NCBI RefSeq assembly: GCF_024346135.1
Contig: NZ_JAGQCJ010000012.1
Span: 1 to 64,000, forward strand
DNA: 64,000 nt
Source of the DNA: Cyanobium sp. CH-040
Lineage (GTDB): Bacteria; Cyanobacteriota; Cyanobacteriia; PCC-6307; Cyanobiaceae
Direction of reading: 5' to 3'
A program made the translations under genes and the position numbers. Under the pieces are notes generated by a model, which was given only the letters and a program-made list of their open reading frames with translations, had not been told where the DNA came from and did not search any database. Each line of letters opens with the position of its first letter. Positions within the stretch are counted from its first letter, which is position 1. Of the stretch, positions 1 to 64,000 are shown one piece after another.

Positions 1-80
1 GGCAGCTGCAGCTGCAGCTGCCGCCACAGGTCGTCGACTCCACGCACGCCCAGGGGCGACAGCGCGGCACTCGTTAGCAT
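1..80 (-). CDS. Possible N-terminus of a protein cut by the window edge
   Basis: An open frame reads leftwards from an ATG at 80 off the left edge, giving 27 residues that begin MLTSAALSPLGVRGVDDLWR and then become Leu/Gln-rich over a repeated CAGCTG stretch. It would be divergent from the next gene with only 32 bases between the two starts. The fragment is too short for family recognition, so this is a positional inference from the open frame and the divergent spacing. Confidence 0.3.
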   Translation of the reverse strand, partial: MLTSAALSPLGVRGVDDLWRQLQLQL

Positions 81-112
81 CGGGGCCTGCCCTTTCTCGA
101 TCTCCCCATTCC

Positions 113-361
113 ATGATCATCCTCAAGGTCACCAACGCCTCTGATGTCGTGGCCAGCAGGATCGGTCGCTTTCTTGCCGACCTCACCCCCAGTGGATTCG
201 ATCAGGGGAAGGTGGAGGAAGAGCTGATGAAACAGCTGGTCGAACAGATGCGGGCACAAGGATTGCAGGGAGAAGTCGCCTCGGTGCAGGGTCTCGATCT
301 GCACAACAACGTGATCACCGTGGACGACAAGGTGAAGGTGCGGCGACACCGCACGATCTGA
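113..361 (+). CDS. Conserved small hypothetical protein
   Basis: The 82-residue product is charged and soluble, with a central amphipathic helix (residues about 30-55, rich in Glu, Lys and Gln) and a basic C-terminus ending in VKVRRHRTI. No signal peptide, membrane segment or catalytic motif is visible, and I do not recognise the family. The ATG at 113 follows a T/C-rich stretch without a clear Shine-Dalgarno site, which is common in picocyanobacteria. Its stop codon lies inside the first unit of a 14-base tandem repeat, and it converges with the AraC-type gene on the opposite strand. Confidence 0.6.
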   Translation: MIILKVTNASDVVASRIGRFLADLTPSGFDQGKVEEELMKQLVEQMRAQGLQGEVASVQGLDLHNNVITVDDKVKVRRHRTI

Positions 362-395
362 TCAGGCCGATCTGATCAGGGCGATCGGATCAGGA
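354..395. repeat. Three tandem 14-base units
   Basis: Three head-to-tail units occupy 354-367, 368-381 and 382-395. They read CGATCTGATCAGGC, then the same with a final G, then CGATCGGATCAGGA. Each contains the palindrome TGATCA or its variant GGATCA. The array covers the stop codons of both convergent flanking genes. Confidence 0.8.
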
Positions 396-773
396 AGGCA
401 GCACCAGTCGATCGGCGCTGGGATGGAGCCGGCGGAAGGCCCGGTCTTCCGCGGCCCGCCTGCAGGTGAGCAGAAACAGCGGCATCTCGATCCCGAAGGT
501 GCGCTCGAACAGCTCCACGGTTCTGCCGCCCTCACCCAGGCCGCAACTGCGGATGGCCTTCCGGAGACCCTGCTTCGGCTGTTCGGTGATCGTGTGGAAG
601 AGGCGGTTGAGGCGATGCTGCAGCAGGGCTTCGGCGGGGGTCATCCCTCGCGTCTGATCAAAGCAGAAGTCCAGACAGTCCTCGCTGATGCCCAGATGGC
701 CGGCCACATCGCTGATGGCGATGGGCTCGCGGAAGTGACGGGCGAAGTAATGGAGCGTGCGGCTCACCACCAT
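390..773 (-). CDS. Stand-alone AraC-type DNA-binding domain protein
   Basis: The 127-residue product is nearly all a two-helix-turn-helix AraC/XylS DNA-binding region. Residues about 1-50 hold HFREPIAISDVAGHLGISED followed by LDFCFDQTRGMTPAEALL, matching the first HTH of the family. The second HTH region, near residues 65-100, ends in a FERTFGIEMP motif. There is no N-terminal sensor domain, so it is either a minimal regulator or the surviving part of a larger one. The frame stays open upstream to 1055, but that extension is Arg/Pro-rich and not convincing, so I chose the ATG at 773. Target genes are not evident. Confidence 0.65.
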   Translation of the reverse strand: MVVSRTLHYFARHFREPIAISDVAGHLGISEDCLDFCFDQTRGMTPAEALLQHRLNRLFHTITEQPKQGLRKAIRSCGLGEGGRTVELFERTFGIEMPLFLLTCRRAAEDRAFRRLHPSADRLVLPS

Positions 774-1053
774 GGGTCCGGAATGGCCGGCCTCCGGACA
801 GTTTCTGGGTACGCTGCGCATCGCTCGACTCCACGACTGGGGATCACCCTCCCCAGCAGACCTCCCTGTCTTAGGTGCGCTGCGAGTGGCGCGATTCGGA
901 GGGCGGGGTTTCGGCACAAATTGCACCATTCGACGTCGCCACGCAGCACCATCTGCAATCTTGCGCAGCAAAACAACATGCCGAGGTTGACGATCTGTCG
1001 CTCGCAGGCCGCTGGCGGGTGCTCCAGGATGGGCTTCATCCTGACTCCTCCCC
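774..1053. other. 280-base gene-free stretch between divergent genes
   Basis: This stretch separates the AraC-type gene from the DCC-family gene. I see no convincing small gene in it. A 25-base imperfect direct repeat occurs at 808-832 and 874-899 (core GGTNCGCTGCG). Its GC content is visibly lower near 905-980 than in the flanking genes, which would fit a divergent promoter region, but no consensus -10/-35 pair stands out. Confidence 0.5.
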
Positions 1054-1525
1054 ATGCCGGACGCGGCGCCGCTGAGGCCTCCCGGCAGCCAGCCGGCGGC
1101 CAGCCCCAGCCCGGCTGCAGGCGCCGCTCCGGTACTGGTGTTCGACGGCGGTTGCCCCTTCTGCCGTCACTTCGCCGAGCTCAGTGAACTGCGTGGCGGC
1201 ATCCCAAACCTGCAGATCCGCGACGGCCGCAGCGACCACGGCCTGAGGCTCGCCCTGGCCCGGCGCGGCTACCGGCTGGGCAACGGCGCGATGCTGCTCC
1301 CGGAGGGTGCGCCGGACGGCCAGGTGCTCCATGGCGCCGAGGCCATCCAGTGGATCTGTGCCCGCTTGCGGCCCAGCGACCAACTGCTGCGCCTTCTCGC
1401 CTTGCTGCTGGCCACGCCGCCGCGCTCCCGGGCGCTCTATCCGCTCCTGCTGATGGCCCGCCGTCTGGCCCTGGGGCTGAAGGGCCTGCCGGTGGAGCCC
1501 GAGGGTCCACCGGCAGGGACGGGCC

Positions 1526-1536
<11 letters not shown>
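1054..1536 (+). CDS. DCC-family thiol-disulfide oxidoreductase-like protein (DUF393)
   Basis: This 160-residue protein has the DUF393/YuxK signature near residues 28-38, [12 protein letters not shown], giving an N-terminal D-x-x-C-x-x-C arrangement. Family members are annotated as putative thiol-disulfide oxidoreductases from this motif, but most have no proven reaction. The first 25 residues are a Pro/Ala-rich leader with no hydrophobic core. The C-terminus converges with glnN and overlaps its end by 11 bases. The start at 1054 is the only ATG before the motif. Confidence 0.8.
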
Positions 1537-3694
<2,158 letters not shown>

Positions 3695-3902
3695 GGGTAG
3701 CGGTTGATGCTGAACCCATACCCAACTCCCCGGAGCGCCCTTCCTGTTGCCGCCGTTGTTACCGGATTGGGACGGAGGCGATACGGGCGAGCCGGCGGCT
3801 GGGCAGAACTGCTCAGGGGTGGATTTCGGTAGTGGTTCAGGCAGCGCGCAACCCGGTCGCGCGGGTGAAGCTGGCTGATTGTCCGCCGTCAGCCGCTGCG
3901 CC

Positions 3903-6326
3903 ATGGCCCTGGAGAGTTCCCCGTCGCCGCAAGGCCCCGCATCGGCCGGTCTGCACACCGACCCCCTGGCCGAGGCCATCCGCCGGCACCTCTTCTACAG
4001 CCAGGCCAAATCCCCCTCGCTGGCCACCCGGCACGACCACTACCGGGCGCTGGCCCTGGCCGTGCGCGACCGGCTGCTGCAGAAATGGGTCGACACCGCC
4101 GAGACCTACACCCAGAGCCACGTGCGCACCGCGGTGTACCTCTCCGCCGAATTCCTCCTCGGCCCCCACCTGGAGAACAATCTGGTGAACCTGGGCATCC
4201 GCGAGGAGGCCCTCGCCGCCTGCGCCGAGCTGGGACTCGATCTCGACACCCTGCTGGCGGAGGAACCGGAGCCCGGCCTGGGCAACGGCGGTCTCGGCCG
4301 CCTCGCCGCCTGCTTCCAGGAGTCGATGGCCACCCTGGAGCTGCCGGCCATCGGCTATGGGATCCGCTACGAGTTCGGCATCTTCCGCCAGCAGATCACC
4401 CCCGGAGGACAGCTCGAGAGCACCGATCCCTGGCTGGCGCAGGGCAATCCCTGGGAGGTGATCCGGCCGGAGTGGAGCTATCCGGTGGAGATCGGCGGCC
4501 AGACCGTGATCGGCGTGGCCTACGACACGCCGATCCTCGGGTACGGCGTCAACACGGCCAACACGCTGCGGCTGTGGTCGGCCACCGCGCCCGACGCCTT
4601 CGATTTCGCCTCCTTCAACGCCGGCGACTACGCCCGTGCCGTGCTGCGCAAGATGCAGTCGGAAACGCTCTCCAAGGTGCTCTACCCCAACGACGAGTTC
4701 GATCAGGGCAAGCGCCTGCGGCTCTCCCAGCAGATCTTCTTCGTGAGCTGCTCCCTGCAGGACATGTTCCGCATCCTCAAGGGGCAGGGCATGAAGCCCG
4801 AGCAGTTCCACCTCAAATTCGCCGTTCAGCTCAACGACACCCACCCGGCCATCGCCGTGGCCGAGCTGATGCGGCTGCTGATCGATGTGCACCATCTCGA
4901 CTGGGACACCGCCTGGGAGATCACCACCGCCAGCCTCAGCTACACCAATCACACCCTGCTGCCCGAGGCGCTGGAGACCTGGGGGGTGGACCTGTTCGAA
5001 CAGTTGCTGCCCCGCCAGCTGGAGATCATCTACGAGATCAATGCCCGCTTCCTGCGCATGGTGCGCATCCGCTATCCGGGCCATCCGGAGAAACTCAGCC
5101 GCGTGTCGCTGATCGAGGAAGGTCCCCAGCGTCGGGTGCGCATGGCCCATCTGGCGGTGGTGGGCAGCCACCACACCAATGGAGTGGCCGAGCTGCACAG
5201 CAGGCTCCTGAAGGAGCACCTGCTGGCCGACTTCGCCGAACTCTGGCCGGAGCGGTTCACCAACGTCACCAATGGCGTCACCCCGCGCCGCTGGATGGCG
5301 GTGGCCAACCCGGCCCTGGCCGCCTTCCTCGACGACGAACTCGGGGAGCGCTGGAGGCATGACCTCGACGCGCTCGCAGGCCTGAACGATCGGGCCGGCG
5401 ATCCGGCCTTCCTGGAGCGCTGGCAGGCCGTGAAGGACCGCGGCAAGCGCCGCCTGATCCAGCACGTGCATGACCAGCTCGGCCTGCTGCTGGATCACAC
5501 GTCGCTGTTCGACGTGCAGGTGAAGCGGATCCACGAATACAAGCGCCAGCATCTGGCGGCCCTGCTGATCGTGGAGCGCTACCTGCGCCTGCGCAATGGT
5601 GAGGACCTGCCGCCGCGCACCTTCCTCTTCGGTGGCAAGGCGGCACCGGGTTACGCCATGGCCAAGCTGATCATCCGCCTGATCGTGGGCATCGCCGAGA
5701 TCGTCAACATGGATCCGGCGATGGAGGGCCGGCTGCGCGTGGTGTTCCTGCCCAACTTCAGCGTCAAACTCGGCCAGCTGGTGTATCCGGCGGTGGATCT
5801 CTCCGAGCAGATCTCCACCGCCGGCAAGGAGGCTTCCGGCACCGGCAACATGAAGATGGCCCTCAACGGCGCCGTCACGATCGGCACCCTCGATGGCGCC
5901 AACGTGGAGATCCGCGAGCGGGTGGGGGACGAGAACTTCTTCCTGTTCGGCCACACCACCGAACAGGTGGCCGAACTCGACCGCCTCGGCTATCACCCGA
6001 TGTCGTGGATCGAGCGCGATCCGATGGTGCGCGAGGTGCTGGCCCTGATCGGCTCCGGCCAGTTCAGCGAGGGCGACCGGGAGCTCTTCCACCCGCTGCT
6101 GGCCAGCATCACCAGCCACGATCCCTTCAAGGTGATGGCCGACATCGCCGACTACCGCCGCGCCCAGGAGGCGGTGGATCGGGCCTGGACCGACCGCCCG
6201 GGCTGGGCGCGGCGCTCCCTCGCCAACACCGCCGCCTGCGGCTTCTTCTCCAGTGATCGCTCGATCCGGGAGTACGCGGAGCGCATCTGGAAGGTGGAGC
6301 CCGTGCCGGTGCCCGGCCAGGGGTGA
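3903..6326 (+). CDS. glgP: Glycogen phosphorylase (first paralogue)
   Basis: It releases glucose-1-phosphate from glycogen by phosphorolysis, using pyridoxal phosphate. The 807 residues contain [27 protein letters not shown], the [13 protein letters not shown] segment, and the PLP site [12 protein letters not shown] with the Schiff-base lysine at residue 651. An in-frame TTG lies 24 bases upstream at 3879, but the ATG at 3903 is preferred. It is divergent from glnN, with about 208 bases between the two starts. Compared with the second copy at 9283 it lacks about 30 residues after the WSYPVEIGG region, so the two are ancient paralogues rather than a recent duplication. Confidence 0.95.
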
Positions 6327-6413
6327 TCCTTTCCCTTCGGGGGAACCTCTCGGGAAGGGACGCGGCGCTCCAGCCCCGCTGGCCCCAGGATGGGACCAGC
6401 GAGGACTGGGCCC

Positions 6414-6527
6414 ATGGACACGGATGTGGTGCTGCCCCTGGTGGCCGGCGCGGGGCTGATCCTGCTGATCGTGGCGGGCACCGTGGCGGTGTTTCTGCGC
6501 CCCAGCGACACCCCGCGGGACCGCTGA
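6414..6527 (+). CDS. Putative 37-residue single-span membrane protein
   Basis: A short frame encodes a protein starting MDTDVVLPLVAGAGLILLIV, with one hydrophobic span (residues about 5-28) and a charged tail ending PSDTPRDR. A GAGGA sequence lies about 9 bases before the ATG. Size and topology resemble the low-molecular-weight subunits of cyanobacterial photosystems and NDH-1, but I cannot match it to any named subunit. It sits between glgP and the phosphoribosyltransferase gene with short gaps and could be co-transcribed. Confidence 0.5.
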   Translation: MDTDVVLPLVAGAGLILLIVAGTVAVFLRPSDTPRDR

Positions 6528-6554
6528 CGGGATTGATGCTGGGAGCTTGCGGCG

Positions 6555-7238
6555 ATGCCCACGTCCTTCCCGTCCGGTGCTGATCGCCGGTTCGAGCCGC
6601 CCCTCTGGGCCGACCGTCATCAGGCCGGCCTGGAACTGGCCCGGGCCTGCGGCCGGCTGCGCAATCCGGTGCTGCCCGTCGCCCTGGTGGCCTTGCCGCG
6701 CGGCGGAGTGCCGGTGGCGGTGGCCATGGCCGGCGAGCTGGGTTGCCCCGTGGTCACCTGGTCGGTGCGCAAGGTGGCTGATCCCGCCTTCCCCGAGGTG
6801 GCGATCGGAGCGGTGGCACCCGGAGGCGTGGCCGTGTGGCGCGATGGCGGCGCCGCCCGCCGCCATGAGCAGGCCGCCCGCAGCCGCGGCTGGCTGGCGC
6901 AGCAGGAACAGGAGCTGGAACGGCGCCAGCGGCTGTTCGGCGATCCACCGCCCGAGCAGCTGCGGGGCCGCCATCTGGTGGTGGTGGATGACGGCATCGC
7001 CACCGGCATGACCGTGGAGGCGGCGCTGCTGTCGTTGCGCCGCCTGGAACCCTCCCGCCTGGAGCTGGCGGTGCCGGTGGCCGACCGCGGCGTGGCGAAC
7101 TGGCTTGGATCGCTGGTGGATCGCCTCACGGTGCTGGCCCCGGTGCACGACCTCACCGCCGTGGGCCTGTGGTACCGCCGCTTCGAGCAGCTCAGCGACG
7201 CCCAGGTGATCGACCAGCTCGCCCGGCTGCGCGGCTGA
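6555..7238 (+). CDS. Phosphoribosyltransferase-family protein
   Basis: The 227-residue protein has a type I PRTase fold. ALPRGGVPVAVAMA is near residue 46, and the PRPP-binding loop VVVDDGIATGMTVEAAL is near 142. This architecture, with a long insertion between the strands, matches the family of predicted phosphoribosyltransferases in bacteria that lack an assigned base substrate. It is not a classic apt, hpt or upp enzyme. It follows the small membrane-protein frame on the same strand and converges with the RCK-domain gene, with two bases between their stops. Confidence 0.8.
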   Translation: MPTSFPSGADRRFEPPLWADRHQAGLELARACGRLRNPVLPVALVALPRGGVPVAVAMAGELGCPVVTWSVRKVADPAFPEVAIGAVAPGGVAVWRDGGAARRHEQAARSRGWLAQQEQELERRQRLFGDPPPEQLRGRHLVVVDDGIATGMTVEAALLSLRRLEPSRLELAVPVADRGVANWLGSLVDRLTVLAPVHDLTAVGLWYRRFEQLSDAQVIDQLARLRG

Positions 7239-7240
7239 GG

Positions 7241-9130
7241 TCAGGCCTCCGTTCTGGTGGCCCCATCCCCGGCCGCAGGCACCACCTGGCTGCGCACCCC
7301 CAGGTGATGCAGGTCCTGGGCCAGCAGCTCGCTGATGTCCAGGTCGAGGCGGGGAGTGTGGTGCTCCCGGCCGTCGAGCAGGGGCAGCACCTCGCCGGGC
7401 TGGCGGCCCAGCCAGCGCGCCAGGCACTGCTGCAGGTTGAAGCGGCGCTCGGCGTCGGGCGTGCCGATCACCTGCAGGCGCAGGCACCAGGCGGGCGGGC
7501 GGGCCCGGCCCAGCTCCACCCGCCGCAGGGCGTCCAGGTCGGCCAGCACCGTGAGCTGGTCCCCTGCCGCCACGATCGATTCGGCCCGGGGCAGGCCCAT
7601 GGCCGCGGCGCTGCGGGAGCGCCGCAGGGCCAGGCAGGTGAGTCCGTAGCCGTGTTCCAGGCGGGCCACGCTGCGGCCGCAGAGGGTGTCGTCGGCAGTG
7701 ATCCGGTAACGCACCAGCAGGAGGGTGACACCGCGCACCCGGCAGACCCCCAGCACCACTTCCCCGAAGGCCGTGGCCACGATGGCGTCGGCCACCAGGT
7801 CGGTGGTGGAGATCACGGTCATCCCCCCGAGCAGATCCCCCAGCTGCTCCGCAGCGCCCATCGAGGCGGCGAGCACGGCAAGGCGGGCCTGCGGCCAGCG
7901 CTGCTGCAGGGCCAGGGCGGTGTGCAGGTTGCCCAGCAGATCGGCTGACAGCACGCCCAGCGCCGCGGCCGGCCGCTGCTGCAGCAGGGCCAGACCCTCC
8001 GCCAGCCCCAGGGAGGGGACGCCGGCGCCGGAGTCCTGCTCGCTCACACGCACGACGGCGCAGCGCTCGCGCTCCAGATCCCGCTGCACCCGGTCGGCCA
8101 GCGCTCCCCCCTCCACCAGCAGCACCACGGGGCGGTCGCGCCGGGGCGGCCGCGGCCGGCGCACGCCGAGGCGATCGCGCAGCAGCCACTCCAGGATCAC
8201 CGCCACCAGGGCGGAGGTCAGCAAGGTGCCCACCAGGGCGTAGAGGAGGGTGCCGCCGATCAGCCAGCCGCTGGCCTCGCCAATGCTGCGCTGCTCGGTG
8301 AGGAACACCGCCACGGCGTCCACGTACTCGCCCTTGAGCAGGGCCAGGGTCACGAACACCCCCTGCCGCCAGCCGTGGGGCCCGGCGAACAGCTGCAGCC
8401 CGGCCAGCAGCAGCGCCAGCACGGCGCCGGCCAGGATCCACTGCAGCCGGGAGCGGCGCCGCAGCCATCCCCGCACCCTCGCGGCAGCCAACGACCACTC
8501 GCTCCTGAGCCATCTCCGCCCTGCCGCCGGAGGCACCGGCGCCCCCGGCGCCACACCGCGGCCCACCAGGGCCAGGGGTGTCACCAGCAGCGGCGGCTCC
8601 GCGGCGGCTGCCAGCTGCAGCGGGCGCTGGTGACGGCGGTCGTCCAGACGGCCTTCGATCAGGCCGTAGGTCTGACCCTCCACCTGGAACAGGGCCGCCT
8701 GGCGGCTGGGCCGCAGGGCCGCGGTGATCGCCTCGGCCGTGAGCAGCACCGGATCCAGCACGGCGATGCCGGGCAGCTTCTCCTCCAGCAGCGCCGCGAA
8801 CTCGGCCTGCTGGCTGGAGGAACGGGCGACGATCCGGGCCTGCGGATTGAGCAGCCGCACCTGCAGAGCTGCCTCGAAGTTCACCGTGCTCCGGGAGCTC
8901 AGCAGCAGCACGCTGCGCGCCTCCTCCGCACCGGCCGCCCGCAGCACATGGGGGAGGCGCATGTCACCGAGCACCAGGTGGGGATCGAGGCGCTGCTCCA
9001 GCTCGGGATCAGCCCAGCTGGGCCGCTGCAGGTCGAGGATGCGCAGGGGCACATCGAACCGGCTCAGGCGCCGGAGGCAGGCCTGGCCCAGGGAGCCGAG
9101 GCCGCACACCAGCACCGGTGGCGTCGCCAT
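7241..9130 (-). CDS. Two-RCK-domain membrane protein, putative potassium/ion channel regulator
   Basis: This 629-residue protein combines two NAD-binding TrkA-N/RCK domains. The first begins VLVCGLGSLGQACLRRL at residue 5 (GxGxxG). Two predicted membrane spans follow: IQWILAGAVL-like at about 230-250 and WLIGGTLLYALVGTLLTSAL at about 283-312. A second RCK domain comes next at about 335-440, then a TrkA-C-like region with VARLEHGYGLTCLALRR. The order resembles calcium- or nucleotide-gated potassium channels, but the loop between the spans has no TVGYG-type selectivity filter. It is divergent from the second glgP. Confidence 0.7.
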   Translation of the reverse strand: MATPPVLVCGLGSLGQACLRRLSRFDVPLRILDLQRPSWADPELEQRLDPHLVLGDMRLPHVLRAAGAEEARSVLLLSSRSTVNFEAALQVRLLNPQARIVARSSSQQAEFAALLEEKLPGIAVLDPVLLTAEAITAALRPSRQAALFQVEGQTYGLIEGRLDDRRHQRPLQLAAAAEPPLLVTPLALVGRGVAPGAPVPPAAGRRWLRSEWSLAAARVRGWLRRRSRLQWILAGAVLALLLAGLQLFAGPHGWRQGVFVTLALLKGEYVDAVAVFLTEQRSIGEASGWLIGGTLLYALVGTLLTSALVAVILEWLLRDRLGVRRPRPPRRDRPVVLLVEGGALADRVQRDLERERCAVVRVSEQDSGAGVPSLGLAEGLALLQQRPAAALGVLSADLLGNLHTALALQQRWPQARLAVLAASMGAAEQLGDLLGGMTVISTTDLVADAIVATAFGEVVLGVCRVRGVTLLLVRYRITADDTLCGRSVARLEHGYGLTCLALRRSRSAAAMGLPRAESIVAAGDQLTVLADLDALRRVELGRARPPAWCLRLQVIGTPDAERRFNLQQCLARWLGRQPGEVLPLLDGREHHTPRLDLDISELLAQDLHHLGVRSQVVPAAGDGATRTEA

Positions 9131-9282
9131 CAGGACCGCCAGCCAACGGCGTCAGGCTATGGCGCCAAGCCCGGCAGGCGGCAGGCCCCGGAGGTGACCG
9201 GGGCTACAGGCCGGCCCGGGTGCTGTTGATGCGCCCTTAACCCGGGCTGCACAGGGTGGGAGAAACGCCCTGCCATCCAGCC

Positions 9283-11785
<2,503 letters not shown>

Positions 11786-11799
<14 letters not shown>

Positions 11800-11956
11800 T
11801 GGCCGCACCCCGGCGGAGATCCGCTCCGAGGTGCCCGACCTGCTGGTGTTCCGCGATGGCTGCCCGGGTGGCGAATCACCCCAGGCCGTCGACGCCAGCG
11901 TGGACCGGATGATCGCGCGGGTGCGAGGAGTGGGGGAACAATGTCAGCCGCTCTGA
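11786..11956 (+). CDS. Possible 56-residue protein overlapping the end of glgP
   Basis: A frame with a GTG start at 11786 overlaps the last 14 bases of glgP and encodes 56 residues. It includes RTPAEIRSEVPDLLVFRDG and DASVDRMIARVRG, which read like a folded acidic protein. Codon third positions remain GC-rich as in real genes here. A competing ATG frame at 11799 gives only an Arg/Pro-rich peptide. The GTG start is weakly supported and the family is not recognised; it might be the remnant of a larger gene. Confidence 0.35.
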
Positions 11957-12067
11957 GGTCAGCCGCCCCGCCGGTCTGGCTGCTGTGCGTTAACCCTCAC
12001 CCACCGATCCATTAGGCCGCTCTTAATTCAGGGTGGTCAAGATGCGGACAGCAGGACGTACCACCCC

Positions 12068-14485
12068 ATGACCTCCACCTTCCAGTCCGTCTCCCTGGTT
12101 GCCTCGACCCCGGCCAGCACCGAGGAGCTGCAGAACATCGACGCCTGGTGGCGGGCTGCCAACTACCTGGCGGTGGGGATGATCTACCTGCGCGACAACC
12201 CGCTGCTGCGGGAGCCGCTGCGCCCCGAGCACATCAAGAGCCGGCTGCTGGGGCACTGGGGGTCGAGTCCGGGGCAGGCCTTCATCTGGGCCCATGCCAA
12301 CCGCCTGATCCGCCAGCGCGACCTGGACATGATCTACCTGTCGGGTCCGGGCCACGGGGCCCCCGGCGTGCTGGCCCCCACCTACCTGGACGGCTCCTAC
12401 AGCGAGATCTATCCGGACAAGTCGCGGGACGCCGAGGGCATGCGGCGCTTCATGAAGCAGTTCTCCTTCCCGGGCCACATCGGCAGCCACTGCACCCCGG
12501 AAACCCCCGGCTCGATCCACGAGGGCGGCGAACTGGGCTACGTGCTCTCCCACGCCTGCGGGGCGGTGTTCGACAACCCAGAGCTGATCGCGATCGCCTG
12601 CGTGGGCGACGGCGAGGCCGAGACCGGGCCCCTGGCCACCAGCTGGCACATCAACAAGTTCCTCAACCCGATCAGCGACGGCGCCGTGCTGCCGGTGCTG
12701 CACCTCAACGGGTACAAGATCGCCAACCCCACCCTGCTGGCGCGCATCCCCCGCGAGGAGCTGGCCAGCCTGATGCGCGGCTACGGCTGGGAGCCCCTGT
12801 TCGTGGAGGGCCACGAGCCCATGGCCATGCACCAGGCCATGGCCGCGGCCATGGACGAGGCGGTGGGCCGCATCCAGCGGATCCGCGCCGAGGCCCGAGC
12901 CAGCGGTGAGGCGGTGCGGCCCGCCTGGCCGATGATCGTGCTGCGCTCCCCCAAGGGCTGGACCGGTCCCCAGGCCCTGGGCGAGAAGAAGATCGAGAAC
13001 TTCTGGCGCGCCCACCAGGTGCCCCTGGCCGCCCCCCAGAGCGATCCGGCCCAGCTGCAGATGCTCGAGGACTGGATGAAGAGCTACCGGCCCTGGGAGC
13101 TCTTCGACGCCAACGGCACCCTGGTGCCGGAGCTGCAGGCGCTTTCCCCCGAAGGCCCGCGCCGCATGGGCTCCAACCCCCATGCCAACGGCGGCCTGCT
13201 GCGCCACAAGCTGCACCTGCCGCCGATCGAGACCTACGCGGTGCCGGTGGAGGCCCCCGGAGCCAGCGAGGCGGAGAACACCTACCCCCTGGGCGAGCTG
13301 CTGCGCGACGCCATCGGCCTCAACCCCGATTCGCTGCGGGTGTTCGGTCCCGATGAAACGGCCTCCAACCGCCTGCAGGCGATCTACGAGGTGAGCAAGA
13401 AGGTGTGGATGGAGGACTTCCTGCCCGAAGACCTCAACGGCAGTGAACTGGCCCGCTCCGGCCGGGTGGTGGAGATGCTCAGCGAGCACACCCTGGTGGG
13501 AATGATGGAGGGCTATCTGCTCACCGGCCGCTACGGCTTCTTCCACACCTACGAGGCCTTCGCCCATGTGATCGCCTCGATGTTCAACCAGCACGCCAAG
13601 TGGCTGGAGAGCTGCATCCACCACGCCCCCTGGCGGGCGCCGATCGGCCCCTGGAACTGCCTGATCTCCAGCACGGTGTGGCGCCAGGACCACAACGGCT
13701 TCACCCACCAGGATCCCGGCTTCATCGATCTGGCCGGCAACAAGAGCGGCGAGGTGGTGCGGGTGTACATGCCCGCGGACGCCAACTGCCTGCTGGCGGT
13801 GGCCGAAGAGGCGCTGCAGGAGCCGAACGTCTGCAACATCATCGTCAGCGACAAGCAGAAGCACCTCCAGTACCTCACCCTGGAGCAGGCCCGCGCCCAC
13901 GTGGCCAAGGGCATCGGCCTGTGGAGCTGGGCCAGCAACGACGACTGCGGCACCGAGCCCGACGAGCCCGATGTGGTGATGGCCTGCGCCGGCGACATCC
14001 CCACCAAGGAGACCCTGGCGGCGGTGGAGATCCTGCGCCGGGAGATTCCCAGGCTGAAGATCCGCGTGCTCAACGTGGTGAAGCTCTTCGCCCTCACCAC
14101 TCCCGAGGAGCATCCCCATGGCCTGAGCGATCGGGACTTCGACAGCCTGTTCACCACCAGTCGCCCGGTGATGTTCAACTTCCATGGCTATCCGTGGCTG
14201 ATCCACCGCCTCACCTACCGGCGCACCAACCACAGCAACATCCACGTGCGCGGCTACAAGGAGAAGGGCAACATCAACACTCCCCTGGAGCTGGCGATGA
14301 ACAACCAGATCGACCGCTACAACCTGGTGATCGATGTGATCGACCGGGTGCCGGGACTGGGCTCACGCTGTGCCCACGTCAAGGAGCGCATGAAGGAGGC
14401 GATCCTCCACCACCGTGCCTATGCCCACGAGCACGGCATGGACGATCCGGCCATCACCCACTGGCGCTGGGGCATCCACGGCTGA
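12068..14485 (+). CDS. xfp: Xylulose-5-phosphate/fructose-6-phosphate phosphoketolase
   Basis: It cleaves xylulose-5-phosphate (and often fructose-6-phosphate) with phosphate, using thiamine diphosphate, to give acetyl-phosphate and an aldose phosphate. The 805 residues are the normal family length. Visible signatures are [19 protein letters not shown] near the N-terminus, [30 protein letters not shown] and the ThDP/Mg motif [14 protein letters not shown] near residue 180. The acetyl-phosphate could feed Pta, whose gene is also in this window. The upstream 110 bases are richer in A/T (a TTAATT element near 12023) and probably hold the promoter. Confidence 0.95.
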
Positions 14486-14620
14486 TGCCGGTTTCTCCCC
14501 AGTTGCCGGTGAAGACCTCCGCATCTGCCGGTGAAGTTGTGTGAGGGATGACCGGGGTGGCGACCAAAAGGGCGGCGTCAGGTCGATACCGTCCGGCGTG
14601 ATGGAGATCCTTGCCATTCC

Positions 14621-15376
14621 ATGTCCCTGCCCCTGCTCGACAGCCGTCCGACGGCGATCAACGCCCGTGTGGCCAGCTTCCTGCCCGCGGGTGACGAAAC
14701 CCCCCGCCAGGCGGGGGCCAGCCTGGCGGGAGGCACCGAGGCCAGCGACGGCCTGATGGAGCAGGCCTACCGCCAGATCTTCTTCCATGCCTTCAGCGTG
14801 GATCGGGATCCGGTGCTGGAGATGCGCCTGCGCAGCGGTCAGATCAGCGTGCGTGGCTTCATCCGCGGTCTGCTGCTCTCCGACAAGTTCCGCAACGACT
14901 TCTACCGCTGCAACAGCAACTACCGCGTCGTCGAGCAGATCGTCGGCCGCGTGCTGGGCCGGCCTGTGTATGGCGAACAGGAGCGCATCCGCTGGTCGAT
15001 CGTGATCGCCGAACAGGGATTGCCGGCCTTCGTGGACGCCCTGCTCGATTCCCCGGAATACCTGGAAGCCTTCGGCGAAGACCAGGTTCCTTACCAGCGC
15101 TCGCGGGTGCTGGCTGGCCGGGCCGTGGGCACCATGCCCTTCAACCAGCAGGCCCCGCGCTACGACGCCTACTGGCGTGACGTGACCGCCCGGCGCGCTC
15201 CGGCCGGCGGCTCTCCCTGGACCGTGGGCGTGCCGCGGCCGGCCTGGCTGGCGGGCCAGCCCACCCCCCAGGTGCGCAGCCTCTGGCAGGGCATCGTGGC
15301 CACCGGTGGCTTCATCCTCACCGGCCTCGTGCTCTGGACCGCCGCCGCGATGCTCAGCACCGGCGCCCAGGGCTGA
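14621..15376 (+). CDS. cpcL: Phycobilisome rod linker of the membrane-anchored CpcL type
   Basis: The 251-residue protein has a phycobilisome linker domain at about residues 45-175, with AYRQIFFHAFSVDRDPVLEM, SGQISVRGFIRGLLLSDKF and NYRVVEQIVGRVLGRPVYG. Unlike ordinary CpcG rod-core linkers it ends in a hydrophobic span, about residues 223-246 (GIVATGGFILTGLVLWTAAA). That tail is the hallmark of CpcL (formerly CpcG2), which tethers rod-only antennae to the thylakoid membrane, mostly for photosystem I. The gene stands alone here, away from phycocyanin operons. The ATG at 14621 fits the family N-terminus (MSLPLL). Confidence 0.85.
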   Translation: MSLPLLDSRPTAINARVASFLPAGDETPRQAGASLAGGTEASDGLMEQAYRQIFFHAFSVDRDPVLEMRLRSGQISVRGFIRGLLLSDKFRNDFYRCNSNYRVVEQIVGRVLGRPVYGEQERIRWSIVIAEQGLPAFVDALLDSPEYLEAFGEDQVPYQRSRVLAGRAVGTMPFNQQAPRYDAYWRDVTARRAPAGGSPWTVGVPRPAWLAGQPTPQVRSLWQGIVATGGFILTGLVLWTAAAMLSTGAQG

Positions 15377-15432
15377 GCCCCGAGGGCCGTCCGTCAGCGG
15401 ATGCTCTCCGGGCGTGGTGAGCGGCGAGCCCC

Positions 15433-16776
15433 ATGCCTACGGTCCGGGCAGAGGGGTTCGCCGCGATGGGATCGTTCGCATCGGAAGCGGAATCCCTGCC
15501 TGCCATGGCCGCCGCTGGCAGCGGCCGGAACCGCCTGTTCGGCCTGCCGGCGGCCACCGGCCGCTGGCTGCTGCTGCCGCTCGGCACGGTGGCCCACCTG
15601 TGCATGGGCACCGTCTACGCCTGGAGCGTCTTCCGCCAGCCCCTGGAGAAGGCCCTGAGCCTCGGGGCCACCCAGAGCATGCTGCCCTACACGGTGGCGC
15701 TGCTCTGCTTCGCCCTGCTGATGCCGGCGGGTGGCCAGCTGATGCCGCGGCTGGGCCCTCGCCGCGTGATGCTCGTCGGTGGCGCGGTGATGGCGCTGGG
15801 CTATCTGCTGGCCAGCCGCAGCCAGTCCCTCGGCCAGCTGGTGCTCTCCTACGGCGTGATCGTGGGCAGCGGTGTGGGCCTGGCCTACGGGGTGCCCCTG
15901 GCCGTGGCGGCGCGCTGGTTTCCCGATCGGCAGGGCCTGGCGATGGGGCTCGTGGTGCTCGGCTTCGGGCTCTCGCCGCTGATCACCGCCCCGCTGGCCC
16001 ATCGGCTGATCGCCACCCAGGGTCTGGGCAGCACCCTGCAGCTGCTGGGCGTGGCCTTCCTGATGCTGATGGTGACCGTGGCCCTGACCATGGTCCTGCC
16101 GCCGGCCGGCTGGCAGCCGCCACCGGCAACCCGGCGCCGGGACCGGTCCGCCGCCGCGGCTGGCCAGGCGTCCGCCTCGGCCATCACCGCACCCGCCGCA
16201 GCCGCTTTGCCCCTGCGCAGCAGAACGTTCGGGGGGCTGTGGCTGTGCTACGGGCTCGGCGCCCTGCTGGGCCTGAGCGCCATCGGCATCTCCAGTCCCG
16301 TGGGGCTGGAGGTGATCGCCATCGATCCGGCCACGGCGGCGGCCTGCATCTCCCTGTTCGCGGTGTTCAACGGCGCCAGCCGGCCGCTGTTCGGCTGGCT
16401 CTGCGACCGCCTTCGCCCCTGGCAGGTGGCCACCCTGGCCTACCTGCTGGTGCTGGTGGGCAGCCTGATGATGGCGGGCGCCGGTGAAGGCGACCTGCTC
16501 ACGTATCTGGTGGCGTTCAGTCTGTTCTGGGCCAGCCTCGGCGGCTGGCTGGCGATCGCGCCGGCCACCACCCTGCGCTGCTTCGACCCGCAGCGCTATG
16601 CCCAGACCTACGGGCTGGTGTTCACCGCCTACGGGGCCGGTGCCCTGCTCGGCACCCTGATCACCGGTCAGCTGCGCGACTGGTTCGGCTGCTACACCAG
16701 CGCCTTTCTGCCGATGGCCGCCGTGGCCGCTGTCGGCATCGTGCTGGCCAGCCTGCTGCTGCGGGCCAGCCGCTAG
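15433..16776 (+). CDS. MFS transporter, oxalate/formate-antiporter (OFA)-like
   Basis: The 447-residue protein has about 12 hydrophobic spans in two halves joined by a Pro/Arg/Ala-rich loop near 225-260. The segment HLCMGTVYAWSVFRQPLEKA in the first span is typical of the OFA family of the major facilitator superfamily. RLGPRRVML after the second span fits the MFS loop motif. Substrate cannot be told from sequence; OFA members move oxalate, formate, pyruvate or other monocarboxylates. Internal Met codons at residues 12 and 25 could be the true start, since the first 35 residues are unconserved-looking. Confidence 0.8.
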   Translation: MPTVRAEGFAAMGSFASEAESLPAMAAAGSGRNRLFGLPAATGRWLLLPLGTVAHLCMGTVYAWSVFRQPLEKALSLGATQSMLPYTVALLCFALLMPAGGQLMPRLGPRRVMLVGGAVMALGYLLASRSQSLGQLVLSYGVIVGSGVGLAYGVPLAVAARWFPDRQGLAMGLVVLGFGLSPLITAPLAHRLIATQGLGSTLQLLGVAFLMLMVTVALTMVLPPAGWQPPPATRRRDRSAAAAGQASASAITAPAAAALPLRSRTFGGLWLCYGLGALLGLSAIGISSPVGLEVIAIDPATAAACISLFAVFNGASRPLFGWLCDRLRPWQVATLAYLLVLVGSLMMAGAGEGDLLTYLVAFSLFWASLGGWLAIAPATTLRCFDPQRYAQTYGLVFTAYGAGALLGTLITGQLRDWFGCYTSAFLPMAAVAAVGIVLASLLLRASR

Positions 16777-16785
16777 CGCGGTTGC

Positions 16786-17430
16786 CTAGCTCTGCAGGGA
16801 GGGGAACGTGGCGCGCATGCGCTCGCCCAGTTCCGCCGCCACGCGGCTGCGGAACTCCGCCGCGGCCTCGGCGCCCAGCACCGGGTAGCTGCCGTCGGCG
16901 TTGCCCTCACCGCGCAGCGGTTTCCAGCTGCTGCTCTCGCGCTGCCGGAGGTCCTCCAGCGGCGCGTTGAAGTCGTACTCCAGGGTGCGGCCCCCGGCGG
17001 TCGCCGCGGCCACCAGCTCCTCCCGCACGGCCACCAGATCCCGGGCCTTGAGGGTGTCGGGCAGACCCAGCACCGGCTGCAGCTCCTCCAGCAGCCGCAG
17101 CTCCTCCTCCAGCAGGACCGGCCAGGCCCCCTGCTCGCCCTCCGCCAGCCCCTGCTCCTGGGGGCTGGCGCGCATCGCCTCCAGGTGGAAGGCCAGCCAG
17201 CGGTAGTGGGATTTCTCCTGGATGGTCTTCTTCATCCCACCCTTGCCCCCGGTGGGGCGCTTGGGCAGGGCCGCCTCGGCCCTGCGCAGGAAGGCCCGGT
17301 CCTCGGGTTCGAGGTTGATGGCGCCCCAGCGGTGGCGGTAGTCCCAGAGCTCGGCGTAGCGGCGCACGTCCTCGGGTGCCCAGCCCAGCCCCTGCAGCTC
17401 ATCGGCTCTGCTGATCTCGTCCTTGGCCAC
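16786..17430 (-). CDS. Conserved hypothetical soluble protein
   Basis: The 214-residue product is acidic and helical, with no membrane span or signal peptide. Distinctive stretches are RRYAELWDYRHRWGAINLEP near residue 23, a basic patch KRPTGGKGGMKKTIQEKSHY near 57, and a Glu/Leu-rich helix near 100-120 that could form a coiled coil. I do not recognise the family. It converges with the OFA-type transporter, with nine bases between stops, and lies 36 bases downstream of the Mnx-like gene on the same strand, so it may share that transcript. Confidence 0.6.
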   Translation of the reverse strand: MAKDEISRADELQGLGWAPEDVRRYAELWDYRHRWGAINLEPEDRAFLRRAEAALPKRPTGGKGGMKKTIQEKSHYRWLAFHLEAMRASPQEQGLAEGEQGAWPVLLEEELRLLEELQPVLGLPDTLKARDLVAVREELVAAATAGGRTLEYDFNAPLEDLRQRESSSWKPLRGEGNADGSYPVLGAEAAAEFRSRVAAELGERMRATFPSLQS

Positions 17431-17466
17431 CGCCGGGTCTCGTGTCGCTGGCAGGCAGCGTAGGGG

Positions 17467-18105
17467 TCAGCCCAGAGCCTGCCCCAGGGCCGCCAGACCG
17501 AACAGCAGGAACAGGCCGCCGCTGAGGCGGTAGAGCAGCCGTTCATCCACCCGCTGGCCGATCCAGCGGCCCGCTCCCACCGCCAGTCCCGTCACCAGGG
17601 CATGGCCGGCCAGGGTGCCGGCCACCAGCCCCGGGAAGGTGAAGGTGGGCGCCGCCGCCAGCACGACCGTGGCGAACTGGGTGCGGTCGCCCATCTCGGC
17701 GATGAACACCAGGCTGAAGGCTTCCCAGGTGACCGGCCAGGGGCGGCTGATCACCCGGCGGCGCTCGGCGGCGTTCACCGCCTGCTCGGCCTCCACGGCT
17801 TCGTCCTGGGCGGCATCACGCCCCAGGGACTGGGCCTCCAGCAGCAGCTTGACGCCGAAGCCCAGGAACAGCACGGCCGCCAGCCAGGGCAGCAGGGCTT
17901 CCGGCAGCAGCTCGCGCAGCCCGAAGCCCACGCCCAGCGACAGCAGGGTGACCAGGGCCAGGGCCACGAAACTGCCCAGAAACACCCAGCGGCGCTGATG
18001 GCGCGTCGCCAGGATCAGGGCCATGAAGAAGGTCTTGTCACCCAGCTCGGCCAGGGTGATGGCGCCGAAGCTGGAACCGAAGGCCGCCAGGGCGGGATCG
18101 CTCAC
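17467..18105 (-). CDS. GDT1/UPF0016-family cation transporter, Mnx-like
   Basis: A 212-residue membrane protein of about six spans in two homologous halves, each with the family signature E-x-G-D-K/R-T: ITLAELGDKTFFMAL near residue 16 and FIAEMGDRTQFATVV near 134. The halves are joined by a charged loop near 95-120. In Synechocystis the homologue Mnx exports manganese from the cytoplasm to the thylakoid lumen or periplasm; other members move calcium. The gene lies between a hypothetical gene and a universal stress protein, all on the minus strand. Confidence 0.88.
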   Translation of the reverse strand: MSDPALAAFGSSFGAITLAELGDKTFFMALILATRHQRRWVFLGSFVALALVTLLSLGVGFGLRELLPEALLPWLAAVLFLGFGVKLLLEAQSLGRDAAQDEAVEAEQAVNAAERRRVISRPWPVTWEAFSLVFIAEMGDRTQFATVVLAAAPTFTFPGLVAGTLAGHALVTGLAVGAGRWIGQRVDERLLYRLSGGLFLLFGLAALGQALG

Positions 18106-18124
18106 GGATGCTGCCTCCGACGCC

Positions 18125-18571
18125 TCAGCGAACCACCAGCACCGGGCAGGTGCTGGCGAGCAGCACCCGCTGGGTCTCGCTGCCGATCAGCAGCCCTTCC
18201 AGCCCCCGCCGCCCGTGGGACCCCATCACGATCAGGTCGCAGCCGGCGGCGCTGGCCTCTTCGAGGATGGCCCTGTGGGGCAGCGGATTCATCAGCACCA
18301 CCTGTTCCGCCTCCACGCCGGCCTTGGCGGCCGTGGCCATCGCGTCCTGCAGGATCGCCTCGGCCCGCCTGGAGGCTGCCTCCACCAGGGCCTCGATGGT
18401 GCTGGCCTCCACCATCTCGCCCACGCCCACCAGGCTGATCGGGTAGTTGTTCTGCACGTGCAGGAACCGCACCCGGGCCCCGAGCGCCGCGGCCAGATCC
18501 ACGGCCTGCGCCACCGCCCGGCCTGAGATCTCCGAGCCGTCGGTGGGCACGAGCAACTGTCGGTAGGTCAT
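18125..18571 (-). CDS. Universal stress protein (UspA family)
   Basis: A single-domain Usp of 148 residues. It opens YRQLLVPTDGSEISGRAV, and the ATP-binding G-x2-G-x9-G-S motif is visible as GSHGRRGLEGLLIGSETQRV near residue 118. It ends CPVLVVR, as usual. Such proteins bind ATP and form dimers, and are induced by growth arrest in many bacteria. It is 19 bases upstream of the Mnx-like gene on the same strand, which suggests joint transcription. Confidence 0.92.
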   Translation of the reverse strand: MTYRQLLVPTDGSEISGRAVAQAVDLAAALGARVRFLHVQNNYPISLVGVGEMVEASTIEALVEAASRRAEAILQDAMATAAKAGVEAEQVVLMNPLPHRAILEEASAAGCDLIVMGSHGRRGLEGLLIGSETQRVLLASTCPVLVVR

Positions 18572-18661
18572 CGCGGCACCAGCGTCCCACCCCGGTTTAG
18601 TCCAGCGGGAGGTCCCTGACAGCCATGGGCCGCGGGGCCCCGTTCGTAGGGCCGCAGGGTT

Positions 18662-20746
18662 TCAGTGCAGCGGATCGCTGATCACCAGCGTGGGTGTGCC
18701 GAGGTGGCGCAGCAGCCGGCTGGTGAGATCGCTGGCGGGTATCGGCAGACCGGCCACCAGACGCCGCTGGGAGCGCAGGATCACCAGGTCGTGGCTCCTG
18801 CTGGCGGCCTCGATCGCGCTCTCCACGCCCTGCTGGCTGCGCAGCACGATCTCGAGCGGCACCGGCGCTGCAGCCCCACTCCCGCCGGCGGAGGAGCCGG
18901 CGGGTTGCCACTGCCCCAGCTCCAGCTCCAGTTGCTGCCGCTCCTGGCGGCTCAGGCGCGGATCGTGCAGGTGCAGCAGCGTGATCGAGCCCCCCAGCGC
19001 CATGGCCAGGCGGTGGGCCAGCTGGAACTGCTCCATGGCCCCCGCGGTGAGGTCCTTGATCGGCACCAGCAGGCGGCGCAGCTCCGCGGGCGGGCGGGGC
19101 AGGTGGGCCACCACCACGGGGCAGGGAGCCTGCCGGCAGGTGGCGTCCACCAGGTCGCCGAAGAGCCAGCGGTCCAGGCCGCTGGGCGGTGTCATCCCCA
19201 TCAGCACCAGATCGCTGGCCTGCTCCACCGCCACCAGGGCGATGCCACCGGCCACGTCCGGATCCACCCGCAGCAGCGCACGGCAGGGCACCCGCCAGGT
19301 GCCGGCGATCGCCTCGGCGCGCTGCAGCAGGCCACGGGCCTTGGCGATCGCGCTGGCCAGGGCGGGCAGACTCTGGCCTCCCGCCTCCGCCTGCCGCGGC
19401 GACACCACCGCCAGCGGCAGCAGCAGGCCGGACTGGTCGGCGTCGCCGCCGGTGAGCAGCCGGGCCAGCTCCATCAGGGAGGCTTCGGTGTCGGGATTGG
19501 ACACCGGCACCAGCACGCGCAGGGCGCGGCGCACCAGGGCCCGCTGGCCGCCCTCGGCGATGGTGAGCCGGTCCGCCTTCGCCCGCCCCAGCCGGGGCAT
19601 GGCCACCGCAGTGAGATAGGGCCCCAGGGTAGCGGTGACCACCATCATCGCCAGCACGCTGTTGAGCACCGTCTCGTCCAGCAGACCGGCGCGGAAGCCC
19701 ACGAAGGTGGCCGCCAGGGTGGCCGCCACCTGGGGAATGGAGAGCGACCAGAGGGTGAGCACCTGGGGCCTGTTGTAGGCATAGAGCCGGCCGGCCCACC
19801 AGGAGGCCAGCCCCTTCGAGGCGATCAGCCCGCCGATCAGCAGCAGGGCGAAGGGCGAGCCGGTGAGCGTGCCGGCGAAGGCAGGCAGGTTGAGCAGCAG
19901 GCCGAGGCTGATGAAGAAGAAGGGGATGAACAGGGCCGCCCCCACGAAGATCACCTGCTCCTTCACCCGCCCCTCCGGCAGCACGCCGTTCACGGCCAGA
20001 CCGGCCAGGAAGGCGCCGACGATCTTCTCCACCCCGGCCAGCTCCGCCCCCATGGCGGCCAGGAACAGGGCCATCAGCACCGCCAGGAACAGCTGGCTGT
20101 CGTTGTTCACGCTGCGCTTCACCAGCAGCCGGCCCAGGCGCCGCGTCAGCACCAGCACCAGCCCGCCGAACAGCATCACCCGCAGCGGCAGGGCCACCAG
20201 CTCCAGCGGCGAGGCCTCGCCCCGGTGCAGCCCCATGCACAGGGCCAGCAGCACCAGCGCAGCGATGTCGGTGAAGATCGTGCCGCCGATGGCCACCACC
20301 ACCGACTCCTCGCGCACCTCCCCGTAGCCGCGCACGATCGGGTAGCCCAGGGGCGTGTGGGACGAGAGGATCGAGCCCAGCAGCACGCTGCTGAGCAGGG
20401 AGTAGCCGAAGCCCAGCCCCAGCAGCAGTCCCGTGATCAGCGGCAGGGCGAAGGTGAGCAGGCCGAAGCGCAGCGAGCGCTGGCGGATGCGGGCGAACTC
20501 CACCAGGTCGATCTCCAGCCCGGCGATGAACAGCAGATACACCACGCCCAGGTCGGCGAACAGGCGCACGATCTCGCTGCCGGGGCTCACCCAGCCCAGG
20601 GCGTGGGGGCCGATCAGCACCCCCGCCACCAGCAGGCCCACCAGGTCGGGCAGCCCCAATCGCCGGATCAAGGGTGGCACGAGCATGCTCAGCCCCAGCA
20701 GCAGGGCGAACAGCGCCAGGGGGTTGTCGGCGAGAAAGGCGGTCAA
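18662..20746 (-). CDS. Cation:proton antiporter (CPA2) with C-terminal Usp domains
   Basis: About 694 residues. The first 385 form a CPA2-type Na+(K+)/H+ exchanger with about 12 spans; PDLVGLLVAGVLIGPHALGW, LFIAGLEIDL and HTPLGYPIVRGYGEV are characteristic. The remaining 300 residues form two universal-stress-like domains, the first near residues 405-540 and the second beginning RRLLVPIKDLTAGAMEQFQL. This is a common cyanobacterial architecture in which the Usp tail may sense nucleotides. The frame extends to 20950 but overlaps the upstream gene, so I place the start at the TTG at 20746, just before LTAFLADNPLALF. Confidence 0.85.
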   Translation of the reverse strand: MTAFLADNPLALFALLLGLSMLVPPLIRRLGLPDLVGLLVAGVLIGPHALGWVSPGSEIVRLFADLGVVYLLFIAGLEIDLVEFARIRQRSLRFGLLTFALPLITGLLLGLGFGYSLLSSVLLGSILSSHTPLGYPIVRGYGEVREESVVVAIGGTIFTDIAALVLLALCMGLHRGEASPLELVALPLRVMLFGGLVLVLTRRLGRLLVKRSVNNDSQLFLAVLMALFLAAMGAELAGVEKIVGAFLAGLAVNGVLPEGRVKEQVIFVGAALFIPFFFISLGLLLNLPAFAGTLTGSPFALLLIGGLIASKGLASWWAGRLYAYNRPQVLTLWSLSIPQVAATLAATFVGFRAGLLDETVLNSVLAMMVVTATLGPYLTAVAMPRLGRAKADRLTIAEGGQRALVRRALRVLVPVSNPDTEASLMELARLLTGGDADQSGLLLPLAVVSPRQAEAGGQSLPALASAIAKARGLLQRAEAIAGTWRVPCRALLRVDPDVAGGIALVAVEQASDLVLMGMTPPSGLDRWLFGDLVDATCRQAPCPVVVAHLPRPPAELRRLLVPIKDLTAGAMEQFQLAHRLAMALGGSITLLHLHDPRLSRQERQQLELELGQWQPAGSSAGGSGAAAPVPLEIVLRSQQGVESAIEAASRSHDLVILRSQRRLVAGLPIPASDLTSRLLRHLGTPTLVISDPLH

Positions 20747-20804
20747 GCCGGCGGGGGGCGAGATCCGCCCAGCTTGGCTGGGCCGGAGAGGATCGTCCTG
20801 GGGC

Positions 20805-21461
20805 TCAGCGCAGGCCGGTCCAGCCGGCCAGATGGGAGGCGGCCGTGGAACGGGCCAGCGCCCGGGCCGAGGGCAGGGCCGGCTCCAGGCGGGCCGAACT
20901 GAAGGGCGGCAGGGGCCGCCGACGCAGCCAGGCGCCCCAGCGGAACTCATGGAAGGGGATCAGGGGGGCCGGCTGCACCACCCCTTCGCGCTTGAGCTTC
21001 CACACCAGGCTGCGGTAGGGGTCGTCCTGCAGCCCCAGCAACGTCTGCGGCAGCGCCTCGGGGTGCAGCGGACCGAGCCCGCGGCCGTCGTAGAGGTACA
21101 GCCAGCCCCGGCGCTGCAGCTCCGCCAGCACGGCACCGCGGTCGTCGCTCTCCAGCTGCAGGGCGACGTAGCCGAAGGCGGTGGCCTCCGGCATCAGTTC
21201 CAGCAGGGCCCGCAGGCGGTGATGGCGGTCCACCATCCACAGGGCGCCGTCAGCGCTGCGGACCAGGGGCACGGGCTTGCTGCCGAGGTAGTCGCGCCGC
21301 TCCCGGGAGGTCTCGGTGCGGAAGTCGGCCTGGCGGCTGCGCACCTCGGCCAGCCCCACGCACAGCTGGGTGGGCTGGAGGCTGGCGATCGGCACCTCCA
21401 GCAGGAGCTCGTCGTCGGGGGGAGGAGGGAGCGGCTGGAAGGGGGGAAGGCGTAGGGCCAT
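20805..21461 (-). CDS. ParB-like nuclease-fold protein (ParBc_2 type)
   Basis: The 218-residue protein shows the N-terminal pattern of the small ParB-like family PF08857: VPIASLQPTQLCVGLAEVRS near residue 22, GSKPVPLVRSADGALWMVDR near 56, then HHRLRALLE. Family members lack the DNA-binding domain of true chromosome-partition ParB, and some relatives have nuclease or ATPase activity; function here is unknown. No parA is nearby. It sits 58 bases upstream of the antiporter on the same strand. The ATG at 21461 gives MALRLPPF and avoids an Arg-rich unlikely extension. Confidence 0.75.
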   Translation of the reverse strand: MALRLPPFQPLPPPPDDELLLEVPIASLQPTQLCVGLAEVRSRQADFRTETSRERRDYLGSKPVPLVRSADGALWMVDRHHRLRALLELMPEATAFGYVALQLESDDRGAVLAELQRRGWLYLYDGRGLGPLHPEALPQTLLGLQDDPYRSLVWKLKREGVVQPAPLIPFHEFRWGAWLRRRPLPPFSSARLEPALPSARALARSTAASHLAGWTGLR

Positions 21462-21568
21462 TCCGCCATCCTCGCCTGCCCGGCCCAGGCAGCGCCGCCT
21501 GGCCGGTGCCGCCGTGCGCTGCGGCTGTTCGCCCGTCTCGCTGCCCTGGCCGGCGGCGACCGCACACC

Positions 21569-21591
21569 AATGATCAGGTCTGCTGATCATT
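21569..21591. promoter_or_regulatory. Perfect 9-base inverted repeat, possible operator
   Basis: The arms are AATGATCAG (21569-21577) and CTGATCATT (21583-21591) with a five-base spacer GTCTG. An exact dyad of this AT-rich composition in very GC-rich DNA fits a dimeric repressor or activator site. It lies about 108 bases upstream of the ParB-like start on the minus strand and about 300 bases upstream of DUF2811. Confidence 0.5.
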
Positions 21592-21597
21592 TCTGGA

Positions 21598-21646
21598 TTT
21601 CCCCATGTCGGCGGCGTTTTCCCCGGTGGTGCAGGGACTTTTCCCC
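21598..21646. repeat. Three TTTCCCC copies spaced about two helical turns
   Basis: TTTCCCC occurs at 21598-21604, 21618-21624 and 21640-21646, so start-to-start spacings are 20 and 22 bases. That spacing places the copies on the same face of the DNA helix, which would suit cooperative protein binding. The reading is directly from the sequence; the role is inferred. Confidence 0.5.
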
Positions 21647-21889
21647 AGGCGACCGATCCAGCGGGCCGGTGGCGGCGCCCGGGCTGGGGAAAGCCGGCCC
21701 CTGGCCTCCTCGGCCTTGACAGCCCCGGGGCGCGGCTTTGCGCCGCTCCCGGCTTCTACCCCGCCTGCCCTGAACCCTGATGCCGCAGCCAGTCTCAGGG
21801 ATGACAGGGATGAGTCCGCGGTCGCGCCGCGGTTTTGACGACCCCCCCGGGGCTGTGGCGTACTGGGGCCTCCCCAGGACGGACCGCCG

Positions 21890-22099
21890 ATGCCCGAGCC
21901 CACCCCCGACGTGGCCATCAGCCTCGAGGCCGAGGTTCCGGAGGTGCTGTTCGAGGGCATGCGCCGCTTCATCGACCAGCACCCCCAGTGGGATCAGTAC
22001 CGGCTGGTCACCTCCGCCCTGGCCGGTTTTCTCTTCCAGCACGGCTGCAAGGACCCCTGCGTGCAGCAGCACTACCTCAACGGCCTCTTCCTGCGCTGA
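21890..22099 (+). CDS. DUF2811 family protein
   Basis: A 69-residue cyanobacterial protein. The family pattern is clear: ISLEAEVPEVLFEGMRRFID followed by HPQWDQYRLVTSALAGFLFQ and HGCKDPCVQQHYLNGLF. It is small, acidic and probably helical, with no membrane span. Function is unknown; the family is nearly universal in Synechococcus-like organisms. The ATG at 21890 follows GGACGGACCGCCG with a weak Shine-Dalgarno. Confidence 0.85.
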   Translation: MPEPTPDVAISLEAEVPEVLFEGMRRFIDQHPQWDQYRLVTSALAGFLFQHGCKDPCVQQHYLNGLFLR

Positions 22100-22121
22100 G
22101 GCCGGCGCTGCGGCGAGGCAA

Positions 22122-22149
22122 GAAAAAAGCGGGGGAGCCATCCCCCGCT
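22122..22149 (-). terminator. Intrinsic terminator of the GMC oxidoreductase transcript
   Basis: Perfect 9-base arms AGCGGGGGA (22128-22136) and TCCCCCGCT (22141-22149) enclose a GCCA loop. On the minus strand the stem is followed by a T-run (the A-run at 22123-22128), the pattern of a rho-independent terminator about 100 bases after the GMC stop. On the plus strand it may also slow transcripts from DUF2811. Confidence 0.8.
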
Positions 22150-22248
22150 CGTGTTCTCCCTTGCCCGACCCGTTGAAAGGTCGCCTCGCCATTGTGCGCA
22201 CCACCCCCGGGGTGGTTTGTGGCCACCGACACCGGAACCGGGTTGCCG

Positions 22249-23985
22249 TCAGGGAGCGCTGACGCCGCCCGCATCCTCCAGGCGGTGACCATCCCCGCGC
22301 CGCAGCCGTTCGGCGGCGGCGGCGCAGGCCCGCCAGGCGATCGCCATCAGGGTGAGGGTGGGGCTCTGCCAGCCGGCGCTGGGCCAGCAGGCCCCGTCCA
22401 CCACCAGCAGGTTGGGCGCCTGCCAGCACTGGTTCCAGCGGTTCACCACCCCGGCCTCCGGCCTGGCGGCCATGGGTGCCCCGCCCAGCTCGTGGATGTA
22501 GTAGCCGGGGGGCGGCGCCTCCGGGCTGACGGCGTGGCTGTTGCGGATCCAGGGCTCCAGCAGCGGCAGCACGAACAGCTCCTCCACCGGCCGGATGGTC
22601 CCTCCGGCCGCCGCCACCACCGCATCCATGCGCGCCTGCATGTGCCGCACCATGGCCCGTTCGTTCTCCCCCCAGGCCATGGCGATGTGGGGAACGGGCA
22701 GCCCCCAGGCGTCGACCCGGTCGGACTCAAGCGTGACCCGATTGTCGGGATGGGGCAGCACCTCGCCATGGCCGATCAGAAAGCCACTGGCCTCATCGGG
22801 CCGTCGCTGCAGCAGCCGGGGTGGATCGAAGCGCTGCACCGCCGCCCACAGCCCGTAGCCGCGATGGAATCCCTCGGCGCCGGAGTGCTCCAGGTTGACG
22901 CTGTTGGGGATGAAGCAGCTGCCGGCACCGGAGAGTTCCGCCGGCTGCGCCGGCGCCTCCACCCCGGGCAGGGAGAAGAAGCGGCTGGTGGAGACGTGGT
23001 CCATCAGGTGGCGGCCCAGGCCCGCGCCGGGATCCACCAGGCCACCGGCGCGCTGGCGCTCCTCGGAGTGCAGCAGCACGCGCAGGGTCTCGATCGTGGA
23101 GGCGCAGAGCACCACCAGGGGGGCTTCGAGCAGCTCCCGGCCGCCGCTGCGCCCGTCCACCACCACCACCCCGCGCACCCGCCGCTGGTCGCGATGGAGC
23201 AGCACATGGCTCACCACCACCTCGCTGCGCAGCTGGGTGCGGCCCGTGGCCAGGGCCCGCGCCAGGCTGCTGCCGGGGCTGGCGGAGCGGGGCCAGTGCC
23301 GGCCCCGGTGCAGGCGCACGCCGCGGGAGTGGATGAAGGGCAGCCCCAGTTGCTCACGCACCGCCACCGCCAGCCGGCGTTCGCCGGGGGTGAAGGGCAG
23401 CGGCGGGGCGTAGCGGCCGTCGGGCAGCTGGGGCAGGCCGTCGGCCGCACCGTGCACCCCCAGCAGGGCTTCCAGCCGGTCGTAGTACGGGGCCAGATCG
23501 GCGCCGCTGATCGGCCAGCCGGGGCTCTGGCCATCACCCTCGCCGGCCCTGAATTCGTAGTCGCTCAGCCGCAGGGTGATGCCGCCCCAGGTGAGGCTGC
23601 GGCCGCCCACCTGGCGGCCCCGCGTCCAGAGGAAGGGCCGGTCCGCCGGCGTGGTGTAGGGGTTGCGGCGCTCGTCGACGAACAGCTCCGGGTTCTGCTT
23701 CCAGAACCCCGGATGGTGGCGCTGCAGCCGCTGCTTGCCGCTGGCCAGGTTGGCGACGCGGCGCAGGCTGTTGAGCGGTTCGCTGCCGAAGGCCCGCTCA
23801 GGCTGCAGCCGCGGCCCCGCCTCCAGCACCAGCACCCGCAGCCCGGCCTCCGCCAGCGCCATGGCCGCCACGCCGCCGGTGGCTCCCGAACCCACCACGA
23901 TCGCGTCGGGGGGTGGGGCCTGGTCCGACGCCGCGGCTGAATCTGGAGCCATGGCTGACGTTGTCTCAGCTGGAGAGGCTGGCAT
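22249..23985 (-). CDS. GMC-family FAD oxidoreductase
   Basis: At 578 residues it has the glucose-methanol-choline architecture. The dinucleotide-binding start DAIVVGSGATGGVAAMALAE is at residue 27, and the second signature VGGRSLTWGGITLRLSDYEF is near 126. Near the C-terminus HELGGAPMA supplies the family histidine region, followed by NLLVVDGACWPSAGWQSPTL and LMAIAWRA. Family members oxidise alcohols, sugars or sterols; the substrate cannot be inferred. A strong terminator follows the gene, and the tRNA terminator lies just 18 bases before its ATG, so it must have its own very short leader or be read through from the tRNA. Confidence 0.88.
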   Translation of the reverse strand: MPASPAETTSAMAPDSAAASDQAPPPDAIVVGSGATGGVAAMALAEAGLRVLVLEAGPRLQPERAFGSEPLNSLRRVANLASGKQRLQRHHPGFWKQNPELFVDERRNPYTTPADRPFLWTRGRQVGGRSLTWGGITLRLSDYEFRAGEGDGQSPGWPISGADLAPYYDRLEALLGVHGAADGLPQLPDGRYAPPLPFTPGERRLAVAVREQLGLPFIHSRGVRLHRGRHWPRSASPGSSLARALATGRTQLRSEVVVSHVLLHRDQRRVRGVVVVDGRSGGRELLEAPLVVLCASTIETLRVLLHSEERQRAGGLVDPGAGLGRHLMDHVSTSRFFSLPGVEAPAQPAELSGAGSCFIPNSVNLEHSGAEGFHRGYGLWAAVQRFDPPRLLQRRPDEASGFLIGHGEVLPHPDNRVTLESDRVDAWGLPVPHIAMAWGENERAMVRHMQARMDAVVAAAGGTIRPVEELFVLPLLEPWIRNSHAVSPEAPPPGYYIHELGGAPMAARPEAGVVNRWNQCWQAPNLLVVDGACWPSAGWQSPTLTLMAIAWRACAAAAERLRRGDGHRLEDAGGVSAP

Positions 23986-24003
23986 CCGGGCTGCGCAGCC
24001 AGC

Positions 24004-24032
24004 AAAAAACCCCGACAGCGGTGCTGCCGGGG
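24004..24032 (-). terminator. Intrinsic terminator after initiator tRNA
   Basis: CCCCG and CAGC arms (24010-24019) pair with GCTG and CGGGG (24023-24032) around a three-base loop, with one A/C mismatch. On the minus strand the stem is followed by a run of six T (24004-24009). It ends the tRNA transcript 10 bases after the encoded CCA. Confidence 0.8.
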
Positions 24033-24042
24033 TGGAGGTAAG

Positions 24043-24119
<77 letters not shown>

Positions 24120-24202
24120 GCGGCTGGTGAATCATACCAGCGAGGTGTCCCCCGCTACCGCTGCGTGGGCGGCCCCGCCCACGGCGCAGCTGCGCTGCCG
24201 GT

Positions 24203-25174
24203 TCAGTCGAAGCGCAGCTCGCCGAGCACCTCCAGCCGCAGGTGCGGGGCCGGCACCAGGAAGCGCTGGCGCAGCTCCTCGAGGGTGAGGGGCGTGAGCC
24301 AGTCGAGCTGCTCCAGCAGGTGCAGGGCCACGGCATGTTTGGCCCGGGCGGCGCCGTCCTCCACCTTGATCGCCACGCCCAGCCCCTCGCCCACGCGGCT
24401 GAGGCACTGGATGCCCTCGGCGCCGCCCTTGCTGAGCACCTGGCCGTGGCCGCGGCGCATCAGCTCGGTGTCGAAGCGCCCCTCGCCGGCCACCAGGTCG
24501 GGGTGGGCCAGCATGGCGCGGTTGAGGCGCTCCAGATCGGGCTGCTCGCCGGCGCCCAGGTGCGCGAACAGCAGGGCCATCTGCGCGAGCCGCAGGCGCA
24601 GGGTGGGGGCGCCGCAGTCGTCCCGGGCGGTCACCAGCTCGGCCGCCGGCAGGCCTAGAAACTCGGCCACACGCTTGAGCACCTCCCGCTGCAGGGGGTG
24701 GTCCACCTGCAGGTAGCTCTCGGTGCTCCAGCCCAGGCGACGGCAGGTGGCCAGAAAGGCCGCGTGCTTGCCCGAGCAGTTGTGCTCCAGCGGACTGGTG
24801 CACCCGTCCGGCACGGGGCACTGCAGCTGGTCGGGCTCCAGCTCGGCGCTCCAGAGCAGCTTGAAGGCCTCGCGGGCGTGTTCGGGCGTGCCCGCATGGG
24901 AGGCGCAGGCGATCGCCAGGCCCCTGGTGCCCACCTGGCCCTGGTCGGCGGCGCCGCTGGCCACGAAGGCGGTGGCCTGGAAGGGTTTGAGCGCCGAGCG
25001 CACGAAGCTCAGCCGCTGGGGGTCGCCGGCACGCATCAGCACGCGGCCGCGGGCGTCGCTCACGGCCGCGTGCACCCGGTGGTGCGACTCGGGGATGCCC
25101 TCGCGCAACAGCCGCACCTCCAGCGGCGGGATGTCGGTGCGGGTGGCGGCACCGAAGCTGGAGGAGAGGCTCAT
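24203..25174 (-). CDS. L-asparaginase of the rhizobial (AnsA-unrelated) type, Asparaginase_II
   Basis: The 323-residue protein belongs to the family of thermolabile rhizobial asparaginases (PF06089), which hydrolyse asparagine to aspartate and ammonia. These differ in sequence from the E. coli enzymes. Landmarks are SFVRSALKPFQATAFVASGA near residue 55, EHNCSGKHAAFLATCRRLGW near 128, and ARDDCGAPTLRLRLAQMALL near 182; the SxK and Cys/Asp residues there are the conserved ones of the family. It heads or joins the minus-strand cluster with CGLD27, rsfS and DUF3318, an order often kept in cyanobacteria. Confidence 0.88.
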   Translation of the reverse strand: MSLSSSFGAATRTDIPPLEVRLLREGIPESHHRVHAAVSDARGRVLMRAGDPQRLSFVRSALKPFQATAFVASGAADQGQVGTRGLAIACASHAGTPEHAREAFKLLWSAELEPDQLQCPVPDGCTSPLEHNCSGKHAAFLATCRRLGWSTESYLQVDHPLQREVLKRVAEFLGLPAAELVTARDDCGAPTLRLRLAQMALLFAHLGAGEQPDLERLNRAMLAHPDLVAGEGRFDTELMRRGHGQVLSKGGAEGIQCLSRVGEGLGVAIKVEDGAARAKHAVALHLLEQLDWLTPLTLEELRQRFLVPAPHLRLEVLGELRFD

Positions 25175-25196
25175 GGGCAGGGCCGGCAGCCGACGT

Positions 25197-25760
25197 TCAC
25201 CGAGCCTGCCAGAGCTGGGTTCCCAGCAGCAGGGCTCCGCCCAGCGCCATCAGGCCGGAGGCGCCGGCCATGGCCCGCTGCAGCCGGGCCAGCACCGGCC
25301 GCACCTGGTGGCGGGCCACCAGCAGATCCTGCTGACGCCAGCTCAGGGGTTTCTCCCACACCTGGCCGTCGTACCAGCCGGATTCCTCGTATTCCACCCG
25401 CTCGCTCATCAGCCGCTGGTGGATGCTGCGCCAGCCCAGCCACTGGCGCAGCAGCATCAGGGTGGGCAGGACGATGGCCGCCACCGCCCCGGCGAGCACC
25501 ATCTGCACGGGGTGGTGGCGCAACACCCAGCTGCCGCTGCCCACCAGCACGGTGAGCGGCAGGATCAGCAGCCAGCTCAGGGCCAGGGGGCGCAGCAGGC
25601 CGGCGGTGCTGCCGGCGGGCCAGGCGAAGAACCAGGAGTCGCGCAGTTCCTGGTATTGCTGCAGGGGCCTCTGGGCAGCAGGCACGGGACAGGAATCGGC
25701 CGGGGCGCCGGGAAAGTCACCGGTGGTGCCGGGGCCAGTGGTGCCGGGGGCGTCCCCCAT
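25197..25760 (-). CDS. CGLD27 family membrane protein (DUF1230, Ycf36-like)
   Basis: This 187-residue protein has the family opening CPVPAAQRPLQQYQELRDSW then FFAWP. Two hydrophobic spans follow near residues 58-75 and 83-103, then the conserved YEESGWYDGQVWEKP and LLVARHQVRPVL segments, and a last span near the C-terminus. Proteins of this green-lineage family are found in all oxygenic phototrophs and are encoded in some plastids as ycf36. A thylakoid or chloroplast-envelope role in iron or high-light adaptation has been proposed. It sits four bases downstream of rsfS. Confidence 0.88.
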   Translation of the reverse strand: MGDAPGTTGPGTTGDFPGAPADSCPVPAAQRPLQQYQELRDSWFFAWPAGSTAGLLRPLALSWLLILPLTVLVGSGSWVLRHHPVQMVLAGAVAAIVLPTLMLLRQWLGWRSIHQRLMSERVEYEESGWYDGQVWEKPLSWRQQDLLVARHQVRPVLARLQRAMAGASGLMALGGALLLGTQLWQAR

Positions 25761-25764
25761 GGGC

Positions 25765-26166
25765 TCAGCTGCTGGTGGCCTGGGCGGAGCCTAGGTAGCG
25801 CTCCTGCTGGCCGTGGCCCCAGAACGACTCCAGGTCGTAATACTCCCGCTCCTGGGGCATGAGCACGTGCACGATCAGCTCGCCGTAATCCAGCAGCACC
25901 CAGCGGCCCTCGGCCTGGCCCTCCCGCCGCAGCGGCAGGCGCCCGGTCTCCTCCTCGATGCGCTCCTCCACCGAGCGGGCGATGGCGCGCACCTGCACGT
26001 CGGACAGGCCCGAGCAGATCACGAACCAGTCGGCCAGGGTGCTCACCTCGTCCACCCGGATCAGGCGGATGTCCACGGCCTTGCGGTCGTCGCAGGCCTC
26101 GGCCGCCAGCCTGGCCAGGGCGGCGCTGGCCGGATCGGGCCGGCCGGCGGCGGGCGCCTCAGCCAT
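25765..26166 (-). CDS. rsfS: Ribosomal silencing factor RsfS
   Basis: RsfS binds ribosomal protein uL14 and blocks subunit joining when nutrients run short. The 133 residues contain the family core DDRKAVDIRLIRVDEVSTLA, DWFVICSGLSDVQVRAIARS, then WVLLDYGELIVHVLMPQERE and YYDLESFWG. The start is the ATG at 26166, which overlaps the end of the DUF3318 gene by eight bases and argues for translational coupling; a longer frame is Pro/Arg-rich and rejected. Confidence 0.93.
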   Translation of the reverse strand: MAEAPAAGRPDPASAALARLAAEACDDRKAVDIRLIRVDEVSTLADWFVICSGLSDVQVRAIARSVEERIEEETGRLPLRREGQAEGRWVLLDYGELIVHVLMPQEREYYDLESFWGHGQQERYLGSAQATSS

Positions 26167-26794
26167 AGACGTTCTCGCTGGTGACGGACTGGCGGGAGCC
26201 CTGCTGCTGGGCCATCTCGGCGCGGGCGCGGCTGGCGCTCTTGCGCAGGGCCTCGAGGCGGTCGTCGTAGAAGGCCCGCTTCTTCTTCTTGCGGGTCTGC
26301 TCGGCCAGTTCCTTGAGGGCGCCGCCCAGGCTCTTGTAGGCGTTGGGCAGGGTGTAGCCGAAGCGGCAGGCCAGATCGATCGCCCGCTCGTCGGCGGCGA
26401 TGGCATCGGCCAGGCGCTTCTCGGAATTGTTCTTGAGGTAGAGGCGGTAGCCGGCGAAGCCCGAGAGCCCCAGGGCCATCAGCAGCAGGAGGCCGTCCTG
26501 CACCCAGAGCTCGCCGATGGCACCGCCCAGACCGATGGCCAGCGCGGCCATCTCCCAGCCGTCACGGGGCACGGCATCGTTCTGGATCCGGCCCACCTCG
26601 TGCCAGAAGAGGAGGTTGCGATGGTCGAGCGCCAGGCCGTCCCAGGTCTCCAGATCCACCTGGATCTCGATCTCATCGCGGCCGATCTCCTCGATGGTGA
26701 TCAGGGGGGGATCGACCGAGGCCGCGGCTTCCACGAACACCCAGCTCTGCATTTCCGGTGGCAGCAGCCCCTTGAGGCGCTGGAGCTCGCTCAT
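26159..26794 (-). CDS. DUF3318 family membrane-associated protein
   Basis: A 211-residue cyanobacterial protein. The N-terminal half holds LLPPEMQSWVFVEAAASVDP and LALDHRNLLFWHEVGRIQND, which contains a metal-site-like HEVGR pattern. A hydrophobic stretch spans residues about 80-117, and the C-terminal half is basic with a KKKKR patch near 168. Its function is unknown, but the gene is repeatedly found upstream of rsfS. It is divergent from carB, with a 118-base gap that should hold both promoters. Confidence 0.85.
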   Translation of the reverse strand: MSELQRLKGLLPPEMQSWVFVEAAASVDPPLITIEEIGRDEIEIQVDLETWDGLALDHRNLLFWHEVGRIQNDAVPRDGWEMAALAIGLGGAIGELWVQDGLLLLMALGLSGFAGYRLYLKNNSEKRLADAIAADERAIDLACRFGYTLPNAYKSLGGALKELAEQTRKKKKRAFYDDRLEALRKSASRARAEMAQQQGSRQSVTSENVYG

Positions 26795-26912
26795 GGACGC
26801 GGGGGATACAACCCGACCACGTTAGCGACCCGGAACGGGGAGCCCGAGTCCCGCGCCACCTTGCGGCGCGGGCGATCGTGCCAGGCTGGGCCGGTTTGGC
26901 CAGCCCTCGCCC

Positions 26913-30236
<3,324 letters not shown>

Positions 30237-30262
30237 GGTTTGGCTCCCCTGCCGCAACGGCC

Positions 30263-30967
30263 TTGACCGCCACCCCCGCCAGCCCCGCCGCCGTCATCCC
30301 CGCCCCCGGTGCCGACGCCACGGCGGCCTTCCGCGCCGCCTACGAGAACCGCTACACCTGGGACCCCGGCTTCGGCGGCTACCGGGGTCGCTGCGTGTGG
30401 GAGCAGCCCGGCGCAGCCGGGGAACCGGGCCGCCGCATCGAGGGCTCCTTCGTAGTGGGCGCCGATCTCAAGGCCCAGGTGGAGGGCATCGACGACCCCG
30501 AGGTGCACAAGGCGATCGCCTCCCAGCTCTGGGAGGTGGCCATCCACCGGGTGCGCCGCAGCTTCGAGCAGACCCACGGCGAGAACACCTTCACCGCCGG
30601 CGACACCGACCCCGTGGGCACCGAGGTGATCGTGGGCGGCAGGAACGCCGGCGACCGCTACCGCATCAAGGACGACGTGGTGACGATGGTGCACCGCCAC
30701 ATCCACGGCACGGTGGTGACGATCTTCACCGAGAGCGTCACCCACACCGGCAGCGGCTACCTGAGCCACAGCTACACCAGCCGCTACGCCGATCCCGCCA
30801 GCGGCGAGCCCAAGGGCGGGCTGAGCCGGTTCAGCGACACCTTCGTACCCCTGGTGGAGGGCGGCCCCTGGGTGCTGGCCGAACGGGTGGTGGACACCGA
30901 GGCCTTCGGCGACACGCCCGCCGGCCGTCAGGTGTTCCGCTTCGAGGGTCTCGAGCCCCTGGGCTGA
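30263..30967 (+). CDS. DUF3386 family protein
   Basis: The 234-residue protein matches DUF3386 by FRAAYENRYTWDPGFGGYRG near residue 23 and the closing GRQVFRFEGLEPL. It looks like a soluble, mostly beta protein without signal peptide. DUF3386 is confined to oxygenic phototrophs and its function is unknown. The only suitable start is the TTG at 30263, 26 bases after carB's stop, so the two could be co-transcribed. Confidence 0.82.
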   Translation: MTATPASPAAVIPAPGADATAAFRAAYENRYTWDPGFGGYRGRCVWEQPGAAGEPGRRIEGSFVVGADLKAQVEGIDDPEVHKAIASQLWEVAIHRVRRSFEQTHGENTFTAGDTDPVGTEVIVGGRNAGDRYRIKDDVVTMVHRHIHGTVVTIFTESVTHTGSGYLSHSYTSRYADPASGEPKGGLSRFSDTFVPLVEGGPWVLAERVVDTEAFGDTPAGRQVFRFEGLEPLG

Positions 30968-31044
30968 GGCCCGGCGCCCGGCGGCGGAGGCTGGCCAGGC
31001 CGCCGCCGCCATGACACCATCGGCGCCAACGGCGCTGTATTCCC

Positions 31045-32373
31045 TTGGAGCTGCTGGATCAGTTCAATTCGCTGGTGTGGGGTCCGCCCACCCTGTGGCT
31101 TCTTGGTCTCACGGGTGTGTACCTGATGGTGGGGCTGCGCTTCATGCCCCTGACGCACATCGGCTACGGGTTCCGCCAGGCGGTCGCCTCGATCCGCTCC
31201 AGCAAGGGCGAGGGGGACGTCACCGCCTTCGAAAGTCTCTCCACGGCCCTGGCGGCCACCATCGGCACCGGCAACGTGGCAGGGGTGGCCGGCGCCATCG
31301 CCGTGGGCGGACCCGGATCGGTGTTCTGGATGTGGCTGATCGCCCTGGTGGGCATGGCCACCAAGTACGCCGAATCACTGCTGGCGGTGCACTACCGCGA
31401 GGTGGATGCCCTGGGCGAGCACGTGGGTGGACCGATGTACTTCATCCGCAACGGTCTGGGCCCCCGCTGGGCCTGGCTGGGCACGCTGTTCGCCATCTTC
31501 GGCACCCTGGCGGGCTTCGGCATCGGCAACGGCGTGCAGGCCCACGAGATGGCCCTGGCGCTGAACAAATCCCTGGGTGTGCCCGCCATCGTCACCGGGG
31601 TGGTGATGGCTGCGATCGCCTTTGCCGTGCTGATCGGCGGCATCGAGCGCATCGGCAAGGTCACCGAGGTGGTGGTGCCGGTGATGGCAGCCGTCTACGT
31701 GGGTGGGGCCCTGATCATCCTGCTCGCCCACCTCAGCGAGATCCCGGCCGCCCTCGGCCTGATCCTCAACGACGCCTTCACCGGCCAGGCGGTGGCCGGT
31801 GGCTCCCTCGGGGTGGTGATTCAGCGCGGCATCGCCCGGGGCATCTTCTCCAACGAGTCCGGCATGGGCACCGCTCCCATCGCCCAGGCCGCAGCCCGGC
31901 CCGGCGATCCGGTGCTGCAGGGCACCGTCGCCATGATCGGCACCTTCATCGACACGATCGTGATCTGCACGATGACCGCGCTGGTGATCGTGATCAGCGG
32001 TCTCTACACCAGTGGTGAGAGCGGTGTGGCCCTCACCATGAGCGCCTTCGATCAGGAGCTGCCGGGTTCGGCCTGGCTGGTGACCTTCGGCACCGTGTTC
32101 TTCACCGGCACCACGATCCTGGGCTGGGGGTACTACAGCGAGCGCTGCCTGGAGTTCCTCGTGGGCACCGGCGCCATCAGGCCCTTCCGGCTGCTGTGGG
32201 TGGCCGTGGTGGTGGTCGGCGCGGTGGCCACCGGCGGCGTGATCTGGACCATCGCCGACATCCTCAACGGTCTGATGGTGCTGCCCAACCTGATCGGCCT
32301 GCTGCTGCTCTCGGGCACCGTGTTCCGGCTCACCCGCGCCTACGACTTCAAGGCAGGGGAGCGATCTGCTTGA
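31045..32373 (+). CDS. Alanine/glycine:cation symporter (AGCS family)
   Basis: A 442-residue integral membrane protein of about 11 spans. AGCS signatures are present: FESLSTALAATIGTGNVAGV near residue 60, GMATKYAESLLAVHYRE near 108, GGPMYFIRNGLG, and IFSNESGMGTAPIAQAAARP near 269. It takes up alanine, glycine or related amino acids with sodium or protons. A TTG at 31045 is the apparent start, giving MELLDQFNSLVWGPP as in homologues. The 3' end overlaps the convergent DUF6447-like gene by 26 bases. Confidence 0.93.
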   Translation: MELLDQFNSLVWGPPTLWLLGLTGVYLMVGLRFMPLTHIGYGFRQAVASIRSSKGEGDVTAFESLSTALAATIGTGNVAGVAGAIAVGGPGSVFWMWLIALVGMATKYAESLLAVHYREVDALGEHVGGPMYFIRNGLGPRWAWLGTLFAIFGTLAGFGIGNGVQAHEMALALNKSLGVPAIVTGVVMAAIAFAVLIGGIERIGKVTEVVVPVMAAVYVGGALIILLAHLSEIPAALGLILNDAFTGQAVAGGSLGVVIQRGIARGIFSNESGMGTAPIAQAAARPGDPVLQGTVAMIGTFIDTIVICTMTALVIVISGLYTSGESGVALTMSAFDQELPGSAWLVTFGTVFFTGTTILGWGYYSERCLEFLVGTGAIRPFRLLWVAVVVVGAVATGGVIWTIADILNGLMVLPNLIGLLLLSGTVFRLTRAYDFKAGERSA

Positions 32374-32569
32374 GCTTCTCGTTCAGCTGCATCGCCATCG
32401 ACTGCCGCCCCACCGCCAGCACCTTGAGGGTGTCCTCGTGCATGCGCAGCTGGGCGTCGGCCACCTGCATGCCGCGCACCAGTTCCTTCACCTCATCGGG
32501 CAGGGAGTTGAGGTCGTAGCGGTTGCCCTCGAAGGTGAGCACGGGGGGCTGCTGGGCGTTGGCGTCCAT
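32348..32569 (-). CDS. DUF6447-like small protein
   Basis: The 73-residue product has the pattern LTFEGNRYDLNSLPDEVKEL followed by a helical region QVADAQLRMHEDTLKVLAVG, as in DUF6447 and related proteins that occur near phage or housekeeping genes; function unknown. The ATG at 32569 is favoured over one at 32620 because the longer form would overlap the neighbouring gene. Its last 26 bases overlap the AGCS gene tail-to-tail. Confidence 0.65.
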   Translation of the reverse strand: MDANAQQPPVLTFEGNRYDLNSLPDEVKELVRGMQVADAQLRMHEDTLKVLAVGRQSMAMQLNEKLKQIAPLP

Positions 32570-32591
32570 GAAGGGGGACCGTCGGTCCCGC

Positions 32592-32939
32592 TCAGGATAC
32601 GGATCCCCGCTCACCGCCATCCTCCGGCGGCGCTCCTGGCGGCAGCTGGGGCAGATCGAGCGCCGGCCGCTTGAACACGAACATCAGCAGCGGGCCCACC
32701 TGGGGCGCCTCCACCAGCTCCCAGTTCTCCCGCCCCAGGGCGTTGAGGAAGAACTGCAGCTGCTCGGCCGGGTGCCGCGGCCGCCGGCCCGCGCCGCGGT
32801 ACTGCTGAGGGAATTCGCGCTCCAGGAATTCCGGGCTGAGGGCGCCGCCCAGGCGCCGGCTGTCGGCCTCCGGCGAGGGCGGCTCGGGCGGCGAGCCGCC
32901 GCTCACATCGATGTGGATCACCCGGTATTCCCAGGCCAT
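32592..32939 (-). CDS. Conserved hypothetical, DUF4177-like
   Basis: The 115-residue protein begins MAWEYRVIHIDVSGG and contains HPAEQLQFFLNALGRENWEL and VGPLLMFVFKRP. The combination of an opening W-E-Y-x-V and a later L-N-x-L-G-x-x-x-W-E-L resembles the small DUF4177 fold, here with a Pro-rich insertion. It is 11 bases downstream of the ABC exporter and 22 bases upstream of the DUF6447-like gene, all on the minus strand. Confidence 0.65.
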   Translation of the reverse strand: MAWEYRVIHIDVSGGSPPEPPSPEADSRRLGGALSPEFLEREFPQQYRGAGRRPRHPAEQLQFFLNALGRENWELVEAPQVGPLLMFVFKRPALDLPQLPPGAPPEDGGERGSVS

Positions 32940-32950
32940 CGGCGGTGCGT

Positions 32951-34714
32951 TCAGGGATCGAGCTGGATGAACTGGCGCCGGCAGAGCTCGCGGTAGCGGC
33001 CGCCGCTGGCCATCAGCTGATTGTGGCTGCCCTGCTCGACGATGCGGCCCCCGTCCAGCACGACGATGCGGTCGGCCTGCTGCACGGTGGCCAGGCGATG
33101 GGCGATCACCAGCACGGTGCGGCCGGCCATCGCCCGGCGCAGCCCCTGCTGCACCGCCTCCTCCGCCTCGGCATCGAGGGCGCTGGTGGCCTCATCGAGG
33201 AGCAGCAGAGCGGGATCGCCGAGCACGGCCCGGGCAATGGCCAGGCGCTGCAGCTGCCCCCCGGAGAAGTTGCGGCCCCGCTCCTCCACCCGGCTGGCGT
33301 AGCCGTCGGGGAGGGCCTCGATGAAGCCGTCGGCGTTCGCCAGCCGGGCCGCCTGGCGGATCCGCTCGCTGTCGGCCGGCCGGCCGAAGGCGATCGCCTC
33401 CGCCACCGTGCCCGAGAACACCTGGCTCTGCTGGGGCACCAGCGCCACGGCCCGGCGCAGCTCGGCGGCGCGCAGGTCGGCCAGATCGCGGCCGTCCAGC
33501 AGCACCCGGCCGCCCTGGGCCACGTTGAAGCGCAGCAGCAGGGAGAACAGCGTGCTCTTGCCCGCCCCCGAGGGACCCACCAGCGCCACCACCCGGCCCG
33601 GCTCGATGCGCAGGCTGAGGTCGTCCAGCACCGGCTGGCGCGGGTCGTAGCCGAAGTGGATCCGCTCCAGCACCAGTTCCCCGCGCACGGGGCCGAGCGC
33701 CACGGCGGTGGCCCGGTCGGGCGGCTCCACCGGCTCCCGTTCGATCGCCCGCAGGCGCTGCAGGGAGGCCTGGCCCTGCTGCAGCTCGTTGAAGTTGGTG
33801 GTGAGATGGGAGATGGGATCGATGAGCATCAGCAGGGCCGCCACGTAGCTGCTGAAGCCCTGGGCATCGAGCTGCCCGGACTGGATCCGCCAGGCGCCCA
33901 GCAGCAGCACGGTGAGGATGCCGCCGGCCTCGAGGAAGCCCACCACCGGGTGCTGCAGCGCCAGCAGGCGCAGGGTGCGGTAGCGGGCCCGGCGATGCAG
34001 TTCCACCTCGGCATCGAAGCGCCGCTGCAGCCAGGCCTCGGCGGCGAAGGCCCGCACCAGCGGCAGCCCGGTGATCGCCTCGGCGAGCAGGCCCGCCAGC
34101 TCGCTCACCTGGCGCTGGCTGCGCTCCGCCGCCGCCATCACCCGCGCCCCGAAGCCGCTCACCAGCAACGCCACCAGCGGTGCCAGCAGCAGGGTGGCCA
34201 GGGCCAGGGGCCAGTCCAGCCAGAGCATGTAGCCCAGCACCGCCAGGAGCTGCAGGCTGCTGGGGGTGGTGTCCTGGATCGTCTTGTAGATCACCTCCCC
34301 CACCCGGTCGGCGTCCTCGGTGAGGCGGTAGGTGAGGTCACCCGCCGAGAGCTTGTCGAGGGAGGCGAACTCCAGGCGCTGCAGCCGTGCGAACAGCTGC
34401 TGGCGCAGACTCTTGCTCACGCTCAGCGCCGGCCCCGCCAGCAGGGTGTCCTGGCCGAACTGGGCGGCCTTCTGCACCAGGAACACCAGCAGGGCCAGCA
34501 GCACCGCGTTGCGGGTGGCGGCCAGATCGCCGGCGCCGATGGCCGGGATCAGCCGGCCGGCCAGGGCGGCCAGCAGCGGCCAGCAGAGCACATAGATCAG
34601 GATGCACCCGCCCCCGGCCGCGAGCCTGCGCCGGTGCGGCCGCAGCAGGGGCCACAGCCGGCGCACGCCGTCCCGCAGGCTGCCGCGCACAGCGGCCGGT
34701 GAAGGTGCGAGCAT
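32951..34714 (-). CDS. ABC exporter with fused membrane and ATPase domains
   Basis: The 587-residue half-transporter has six membrane spans (about residues 30-310) and an ATP-binding domain with Walker [15 protein letters not shown] near 377, signature [14 protein letters not shown] near 480 and Walker [13 protein letters not shown] near 503. It resembles the MsbA/HepA-like exporters of cyanobacteria, which move lipids, glycolipids or polysaccharide precursors; the substrate is uncertain. It is divergent from the S4-domain gene, with 34 bases between starts. Confidence 0.92.
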
Positions 34715-34748
34715 CGCGGCACGCTAAGGGCCGCCGGGCTCCGCTCCC

Positions 34749-34955
34749 TTGAAGCTCGATCAGTTCCTCAAGTTCCACGGCCTGGCGGCCACCGGCGGCG
34801 AGGCCAAGCTGCGCATCCAGCGGGGGGACGTGCGCGTCAACGGGACCATCGAGCTGCGCCGGGGCCGGCAGCTGGCGCCCGGCGATGCGGTGAGCGTGGA
34901 TGGCCGCGAGCTGCTGTTCACGGGCCGCCAAGGGGCGCGGCAGGCGCCCCATTAG
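34749..34955 (+). CDS. S4-domain RNA-binding protein (YbcJ/YaaA type)
   Basis: A 68-residue protein consisting of one S4 RNA-binding domain: [20 protein letters not shown] then [20 protein letters not shown] and [11 protein letters not shown]. Small stand-alone S4 proteins bind structured RNA, often ribosomal RNA or tRNA, and one relative acts with DNA replication proteins in Gram-positives. The TTG at 34749 fits the family N-terminus, MKLDQFLK. It is 26 bases upstream of tpiA. Confidence 0.85.
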
Positions 34956-34981
34956 CGTTTGGAACTGCTGTCCGCAAGGCA

Positions 34982-35725
34982 ATGGTGCGCAAGGCCGTCA
35001 TCGCAGGCAACTGGAAGATGCACATGACCTGCGCCGAGACGCGGGAGTTCGCCGCCGCCTTCCGGCCCCTGATCGCCGACCTGCCGGCCGGCCGCGAGGT
35101 GGTGCTGGCGCCACCCTTCACCGCCATTCCCACCCTCTGCCGCCACCTGGCCGGCACGGGCGTGGCCATCGCCGCCCAGAACGTCCACTGGGACGATCAG
35201 GGTGCCTACACCGGCATGATCTCGGCGCCGATGCTGGTGGAGCACGGCGTCAGCCACGCGATCGTGGGCCACAGCGAGCCGCGCAAGTACTACAGCGAGA
35301 CCGACGAGCAGATCAACCTGCGGGCCCGCACCGCCCAGCGCCACGGCCTGATCCCGATCCTGTGCGTGGGCGAGAGCCTCGATCAGCGCGAAGCCGGTGA
35401 AACCGAGCGGGTGATCCACCGCCAGATCGAGCAGGGGCTCGAGGATGTGGATCCCGTCCGGCTGATCGTGGCCTACGAGCCGATCTGGGCCATCGGCACG
35501 GGCAAGACCTGCGCCGCCGATGAGGCCAACCGGGTGTGCGGGCTGATCCGCGGCTGGGTGGGCAACCCGGAGGTCACCGTGCAGTACGGCGGCTCGGTGA
35601 ACACCGCCACCATCGACGAGTTGATGGCCCAGAGCGACATCGACGGCGTGCTGGTGGGTGGTGCCTCCCTCAAGGCCGAGAGCTTCGCCCGCATCGCCAA
35701 CTACCAGGTGCCGGCGCGGGTGTGA
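34982..35725 (+). CDS. tpiA: Triosephosphate isomerase
   Basis: It interconverts dihydroxyacetone phosphate and glyceraldehyde-3-phosphate in glycolysis and the Calvin cycle. The 247 residues are normal. The catalytic residues are visible: Lys12 in GNWKMH, His97 in VGHSEPRK and Glu166 in [11 protein letters not shown]. The phosphate-binding loop is QYGGSVN. The common HSERR is HSEPR here. Its stop overlaps the folP start by four bases (GTGTGA), suggesting coupled translation. Confidence 0.97.
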
Positions 35726-36591
35726 CCCGCCCGCTGGTGATGGGGGTGCTGAACCTCACCCCCGATTCCTTCAGCGATGGCGGCCGCATCGCCGGCGTGG
35801 AGCCGGCGGTGCATGCGGCCGCACGGATGCTGCGGCAAGGGGCCGACGTGCTCGACCTCGGGGCCCAGAGCACCCGTCCCGGAGCCGAGGAGGTGGGCCC
35901 TGAGCGGGAGCTGGAGCGGCTGCTGCCCGCCCTGGCGGCGATCCGGGCCGCCCACCCCGGGGCACGCCTCTCCGTGGACACCTTCCATGCCGCCGTGGCC
36001 GAGGCGGCCCTGGACGCCGGTGCCGACTGGATCAACGACGTACGCGGCGGCAATGTGACCGGGGCAGCGGTGGGCGGCCCGGCGGCCGGCAGCCTGCGCG
36101 ACCCGGCGATGCTGCCGCTGATCGCCCGTTGCGGCTGCCCCTATGTGCTGATGCACAGCCGCGGCGACAGCCGCTCGATGGACGCCCTGGCGGTGTACGG
36201 CGACGTGGTGGCCGAGGTGCACGCCGAGCTGGAGGCCGCCACCGCCACGGCCCTGGCGGCGGGAGTGCGGCGGGAGCGGATCGTCTGGGATCCGGGCCTG
36301 GGGTTCGCCAAGACCAGCGAGCAGAACCTGGCGCTGCTGCGGCGGCTGCCGGAGCTGGCGGCGGCCGGCTATCCCCTGCTGGTGGGCCCCTCGCGCAAGC
36401 GCTTCATCGGCGCGGTGCTGGACGAGCCCCGCCCGCGGGCGCGCCTGTGGGGCACCGCGGCGGTGTGCGCCCTGGCGGTGGCCGGCGGCGCCGCGGTGCT
36501 GCGGGTGCACGATGTGGGCCCGATCGCCCAGGTGACGCGGATGGCAGCGGCGGTGGCGGGAGTGACTCCCGTCAGTGCGCCTCAGCCCTGA
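35722..36591 (+). CDS. folP: Dihydropteroate synthase
   Basis: It joins para-aminobenzoate to dihydropterin pyrophosphate in folate synthesis. The 289 residues hold the family signatures [12 protein letters not shown] near residue 11, [11 protein letters not shown] near 47, [11 protein letters not shown] near 141 and [10 protein letters not shown] near 220. The start is a GTG at 35722 whose last bases form the tpiA stop (GTGA overlap). The 3' end overlaps a remnant frame on the other strand by 20 bases. Confidence 0.95.
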
Positions 36592-36739
36592 GCCCCGCCC
36601 GCGCCGACACCTGGGCCTCAGAGGTCACCTCGCGCAGAACCGACACGATCGCCACCTCCCCCGACACCCCGGTCGAGACCCGCTGCTCCTGCAGGTCGAT
36701 GAGGTGCTGAACCGGATCCAGGGCCTGCACGCTCCGCAA
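36572..36739 (-). pseudogene. Possible C-terminal remnant of an unknown gene
   Basis: A 55-codon open frame reads protein-like: LDPVQHLIDLQEQRVSTGVS then GEVAIVSVLREVTSEAQVSA, with GC-rich third positions like the host genes. Only a TTG at 36739 or GTG codons could start it, and no domain is complete. Because the AT-richer hydrolase gene lies immediately upstream on the same strand, I suspect the front of the original gene was lost when that segment arrived. It could also be a genuine small protein. Confidence 0.35.
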
Positions 36740-36764
36740 GCATGGAGCACCGCCATCACCTGCC

Positions 36765-37553
36765 TCAGCCTTTGAGGAACTCCAGGATCAATCCGTAGAA
36801 CTCCTCAGGGCGTTCGATGAAGACCCCATGGCCGCTGGCGGGGATCACGCTGAGCTCGGCCCCTGGGATATGGCTGCAGAGGTATTCAGAGCCTGCCATG
36901 GGAGTGAGCAGATCATGCTCCGCAGCGATGATCCGCACAGGGCAACCGATCCGACTCAGCAGTGCCCGTGTATCGAAGACGCGCAGGGCCTCGGTCTGGG
37001 CGACATAACCCTGCTCAGTCATCGGATAGGGGTGATTGACAACTGAGCCGATGTAAGCCTCTACTCTCGCTTTGTCCTCAAGAAAGGTCCGGTCGAACAA
37101 TACCGGCAGATAGTTTCTGGCCCTCACTTCAAGCGGCACTCCACAGCCGTAGAGGGCAATCTGCTGGGTTGTCGCCAGTTGTGAGATCACTGAGAAGGTT
37201 GGTTCGCTGCAGGCGATCACCAGCCGATCGACAAACTCGGGAGCCGTGGCTGCGATGATCTGGGCTATGTGCCCACCCATCGAGTGGCCCACGAGATGGG
37301 CCCTGTGAATGCCGAGCTTCGCGCACAGCGTGAGCGTGTCTTGGGCCAGCATCTCCAGTCGATAAGGCCCCTCGGGAACGCTGCTCTGACCGCAGCCGCG
37401 GTTATCGAAGACGGTGACCCGAAAATCGTTCGCCAAGCGTTGCGTCTCCCACATTCCGTGATCGGCGCTGAGGCCTGAAATCAGCACCACATCGGGCCCG
37501 CTGCCGACTTGCTGGTAGTAGAGATCAAGGTCTCCGATCCGCGTGTGCGGCAT
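36765..37553 (-). CDS. Alpha/beta hydrolase
   Basis: A 262-residue alpha/beta-hydrolase with nucleophile elbow GHSMGG (Ser91) and likely acid Asp214 (AAEHDLLTP) and His242 (ASGHGVFIERPEEF), plus oxyanion-side DNRGCGQSS. It resembles the haloperoxidase/3-oxoadipate enol-lactonase group, but substrate is open. The start at 37553 gives MPHTRIGDLDLYYQQVG. The gene is clearly less GC-rich than its neighbours and uses A/T-ending codons often, suggesting recent transfer. Broken gene pieces lie on both sides. Confidence 0.85.
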   Translation of the reverse strand: MPHTRIGDLDLYYQQVGSGPDVVLISGLSADHGMWETQRLANDFRVTVFDNRGCGQSSVPEGPYRLEMLAQDTLTLCAKLGIHRAHLVGHSMGGHIAQIIAATAPEFVDRLVIACSEPTFSVISQLATTQQIALYGCGVPLEVRARNYLPVLFDRTFLEDKARVEAYIGSVVNHPYPMTEQGYVAQTEALRVFDTRALLSRIGCPVRIIAAEHDLLTPMAGSEYLCSHIPGAELSVIPASGHGVFIERPEEFYGLILEFLKG

Positions 37554-37631
37554 GGTGTGGATGCCTCGACTGTCTCGAGAGTGTATGCAGGCATGATGGT
37601 TCCTGCAGATGTCATGCACGATCGCTAAGGG

Positions 37632-37895
37632 CTCGGCGGAAACCCGCCAGGGCTGCAAGACAACCCCTTCGCCGCGGCCATGGCGATGCTGAATTTCTAC
37701 TTCAACCGGGCGGGAGGGGATCTCAGGCCTGAGCGTCGGCAGGTGCTGGAACAGGCGAAGCTGGAGTTGCGCGCGCTGTATGGGCGTTACAGCCCTACTG
37801 ACGCCCGGGGGGACCACAGGGATCCGTGCTGGTGGCAGCAGGTGGATCCCTGGCCATGGCCGCGCTGGTCGGTCTGTCGGAGGCCTACCGCTTAG
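37632..37895 (+). pseudogene. 5'-truncated DUF3175-like gene
   Basis: The frame encodes NPFAAAMAMLNFYFNRAGGD then LRPERRQVLEQAKLELRALY, which matches the C-terminal half of DUF3175 proteins (AMxMLxFYxNRAG, then AKxELRxLxGR). The N-terminal half is missing: an in-frame stop TAA precedes at 37626, and the only ATG is at 37680, inside the domain. The reading after LYGR is unrelated Trp/Pro-rich sequence. It looks like a decaying fragment at the edge of the hydrolase island. An intact 71-residue product from 37680 cannot be excluded. Confidence 0.5.
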
Positions 37896-37974
37896 AGAAG
37901 GTGTAGACAGCCACCTCAATCAGCCTGCTGGTGAGTGGGCTCGGGGATGAGGACAAGAGGGGCTGAGCTCTCTC
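37896..37974. other. Gap between the DUF3175 remnant and chlH
   Basis: This short spacer after the DUF3175-like fragment has no recognisable signal. Just before it, a different frame (37830-37908) reads VAAGGSLAMAALVGLSEAY and ends at TAG, so further gene debris may be present across this junction. I see no terminator for chlH here. Confidence 0.35.
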
Positions 37975-40900
37975 TCACCCCTCGCTCACCCCCTCGATCC
38001 TGTCCTCGATCTCCTGATACAGCGCCTGCAGCTGGGCGATGTTCTCGTCGCTGGTCTCCCAGTAGCCGCGGCCGTTCACCTCCAGCAGGGTGCCGACGAT
38101 GCGGCGGAAGCTGTGGGGGTTGAGGTCCATCAGCCGCTGGCGCATCTCCGGGTCGTTGATGAAGGTGTCGTTGGCCTCCTCGTACACGAAGTTATCGACC
38201 GCGCCGCTGGTGGCACTCCAGCCCAGGGTGAAGTTGAGGCGCTTGGCCACCTCGCGCACACCCTCGTAGCCGGAATTGAGCATGCCCTCATACCACTTGG
38301 GGTTGAGCAGCTTGGTGCGCGAATCCAGCCGAATCGTTTCGCTGAGCGTGCGCACCTGGGCATTGGCGGTGGTGGTATCGGCGATGTAGCTCGCCGGCGC
38401 CTTGCCGTCGTCGCGCAGGCCCTGGATCAGCTTGGTGGGGTCGGAGTCGAAGTAGTGGCTCACATCGGTGAGCGAGATCTCGGCGGAATCCAGGTTCTGG
38501 AAGGTCACGTCGGCGGTCTTCATCGCCGCCTCGAACACCTCGCGCTTCTGGTTCATCTCGCCGGGGTTGTCGGCGTTGAAGGCGAAGGTCTTGCGGGAGA
38601 GGTACATCTCCTGCAGTTCGTTCTCCTCTTCCCAGGTGCTGTTCTCCACCGCCAGGTTCACGTTGGAGCTGTAGCTGCCGCTGGCGTTGGAGAACACGCG
38701 GGTGGCGGCATCCCGCAGGGAGATGCCATCCTTCTCCGCCTGCTCCTGGGCGTGCTTGCGCACGAAGTTCATCGCCAGCGGCTCATCGGCCTCGGCGGCC
38801 ATCTTCACGCCCTGGTCGATCAGGGCCATCTGGTTGATGAACAGGTCGCGGAACACGCCGCTGCAGTTCACCACCACATCGATGCGGGGACGGCCCAGCT
38901 CCTCGAGGGGAATGAGCTCCAGCTTGTTCACGCGGCCGAGGGAATCGGGCACGGGCTTGACGCCGATGAACCAGAGGATCTGGGCCAGGGATTCGCCGTA
39001 GGTCTTGATGTTGTCGGTGCCCCAGAGCACGCAGGCGATCGTTTCCGGCCAGGTGCCCTGCTCGGCCTTCTGGCGCTCGATCAGCTTGTCCACCACCCCC
39101 TTGGCGGCGGCGATGGCGGCCCTGGTGGGGATCGCCTGGGGATCGAGGGCGTGCAGGTTCTTGCCGCTGGGCAGCACGCCGGGGTTGCGGATCGGGTCGC
39201 CACCGGGTCCCGGCAGCACGTATTCGCCGTCGAGGGCCTTGAGCAGGCTCTCCATCTCCATGTCGGCGCACACCTGCTCCAGGCAGAACTGCAGGTAGGC
39301 GAACAGCTTGTCGAGCTCAACGGAATCGACGCTCACAAAACCCGCGCCGCAGCAGGCCCGCAGCCAGGGACTGGGCAGCTTGACGTTGAAGCGGGCCAGC
39401 AGATCGAACAGCCAGCCGAAGTTGCGCCGCAGGGTGACCCGGCCGTCGCTGCCGGTGACGCTGCGCACCATGGCGCCTACGGCGGCGCGGCTGGTTTCGG
39501 TGATGCGGCGGTTGAGTTCCACATCGGCCAGCACGCCCTCGTCGTTGCCCTTGTAGACCTCGCCGATCGTGCGACCCAGGCTCTCGGCCAGCAGCCCCGG
39601 CAGCGAGCGGATGCCCTCCTCCTCGCGCTCGAGGGCGGCGATGTTCACCAGGGTGGCGATCGCCTCTTCGGCGGTGGGGGGCTTGCCGATGGTGTGCAGG
39701 CCGCAGGGCAGCAGCCGGCTCTCGATCTCCATCAGCTGGCGGTAGACCGCGCCGATCACGGCGTCGCGGGCATCCAGATCCAGCTGAGCGGCATCCTCCT
39801 CCGGCAGGGCCACATCCTTGTCGAGGTTGCACTGGCGGGCCGTTTCCACCACGGCGTTCACGATCTGCACGCCGCGGGAGCTTTCGCGCAGCTGCTGGTA
39901 ACTGCCCACCAGCTCGCCCAGCTCCTTGAGCCCCTTGTAGAGGCCGGCGTTCTCAGCCGGGGGCGTGAGATAGCTGATCGTTTCGGCGTAGCCGCGCCGC
40001 TTGGCGATCGTGGCTTCCGAGGGATTGTTGGCGGCGTAGTAGTAGAGGTTCGGCAGGGCGCCGATCAGGGAGTCGGGGTAGCAGGTGTCGCTCATGCCCA
40101 TCTGCTTGCCGGGCATGAACTCCAGCGAGCCGTGGGTGCCGAAGTGCAGCACCGCGTCGGCGCCCCACACCTTCTCCAGATAGGTGTAGTAAGCGGCGAA
40201 GCCGTGGTGGGGGCTGGCGCTGCGGGAATAGAGCAGCCGCATCGGGTCGCCCTCGTAGCCGAAGGTGGGCTGCACGCCAACAAACACGTTGCCGAAGTGG
40301 CGGCCGTAGATCAGCAGGTTGGTGCCGTCGGAATTGAGGTTGCCGGGGGGCTTGCCCCAGTTCTCCTCGAGGCGCTCGGAATAGGGCGTGAGCCGCTCGT
40401 ACTCCTCCACGCTCATGCGGTGGGCGATCGCCAGCTCCGGCGCCCCCTCCATCGCTTCGGGGTCCTTGAGCACCGCGTCCATCAGCTCCTTGCCGGTCTT
40501 GGGCAGGCCGCTCACGTCGTAGCCCTTGGCCGCCATCTCCTCCATCACCCGGTGGATGGAGCCGAACACATCCAGATAGGCGGCAGTGCCCACGTTGCCC
40601 TTGTCGGGCGGGAAGCTGAACACCGTGATCGCCAGCTTCTTCTCCTGGCGCGGCTTGATACGCAGGGAGGCCCAGCGGATGGCCCGCTCGGCGATGGCAT
40701 CCACCCGGTCCTGCAGGGTGTGGGCCTTGCCGGTGGCGTCGTCGCGGCCGCTGAGCACGATCGGCTCGATGGCGCCATCGAGCTCGGGGATGGCGATCTG
40801 CAGGGCCACCTGCACCGGGTGCAGACCCAGGTCGCTCTCCTCCCACTCCTGGGTGGTCTGGAACACCAGCGGCAGCGCCACCATGTAGGGGCGATTGAGC

Positions 40901-41991
40901 TTCTTGAGCACCTCGATCGCCCTGGGGTGGTCCTGCCGGGCCGGGCCGCCCACCAGGGCGAAGCCGGTGAGCGACACCACCCCGTCCACCAGGGGCACCT
41001 CGGGGTTGAGGGGGTCGTAGAAGAAGGCGTTCACCGGCCTGGTGAAGTCGAGCCCGCCGCAGAACACCGGGATCACGGTGGCGCCGCGGTATTCCATCTC
41101 CTGGATCACCGCCACGTAGTGGGCCTCATCGCCGGTGACGATGTGGCTGCGCTGCAGCACCAGGCCGATCACCGGGCCCTTGCGGGCCTTCTCGCTGAGA
41201 TCGGCGCGGCTGGCGCTCCAGTTCAGGTACTCCTTGATGTCCTCGAACATCGCAGGGGCCAGGGGATGCCAGATCCCCAGGTCGGGGAACACCACGGGAT
41301 CGGCCACCTGCAGCTCGGGCCGGCCCTGCGCCTCGCCGCCGGCAGTGCGGGGAAACACGTACTTGTCCGCCAGCATCAGCAGGAAGTTCCTGAGGTTGTC
41401 CGGCGTGCCGCCCAGCCAGTACTGGAAGCTGAGCATGAAGGAGCGGGCGTCCTGCGCCTTCTCCACCGGCAGATACTTCAACACCGTGGGCAGGGTGTTG
41501 AGCAGCTTCAACATCGCGTCCTGAAACCCGGCGCCGCCGGCCTCCTTGCGCTTCTTCATGAAGCTGGCGATGGCGCTCTTGCTCTGGCCCAGCTGGGCCA
41601 TGGAGAACGTCCCCAGCTTGTTCAGACGCATCACCTCCGGCATGGAGGGGAACACCACCGACGCCTTGAGGCGCTCGCGGTGGGGCGCCACGGCCTCCAC
41701 CACCTTCTGGGCCAGGTCCTCGATGAAGATCAGCGAGGCGATGAACACATCCGCCTCGGCCACATCGGCGCAGAACTGGGCGTAGTTCTCCGGGTCGCGC
41801 AGTTCCTCGATCAGGTAGCCGCTCAGGTCGATCGCCAGCGGACCGTTCTGCTCGTTCAGGGAGGTGGCCGCCAGAGTGAGGGCGTTCTGGTACTGCGGCT
41901 CCAGCACCACGTACACGGCCTTCATCACCGCGCCGCTGTGGTCGCCTGCAGGGCTGACCCGGCGGTTGGCGGAGCGGACCTGCGTGAACAT
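37975..41991 (-). CDS. chlH: Magnesium chelatase subunit H
   Basis: ChlH binds protoporphyrin IX and, with ChlI and ChlD, inserts magnesium as the first step of chlorophyll synthesis. The 1338-residue length is typical. The start [20 protein letters not shown] and then [19 protein letters not shown] match picocyanobacterial ChlH. Conserved segments include [20 protein letters not shown] near 660, [20 protein letters not shown] near 985 and [20 protein letters not shown] near 1090. It is divergent from dapB, with about 100 bases between the starts. Light and redox control is likely but no site is evident. Confidence 0.97.
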
Positions 41992-42095
41992 GCGCGCGTC
42001 TGGGCTGGTGTGGGCTGAGCTTACGAAGCTTGAACCCGTCCGCGAGCGTGCTGCATAGGCTCTGCAGCAAGGTTCTCCAGCAGCGCTCCTCCGCC

Positions 42096-42992
42096 ATGAC
42101 CAGCTCCACCGGCCCGTCCGGCACCACCGGCCCCGGGGCCGCGACCACGCCGCCGGCCCGTCCGATCGCCGTGGTGGTGGCCGGAGCCCTGGGGCGCATG
42201 GGCGCCGAAGTGGTCAAGGCGGTGACCGCGACGTCCGACTGCGAGCTGGTGGGCGCCGTCGACACCACCCCCGGCAAGGAGGGGGCCGATGTGGGCCTGG
42301 AGCTGGGGCTCGGCGAGCTGGAGGTGGCCATCACCTCCGACTTCGAGGGCTGTCTCTGCCAGGCCAGCCAGGCCGTGCGCACGGCCGGCCCGGGCCAGGG
42401 CGCCGTGCTGGTGGACTTCACCCACCCCTCGGTGGTGTACGAGCACACCCGCGGCGCCATCGCCTACGGCGTGCATCCGGTGATCGGCACCACCGGTCTC
42501 AGCCCTGAGCAGCTGGCCGATCTGGCCACCTTCGCCGGCAAGGCGTCGGTGGGCGGCGCCGTGATCCCCAACTTCTCGGTGGGCATGGTGCTGCTGCAGC
42601 AGGCCGCCGCCGCCGCCGCCCGCTTCTACGACTTCGCCGAACTCACCGAACTGCACCACAACCGCAAGGCCGATGCCCCCAGCGGCACCTGCATCAAGAC
42701 CGCCGAACTGATGGAGGAGCTGGGCAAGAGCTTCAACGTCCCCCAGGTGGAGGAGCACGAGAGCCTGCCCGGCTGCCGCGGCGGCCAGCGGGAGAGCGGC
42801 CTGCGGCTCCATTCGCTGCGCCTGCCGGGCCTGGTGGCCCATCAGGAGGTGATGTTCGGCGCGCCGGGCGAAACCTATACGCTCCGCCACGACACCATCG
42901 ACCGTTCCGCCTACATGCCCGGGGTGCTGCTCACCGTGCGCCGGGTGCGCCAGCTGCCGGGGCTGGTGTACGGCCTGGAGCGGCTGCTGTGA
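42096..42992 (+). CDS. dapB: 4-hydroxy-tetrahydrodipicolinate reductase
   Basis: It reduces the dihydrodipicolinate precursor with NAD(P)H in lysine and peptidoglycan synthesis. The 298 residues begin with a 22-residue Thr/Pro/Ala-rich leader, then the nucleotide-binding [20 protein letters not shown]. The catalytic signature [14 protein letters not shown] is near residue 187, and VDFTHPSVV and [10 protein letters not shown] are also conserved. The ATG at 42096 is favoured over one at 42030 because the longer form would reach into the chlH promoter. It is 13 bases upstream of the next gene. Confidence 0.95.
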
Positions 42993-43005
42993 GGCGAGCC
43001 GGCCG

Positions 43006-43653
43006 ATGCTGATCCCCCTGCGCCCCGGCGAACTCTCCCGCCTGATCCCGGCGGTGGCCACGGGCCCCCAGTTCAACTCCTGCAGCGGTTCGCCCCGCAA
43101 GCTGCTGCAGCGGGTGCTGATCTCGGTGATCGGCGGCGTGCTCACCCTGCTGATCAGCCAGACCCTGGCCTTCCGCAGCCAGTTCGCCCCGGTGCTGCTG
43201 GTGGCGGGGGTGGTGCTGCTGCTCTACGTGCTCTGGGGGCCGATCGTGGAGGCGGGCCGGCGCAACGCGACCCTGCGCCGTTACCCGGCCGCGGCGATCT
43301 TCGAGGGCCAGGTGGCCGATCTGTTCACCCGCGAGGTGGTGGAGGACCAGCGCGAGCAGGCCGACCGCAGCGGCCGCCTGCAGCTGGTGGAGAACCGCCG
43401 CACCTGGCTCACCCTGGAGCTCGAGGACGAGGACGGCTACCTCGGCCGGGTGCGCTTTCCCATGGAGAAAAAGCACCAGCTGATCCGGCGGGGAATGGTG
43501 GTGCGCACCCTGGTGCTCAGCGACCGCAAGGACTTCTCCCGCATCGGCGCCCTCACCGACGCCTGGCTGCCCCAGCTCAAGCTGTGGGTGGGCGACTACC
43601 CCTTCCTGCTGAGGCCGGCGTTCGAGGAGCTCTGCCTGCGGCGCCTGCGCTGA
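43006..43653 (+). CDS. Conserved cyanobacterial membrane protein
   Basis: The 215-residue protein has an N-terminal cytoplasmic stretch, two close hydrophobic spans near residues 37-52 and 60-80, then a 130-residue soluble C-terminal region. That region has EVVEDQREQADRSGRLQLVE, LELEDEDGYLGRVRFPMEKK and LRPAFEELCLRRLR. Homologues are often labelled as phosphate-transport permeases without evidence, and I do not support that name. It follows dapB at 13 bases, so probably lies in the same transcript. Confidence 0.7.
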   Translation: MLIPLRPGELSRLIPAVATGPQFNSCSGSPRKLLQRVLISVIGGVLTLLISQTLAFRSQFAPVLLVAGVVLLLYVLWGPIVEAGRRNATLRRYPAAAIFEGQVADLFTREVVEDQREQADRSGRLQLVENRRTWLTLELEDEDGYLGRVRFPMEKKHQLIRRGMVVRTLVLSDRKDFSRIGALTDAWLPQLKLWVGDYPFLLRPAFEELCLRRLR

Positions 43654-43695
43654 GGCCAGATGCCAGACCGGGGCGGGCAGGACTCCGCAGAAATC

Positions 43696-43724
43696 TTGAA
43701 GGGGCTGTCACAGTCCGCAACAAT
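43696..43724 (+). promoter_or_regulatory. Predicted promoter of the high-light-inducible gene
   Basis: TTGAAG at 43696-43701 and AACAAT at 43719-43724 are spaced by exactly 17 bases, a fair match to a sigma-70 type promoter, about 33 bases before the hli ATG. The region is locally AT-rich. HLR1-like regulatory repeats (GTTACATT-like) may overlap: GTTACATT occurs at 43727-43734. Confidence 0.45.
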
Positions 43725-43756
43725 GCGTTACATTGCTTTCAGACCAGAGGACTCCC

Positions 43757-44011
43757 ATGACCCAGGCCACCCCCATCGCTCCCACCGCCATCCGCGGCGC
43801 CACCGTCACCACCGAAGACGGCGGCCGCCTCAACGCCTTCGCCACCGAGCCCCGCATGGAAGTGGTGAGCCCCGAGCGTGGCTGGGGTTTCCATGAGCGT
43901 GCCGAGAAGCTCAACGGCCGCATGGCCATGCTCGGCTTCATCGCCCTGCTGGCCACCGAGTTCGCCCTCGGCGGTGAGGCCTTCACCCGCGGCCTGCTCG
44001 GTCTCGGCTGA
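43757..44011 (+). CDS. High-light-inducible protein (Hli/Scp)
   Basis: An 84-residue one-helix chlorophyll-binding protein of the LHC superfamily. The helix carries the signature ERAEKLNGRMAMLGF near residues 47-61, in which Glu and Asn-Arg bind chlorophyll and form the salt bridge. Members quench excess excitation and assist photosystem II assembly and chlorophyll recycling. The first 45 residues form a soluble leader with PERGWGFHERAE. A promoter-like pair precedes it and a strong terminator follows, so it is probably a single-gene unit. Confidence 0.93.
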   Translation: MTQATPIAPTAIRGATVTTEDGGRLNAFATEPRMEVVSPERGWGFHERAEKLNGRMAMLGFIALLATEFALGGEAFTRGLLGLG

Positions 44012-44053
44012 GCCCTGAAACCAGCCCGCTCCGGGCTCTCATCTCACCCCCCG

Positions 44054-44080
44054 GCCGCAGCAGACTTGCTGCGGCTTTGT
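44054..44080 (+). terminator. Intrinsic terminator of the hli gene
   Basis: Perfect arms GCCGCAGCA (44054-44062) and TGCTGCGGC (44067-44075) around a GACT loop are followed by TTTGTTGT. It lies 43 bases after the hli stop. It also decides the start of the next gene, because an upstream TTG at 44066 would fall inside this hairpin. Confidence 0.8.
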
Positions 44081-44083
44081 TGT

Positions 44084-45292
44084 GTGCCGCTGACCGCCGC
44101 CCCTCCCCGTCCCGCTCCCGCCGCCAGCCCGCAGCTGCCCGCCACGACCCTGCGGGCGCGGGTCTGCGGCGGCGGTCCCACCGGCGCCCTGAGCGCCCTG
44201 GCCCTGGCCGATGCCGGCTGGCGGGTTAGCCTGCACGACCCGCTCAGCGCCGGCCAGCTGCTGGAGCGCAGCCGCGCCTACGCCTTCAACCACTCCAGCC
44301 GCCAGCTGCTGGAGCGGCTCGGTCTCTGGGACGACCTGGCCGGCGCCATGGTGCCCTTCAGCCGGCTGGAGCTCCGCGACCTGGCCATCGCCGCCGGCGT
44401 GCCCTTCAGCACGGCTGACCTGCCGGGCCGCTGCCGTCGCTCCCCCTGGACGGCCGTGGGCTGGGTGGGCCTGCACGGGCCGCTGATGACGGTGCTGCTG
44501 GAGCGGCTGCAGCGCCATCCGGCGGTCGATCTGCAGCTGGGCACGACCGCCGCGCCGCCGCTGGAGAGCGATCCCGCGGACCTGGTGGTGGCCGCCGATG
44601 GCCCCCACTCCAGCTGCCGCGACGGCCTCGGCATCGGCCTCTGGCAGCTCGCTTACCGCCAGGCCTGTCTCACCGCCCAGGTGGAGTTGCGCGGCAGTGA
44701 CGACGACCAGGCCTGGGAGCTGTTCCGGCCCGAGGGACCGTTCGCGCTGCTGCCCCTGGGCCGGGGACGCTTCCAGCTGGTGTGGAGCGCCCCTGCCGCC
44801 CGCTGCCGGCAGCTGGAGAGCCTGAGCGCCGACGCCTTCCTCGACCGCCTGGCCGGCGCCCTGCCCGACCGCTTCCAGCCCGATGCCCTGCTGGATGAGC
44901 CGCGGGCCTTCCCGGTGGCCCTGCAGCTGGCCCGGCGGCTGGCCGTCGGGCGGACGGTGCTGGTGGGGGAGAGCGCCCACCGCTGCCATCCGGTGGGTGG
45001 CCAGGGGCTCAACCTCTGCTGGCGCGACGTGGCTGAGCTGCACCGCCAGGCCCGCCGCGTGGCCGCCGCACGGCTCGCGGCCGACCGCCTCCCGGCCGCC
45101 TACGCCTGGCGCCGCTGGCCCGATCTGCTGCTCACCCTGCTGGCCACCGATCTGCTGATGCGGCTGTTCTCCAACCGCGCCCCGCTGCTGCTGCCGCTGC
45201 GGCGCCTGGGCCTGATCCTGCTGGCCGCAGCGGCGCCGCTGCGGCGCCTCAGCCTCGGGGTGATGACCCTGGGGCCCTGCCGTCCCCTCTGA
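44084..45292 (+). CDS. FAD-dependent monooxygenase, UbiH/COQ6-like
   Basis: The roughly 402-residue flavoprotein has the Rossmann start RARVCGGGPTGALSALALAD, the DG motif VVAADGPHSSCRDGL near 173, and the second FAD motif GESAHRCHPVGGQGLNLCWR near 300, typical of the UbiH/VisC aromatic hydroxylases. In cyanobacteria such enzymes may act in plastoquinone or tocopherol side-reactions, but the substrate is unproven. I choose the GTG at 44084 since an earlier TTG lies within the preceding terminator. It is eight bases from DUF2949. Confidence 0.85.
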   Translation: MPLTAAPPRPAPAASPQLPATTLRARVCGGGPTGALSALALADAGWRVSLHDPLSAGQLLERSRAYAFNHSSRQLLERLGLWDDLAGAMVPFSRLELRDLAIAAGVPFSTADLPGRCRRSPWTAVGWVGLHGPLMTVLLERLQRHPAVDLQLGTTAAPPLESDPADLVVAADGPHSSCRDGLGIGLWQLAYRQACLTAQVELRGSDDDQAWELFRPEGPFALLPLGRGRFQLVWSAPAARCRQLESLSADAFLDRLAGALPDRFQPDALLDEPRAFPVALQLARRLAVGRTVLVGESAHRCHPVGGQGLNLCWRDVAELHRQARRVAAARLAADRLPAAYAWRRWPDLLLTLLATDLLMRLFSNRAPLLLPLRRLGLILLAAAAPLRRLSLGVMTLGPCRPL

Positions 45293-45300
45293 GCGCCGCC

Positions 45301-45513
45301 ATGGTGCACAGCTCCAGCCCACTGCCACCGCCCTCGCCCGCCCTGCTGCGCTTCCTGCGCCAGGACCTCGAGCTCAGCGAGAACGCCCTGGAGCTGGGGC
45401 TGCGCCAGGCCCGCCAGGAGTCGGCGCCGCTGCCGGTGGTGCTCTGGCGCTACGGCCTGCTCAGCCTGGAGCAGCTGGAGCAGGTGCTGCAGTGGCAGGA
45501 CGGCAACAGCTAG
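45301..45513 (+). CDS. DUF2949 family protein
   Basis: The 70-residue protein matches DUF2949: LLRFLRQDLELSENALELGL then LPVVLWRYGLLSLEQLEQVL and a final W-x-D. It is small, acidic and helical, found widely in cyanobacteria, with unknown function. It follows the UbiH-like gene with eight bases between, so probably shares its mRNA, and converges with apt. Confidence 0.85.
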   Translation: MVHSSSPLPPPSPALLRFLRQDLELSENALELGLRQARQESAPLPVVLWRYGLLSLEQLEQVLQWQDGNS

Positions 45514-45526
45514 CGGCGGAGCGCGC

Positions 45527-46129
45527 TCAGGCGTAGATGATCAGCGACTCCACCGGATGCTCGGGGGGCAGGCGCCGGCGCCCCTCCAGGGCCGCCAGTT
45601 CGGCCACGAACCCGAAGCCGCAGAGGCTGCCGCCGGCCGCCTCCACCAGCTGCGCACAGGCGGCGGCAGTGCCGCCCGTGGCCAGCAGATCGTCCACCAC
45701 CAGCACCCGCTGGCCGTCGGCCAGGGCGTCGCTGTGGATCTCCAGGCGGTCGCTGCCGTACTCCAGGGCGTAGTCCACGCCGGTGACCTCGCCGGGCAGC
45801 TTGCCGGGCTTGCGCACCGGCACGAAACCCAGCCGCACGGTGGTGGCCAGGGCGGTGCCCACGATGAAGCCGCGCGATTCGATGCCCACGATCAGGTCGG
45901 GCTGGAGCTGCTCGCAGAGATCGGCGAGGCGGCGGATCACCTCCTGCCAGCCCGCCGGATCGCGCATCAGCGGGGTGAGGTCGCGGAACAGGATGCCCGG
46001 CTTGGGGAAATCGGGCACATCGCGCACCAGGCGCCGCAGATCCACTGGTTCGGCCTGATCAAGCAGGTCGGCCTGATCCACCGTGTCGGCCTGGTCCAGA
46101 GGGGTGGCCGGATCCAGAGGCTCGCGCAT
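45527..46129 (-). CDS. apt: Adenine phosphoribosyltransferase
   Basis: It salvages adenine to AMP with PRPP. Family motifs are clear: [20 protein letters not shown] near residue 35, [14 protein letters not shown] near 82, RKPGKLPG, and the PRPP loop [17 protein letters not shown] near 143. The 200 residues include an unusual 30-residue N-terminal leader containing repeated D-Q-A-(D/E) units ([19 protein letters not shown]), longer than in typical Apt of about 170-180. The true start may therefore be internal, though no better Met is present. Confidence 0.92.
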
Positions 46130-46170
46130 GAAGGTGACGGTGGGAGGCGCAGGCTGGCATCATCGCAGCC

Positions 46171-46710
46171 ATGCCCGACTCCTCCTCCGAGCCCCAGGCC
46201 ACGCCGCTGTCGCGGCGGGGGCTGGAGCGGCTCGACCTGCTGCTGCTCAGCGCCGAGGCCCTCGACCTCAACGGCGGCGAGGCGATGGTGTGGATGAGCG
46301 AGCAGATGGGCTTCTCCGCCCTGTTCCCCAACCGGGTGGAGCTCTGGAAGCGCCGCTGCCACAATCCCCTGCGCCGCGCCACCCGTCGGGGCCAGCTCAA
46401 GCCGGCGGAGACCGATGCCCTGATGCGCATCCTCTGCGCCCTGGCCGACCGGCTCTACCCGCTGCTGCGGGCGCTGCTGGCCAGCAATGAGCCCGAGGCG
46501 GTGCGCCAGCGCCGCTGGGAGCTGTTCGAGGGGCGGCTGGCCGAGCTGGTGCGCGAGCGCATGAATCCCCGCCGGGTGGGCGTCCAGACCCTGCTCGATC
46601 CCCGGCGCGGCGCCCGGCAGCGGCGTCAGCTGATCCAGTCCCTGGCCCTCGGCGCCGGCACCGGGGGCTATGAGCGCCTGCGCGCCAGCCTGCACGACCC
46701 CGCGGTGTGA
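46171..46710 (+). CDS. DUF3038 family protein
   Basis: The 179-residue soluble protein shows LERLDLLLLSAEALDLNGGE and NRVELWKRRCHNPLRRATRR, signature stretches of DUF3038. DUF3038 genes are almost always paired with DUF4335 genes in cyanobacteria, and here the two overlap by four bases, implying joint production and perhaps a complex. The function is unknown. Confidence 0.85.
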   Translation: MPDSSSEPQATPLSRRGLERLDLLLLSAEALDLNGGEAMVWMSEQMGFSALFPNRVELWKRRCHNPLRRATRRGQLKPAETDALMRILCALADRLYPLLRALLASNEPEAVRQRRWELFEGRLAELVRERMNPRRVGVQTLLDPRRGARQRRQLIQSLALGAGTGGYERLRASLHDPAV

Positions 46711-47378
46711 CGTCCATGAAACAGACACTGCGCTACGACCAGGTGAGCTGCCGGTTGCAGGTCGAGGGCCTGCCCGATCTCTCCAGCGGCCAGGCCCAGG
46801 ACGCCCTGGGGATCATCACCGGCTGGACGCTGCGCTGGCCGGGCCGTCCCGAGCTGGAGGGGCGCCGGGAGCACCTGCTTTCGCTGATGGCGGTGGTGCT
46901 CCCCTACGCCCGCCTGCTGATCAGCGGCGTCGGCCGCCCCGTCGGCGGCGCCGACACGCCGGTGAGCATCGCCCCCCGGCCGGAGGGGGGCCACCGCCTG
47001 CAGCTGCGCAGCAGCCAGCCGGACACGCCCCCCCTGGAGCTGGAGCTGGACGATGCCGAACTCGCCGATCTGGTGCGGGTGCTCGACGAGCTGCGGCTCG
47101 ATCCCCGGCTGCAGGTGAAGCTCGACCTGCCGGAGCCCCGGCCGCTGCAGCCCCGGGAGGTGCTGGAGCGGATGCCCCTGGGGCGACGGCTGGCGGCGCC
47201 GGTGGGGGGCGCCCTTGCCCTCGCCCTGGCCGCCACCCTCGGCGCCCTGCTGCCTGAGCCGGCCCCGCAGCGGCAGACCACCGGTGCGCGTGAGACACCC
47301 TCTGCGCCGGGCTCCGCAGCGCCACCGTCCTCCCAGCAGCCAGCCACGGCCCCGCAACCCTCCGGCCCGCCCCGGTGA
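46707..47378 (+). CDS. DUF4335 family membrane protein
   Basis: The 223-residue protein begins near LRYDQVSCRLQVEGLPDLSS, matching the N-terminus of DUF4335. A long predicted hydrophobic span at about 171-190 (APVGGALALALAATLGALL) is followed by a Pro/Gln/Ser-rich tail. A GTG at 46707 overlaps the DUF3038 stop (GTGA); an ATG at 46716 is an alternative. The two genes form a conserved pair of unknown role; the topology suggests DUF4335 anchors the pair to a membrane. Confidence 0.8.
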   Translation: MTSMKQTLRYDQVSCRLQVEGLPDLSSGQAQDALGIITGWTLRWPGRPELEGRREHLLSLMAVVLPYARLLISGVGRPVGGADTPVSIAPRPEGGHRLQLRSSQPDTPPLELELDDAELADLVRVLDELRLDPRLQVKLDLPEPRPLQPREVLERMPLGRRLAAPVGGALALALAATLGALLPEPAPQRQTTGARETPSAPGSAAPPSSQQPATAPQPSGPPR

Positions 47379-47445
47379 TGGAGCCCAACCCGGCGAACCC
47401 TGACGGCTGCTTGACGGCCAGGATTGTGCACACAGACTGGCTGCC

Positions 47446-47694
47446 ATGTCCCTGATGACCTGGTCGGAACTGCGCATCCGCGTCGCACGCCTCGGCGCGG
47501 CCCTCGATGTGGTGGTGCGCAGCGATCCGGAGGTGTGCGGCCTGAGCGGCGAGGGCTTTCACCTCTCCCTGCACCACGGCGGCCAGGGCGACTGCACGGT
47601 GGGCAATCTCAACCTGATCGACTGCCCCAACGAACTGGTGCTGATGGAGTTCGAGCGCTGGATGCGTGGCGCCGGCCATGTGCTGGAGGTATGA
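47446..47694 (+). CDS. Small conserved hypothetical protein
   Basis: An 82-residue soluble protein, starting MSLMTWSELRIRVARLGAAL, with a glycine-rich middle (SLHHGGQGDCTVGNLNLID) and a C-terminal amphipathic helix containing MEFERWMRG. Two cysteines could bind metal or form a disulfide. The family is unknown to me. It overlaps the next gene by four bases (ATGA). Confidence 0.6.
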   Translation: MSLMTWSELRIRVARLGAALDVVVRSDPEVCGLSGEGFHLSLHHGGQGDCTVGNLNLIDCPNELVLMEFERWMRGAGHVLEV

Positions 47695-48065
47695 CCGGTA
47701 CCCGGCGCCGATCCCTGCAGCTGCCCCACACCGTCTCGGCGGATCGGCCGGCAACGGCACGTCGGCGGGGCGTCTCCCGCTGGCGGCTGTTCTGGACCGG
47801 CCTGCTCTACGTGGCCCTGGGCTCGGCGATGCTGGTGGGGCTGATGCAGCTGCCGGAGCGCCTGGATGCGTTTCTGCTTCTCAGCACATCCATTGCCAAG
47901 CTGATCGCCGGTCTGCAGGGTGTGGTGGTGGGGCTGCTGCAGCTGCTGGCCGTCGCGCTGGTGGTCCTGGTGGCCCTGCTGGCCCTGGTGCTGCTGGTGG
48001 GCGGCATGGTGCGACTGGTGCGCTGCCTGCTCCCCCGTCCGAGGCGCCCCCGGGTGTCGTCCTGA
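47691..48065 (+). CDS. Small two-span membrane protein
   Basis: The 124 residues have a basic N-terminus, then two hydrophobic regions at about 34-55 (LFWTGLLYVALGSAMLVGLM) and 65-110 (LQGVVVGLLQLLAVALVVLV and following), and a basic Arg/Pro-rich tail. The ATG at 47691 sits inside the preceding gene's stop (ATGA), so the pair is probably translationally coupled. Function unknown. Confidence 0.55.
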   Translation: MTGTRRRSLQLPHTVSADRPATARRRGVSRWRLFWTGLLYVALGSAMLVGLMQLPERLDAFLLLSTSIAKLIAGLQGVVVGLLQLLAVALVVLVALLALVLLVGGMVRLVRCLLPRPRRPRVSS

Positions 48066-48089
48066 CCACCCCATTCCCCCATTCCCGCC

Positions 48090-49151
48090 ATGGGCAAAAG
48101 CGACTCCAAGAAGAAGACCAAGCTCAAGCTCAAGTCGGCGGATGGGGACCCCGGCGCCAGGACCTCCAGCGGCAGGAAGGGCACGATCAAGCTCCAGGGC
48201 CAAGGCAAGGGAGGCAAGCCTGACAAGGACGGCAAGGCCCGGAGCCTGGTGCGGGTGGTGCCCCGTTACGGGCCCCTCAGCGACCGCTACTACCCCTCCG
48301 CCCTGCTCGATGACATGAAGGGCGACAACAGCAACGGGGACGGATACAGCCCGGCCGAGGACGGTGGCTTCAGCAAGCTCGACCGCAAGTTCTACGAGAA
48401 GGAACTCACCCGGCTCCAGGTGGAGCTGGTGAAGATGCAGTACTGGATCAAGGCCACCGGCTACCGCCTGATCGTGCTGTTCGAGGGGCGGGATGCCGCC
48501 GGCAAGGGCGGCACCATCAAGCGCGTCACCGAACCGCTCAACCCCCGCGGCTGCCGGGTGGTGGCCCTGGGCACCCCCAGCGACCAGCAGAAGAGCCAGT
48601 GGTATTTCCAGCGCTACGTGGAGCACTTCCCCAGCGCCGGCGAGATCGTGATCTTCGACCGCAGCTGGTACAACCGCGCCGGAGTGGAGCGGGTGATGGG
48701 CTTCTGCACCCCCGAGCAGGTGGAGGAGTTCATGCAGAGCTGCCCCGAGTTCGAGCGCATGCTGGTGCGCTCCGGCATCACCCTGCTCAAGTACTGGTTC
48801 TCGGTGAGCGATCAGGAGCAGGAAGCGCGCTTCCAGTCGCGCACCGAAGACCCCACCCGGCGCTGGAAGCTCAGCCCGATGGACCTGCAGGCCCGGGAGA
48901 AGTGGGCGGAGTTCTCCCATGCCAAGGACGACATGTTCTCCCACACCAACATCCCCGAGGCGCCCTGGTTCACCGTGGAGGCCGATGACAAGCGGAGGGC
49001 GCGGCTGAACTGCATCTCCCACCTGCTCAGCAAGGTGCCCTACACCGACATGACGCCGCCGGCGATCGAGCTGCCGCCGCGCCCGAAGCACCCCAACCTG
49101 GAGCGGCCGCCGCGCTGGGAGCAGTTCTTCGTGCCCAACCGCTACCCCTGA
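48090..49151 (+). CDS. ppk2: Polyphosphate kinase 2
   Basis: A PPK2-family enzyme that transfers phosphate between polyphosphate and nucleoside di- or monophosphates. The core from about residue 95 holds Walker A FEGRDAAGKGGTIKR, the lid region TPSDQQKSQWYFQRY, and Walker B DRSWYNRAGVERVMGF. The 353-residue length exceeds the core because of an 85-residue N-terminal extension rich in lysine (KKKTKLKLKS) and glycine. Direction (ADP or AMP) cannot be read off. It follows the small membrane-protein pair with 24 bases between. Confidence 0.92.
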   Translation: MGKSDSKKKTKLKLKSADGDPGARTSSGRKGTIKLQGQGKGGKPDKDGKARSLVRVVPRYGPLSDRYYPSALLDDMKGDNSNGDGYSPAEDGGFSKLDRKFYEKELTRLQVELVKMQYWIKATGYRLIVLFEGRDAAGKGGTIKRVTEPLNPRGCRVVALGTPSDQQKSQWYFQRYVEHFPSAGEIVIFDRSWYNRAGVERVMGFCTPEQVEEFMQSCPEFERMLVRSGITLLKYWFSVSDQEQEARFQSRTEDPTRRWKLSPMDLQAREKWAEFSHAKDDMFSHTNIPEAPWFTVEADDKRRARLNCISHLLSKVPYTDMTPPAIELPPRPKHPNLERPPRWEQFFVPNRYP

Positions 49152-49265
49152 TCAGCCCCCCAGGCGCTGGAACCACAGGCCCGCCAGCTGCCAGCTGCTC
49201 CACAGGAAGATCACCAGGAACAGCCAGTTCAGCCAGGCGGGCCGCCGGGGAGGTTCTGGGGTCAT
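49152..49265 (-). CDS. Small single-span membrane protein
   Basis: The 37-residue frame, MTPEPPRRPAWLNWLFLVIF continuing LWSSWQLAGLWFQRLGG, has a Trp-rich hydrophobic helix of about 20 residues behind a short positive N-terminus. An alternative ATG at 49313 would add 16 residues. The stop abuts the convergent ppk2 stop. Its size and Trp content suggest a membrane partner protein, but no family is recognised. Confidence 0.5.
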   Translation of the reverse strand: MTPEPPRRPAWLNWLFLVIFLWSSWQLAGLWFQRLGG

Positions 49266-49394
49266 GGAGGCGGGCGCGACCGGGATGCCGTGGATGCCTC
49301 CAGGCTGCCCCATCACCCCCGGCCGCCGGGCCGGCGTTCGTGACATTCCTTGACGCCGGCCGGCTGGCGACGACGTTCCCCTTAGTCTCCGCCC

Positions 49395-49727
49395 ATGGGC
49401 AGTCCGATCGGCAAGGAAGAGTTCCTGCGCCGCGCGCACGAGCGCTTCGGGGACAAGTACGACTACAGCGGCATCGTCTACAAGAGCTTCAAGACCCCCA
49501 TCAAGATCCGCTGCCGGTTGCACCCGGTGAAGGAGATCTCGATCACACCCGAAAAGCATCTGCAGACCACCGGCGGCTGCAAGTTCTGCCTGCGGGAGAT
49601 GCGGGTGCGCATGCTTGAGCGAGAGCTCAACCGCGACAGCGCCGAGCGCCCTGCCCTGGGGTCCGGCCCTGCCCTCGAGTCCGGCCCTGCCCCGGTGTCC
49701 TGGCCGGCCGGCGACCGCCAGGTCTGA
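49395..49727 (+). CDS. DUF723-like zinc-ribbon protein
   Basis: Residues 8-70 match the DUF723 pattern seen in phage and mobile-element proteins: EFLRRAHERFGDKYDYSGIV then KTPIKIRCRLHPVKEISITP and GGCKFC. Cys-x-x-Cys (GCKFC) together with RCRLHP probably binds zinc. The last 30 residues are a Gly/Pro/Ser tail with ALGSGPALESGPAPVSWPAG. This module is often found beside homing nucleases or repair proteins. Here no nuclease domain is fused, so the protein may be a stand-alone nucleic-acid-binding unit. Confidence 0.6.
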   Translation: MGSPIGKEEFLRRAHERFGDKYDYSGIVYKSFKTPIKIRCRLHPVKEISITPEKHLQTTGGCKFCLREMRVRMLERELNRDSAERPALGSGPALESGPAPVSWPAGDRQV

Positions 49728-49735
49728 TCCGGGCC

Positions 49736-50908
49736 ATGGGGTGGCTTCGCCCGCGGCACGCCGCGCTCCTGGTCACCGGCCTGCTGGTGGCCCTGCTGAC
49801 CCTTGTGGCGCCGGCACTGGCCCCGGCAGTGACCCCGGCACTGGCCCAGGTGCAGCCGGGCTCGGCCCAGCAGCAGCCGCTGGTGCTGAACGTGTTCGTG
49901 CGCCAGGGCTGCCCCCACTGCGACCACGCCAAGGCCTTCCTGCCGGAGCTGCAGCGCCGGCACCCGGAGCTGCAGGTGCGCCTGCGCTGGGTGGATGCCG
50001 ACGCAGGCGCGCGCCAGGAGCTGCTGGAGCGCTCCCGTCAGGCCGGGGTCCAGGCACCGGGGGTGCCGAGCTTCGCCCTGGGGGAGGAGCTGCTGGTGGG
50101 CTTCGACAACCCGGCCGGCCGGGGCCAGGAGCTGCTGGCCCTGGTGGAGCGGCGCAGCCCCGTGGTGGGGGAGGTGCGCGCCGGACCGCTGGGCACCCTC
50201 AGCGCCACCCGTCTGGGGCTGCCGGTCTTCACCCTGGTGCTGGGGCTGCTGGACGGCTTCAACCCCTGCGCCATGTGGGTGCTGCTGTTCCTGCTGTCGC
50301 TGATGGTGCACTGGCGCGACCGGCGCCGCATGGCGCTGGTGGCCGGCATCTTCGTGCTGGTGAGCGGGGCGGTGTACTTCCTGTTCATGGCCGCCTGGCT
50401 GAACGTGTTCCTGGTGCTGGGCCTGAGCACCCCGCTGCGGCTGGTGCTGGCGGCGCTGGCGGTCACGGTGGGGGTGGTGAACCTGCGCGAGGCCGCCACC
50501 GCCCCGGCCACCTACACCTTCGCGATTCCGGAGTCCGCCAGGCCGGGCCTGTACGCGCGCATGCGCCGGGTGATCCAGAGCCGCTCCCTGCTGCCGGCCC
50601 TGGCCGGAGTGACGGTGCTGGCGGTGCTGGTGAACCTCGTGGAACTGCTCTGCACCGCCGGGCTGCCGGCCATCTACACCGCCGTGCTCAGCCAGCAGAG
50701 CCTGCCGCCGCTGGCCCACTACGGCTACCTGGGGCTGTACATCGCCGGCTACATCGCAGACGACGCGCTGATGGTGGCTCTGGCGGTGTGGGCCCTGAGC
50801 AGCAACAAGCTCACCGAGCGCGGCGGGCGCATCCTCAAGGGCATCAGCGGCGGGGTGATGGTGCTGCTGGCCCTGGTGCTGCTGCTGCGCCCCGGCTGGC
50901 TGTTCTGA
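49736..50908 (+). CDS. Thioredoxin-like domain fused to CcdA/DsbD-type membrane protein
   Basis: A 390-residue protein with a signal-peptide-like start (hydrophobic to about residue 38), then a thioredoxin/glutaredoxin-like domain with CPHC at 59-62, and finally about six membrane spans. Within the spans Cys178 (GFNPCAMWVLLF) and Cys306 (LLCTAGLPAIYT) form the pair seen in CcdA/DsbD transporters. The likely role is moving reducing power across the membrane to periplasmic or lumenal thiols. It precedes a 44-residue secreted protein. Confidence 0.85.
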   Translation: MGWLRPRHAALLVTGLLVALLTLVAPALAPAVTPALAQVQPGSAQQQPLVLNVFVRQGCPHCDHAKAFLPELQRRHPELQVRLRWVDADAGARQELLERSRQAGVQAPGVPSFALGEELLVGFDNPAGRGQELLALVERRSPVVGEVRAGPLGTLSATRLGLPVFTLVLGLLDGFNPCAMWVLLFLLSLMVHWRDRRRMALVAGIFVLVSGAVYFLFMAAWLNVFLVLGLSTPLRLVLAALAVTVGVVNLREAATAPATYTFAIPESARPGLYARMRRVIQSRSLLPALAGVTVLAVLVNLVELLCTAGLPAIYTAVLSQQSLPPLAHYGYLGLYIAGYIADDALMVALAVWALSSNKLTERGGRILKGISGGVMVLLALVLLLRPGWLF

Positions 50909-50985
50909 TGCTGCCAGCGACCCGTGACAGGGGGGATGCCACGCCGGCTGGAGATGCACACAATCGGGAGGCACGCCACAACCCG

Positions 50986-51120
50986 ATGGTCCGTCTGCTT
51001 CCCGGAGTGATCACCGCCCTGATGCTGGGGGTGATGGTCACCACCGGCCCCGCCCTGGCCCACTGCCAGCAGCAGGGCGGTTCCCACAGCAGCGCCACCG
51101 GCAGCCAGGGTTACCGCTGA
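50986..51120 (+). CDS. Tiny secreted protein, Cys-Gln-His rich
   Basis: The 44-residue product has a signal peptide: MVRLLPGVITALMLGVMVTT then GPALA, with likely cleavage before HCQQQGG. The mature part is only about 18 residues, with one Cys, two His, and Gly/Ser/Gln. A GGGAGG sequence lies about 16 bases upstream of the ATG, rather far. The frame is also open back to an ATG at 50908, next to the Trx-CcdA stop. The context suggests it may be a substrate or partner of the membrane redox protein. Confidence 0.5.
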   Translation: MVRLLPGVITALMLGVMVTTGPALAHCQQQGGSHSSATGSQGYR

Positions 51121-51162
51121 GGATCACCGGGGCCGGACTGCGGCCCCGGTCGCGGCTGCGGA

Positions 51163-51528
51163 TCACTCGTCCTCGTCGGCGCCGCCGATGGGGATGAGCT
51201 TGATCTGCTTGCGGCCCAGCTTGATCTCGAATTCGTCGCCGGGCTGGAGCCCCAGCTGGGCGGTGTAGGCCTTGCCCACCAGCAGGTTGCCGTTGAACTG
51301 CACCTTGGTGACGTAGCTGAGCTTGCGGCCACCCTTGCCGCGGCCCTGGCCGGTTTCACCCAGGCTCACCCCCTTGGCCTCCAGCAGCGCCTCGTAGAAG
51401 GCCGTGAAGTTGAGGCGTTCACCACCATCCTTCTTGGTGCTCACGTAGCCGCACTCGCGCACGAGTTCGGACTTGGTGGCATCGCCGAGTTCCTTGACCT
51501 TGGCCAGCAGTTCCGCACCGGTGAGCAT
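51163..51528 (-). CDS. cyAbrB-type transcription regulator
   Basis: The 121-residue protein matches the cyanobacterial AbrB-like family: MLTGAELLAKVKELGDATKS then CGYVSTKKDGGERLNFTAFY and GRKLSYVTKVQFNGNLLVG, ending LGRKQIKLIPIGG. In Synechocystis the homologues control nitrogen uptake, carbon-nitrogen balance and hydrogenase genes and bind DNA broadly with low specificity. The AbrB-like region here is C-terminal. The ATG at 51528 gives the standard N-terminus, and a longer frame is rejected. Confidence 0.92.
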   Translation of the reverse strand: MLTGAELLAKVKELGDATKSELVRECGYVSTKKDGGERLNFTAFYEALLEAKGVSLGETGQGRGKGGRKLSYVTKVQFNGNLLVGKAYTAQLGLQPGDEFEIKLGRKQIKLIPIGGADEDE

Positions 51529-51638
51529 GGGATGGATAAGCAACCAGCAGAAGATAACGCTTGGCGCAACAGCGTCAATAGCGGGTTTCGCAGCCTCGGG
51601 GCTCATCCTCCGGTGTTGCCATCTGCCAAGCCATCTCC

Positions 51639-52160
51639 CTACTTCCGGCGGAAGTTCCAGGGTCTGGTGATGCCTCCCGGCACCTGCCAGACGCCAAGGC
51701 GATCAACCTGCGCGCGGGATTCGGCAGCGCGATAGGCCTGGCCATCGCACTGACCGAGATGACGGCGATAGACGAACGCCTGGCCGTCGGCCACCAGCGC
51801 CAGGTTGATGTTCTCCTGCGCGAACACCTCCGCCACCAGGCGTCCATAGCGGTCCCTGTCCTTCTCCTCCAGCCGCACCGGACTCCCCGGCGGCAGACGC
51901 CGCTGCAGGGCCCGGCGGGCCTGCCCGCCGTGGGGGCGCTGGGCCATCTCGGGAGCATCGATGCAGGCCAGCCTGACGCTGATCAAGGCGCTGCCGCGCT
52001 TCACCCGGATCGTGTCGCCATCAGCGATCGACACCACCCGTGCCGCGTCATGGCCGGCGACACAGGCGCCGGCGAGCAGGGCCGGGACCGCCAGCGCCCC
52101 CAGACCCCACCAGCGGGCCCGGGCCAGCGGGGGCGGGCTCGGCACGACCGGGGTGCTCAT
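51639..52160 (-). CDS. Staphylococcal-nuclease-like exported protein
   Basis: At 173 residues, this SNase-fold protein shows the active-site stretches VVSIADGDTIRVKRG, SVRLACIDAPEMAQRPHG and EEKDRDRYGRLVAEVF. The DGDT aspartate, the RLxxID arginine/aspartate and the catalytic Glu-Arg region are conserved. An N-terminal hydrophobic segment ending LLAGACVAGHDAA suggests export, possibly as a lipoprotein although the lipobox is imperfect. Calcium-dependent nuclease activity is expected. Its ATG overlaps the stop of the gene upstream. Confidence 0.85.
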   Translation of the reverse strand: MSTPVVPSPPPLARARWWGLGALAVPALLAGACVAGHDAARVVSIADGDTIRVKRGSALISVRLACIDAPEMAQRPHGGQARRALQRRLPPGSPVRLEEKDRDRYGRLVAEVFAQENINLALVADGQAFVYRRHLGQCDGQAYRAAESRAQVDRLGVWQVPGGITRPWNFRRK

Positions 52161-52744
52161 CAGTCGCGGGCCGCAGCGCAGGACGCCTCCCCCTCCCGCA
52201 GGCTGGCGGTGATGGCGGTGATCAGTTCACGGCCCTGTGCGGCCCAGTCCTGCCGGAGCTTGAACCCCAGCACCACGGAATCCCCGTCGCTGCGGCGCAG
52301 CACGAACACCTCCCCGAGGGAGGGAGCGGGGATCGGCGTGGTGAACGCCTCCCCCTCCACCATGCGCCCCAGGATCCGTCGCTGCAGGGGCGTGCCGTCC
52401 CGGCTCTGGCCCGCCAGGAACGCCACCTTGACGGTGTCACGCAGCTCCGCTGGGGTCATGCCGGCCTTGGTGTCGGTGACTTCCGGCGGAAAGCGCACGG
52501 CGGTGAGGCTGAAGCGCTCCTCACCGGCTGCCGCCCCGGGCGGGTGGGCCACCAGCAGAGCATCGAGTCCCACCGGCTGCGGTGCGGACAGGGGCAGCGG
52601 CGAGCGGAAGCAGAATCCGTGCATCGCGGTGGTGGACTGGGCCCGTGCAGGGCTCGCCAGGCTGAGCAAGAGCGCCGCGGGAACCAGGGCGGCGGCCGGC
52701 GCAGCCGCCCGGCACCATGCAAGCGGGGAACGGTGAGCAGCCAT
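52160..52744 (-). CDS. Exported hypothetical protein
   Basis: The 194-residue protein has a signal peptide, MAAHRSPLAWCRAAAPAAAL continuing into LVPAALLLSLASPARA, with likely cleavage after ARA. The mature part has LSLTAVRFPPEVTD-like and RRSDGDSVVLGFKLRQDW segments and no recognised domain. The start at 52744 is favoured since it places a good signal peptide at the N-terminus. The stop overlaps the nuclease ATG by one base, so the two are coupled. Confidence 0.55.
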   Translation of the reverse strand: MAAHRSPLAWCRAAAPAAALVPAALLLSLASPARAQSTTAMHGFCFRSPLPLSAPQPVGLDALLVAHPPGAAAGEERFSLTAVRFPPEVTDTKAGMTPAELRDTVKVAFLAGQSRDGTPLQRRILGRMVEGEAFTTPIPAPSLGEVFVLRRSDGDSVVLGFKLRQDWAAQGRELITAITASLREGEASCAAARD

Positions 52745-52911
52745 GGATCCGCAACGCGATCCAGGCCATCCTGCTGCCGGCGGCTGCCGCCAGCCCATAC
52801 CGCCCTGCGGCGAAGGACGGCGACGCTGACGGGCTCGCTTCGACATAATCCTTTACATTTGCAGGGGCCGCCGTCGCGCCCGGTTCGCTGGATTGCCGCC
52901 AAGCTCCCGCC

Positions 52912-53619
52912 ATGGACGCGCTCCATTCCCCCTGTTTCGTTCTCGCTCCCGCCGGCGAGCTGCCGCTCGAGCCCTCCGGCTGGGAGGAGCTCAGCCGGCT
53001 TCAGGCCCGCAGCATCGCGGCAGCGGAACGGCTGCGCCTGTTCCGCGTTCCGGGGGGGTGGAGTGGTTCCCTCGATGCCCTGGTCGATTCGGCAGGGGTC
53101 TCGGAGCGGCCCTTCTGCGATGCCCTCGTGCCGGCCATCGGGGTGGAGTCCCTGCACCTCGGCGTCTATGAGCTGCGCTGGCGCGGCTCGCCTGACGCTG
53201 TGGCGATCCCGCTCGCCGCGGGTGGCGCGTCCCGGCGGCTGGAGGCGATCCGCTGCCTCGATCGCCTGCCCCTGCGGGAGGTGGCCAACGAAGCCTGCTG
53301 GTTCTATCCCACTGAGGACGGGGCCTACCTGAGCTGGAGCAACCGCTGCGAGGTGCGCCTGGAGCCGGGGCATCTGCCTGACCGTCCCCCGACCCAGGCC
53401 CCGCTGGACTACCGCCACGAGCGGCTGCGCCTGCTGTGGTCGCTGATGGCGGACGACGAGGCGATGACCTGTGTGGGGCTCACCTACAACCGCCGCCGCA
53501 TCGAGTGGCCGGTCGCCCTCGAGAACGGCGAGCCCAGCGCCGCCTGGACCTGGTTCAGCGTCGATTCCCGGGCCGAGCGTCCCTACCGGGAGATCAGCCG
53601 CTGCCAGCGGCCGCGCTGA
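52912..53619 (+). CDS. Unrecognised soluble protein
   Basis: A 235-residue protein without a signal peptide or membrane span. Notable stretches are VPGGWSGSLDALVDSAGVSE, EACWFYPTEDGAYLSWSNRC and LRLLWSLMADDEAMTCVGLT. I do not recognise a family. A CATAAT hexamer at 52844-52849 lies about 60 bases upstream and may be a -10 box. The last 26 bases overlap the end of pta on the other strand. Confidence 0.55.
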   Translation: MDALHSPCFVLAPAGELPLEPSGWEELSRLQARSIAAAERLRLFRVPGGWSGSLDALVDSAGVSERPFCDALVPAIGVESLHLGVYELRWRGSPDAVAIPLAAGGASRRLEAIRCLDRLPLREVANEACWFYPTEDGAYLSWSNRCEVRLEPGHLPDRPPTQAPLDYRHERLRLLWSLMADDEAMTCVGLTYNRRRIEWPVALENGEPSAAWTWFSVDSRAERPYREISRCQRPR

Positions 53620-55696
53620 CGCCCTGGGCCTGGATGGCGGTAATCATGATGGTGCTCACGATGTCCTCCACGCTGCAGCCCCGGCTGAGGTCGTTCACGG
53701 GTTTCTTCAGCCCCTGCAGGATCGGGCCGATCGCGACCGCCCCGGTTTCACGCTGCACGGCCTTGTAGGTGTTGTTGCCGGTGTTCAGATCCGGGAACAC
53801 CAGCACCGTGGCCCGGCCAGCCACGGCCGAACCCGGCAGCTTCTGCAGGGCCACGTCCGCACTCACGGCGGCGTCGTACTGAATGGGACCCTCGATCAGC
53901 AGCCCGGGCCAGGCCTCCCGGGCCAGGGCGGTGGCCCGGCGCACCTTCTCCACCTCCTCGCCCTGGCCGGAATCGCCGGAGGAATAGGAGAGCATGGCCA
54001 CGCGCGGCTCCAGGCCCAGGTCCTGGGCGGTGCGGGCCGAGCTGATGGCGATCTGCGCCAGCTGTGCGGCGTCGGGCCGGGGATTGACGGCGCAGTCGCC
54101 ATAGATCACCACCCGGTCGTCGAGCAGCATCACGAACACCGAGGAGATCAGCGCCACCCCCGGCCGGGTGCGGATCAGCTGCAGCGCGGGACGGATGGTG
54201 TGCTGGGTGGTGTGGATGGCGCCGGACACCATGCCGTCGGCATCACCGCACAGCACCATCATCGTGGCGTAGGTGGTGCCGTCCAGCAGGTGATCGTGGG
54301 CGATGTCGCGCGTGGCTCCCTTGTGCCGGCGGCAGGTGAGGTAGGTGTCGATGTAGTGCTCCATCCGCTCGCTGTGCTGTGGATGGATCACGCTGAGGGC
54401 ATCGAGGTCGAGAGCGATGGCCTCCCGCCGCAGCACCTGTTCGATGGCGGCCTGCTCCCCCAGCAGGATCAGGTCGGCCAGCCCCTGGGCCTGCACCCGC
54501 GCCGCCGCCCGCAGAATGCGCGGCTCCAGGCTCTCCGGCAGCACGATCCGCTGCGGCGCCCCGCGGGCCCGCAGGGTGAGGCTGTGGTGCAGCATCCGCG
54601 CCGTCGGCTCCGGCGGCGGGGCCAGGTTCACCGCCTGCAGCAGGCGCTCCCCGTGACCATGGCGCTCGAAGGTTTCGATGCTCAGGTGAATCTTCTCGCG
54701 GTCATCGGGCCTGAGGCTGGTGTGGATGTCCCGCAGACGTGACACCGTGGTGAAGGTGTCGGTGGGCACCGCCAGGATGGGCAGCGGCTCCAGGAGTCCC
54801 TGGATGAGCCGGTCGATCGCCGGCTCGGGCTTCATGCCCGAGAGCAGGATCCCCGCGAGGTTGGGGTAGTTGCGCGATTCATGGGCCTGGAGCATGCCCA
54901 TGATCACGTCGCCCCGGTCCCCCGGCGTGACCACCAGGCTGCCCTCGCGCAGCCAGTCGAGGGCGTGCTGCATCTGCATCGCGGCCACCATCTGATGCAG
55001 GGCCAGCCGCTCCAGCGCGGCATGCCCGTAGAGCACCTCCGCCTCCAGGTGGTGGGCGATGTCGCGCACACGGGGACTGATGAGGCGCCGGTCGAAGGGG
55101 ATCACGCTCAGCACCCAGCCGCTGCCCCCGAACTCCCGCTCCAGGTCCTGGCGCAGGGCATCGACGCGGTCGGGATCGGCCTTGTTGAGCACGATGCCGA
55201 CGATCCGGCAGCCATGGCGCCGGTAGGTCTCCACCGCCAGCCGCACCGGGCGCAGGGCATCGTCGCTGTCGCGCCGGTGGGCGTTGCCGAGGATCAGGAT
55301 CGGGCAGCCGAGGTTGCGGGCGATCTCCTGGTTGAGGTTGAACTCGAAGGCGGAACCCTCGCCGAGGTAGTCGGAGCTCTCGCAGAGCATGAAGCTGCCG
55401 TCTCCGGCCAGGGCCTCGTAGCGGCTGATGATCTGCTCCAGGCCGTCGTTGATGCGGTTGGCGGCGATCAGGTCGTTCATCGCCGCGGTCGACAGGCCGA
55501 AGGAGTCGTCGGCGCGCTGCGGCAGCGCAAAGCTGCTCAGGATCAGCTCGATGTCCTCATCCGGGGTGTCCTGGATCACCGGCCGGAAGAAGCGCACGCG
55601 ATCGGTGCGCCGCAGCAGCTCGTGGATGAGGCCCAGGGCCACCAGCGCCTTGCCGCTGCCCGCCTCGGTGGTGCTGATGTAGAGGGCCCTGCTCAT
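53594..55696 (-). CDS. pta: Phosphate acetyltransferase (long form)
   Basis: It interconverts acetyl-phosphate and acetyl-CoA. The 700-residue long form has an N-terminal P-loop domain (MSRALYISTTEAGSGKALVA), a central DRTGG-type domain, and the catalytic PTA domain from about residue 390, beginning near RIVLPESLEPRILRAAARVQ and ending GLKKPVNDLSRGCSVEDIVS. With phosphoketolase elsewhere in this window it can channel acetyl-phosphate to acetyl-CoA. An in-frame ATG at 55723 would add nine residues. Confidence 0.95.
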   Translation of the reverse strand: MSRALYISTTEAGSGKALVALGLIHELLRRTDRVRFFRPVIQDTPDEDIELILSSFALPQRADDSFGLSTAAMNDLIAANRINDGLEQIISRYEALAGDGSFMLCESSDYLGEGSAFEFNLNQEIARNLGCPILILGNAHRRDSDDALRPVRLAVETYRRHGCRIVGIVLNKADPDRVDALRQDLEREFGGSGWVLSVIPFDRRLISPRVRDIAHHLEAEVLYGHAALERLALHQMVAAMQMQHALDWLREGSLVVTPGDRGDVIMGMLQAHESRNYPNLAGILLSGMKPEPAIDRLIQGLLEPLPILAVPTDTFTTVSRLRDIHTSLRPDDREKIHLSIETFERHGHGERLLQAVNLAPPPEPTARMLHHSLTLRARGAPQRIVLPESLEPRILRAAARVQAQGLADLILLGEQAAIEQVLRREAIALDLDALSVIHPQHSERMEHYIDTYLTCRRHKGATRDIAHDHLLDGTTYATMMVLCGDADGMVSGAIHTTQHTIRPALQLIRTRPGVALISSVFVMLLDDRVVIYGDCAVNPRPDAAQLAQIAISSARTAQDLGLEPRVAMLSYSSGDSGQGEEVEKVRRATALAREAWPGLLIEGPIQYDAAVSADVALQKLPGSAVAGRATVLVFPDLNTGNNTYKAVQRETGAVAIGPILQGLKKPVNDLSRGCSVEDIVSTIMITAIQAQGVSAAAGSG

Positions 55697-55795
55697 CGGC
55701 GCGGAGACGGCTGGCGACAGCATCGCCCCGGCCGCCGGGATCAGCGTGTATCGGCTCGCCGCGGTCGCCGCCCTCGCTGGCGGGTCTTCGGCACG

Positions 55796-55819
55796 AAAAA
55801 AGCCGCCCCTGGGGGCGGC
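55796..55819 (-). terminator. Intrinsic terminator of the RNA-binding protein gene
   Basis: GCCGCCCC (55802-55809) pairs with GGGGCGGC (55812-55819) around a very tight TG loop. The minus-strand product continues into six T (the A-run 55796-55801). It lies 40 bases after the RRM gene stop. Confidence 0.75.
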
Positions 55820-55859
55820 GGGCTGGTGTCACCAGACTGGTGTCACCTGGACTGGAAGG

Positions 55860-56138
55860 TCACCAGCGCGAGCGGCCACCACCGCCGGCGGGGGCGGGGC
55901 GGGGTTCGGCCTTGTTGACGCGGATGTTGCGGCCCATCCACTCGACGTCCTGGAGGTCGTCGATGGCCTTGGTTTCCTCGCTGGCGCTCGCCATCTCGAC
56001 GAAGGCGAAGCCACGCTTGCGGCCGGTTTCCCGGTCCAGGGGCAGGGTGCACTTGCGCACGTCGCCGTATTCGGCGAACAGGTGCTGGAGGTCCTCCACT
56101 TCGGCATCGAAGGAGAGGTTGCCCACGTAAATGGTCAT
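55860..56138 (-). CDS. RRM-domain RNA-binding protein
   Basis: A 92-residue protein with a single RNA-recognition motif: RNP2 is IYVGNL at residues 3-8 and RNP1 is RGFAFVEM near 42. The C-terminus is short, with GGGG-RSRW, as in the cyanobacterial Rbp family. Members bind mRNA; some respond to cold and some target photosystem mRNAs to thylakoid membranes. The 5' region of about 220 bases is long and less GC-rich, which fits the regulated leaders of rbp genes. A terminator follows the gene. Confidence 0.93.
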   Translation of the reverse strand: MTIYVGNLSFDAEVEDLQHLFAEYGDVRKCTLPLDRETGRKRGFAFVEMASASEETKAIDDLQDVEWMGRNIRVNKAEPRPAPAGGGGRSRW

Positions 56139-56358
56139 GAAAGAAATGAAACTATGAACCCGATTCGTCGAAAGCCCTGAAGAAAGTTGCTGGCCTGGTG
56201 GAGAAATCCCGTGGAACTCGCCGCGCTGGGGAGAAACCCGCTGAAGACTGATCGCTGAATCGGCTCAACCCTACAGCACCTCGATGGACAGTCAGCAGAT
56301 TGCCCCTGGGGCCTGGCCGGCGCTGCCGCCAGACTGGGGCTGACTGACGGCCAACCCC

Positions 56359-56733
56359 ATGCCCGAGCAGACCACGCGCCCCTCCCTGCTGAACCGGGTC
56401 GCCCGGGTGCTGCTCTGCCTGGTGTTCCTCCACTCGCTGATCGGCAAGCTCACGGGCTTCGCCGGGCCGGCCGGCGCCATCGCCGCCAAGGGGCTGCCGC
56501 TGGCGCCGCTGCTGCTGGTGATGGCCATGGCCCTGATGGCCGTGGGCTCCGCCCTGGTGATCAGCGGCTGGAAGGCCCGCCTGGGCGCGGTGCTGCTGCT
56601 GGTGTTCCTGGTGCCCACCACGCTGATCTTCCACGGGGATGTGGGCGATGCCGCCGAGCGGATCCAGCTGCTTAAGAACCTGGCGATCGTGGGCGGCCTG
56701 CTGCTGGTGGCCGATCAGGACGGACGACCCTGA
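56359..56733 (+). CDS. DoxX-family membrane protein
   Basis: The 124-residue protein has four hydrophobic spans with LNRVARVLLCLVFLHSLIGK and the conserved PTTLIFHGDVGDAAERIQLL before the last span, matching DoxX-like proteins. Family roles include thiosulfate-related redox activity in archaea and diverse small membrane functions in bacteria. It converges with and overlaps the BASS gene by 19 bases. Confidence 0.82.
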   Translation: MPEQTTRPSLLNRVARVLLCLVFLHSLIGKLTGFAGPAGAIAAKGLPLAPLLLVMAMALMAVGSALVISGWKARLGAVLLLVFLVPTTLIFHGDVGDAAERIQLLKNLAIVGGLLLVADQDGRP

Positions 56734-57677
56734 GGAACGGCCTGGGCGCCCGAGGTTCCCGCCACTCCGCGCCGCCGCCACCAGCTGGCCAGCAGGCTTC
56801 CCAGCACCGCATGCACCACCGCCGAGACGGCACCGGGCAGGGCCGTGAGCGGGGCTGCGGCAAAGCCGGAGCGGGCCAGCACCACCGCCAGCCCGGAGTT
56901 CTGCATGCCCACCTCGATGCTGATCGTGCGCCGCACCGGCGGCGGCTGGCCCGCCGCCGAGGGGATCAGCCAGCCCAGCAGGAAGCCGATGCCGTGCAGC
57001 AGCAGGGCCGCCAGCAGCAGCAGGGGGCCCTGATCCAGCAGCGCCTGGCGCTGGCTGCCGACGATGCTGGCCACGATCAGCACGACCGCCAGCACCGCCA
57101 GGGGCGGCATCACCGGCGCGATCGCACGGGCCAGGCGGGGGACACCCCGCCTGAGGGCCACACCGGTGGCCACCGGCAGCAGCACCACCTGGAGCACGTC
57201 CAGCAGCAGCCTCCAGCCGTCGACGGGCACGTAGCGGCCGGCCAGCAGGCCGGTGAGCGCCGGGGTGAGCAGCACCGCCGCCAGGGTGCTCGCCGTGGTC
57301 ATCACCACCGAGAGCGCCACGTCGGCCCGGGCGATCAGGGTCACCACGTTGCTGGCCGTGCCGCCGGGGCAGCAGCCCACAAGGATCAGGCCCACCGCCA
57401 GCGGCGGCTCCAGCCGCAACGCCCAGGCCAGCGCCGCCGCCAGTGCGGGCATCACGGCGAACTGGGCGAACACCCCGAGGGCGGCCGGGCGGGGACGCAG
57501 CAGCACCCGTCGGAAATCGGCCGCCTGCAGCTCCAGGCCCATGCCCAGCATCACCAGGGCCAGCGCCAGCACGATCAGCGGGCCCTGCAGCCAGGTGAAC
57601 AACCAGGGGAAGGGCAGGGCCAGGGCCACCCCCACCACCGTCCAGACGGGAAACAGCAGGGTGAACCGCTCCAGCAC
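56715..57677 (-). CDS. Bile acid:sodium symporter family (BASS) transporter
   Basis: At 320 residues with about nine spans, it has the conserved crossover motifs GCCPGGTASNVVTLIARAD near residue 101 and [20 protein letters not shown] near 249, typical of the BASS family. Plant and cyanobacterial members move sodium with pyruvate, pantoate, bicarbonate or glucosinolates, so substrate is open. It is 56 bases upstream of the DUF924 gene only by strand order, not clearly an operon. Confidence 0.88.
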   Translation of the reverse strand: MLERFTLLFPVWTVVGVALALPFPWLFTWLQGPLIVLALALVMLGMGLELQAADFRRVLLRPRPAALGVFAQFAVMPALAAALAWALRLEPPLAVGLILVGCCPGGTASNVVTLIARADVALSVVMTTASTLAAVLLTPALTGLLAGRYVPVDGWRLLLDVLQVVLLPVATGVALRRGVPRLARAIAPVMPPLAVLAVVLIVASIVGSQRQALLDQGPLLLLAALLLHGIGFLLGWLIPSAAGQPPPVRRTISIEVGMQNSGLAVVLARSGFAAAPLTALPGAVSAVVHAVLGSLLASWWRRRGVAGTSGAQAVPQGRPS

Positions 57678-57733
57678 CGCCCACCCACGCCCCAGGTGGC
57701 GGGACCCTACCCCGCCCCGTCGGGCCGGAGGGA

Positions 57734-58291
57734 TCAGAAGCCGGAGCCCGGGGTCTGCAGAAAGGCCAGTTCCTCCGGCGTCGACGGGCGGCCCAGGGCG
57801 GCATTGCGGTGGGGAAAGCGGCCGAAGCGGGCGATCACCTCGCGGTGGCGGCGGGCGAAGTCCAGCGTGCGCCCATCGCTGAAGCGCGCGAACAGCGGCA
57901 GGGCCGCCTCCTGCACCGCCAGCTCCTCGCTGTGCATCAGCGGCATCAGCCAGAACTGCCGCCGTGCCTGCTCAGGTTCCGCGGCCACCCAGCCGTCGTC
58001 CACGGCACGGCGGCTGAGGGCCAGGGCCTGGGGGTCACCGGCGAAGGCCGTGGCCGTGCCCCGCCAGATCTGGCGGGGGAACTGATCCAGGAGCAGCACC
58101 AGGGCCAGGGCGCTCTGCGGCTCCTCGCCCCAGGGGCTCAGCGCGCCGGCCACCGCCGCCCGGGTGAGGGCGCAGAAGCGATCCTGCACCTGGGCGTCAA
58201 AGGCCGGATCCTTGGCGAACCACTGATGCGGACTGGCCTCCTCGAACCAGAAGCGCAGAACATCGGCCGGATGCGGTCCGTGGTTCGGCAT
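57734..58291 (-). CDS. DUF924 family protein
   Basis: The 185-residue soluble protein matches DUF924: DVLRFWFEEASPHQWFAKDP at the start, LVLLLDQFPRQIWRGTATAF near 74 and a closing GRFPHRNAALGRPSTPEELA then FLQTPGSGF. The family has a TPR-like helical fold; function is unknown. The ATG at 58291 overlaps the stop of the thiamine-binding gene by one base (TGATG), so the two are probably translated together. Confidence 0.9.
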   Translation of the reverse strand: MPNHGPHPADVLRFWFEEASPHQWFAKDPAFDAQVQDRFCALTRAAVAGALSPWGEEPQSALALVLLLDQFPRQIWRGTATAFAGDPQALALSRRAVDDGWVAAEPEQARRQFWLMPLMHSEELAVQEAALPLFARFSDGRTLDFARRHREVIARFGRFPHRNAALGRPSTPEELAFLQTPGSGF

Positions 58292-58587
58292 CAGAGCAGG
58301 GCCTGCACGCTGGCCACCTTGTCCTCCAGGGTCTGCTCCCGGTCGGTGCGGGTGTTGATCTTCACCGTGGTGTAGAGGCGCGGGCAGCCCATGGCGTGCA
58401 CCGCCCGGTGGCAGGCCTCGATGGCGGCGAACACCGGGCCCCACTCCCCTTCGATGGCGGTGCCGTTCGGGTGCAGCTGGAACTTCAGGCCGGCCTCGCT
58501 GAGCACCCTCTCGCAGGTGGCGATGTAGGGGGCCAGATGCACGCCGACGCCGATCGGCACCACGCACAGATCCACGATCACCTTCAT
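58291..58587 (-). CDS. Thiamine-binding protein, MTH1187/YkoF type (UPF0045)
   Basis: The 98-residue protein matches the UPF0045 family: VIVDLCVVPIGVGVHLAPYI at the start, GLKFQLHPNGTAIEGEWGPV near 33, then a C-terminal helix. Structures of relatives bind thiamine or related pyrimidines. It is followed by the DUF924 gene with a one-base overlap. Confidence 0.85.
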   Translation of the reverse strand: MKVIVDLCVVPIGVGVHLAPYIATCERVLSEAGLKFQLHPNGTAIEGEWGPVFAAIEACHRAVHAMGCPRLYTTVKINTRTDREQTLEDKVASVQALL

Positions 58588-58656
58588 GGCCGCCGAGAGT
58601 TCCGTGCAGCCATCGTGGGACCGTCAGCCCTGTGCATGACGCCGGCGGGCACGGGC

Positions 58657-58692
58657 CTCACATCCTGGCGCAATAACGGTATCGTGATCACG
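58657..58692 (+). promoter_or_regulatory. Candidate promoter and palindrome before the ferritin-like gene
   Basis: CTCACA (58657-58662) and TATCGT (58680-58685) are 17 bases apart, a weak sigma-70 fit. A perfect palindrome CGTGATCACG occupies 58683-58692 and could bind a dimeric regulator right at the putative -10. The gene starts about 80 bases later. Confidence 0.3.
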
Positions 58693-58772
58693 TGACGTGC
58701 TCCTGCCGCGCCCCCGGTCCCGTCCTCCCCTCCTCTTCTCTCCTTTCCGTTCTCGTCACTGAGCCGCCTGCC

Positions 58773-59291
58773 ATGTCTCCACTGATGCCCCGCGAGCTGG
58801 AGGCCCTCCAGTGCGCCCTCGACCTGGCCTACCAGGGCTGGGCGAGCTGCGATCAGGTGATCCGGCGACACGGTGAGGTGCGCCCGTTCTCCCGCATCCG
58901 CGATGCCGAGCGGCGGCGGATCCACCAGCTCTGGCGGCTGTTCATCAGTCACGGTCTGCCGATTCCAGAGAATCCCTGGGCAGGAGCGATCCCCTCGGCG
59001 GAGTCCCTGCCGGAAGCCTGTGCCCGGGCCCTGGAACAGGAACGCGCCCGCTTGCGGTGCTGCGCGCGGCTGCTGGCCGGGGTGGACCAGGAGGATCTGC
59101 GCACCGCCCTGAGCGACCTGGCCGAGGCCAGCGAAGCGCGGCACCTGCCGGCCTTCGAGCGCTGCGGCCAGTGCCGCAACACCGCTGCCGGCGGCTGCCC
59201 GGATGGGCCCTCCCGGCCGGCTTCCGCTCCGCCGCGGCGCTGCGTGGCGCGGACCCATCAGGACTGGCTGTGGGAGGCGGCATGCTCATGA
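58773..59291 (+). CDS. DUF2202-like ferritin-fold protein
   Basis: Residues 8-70 resemble DUF2202 proteins: LEALQCALDLAYQGWASCDQ then RRHGEVRPFSRIRDAERRR and HQLWRLFISHGLPIPENPW. Glu10, Glu46 and His51 lie where metal ligands of ferritin-like four-helix proteins usually sit. The C-terminus adds a Cys-rich segment, FERCGQCRNTAAGGCPDG, unusual for the family, perhaps a metal or redox site. The ATG at 58773 gives 172 residues. The stop overlaps the start of the DUF3122-like gene. Confidence 0.65.
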   Translation: MSPLMPRELEALQCALDLAYQGWASCDQVIRRHGEVRPFSRIRDAERRRIHQLWRLFISHGLPIPENPWAGAIPSAESLPEACARALEQERARLRCCARLLAGVDQEDLRTALSDLAEASEARHLPAFERCGQCRNTAAGGCPDGPSRPASAPPRRCVARTHQDWLWEAACS

Positions 59292-59806
59292 GGCGCAGCC
59301 GAGGCCAGGCACGGTCGGCCGGCAAGCGGTTCGCGCCCGGCGCCGCCTTCGCCGCGGCGATCGGGCTGGCGCTGCTGGTGCTGCTGATCGCTCCCTCCGT
59401 CGGCCTGGCGCTGGAGCCCCAGCGCTGGACGCTGCAGGACCAGAACGGCCAGCCCTGGTCGCTCACCCTGCTGGAGCAGGCGGATCCCAGCTATCCCCCA
59501 GGCCTGCGGCTGCGCCTCACCGACCGCTCGCGTCAGCACCCCCTGGACCATCGCCGCCCGCTGCTGCTGCGCGACGGGGCCGGCGGCAGCTGGGAGCTGG
59601 CCAACCGCAGCGAAGAGCTGGTGCCGGCCGGCACGGAGGCGCTGCCCCCAGGCTCAGCCCAGTTCGACCTGGCCGGCCTGGAGCCCAGACCCCGTGCCGA
59701 GCTGCCGCTGGCCCTGGCCGTGCCGCTGCAGTCCGGGGCTGAGGCCCGGCTGGTGGCTGGTGCGGCCACGGTGGCGGCGCTGCACGGGGCGGCGGAGGGC
59801 GCCTGA
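59288..59806 (+). CDS. DUF3122-like exported protein
   Basis: The protein has an N-terminal hydrophobic signal (FAAAIGLALLVLLIAPSVGL) and a mature part with WTLQDQNGQPWSLTLLEQAD and LRLRLTDRSRQHPLDHRRPL, similar to DUF3122, a periplasmic cyanobacterial family. An ATG at 59288 overlaps the ferritin-like gene's stop (ATGA); an ATG at 59282 is two codons earlier. The coupling implies shared expression with the ferritin-like gene. Confidence 0.6.
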   Translation: MRRSRGQARSAGKRFAPGAAFAAAIGLALLVLLIAPSVGLALEPQRWTLQDQNGQPWSLTLLEQADPSYPPGLRLRLTDRSRQHPLDHRRPLLLRDGAGGSWELANRSEELVPAGTEALPPGSAQFDLAGLEPRPRAELPLALAVPLQSGAEARLVAGAATVAALHGAAEGA

Positions 59807-59892
59807 GGGCAACAGCAGGGCTCCCGAAGTGTCCCCTCTCCCCCCGGGTGCGTGGCGAAGGGGCCAGGACCGCCGCCATGGCCATCCTCTGT

Positions 59893-59934
59893 CTTGCGCC
59901 TCCAGGCTTGCGTCTACGGCCTTGCGCCTACAAC
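59893..59934. repeat. Three tandem 14-base units upstream of the DUF6858-transporter operon
   Basis: The units are CTTGCGCCTCCAGG (59893-59906), CTTGCGTCTACGGC (59907-59920) and CTTGCGCCTACAAC (59921-59934). The conserved half is CTTGCG-Y-CT-M-C. A TTATGT at 59942-59947 follows, as a possible -10. The arrangement, directly before an operon with a 195-base leader, looks like a regulator-binding array. Confidence 0.7.
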
Positions 59935-60001
59935 CTTACCGTTATGTAGCATTGAGGTGGTGGCGTCTGTCGGCGCCCGGTGTCACTCCCCTGCCAGCGC
60001 C

Positions 60002-60403
60002 ATGAAGCAGACCGTCCTGCTGGAGAAGTATCCGGTATACGAGCTGGAGCTCGACAAGCGCGAAACCACCTACCAGAACGCCCAGGAGGTGATCGAGGCT
60101 CTCAAGGCGATGATCAAGGCTCACCCATTGGTGTCCTACATCGGCGACTTCGACCACTACACCCACACCCGCAATCTGGATGCCGGCGAGATCGCTCCCG
60201 AGATCAAGGATGCGCGCCTGGTGGTGTTCTGCTTCGGCGTCAAGCTGCCCAACCCCCATGTGCTGGCGGTGCGTCCCCGCTCGATCGGCGTGGCCGACAT
60301 GGGCGACCGCTTCGTGATCAATTTCCTCGAGCCGCCGATGCCGGTGGCCACCGAGGCGATGGAGGGCTGGGTGAAATCCCTGCGCAATCGGAGCCAGGAC
60401 TGA
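60002..60403 (+). CDS. DUF6858 family protein
   Basis: The 133-residue soluble protein matches DUF6858: MKQTVLLEKYPVYELELDKR then AHPLVSYIGDFDHYTHTRNL, DARLVVFCFGVKLPNPHVLA and VRPRSIGVADMGDRFVINFL. The function is unknown. The ATG at 60002 follows the tandem repeats and a 60-base leader. Its stop overlaps the downstream transporter start by one base, so the pair is an operon. Confidence 0.8.
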   Translation: MKQTVLLEKYPVYELELDKRETTYQNAQEVIEALKAMIKAHPLVSYIGDFDHYTHTRNLDAGEIAPEIKDARLVVFCFGVKLPNPHVLAVRPRSIGVADMGDRFVINFLEPPMPVATEAMEGWVKSLRNRSQD

Positions 60404-61374
60404 TGGGGCTGCTGTTCGCGTTGCAGAAGCGGCTGGTGTGGGCCGTGCCGGGCGCCATGGTGCTCGGGCTGATCTGGGGGGCGCTGCTGCCCTCCGGCTG
60501 GCTGGCGTCGCTGGTGATCCCGCTCACCTTTCTGATGGTCTACCCGATGCTGGTGGATCTGCGCCTGCCGCTGCTGTTCGGCGGCAAGGACGTGCGCCTG
60601 CAGCTCACCGCCCAGGCCATCAACTTCCTGGTGATCCCCTTCGTGGCCTACGGCATCGGCCGCTGGTTCTTCCCCAGCCAGCCCCTGGTGGCGCTCGGCC
60701 TGCTGCTGGCCGCCCTGCTGCCCACCAGCGGCATGACCATCTCCTGGACGGGCTTCGCCAAGGGCAACCTGGAGGCGGCCGTGCGGATGACGGTGGTGGG
60801 CCTGGTGCTGGGCTCGCTGGCCACGCCGCTCTATGCCAAGGCGCTGCTGGGAGCGGTGGTGGAGGTGCCGATGGCGAAGGTGTTCCAGCAGATCCTGATC
60901 ATCGTGTTCCTGCCCCTGCTGCTGGGTCAGATCACCCGCGCGGTTCTGATCGCCCGCACGGGGGAGGAGCACTACCGCAAGGTGCTCAAGCCCCGCTTCC
61001 CGCCCTTCTCCACCCTGGGGGTGATCGGCATCGTGTTCGTGGCGATGGCCCTCAAGGCGGAGCTGATCGTGAGCCAGCCCTTCCTGCTGGTGCGCATGCT
61101 GATCCCGCTGCTGCTGCTCTACGGCATCAACTTCGTGCTCAGCACCCTGGTGGGGCAGCGGTTCTTCGACCGTGGCGACGGCATCGCCCTGGTGTACGGC
61201 ACGGTGATGCGCAACCTCTCGATCGCCCTCGCCCTGGCGATGACGGCCTTCGGCAAGGAGGGATCGGAGATCGCCCTGATCATCGCCCTCGCCTACATCG
61301 TGCAGGTGCAGGCAGCGGCCTGGTATGTGAAGTTCTCCGACCGCCTGTTCGGTCCGGCACCCCATCCCTACTGA
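60403..61374 (+). CDS. BASS/ACR3-like transporter
   Basis: A 323-residue membrane protein with about ten spans. LLPTSGMTISWTGFAKGNLE near residue 106 and GTVMRNLSIALALAMTAFGK near 268 are the two crossover motifs of the bile-acid/arsenite (ACR3) superfamily. The resemblance to ACR3 is limited, and I do not see the cysteine that is essential in ACR3 arsenite exporters, so arsenite export is not shown. It starts at the ATG that overlaps the DUF6858 stop (TGATG). Confidence 0.8.
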   Translation: MGLLFALQKRLVWAVPGAMVLGLIWGALLPSGWLASLVIPLTFLMVYPMLVDLRLPLLFGGKDVRLQLTAQAINFLVIPFVAYGIGRWFFPSQPLVALGLLLAALLPTSGMTISWTGFAKGNLEAAVRMTVVGLVLGSLATPLYAKALLGAVVEVPMAKVFQQILIIVFLPLLLGQITRAVLIARTGEEHYRKVLKPRFPPFSTLGVIGIVFVAMALKAELIVSQPFLLVRMLIPLLLLYGINFVLSTLVGQRFFDRGDGIALVYGTVMRNLSIALALAMTAFGKEGSEIALIIALAYIVQVQAAAWYVKFSDRLFGPAPHPY

Positions 61375-61567
61375 GCGTCTTCCAGTGGAGCGTCATCAGG
61401 CGCAACCTTTCTCAACCCGAATGTCCCTGCCGGCTGCGCGAACAGGCCTCCCTTTCTAGGTTGAATCCATCCCATCGATCCCTGATTCCCCTGTCCCACG
61501 ACTGGAGGCCCTTCGGGAATCTTCCAGAGCAGATCCACGTCATACAGATCCACATCGGAGGTGAGCC

Positions 61568-62872
61568 ATGGCACGGGCGGTCGTGATCGGAGCGGGGCTC
61601 GGAGGACTGCCCGCGGCCTACGAACTGCGGCACCATCTGCCGAAGGACTGTGACGTCACCCTCATCGCCGGCGAGCCGCAGTTCACCTTCATCCCTGGCC
61701 TGGTGCAGGTGGCCCTCGGCCACAAGCCCCTGGAGCACGTGCAGCAGGATCTGCACGCGCTTGCCCGGCGCCACCATCTCACGCTGGTGGACCGTGCCGT
61801 GACCGCCATCGATCCCGCCGGCCGCCGCATCACCGTGGCGGGCGGGGAGACGGTGGACTACGACCAGGTGCTGATCGCCACCGGCGCCGCCCTGGCCTTC
61901 GACCTGATCCCCGGGCTGGGGCCCCACGGCGGCCACACCCAGTCGATCTGCACGCCGGAGCATGCGCTGCAGGCCCGCGAGGCCTGGCAGCGCTTCCTCG
62001 AGGAACCAGGCCCGCTGGTGGTGGGGGCCGCTCCGGGTGCCGGCTGTTTCGGGCCCGCCTACGAGTTCCTGCTGATGGCCGACCACGACCTGCGCCGCCG
62101 CGGCCTGCGCGAGCGGGTGCCGATCACCTACGTGACCCCCGAGCCCTACGTGGGGCATTTGGGGGTCTCCGGGGTGAAAAACGCCCGCGAGCTCACCACC
62201 CAGCTGATGGCCGAGCGCGGCATCGAGGTGATCGACAGCATGCGCATCACCGCCGTGGAGCCGCAGCGGCTGCTGCTGGAGAACGGCCGGGCGCTGCCCT
62301 TCGGCTACGCCATGGTGCTGCCGTCGTTCCGCGGCGTGTCGTTCATCCGCGACTGCCCCGGCCTCGGCGACGAGAAAGGCTTCATCCCGGTGGACCCCAC
62401 CATGCGCCACCCCCGCTTCGAGAGCGTCCACGCCGCGGGGGTGAGCGTGAAGCTGGTGCAGCCGGACCCCACCCCGATCCCGATCGGTCTGCCCAAGAGC
62501 GGCCAGATGACCGAGGCGATGGCCACCGCCGCCGCCCACAACATCGCCGTGGAGATGGGCGCCCTTCCGGGTCCCCTGCAGGTGCCCACCCTGGAGGCCC
62601 TCTGCTTCGCCGAGTTCGGCCCCACCGGCATCGCCTACATCGCCGCGCCGGTGCTGCCCGATCCGGAGACGGGCCGGCGGCGCTCCTCCTACGCCGTGCG
62701 CGGTCCCTGGGTGGTGTGGGCGAAGGCGGCGTTCGAGGAGTACTTCATGCTCAAGATCCGCTACGGCGCCGGCCTGCCCTGGTTCGAGCGGCTGGGCCTG
62801 CGGGCCCTGTTCCGGCTCCGGCTGTTCAGGCCGGCCCCGCCACGGCAGGCACCGCAGATCGCCGGCACCTGA
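61568..62872 (+). CDS. sqr: Sulfide:quinone oxidoreductase-like flavoprotein
   Basis: The 434-residue flavoprotein has the FAD motif AVVIGAGLGGLPAAYEL at residue 4 and conserves all three cysteines used by SQR: Cys128 (SICTPEHA), Cys160 (GAGCFGPAYEF) and Cys346 (LCFAEFGPTGIAYIA). These agree with the catalytic set in A. ferrooxidans SQR. It would oxidise sulfide or a polysulfide and pass electrons to quinone at the membrane. A strong Shine-Dalgarno GGAGGTGA (61557-61564) precedes the ATG. Confidence 0.75.
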   Translation: MARAVVIGAGLGGLPAAYELRHHLPKDCDVTLIAGEPQFTFIPGLVQVALGHKPLEHVQQDLHALARRHHLTLVDRAVTAIDPAGRRITVAGGETVDYDQVLIATGAALAFDLIPGLGPHGGHTQSICTPEHALQAREAWQRFLEEPGPLVVGAAPGAGCFGPAYEFLLMADHDLRRRGLRERVPITYVTPEPYVGHLGVSGVKNARELTTQLMAERGIEVIDSMRITAVEPQRLLLENGRALPFGYAMVLPSFRGVSFIRDCPGLGDEKGFIPVDPTMRHPRFESVHAAGVSVKLVQPDPTPIPIGLPKSGQMTEAMATAAAHNIAVEMGALPGPLQVPTLEALCFAEFGPTGIAYIAAPVLPDPETGRRRSSYAVRGPWVVWAKAAFEEYFMLKIRYGAGLPWFERLGLRALFRLRLFRPAPPRQAPQIAGT

Positions 62873-62899
62873 TGGTCACCGCCGCGGGGCGCTCAGACC

Positions 62900-63331
62900 T
62901 CAGCCGTCCACCTGCACGGTCACACTGGTAACCTTGTTGGCCTTGGGGGCCGTGACGGTGAGCACGCCATCGCGGTAGGAGGCCCGCAGCTGGTCGCGGT
63001 CGATGGCCTGGGGGAAGCGGAAGCTGCGGCTCCAGGTGCCGTAGCGGAATTCGCTCAGCAGCGGAGCCTTGGCCTCCGTGGAGCCTTCCGGCTCGGCGGG
63101 CTGCTGGCGATGGCTGCGGCGCTCGGCGCTGATCACCAGGCTGCGGTCGGTGGCCTTCACGTCGATGGCGGCCTTGTCGACGCCGGGCAGCTCGAGCAGC
63201 AGCTCATAGGCCTCGGGGGTCTCATGCACCTCGGCGGCGGGCACGCGCTCAGCGGTGTGGAGCTGCTGGCTGAGCTGCTGCTCGAGGCGGTCAAACAGAT
63301 CGAAGGGAGAAGACGAACGCAGGCTGAGCAT
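62900..63331 (-). CDS. Small heat shock protein Hsp20
   Basis: A 143-residue alpha-crystallin-type chaperone: short N-terminal arm FDLFDRLEQQLSQQLHTAER, central domain with YELLLELPGVDKAAIDVKAT and FRFPQAIDRDQLRASYRDGV then LTVTAPK, and a C-terminal V-T-V in place of the I-x-I dimer-docking motif. The insert RRSHRQQPAEPEGSTEAKA lengthens the loop. It binds unfolding proteins and is heat- or light-induced in cyanobacteria. It converges with the SQR-like gene. Confidence 0.92.
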   Translation of the reverse strand: MLSLRSSSPFDLFDRLEQQLSQQLHTAERVPAAEVHETPEAYELLLELPGVDKAAIDVKATDRSLVISAERRSHRQQPAEPEGSTEAKAPLLSEFRYGTWSRSFRFPQAIDRDQLRASYRDGVLTVTAPKANKVTSVTVQVDG

Positions 63332-63938
63332 GGCTGGGATGGCGAAGGATGGGTCGCGGGGTCGTCATTCGCCCCCGGTGCAAGCACTGTGGCCGCGGTG
63401 ATCCATGCCGAGGATCCGGGCAGCCGAACCGTCCGATTCGGCCCCCACGACAGGGGGCGGCAGACCCCACCGCGCTGCCGGGAGAACCGAAATCAGCCCC
63501 AGAGGCGAGCGCAGCGGCTGTACGGGAACAGGAACGCCCCCAGGGCCCCCCAGCCCGGCAGCAGGCTTACCTTGAGGTTGAGGGGAGGGAGAGGCCAGCC
63601 CCACCGTCCCCTCCACAGGAATCCGGCCAGGTTCGCCCGAGCCGGTGCCAGCCAAGGAGTTGCAGCCCTTGATCTTCACCTCGGTGGCGCAGCGAGAACG
63701 CCACCCCGACCGCGTCGAGCCACATGCCACTTCTGATTCCGGTGATTCCGGTCCGTTGAACCCCCGGGCTGCATAACCCGGGCAACGGTCACTGATGGGG
63801 AGGTCAAGCCCCGAGCATCTCTCCCCAGCGCCGTGACCGCGTCCTTGCCTGCCAGGCCCAAGACAGGCTGACCGTTGAAACCCAGACACCCGACCGATGG
63901 CGCCCGAAATGCCAGGGTGACCCCTCGCAACCGGTGCA

Positions 63939-63966
63939 AAGGCGCCCCCCATGGGGCGCCTTCTTC
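63939..63966 (+). terminator. Intrinsic terminator-like hairpin
   Basis: AAGGCGCCCC (63939-63948) pairs with GGGGCGCCTT (63953-63962) around a CCAT loop, followed by CTTC. The stem is perfect over ten bases; the T-tail is weak (TTCTTC). It would end a plus-strand transcript from the gene-free region. Confidence 0.65.
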
Positions 63967-63971
63967 GGCGA

Positions 63972-64000
63972 TCGGCACGGAGGGGTGAACTCCGTGCCGA
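63972..64000. repeat. Perfect 11-base inverted repeat at the window edge
   Basis: TCGGCACGGAG (63972-63982) and CTCCGTGCCGA (63990-64000) surround the loop GGGTGAA. It may be a terminator stem, an operator or an RNA hairpin; the edge cuts off its right side context. Confidence 0.7.

Follow-up and report, generated by a model that had tools for sequence, protein, structure and literature searches.

The 64,000-nucleotide stretch of Cyanobium sp. CH-040 DNA analysed here (contig NZ_JAGQCJ010000012.1, positions 1 to 64,000; hereafter the window) includes a gene whose product, to judge from its sequence, is a rod-membrane linker with an architecture like that of CpcL, and which is the cpcGII gene of the Cyanobiaceae. 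We think it probable that this linker carries core-less phycocyanin rods on the membrane, with photosystem I (PSI) as the likeliest acceptor, and that its combination of anchor and linker domain arose, or was rebuilt, separately from that of Synechocystis CpcL. What stands out is the separate linker-domain ancestry of a known kind of anchored linker.

A rod linker domain with a predicted membrane anchor

The reading frame is complete, running from ATG to TGA, and the features of its product are collected in Table 1. The match to the phycobilisome linker domain of Pfam scores 132 bits against a cut-off of 28.7 (E 1.5e-38), and this domain should occupy the cavity of the phycocyanin hexamer nearest the membrane. 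NCBIfam was set aside as a source of identity, as just the CpcG1-4 models matched, each far under its cut-off; the best-scoring PDB chain of similar length was the rod-core linker 9wg7_A1 (E 2.2e-66). An AlphaFold model built on a 33-row alignment had a mean pLDDT of 64.5 and a pTM of 0.53; the linker domain was modelled well (block means of 68-93 across residues 41-160), residues 1-37 and 161-205 were mostly below 50, and one long C-terminal helix had block means of 59-73. The best fold match of the model was the red-algal chain 5y6p_aW (Z 18.7), and it aligned with Synechocystis CpcL (8hfq_n) over 177 residues (Z 17.2, rmsd 3.9). Because it resembles rod-core linkers, rod linkers and Synechocystis CpcL equally well, with Z about 17-18 for CpcG and CpcL alike, the fold cannot tell CpcG from CpcL and was rejected as a means of separating them.

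Table 1. Features of the linker gene and its product, in window positions
Feature	Position	Strand	Basis
Coding sequence of membrane-anchored rod linker, 251 aa, cpcGII clade, CpcL-like architecture (anchor predicted)	14621..15376	+	Open reading frame; relatives in genus
PF00427 phycobilisome linker domain, residues 42-160	14744..15100	+	Pfam; fold similarity to chains of CpcG and CpcL (Z about 17-18)
FFHAF site, residues 54-58; resembles CpcG, the two-residue insertion at Synechocystis CpcL 55-56 being absent	14780..14794	+	Alignment
Pre-membrane motif PAWLAGQP, residues 207-214; P207, W209 and P214 invariant in the A2 alignment	15239..15262	+	Tail comparison
C-terminal helix, residues 216-248, holding the single predicted membrane span	15266..15364	+	AlphaFold model; hydropathy
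Hydropathy peak window, residues 225-243	15293-15349	+	Hydropathy 1.82

The peak 19-residue window (IVATGGFILTGLVLWTAAA) is the one window of transmembrane (TM) strength in the protein, and windows that begin upstream of residue 191 reach at most 1.02. The clear hydrophobic C-terminal span claimed in the initial annotation is borne out by this peak and by the predicted helix around it, and a TM span is accordingly a prediction from hydropathy together with a helix of modest pLDDT. The tail is hydrophobic to its end, terminating in AMLSTGAQG, and this putative span takes the place of the soluble, core-binding tail ending near VPYR that is found in CpcG rod-core linkers (PDB 7sc7, 7ext, 7eyd, 9wg7).

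Conservation of the tail was followed in 78 named loci, a set biased to close relatives because the best 80 of 337 confirmed stretches were retained. All 78 have a hydrophobic tail, with peaks of 1.31-2.38 (at or above 1.6 in 70, between 1.3 and 1.6 in the other 8), against -0.49 to 0.94 in rows chosen for a VPYR-like end (90 rows, 88 distinct proteins); two CpcG-type rows with other ends reached 0.97 and 1.08. The hydrophobic tail is therefore no chance patch. It is also under constraint, with pN/pS of 0.06-0.55 in 11/11 pairs, less so than the linker domain in two of the three pairs that involve the window gene (0.46 and 0.55 in the tail, about 0.2 in the domain).

Genomic setting, distribution and identity with cpcGII

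The gene sits between a phosphoketolase gene and an MFS transporter gene, away from the rod cluster. Upstream lie a glycogen phosphorylase gene (9256-11799) and then the phosphoketolase gene (12068-14485); the MFS gene (15433-16776), next after the linker, scores above the cut-off of an L-lactate transporter model. We considered the phosphoketolase neighbourhood as a functional hint and rejected it: homologues of phosphoketolase (XFP), the MFS gene and genes 16786 and 17467 flank the linker gene in just 4 of the 78 named loci (L038, L039, L040, L072), and because these are the closest relatives of the window locus, the arrangement is a matter of local gene order. The observation that the gene stands apart from phycocyanin genes holds for CH-040, in which it lies on contig C4 and the rod genes on C15, C17, C14 and C10, but fails as a general rule, since genes for phycobiliproteins or rod linkers lie in the examined flank of 42/78 named loci, that of WH5701 among them. 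Proteins of these 42 loci are 59-72% identical to the window protein. No such gene occurs in the flank of the remaining 36, of which 20 extend about 10 kb to either side and encode proteins 66-86% identical; among the 78, it is near the window's own lineage that the linker gene lies outside the rod cluster. In family loci with shorter flanks, 27/40 have phycobiliprotein or rod-linker genes, and the 13 without such neighbours include the CpcG loci L229, L231 and L236.

Some loci hold more than one anchored linker. Two TM-linker genes occur in one rod cluster in L251 (5001 and 9200), L087 (9977 and 5737), L078, L085 and L100; in L087 and L251 the tail at the end of the second copy's frame lacks a hydrophobic span, likely through a frameshift. 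Within the genus, G007 (L013, L022) and G012 (L014, L021, L034) each have an additional TM linker, that of G007 lying near phycocyanin genes (L255); a third TM linker of G012 has an in-frame TAG within the aligned stretch. The anchorless CpcG of G007 (L035) has a tail without VPYR and looks frame-shifted.

The assembly of the window genome (2.9 Mb in 27 contigs) has seven PF00427 stretches: the window gene, two CpcC-like linkers that add a CpcD domain (C15 and C17), three stretches in one ApcE-like frame (C26) and one CpcG. This last is the second, anchorless CpcG for which the initial annotation proposed a search; it lies at C22:43384-43947, is 252 aa long and ends in VPYRSIGR. Among eight PF00502 matches, two are in the ApcE frame and two beside ApcE read as ApcA and ApcB; the other four scored best in NCBIfam as ApcA-like and ApcB-like (both below cut-off), CpcA (above cut-off; C14) and a CpcB fragment at a contig edge (C10), with phycoerythrin not the best-scoring model for any of these four. 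Two further proteins are present, one CpcD-like and one PetH-like; the latter includes a CpcD domain and scores 581 bits against a cut-off of 600. Phycocyanin rods capped with FNR are a feature of Synechocystis CpcL rods (PMC10322944), and because rod linkers, CpcA/CpcB and the PetH-like protein are all found here, the parts for such a rod exist in CH-040.

The anchored rod linker is not peculiar to Cyanobium sp. CH-040. Within the genus, a match at 67% identity or higher exists in 12 of 13 genomes, counting CH-040 itself; G002, which has none, is 78% complete. Across the family, 83/151 Cyanobiaceae genomes have a match at 1e-40, and in 82 of the 83 the copy is TM-ended: in 74 the alignment reaches query residue 240 or further and so spans the anchor, and in eight (G142, G160, G175, G056, G067, G120, G131, G167) the anchor was read in the translation, at hydropathy 1.54-3.12. 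The one genome without an anchor reading (G165) is left out of the 82. The other 68 of the 151 gave no match at 1e-40, and among 20 of these listed, 19 are of 1.9 Mb or less. A record titled as a Bifidobacterium breve MAG (L083) contains a TM linker of cyanobacterial type along with genes for rod linkers and phycocyanin-like proteins, and is either mislabelled or a mixed bin.

The window protein falls in the same all-TM Cyanobiaceae clade (29 rows, 100/99) as the TM-ended copy of Synechococcus WH5701 (L099), to which it is 60% identical. The WH5701 gene adjoins cpcC-cpcB-cpcA-cpcC-cpcB-cpcA homologues, and in PMC2246261 (Table 2) cpcGII of this strain is placed in the rod cluster and cpcGI elsewhere. 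By sequence, then, the window gene is the Cyanobiaceae cpcGII, known from marine and euryhaline Synechococcus such as WH5701, with the difference that it lies outside the rod cluster and the WH5701 gene inside it. The passages on cpcGII in PMC2246261 do not mention a TM span, which is predicted for the window protein.

The same source bears on whether this could be an ordinary rod-core linker CpcG, with a hydrophobic tail that has no anchoring role. By mass spectrometry, CpcGI was detected and CpcGII was not in the isolated phycobilisomes analysed there, although CpcGII had earlier been seen in a phycobilisome fraction of WH8102 (PMC2246261). Absence from isolated phycobilisomes is expected of a protein retained in the membrane and fits an anchored CpcGII; low expression, also named by those authors for its usual absence, could explain it as well. 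The earlier sighting, the CpcG-like FHAF site and the grouping of the linker domain with Cyanobiaceae CpcG (below) would suit an ordinary CpcG. We nevertheless regard that identity as very improbable: the soluble tail ending near VPYR is missing, a hydrophobic tail under constraint is found in every named locus, the genome already has a separate CpcG with the usual tail, and CpcGII escaped detection as described. The initial reading of the gene as a membrane-anchored rod linker is thus supported by the domain, the tail, its conservation and the separate CpcG, the anchor itself being predicted.

Ancestry of the linker domain and of the tail

The linker domain was analysed apart from the anchor (residues 1-186) in an unrooted tree of 112 rows, comprising 111 of the 171 rows of a quick tree together with Synechocystis CpcL. 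From the 171, 42 near-copies were removed, as were 18 rows on long or odd branches, both TM-ended (L259, L242, L150, L213, L176, L169, L228, L195, L194, L227, L232, L239) and anchorless by a hydropathy cut of 1.5 (L186, L145, L214, one L085 row, L210, L215). A third tree, with Anabaena-type CpcL added, dropped eight further rows and added two relative to the 112-row tree. The class-level rows, 100 in number, were chosen by hand among the matches listed.

In the 112-row tree Synechocystis CpcL belongs to a separate all-TM clade of 28 rows (100/96), which lies inside a larger group of anchorless CpcG, and the Cyanobiaceae TM linkers and Cyanobiaceae CpcG stand together on one side of a 99/92 branch. 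With Anabaena-type CpcL included in the sampling of the third tree, a 99/92 branch again sets the 40 rows of Cyanobiaceae TM linkers and CpcG to one side. One joint clade of the two TM groups was rejected by the AU test (p 2.2e-5, lnL difference 72), for groups that were named after seeing the unrooted tree. Three TM linkers (L230, L235, L243) lie beside CpcG in the 112-row tree, and the AU test does not reject their union in one clade with the other Cyanobiaceae TM linkers (p 0.47). The minimum number of changes of TM label was 6 in the quick tree of 171 rows, starred branches forcing 4 of these, and 4 in the 112-row tree (3 forced); in the third tree the minimum needed by the anchorless group was 5 (5 forced).

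An indel agrees with this tree as an independent character, because a two-residue insertion (N55-E56 of Synechocystis CpcL) is present in the CpcL clade and absent from Cyanobiaceae TM rows. It occurs in 28/28 CpcL-clade rows and in L152, that is in all 29 TM rows from outside the family, compared with 0/32 Cyanobiaceae TM rows, 0/10 Cyanobiaceae CpcG and 6/41 other CpcG; the window protein is without it. A TM row of another family that was outside the insertion alignment (L150) likewise has no insertion and a CpcG-like site; the quick tree places it apart from the CpcL clade, and it was not among the rows of the 112-row tree.

We infer that the linker domain of the window protein shares its ancestry with the anchorless CpcG of the Cyanobiaceae and not with the Synechocystis CpcL clade. 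Since this points to CpcG ancestry of the domain, a CpcL-like protein may have arisen in the Cyanobiaceae separately, or been rebuilt there by a domain/tail swap. The name CpcL-type given to the gene at the outset holds as a description of architecture and is not supported for the descent of the linker domain, the domain being placed outside the Synechocystis CpcL clade by the tree, the AU test and the insertion. Clustering with ordinary CpcG had also been named at the outset as one half of what would speak against an anchored linker, and for the linker domain such clustering was found. Such grouping does not remove a CpcL-like role, because the same is seen in a relative of Anabaena CpcL: the Anabaena-type, anchored CpcL of L304 and the anchorless CpcG next to it are sisters in the domain tree (100/99).

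The tail may have had another history. Tail profiles were made from groups sorted by eye (50 Cyanobiaceae tails, without L259 and L237; 16 of a W-PP type, found on part of the CpcL side; and 7 and 6 of two other TM types), leaving out L169, L176, L194, L195 and L208. The Cyanobiaceae profile matched the W-PP tails at a score of 32.1 over 33 columns, with 0/200 column shuffles as high, compared with 8.8 and 10.0 for the two other types; with the most similar tails left out, the match became borderline (3/150 and 4/150 shuffles as high). This W-PP match argues against a wholly independent anchor, for groups that were picked by eye and with less force after the exclusion. The Anabaena CpcL tail gave no homology signal with any of the other tails (probability 2 with the Cyanobiaceae profile). 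Among the TM rows of the Synechocystis CpcL clade itself there are at least three tail types without mutual match (L171, L185, L188, L191; L178, L189, L190, L193).

The anchor may, on these tail and domain comparisons, be shared between the Cyanobiaceae and W-PP proteins while the domain is not, which would mean either a domain/tail swap or gene conversion with a local CpcG. If conversion, the protein could be a true CpcL by descent, which retained its anchor while its linker domain came to resemble that of the local CpcG, so that the domain tree misleads. The W-PP match, stronger than that to the other TM tail types, is in keeping with such a descent, as is the Anabaena-type CpcL placed beside the adjacent CpcG in the tree. 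Other rows also show tail and domain with different histories: L150 and L152 have tails that match W-PP tails (probability 99.5) and domains outside the CpcL clade; the same two tails match the Cyanobiaceae tails at a probability of only 6. As the tail match is fragile once the most similar sequences are left out, and as linker domain and indel both agree with CpcG ancestry, we hold a CpcL by descent to be rather doubtful, if worth serious consideration. Frequent gain or loss of the anchor has already been suggested (PMC10053587).

Proposed function and comparison with known anchored linkers

Returning to a CpcL-like linker that has a domain of CpcG ancestry, we propose that its N-terminal PF00427 domain would, by homology and fold, sit in the base of a phycocyanin rod, and that the predicted C-terminal helix would cross the thylakoid membrane, replacing the core-binding tail of CpcG. 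Upon insertion into the membrane, the linker domain would lie on the cytoplasmic side, with R219 just before the span. Lacking the usual tail, a rod built on cpcGII would not dock in that way on an allophycocyanin core and would remain at the membrane, core-less; core-less phycocyanin rods tethered to thylakoids are most likely what the window protein builds.

Synechocystis PCC 6803 CpcL (CpcG2; PDB 8hfq) combines PF00427 with a C-terminal TM span, as the window protein is predicted to do, and is described as PSI-associated (PMC10322944). Anabaena PCC 7120 CpcL (CpcG3; PDB 9wd5) is similarly TM-ended and was found in PSI fractions of heterocysts (PMC11165356). Its domain was represented in our tree by that of L304, which has a similar tail and groups with anchorless CpcG, not with Synechocystis CpcL; unlike the window protein, L304 has the insertion (NEQE), and the Anabaena tail is unmatched by the Cyanobiaceae profile. 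By analogy with these two proteins, the tethering of rods to PSI is plausible, and energy would pass to PSI as the likeliest acceptor. Membrane rods serving photosystem II (PSII), NDH-1 or another complex would have in their favour that PSI contact is not known for the Cyanobiaceae lineage, that no match links the tail to that of Anabaena CpcL, and that the CpcL rods of Acaryochloris are said to be associated with both PSI and PSII (PMC9415938); we consider them unlikely, given that in Synechocystis and Anabaena the linkers with a TM end have been reported in association with PSI.

That such linkers have been studied mainly in Synechocystis and Anabaena fits the literature consulted, with the qualification that a cpcL of Cyanobium (PMC13342260) and cpcGII of Synechococcus (PMC2246261) are in print. 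The former belongs to the phycoerythrin-rich Cyanobium sp. NIVA-CYA 375, for which the authors inferred rod-shaped phycobilisomes (PMC13342260); we liken it to the window gene, also of a Cyanobium, by description and not by sequence. CpcL was reported in 42/65 cyanobacteria (PMC9415938), and PMC10161378 notes two cpcG copies in freshwater strains, citing Synechocystis for their PSII and PSI roles. Our limited literature search found, among the matches listed, no publication calling marine Synechococcus CpcGII a CpcL, nor did it find a family-wide census, a link of cpcGII to the anchored class or a separate linker-domain lineage.

More tentatively, and with somewhat less than even confidence, we suggest that a second kind of rod, anchored in the membrane, occurs in nearly all picocyanobacteria that have phycobilisomes, marine Synechococcus among them, and that the linker of this rod is a chimera or re-invention that joins a CpcG-lineage domain to a CpcL-like anchor and is without several of the bilin contacts of Synechocystis CpcL. 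If this is true, the little-understood cpcGII of marine and freshwater Synechococcus/Cyanobium would encode a rod-membrane linker, and alongside classical phycobilisomes these abundant picocyanobacteria should possess phycobilin-fed membrane rods, with PSI as the probable partner. More than one origin of PSI antennae would follow, one such antenna being at work across the ocean, unrecognised, and 'CpcL' would be a role reached along separate lineages, not one family.

The bilin contacts themselves differ between the two proteins. In Synechocystis CpcL, N55, Q57 and Q58 contact the membrane-side bilin (PMC10322944); the window protein is without N55 and has F55, H56, S161 and Q177 in place of Q57, Q58, R163 and R178, while R16, R112, R169, R181 and Y182 are common to both. 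Isolated Synechocystis CpcL rods have an emission peak at 668 nm (PMC10322944). The red shift of the Synechocystis rod is attributed by its authors to the turn L136-P137-x-F139 (PMC10322944), the residues of which correspond to L134, P135 and F137 of the window protein (turn L134-P135-A-F137). The TM rows of the Cyanobiaceae, with N55/Q57/Q58 in 0/32 and a variable P137 turn, would offer a natural test of the linker residues behind the red emitter of CpcL rods. The equivalent of P137 is present in the window protein and eight other Cyanobiaceae TM rows (9/32), not in the other 23, and in 2/29 TM rows from outside the family; we rejected it as a mark of the CpcL class.
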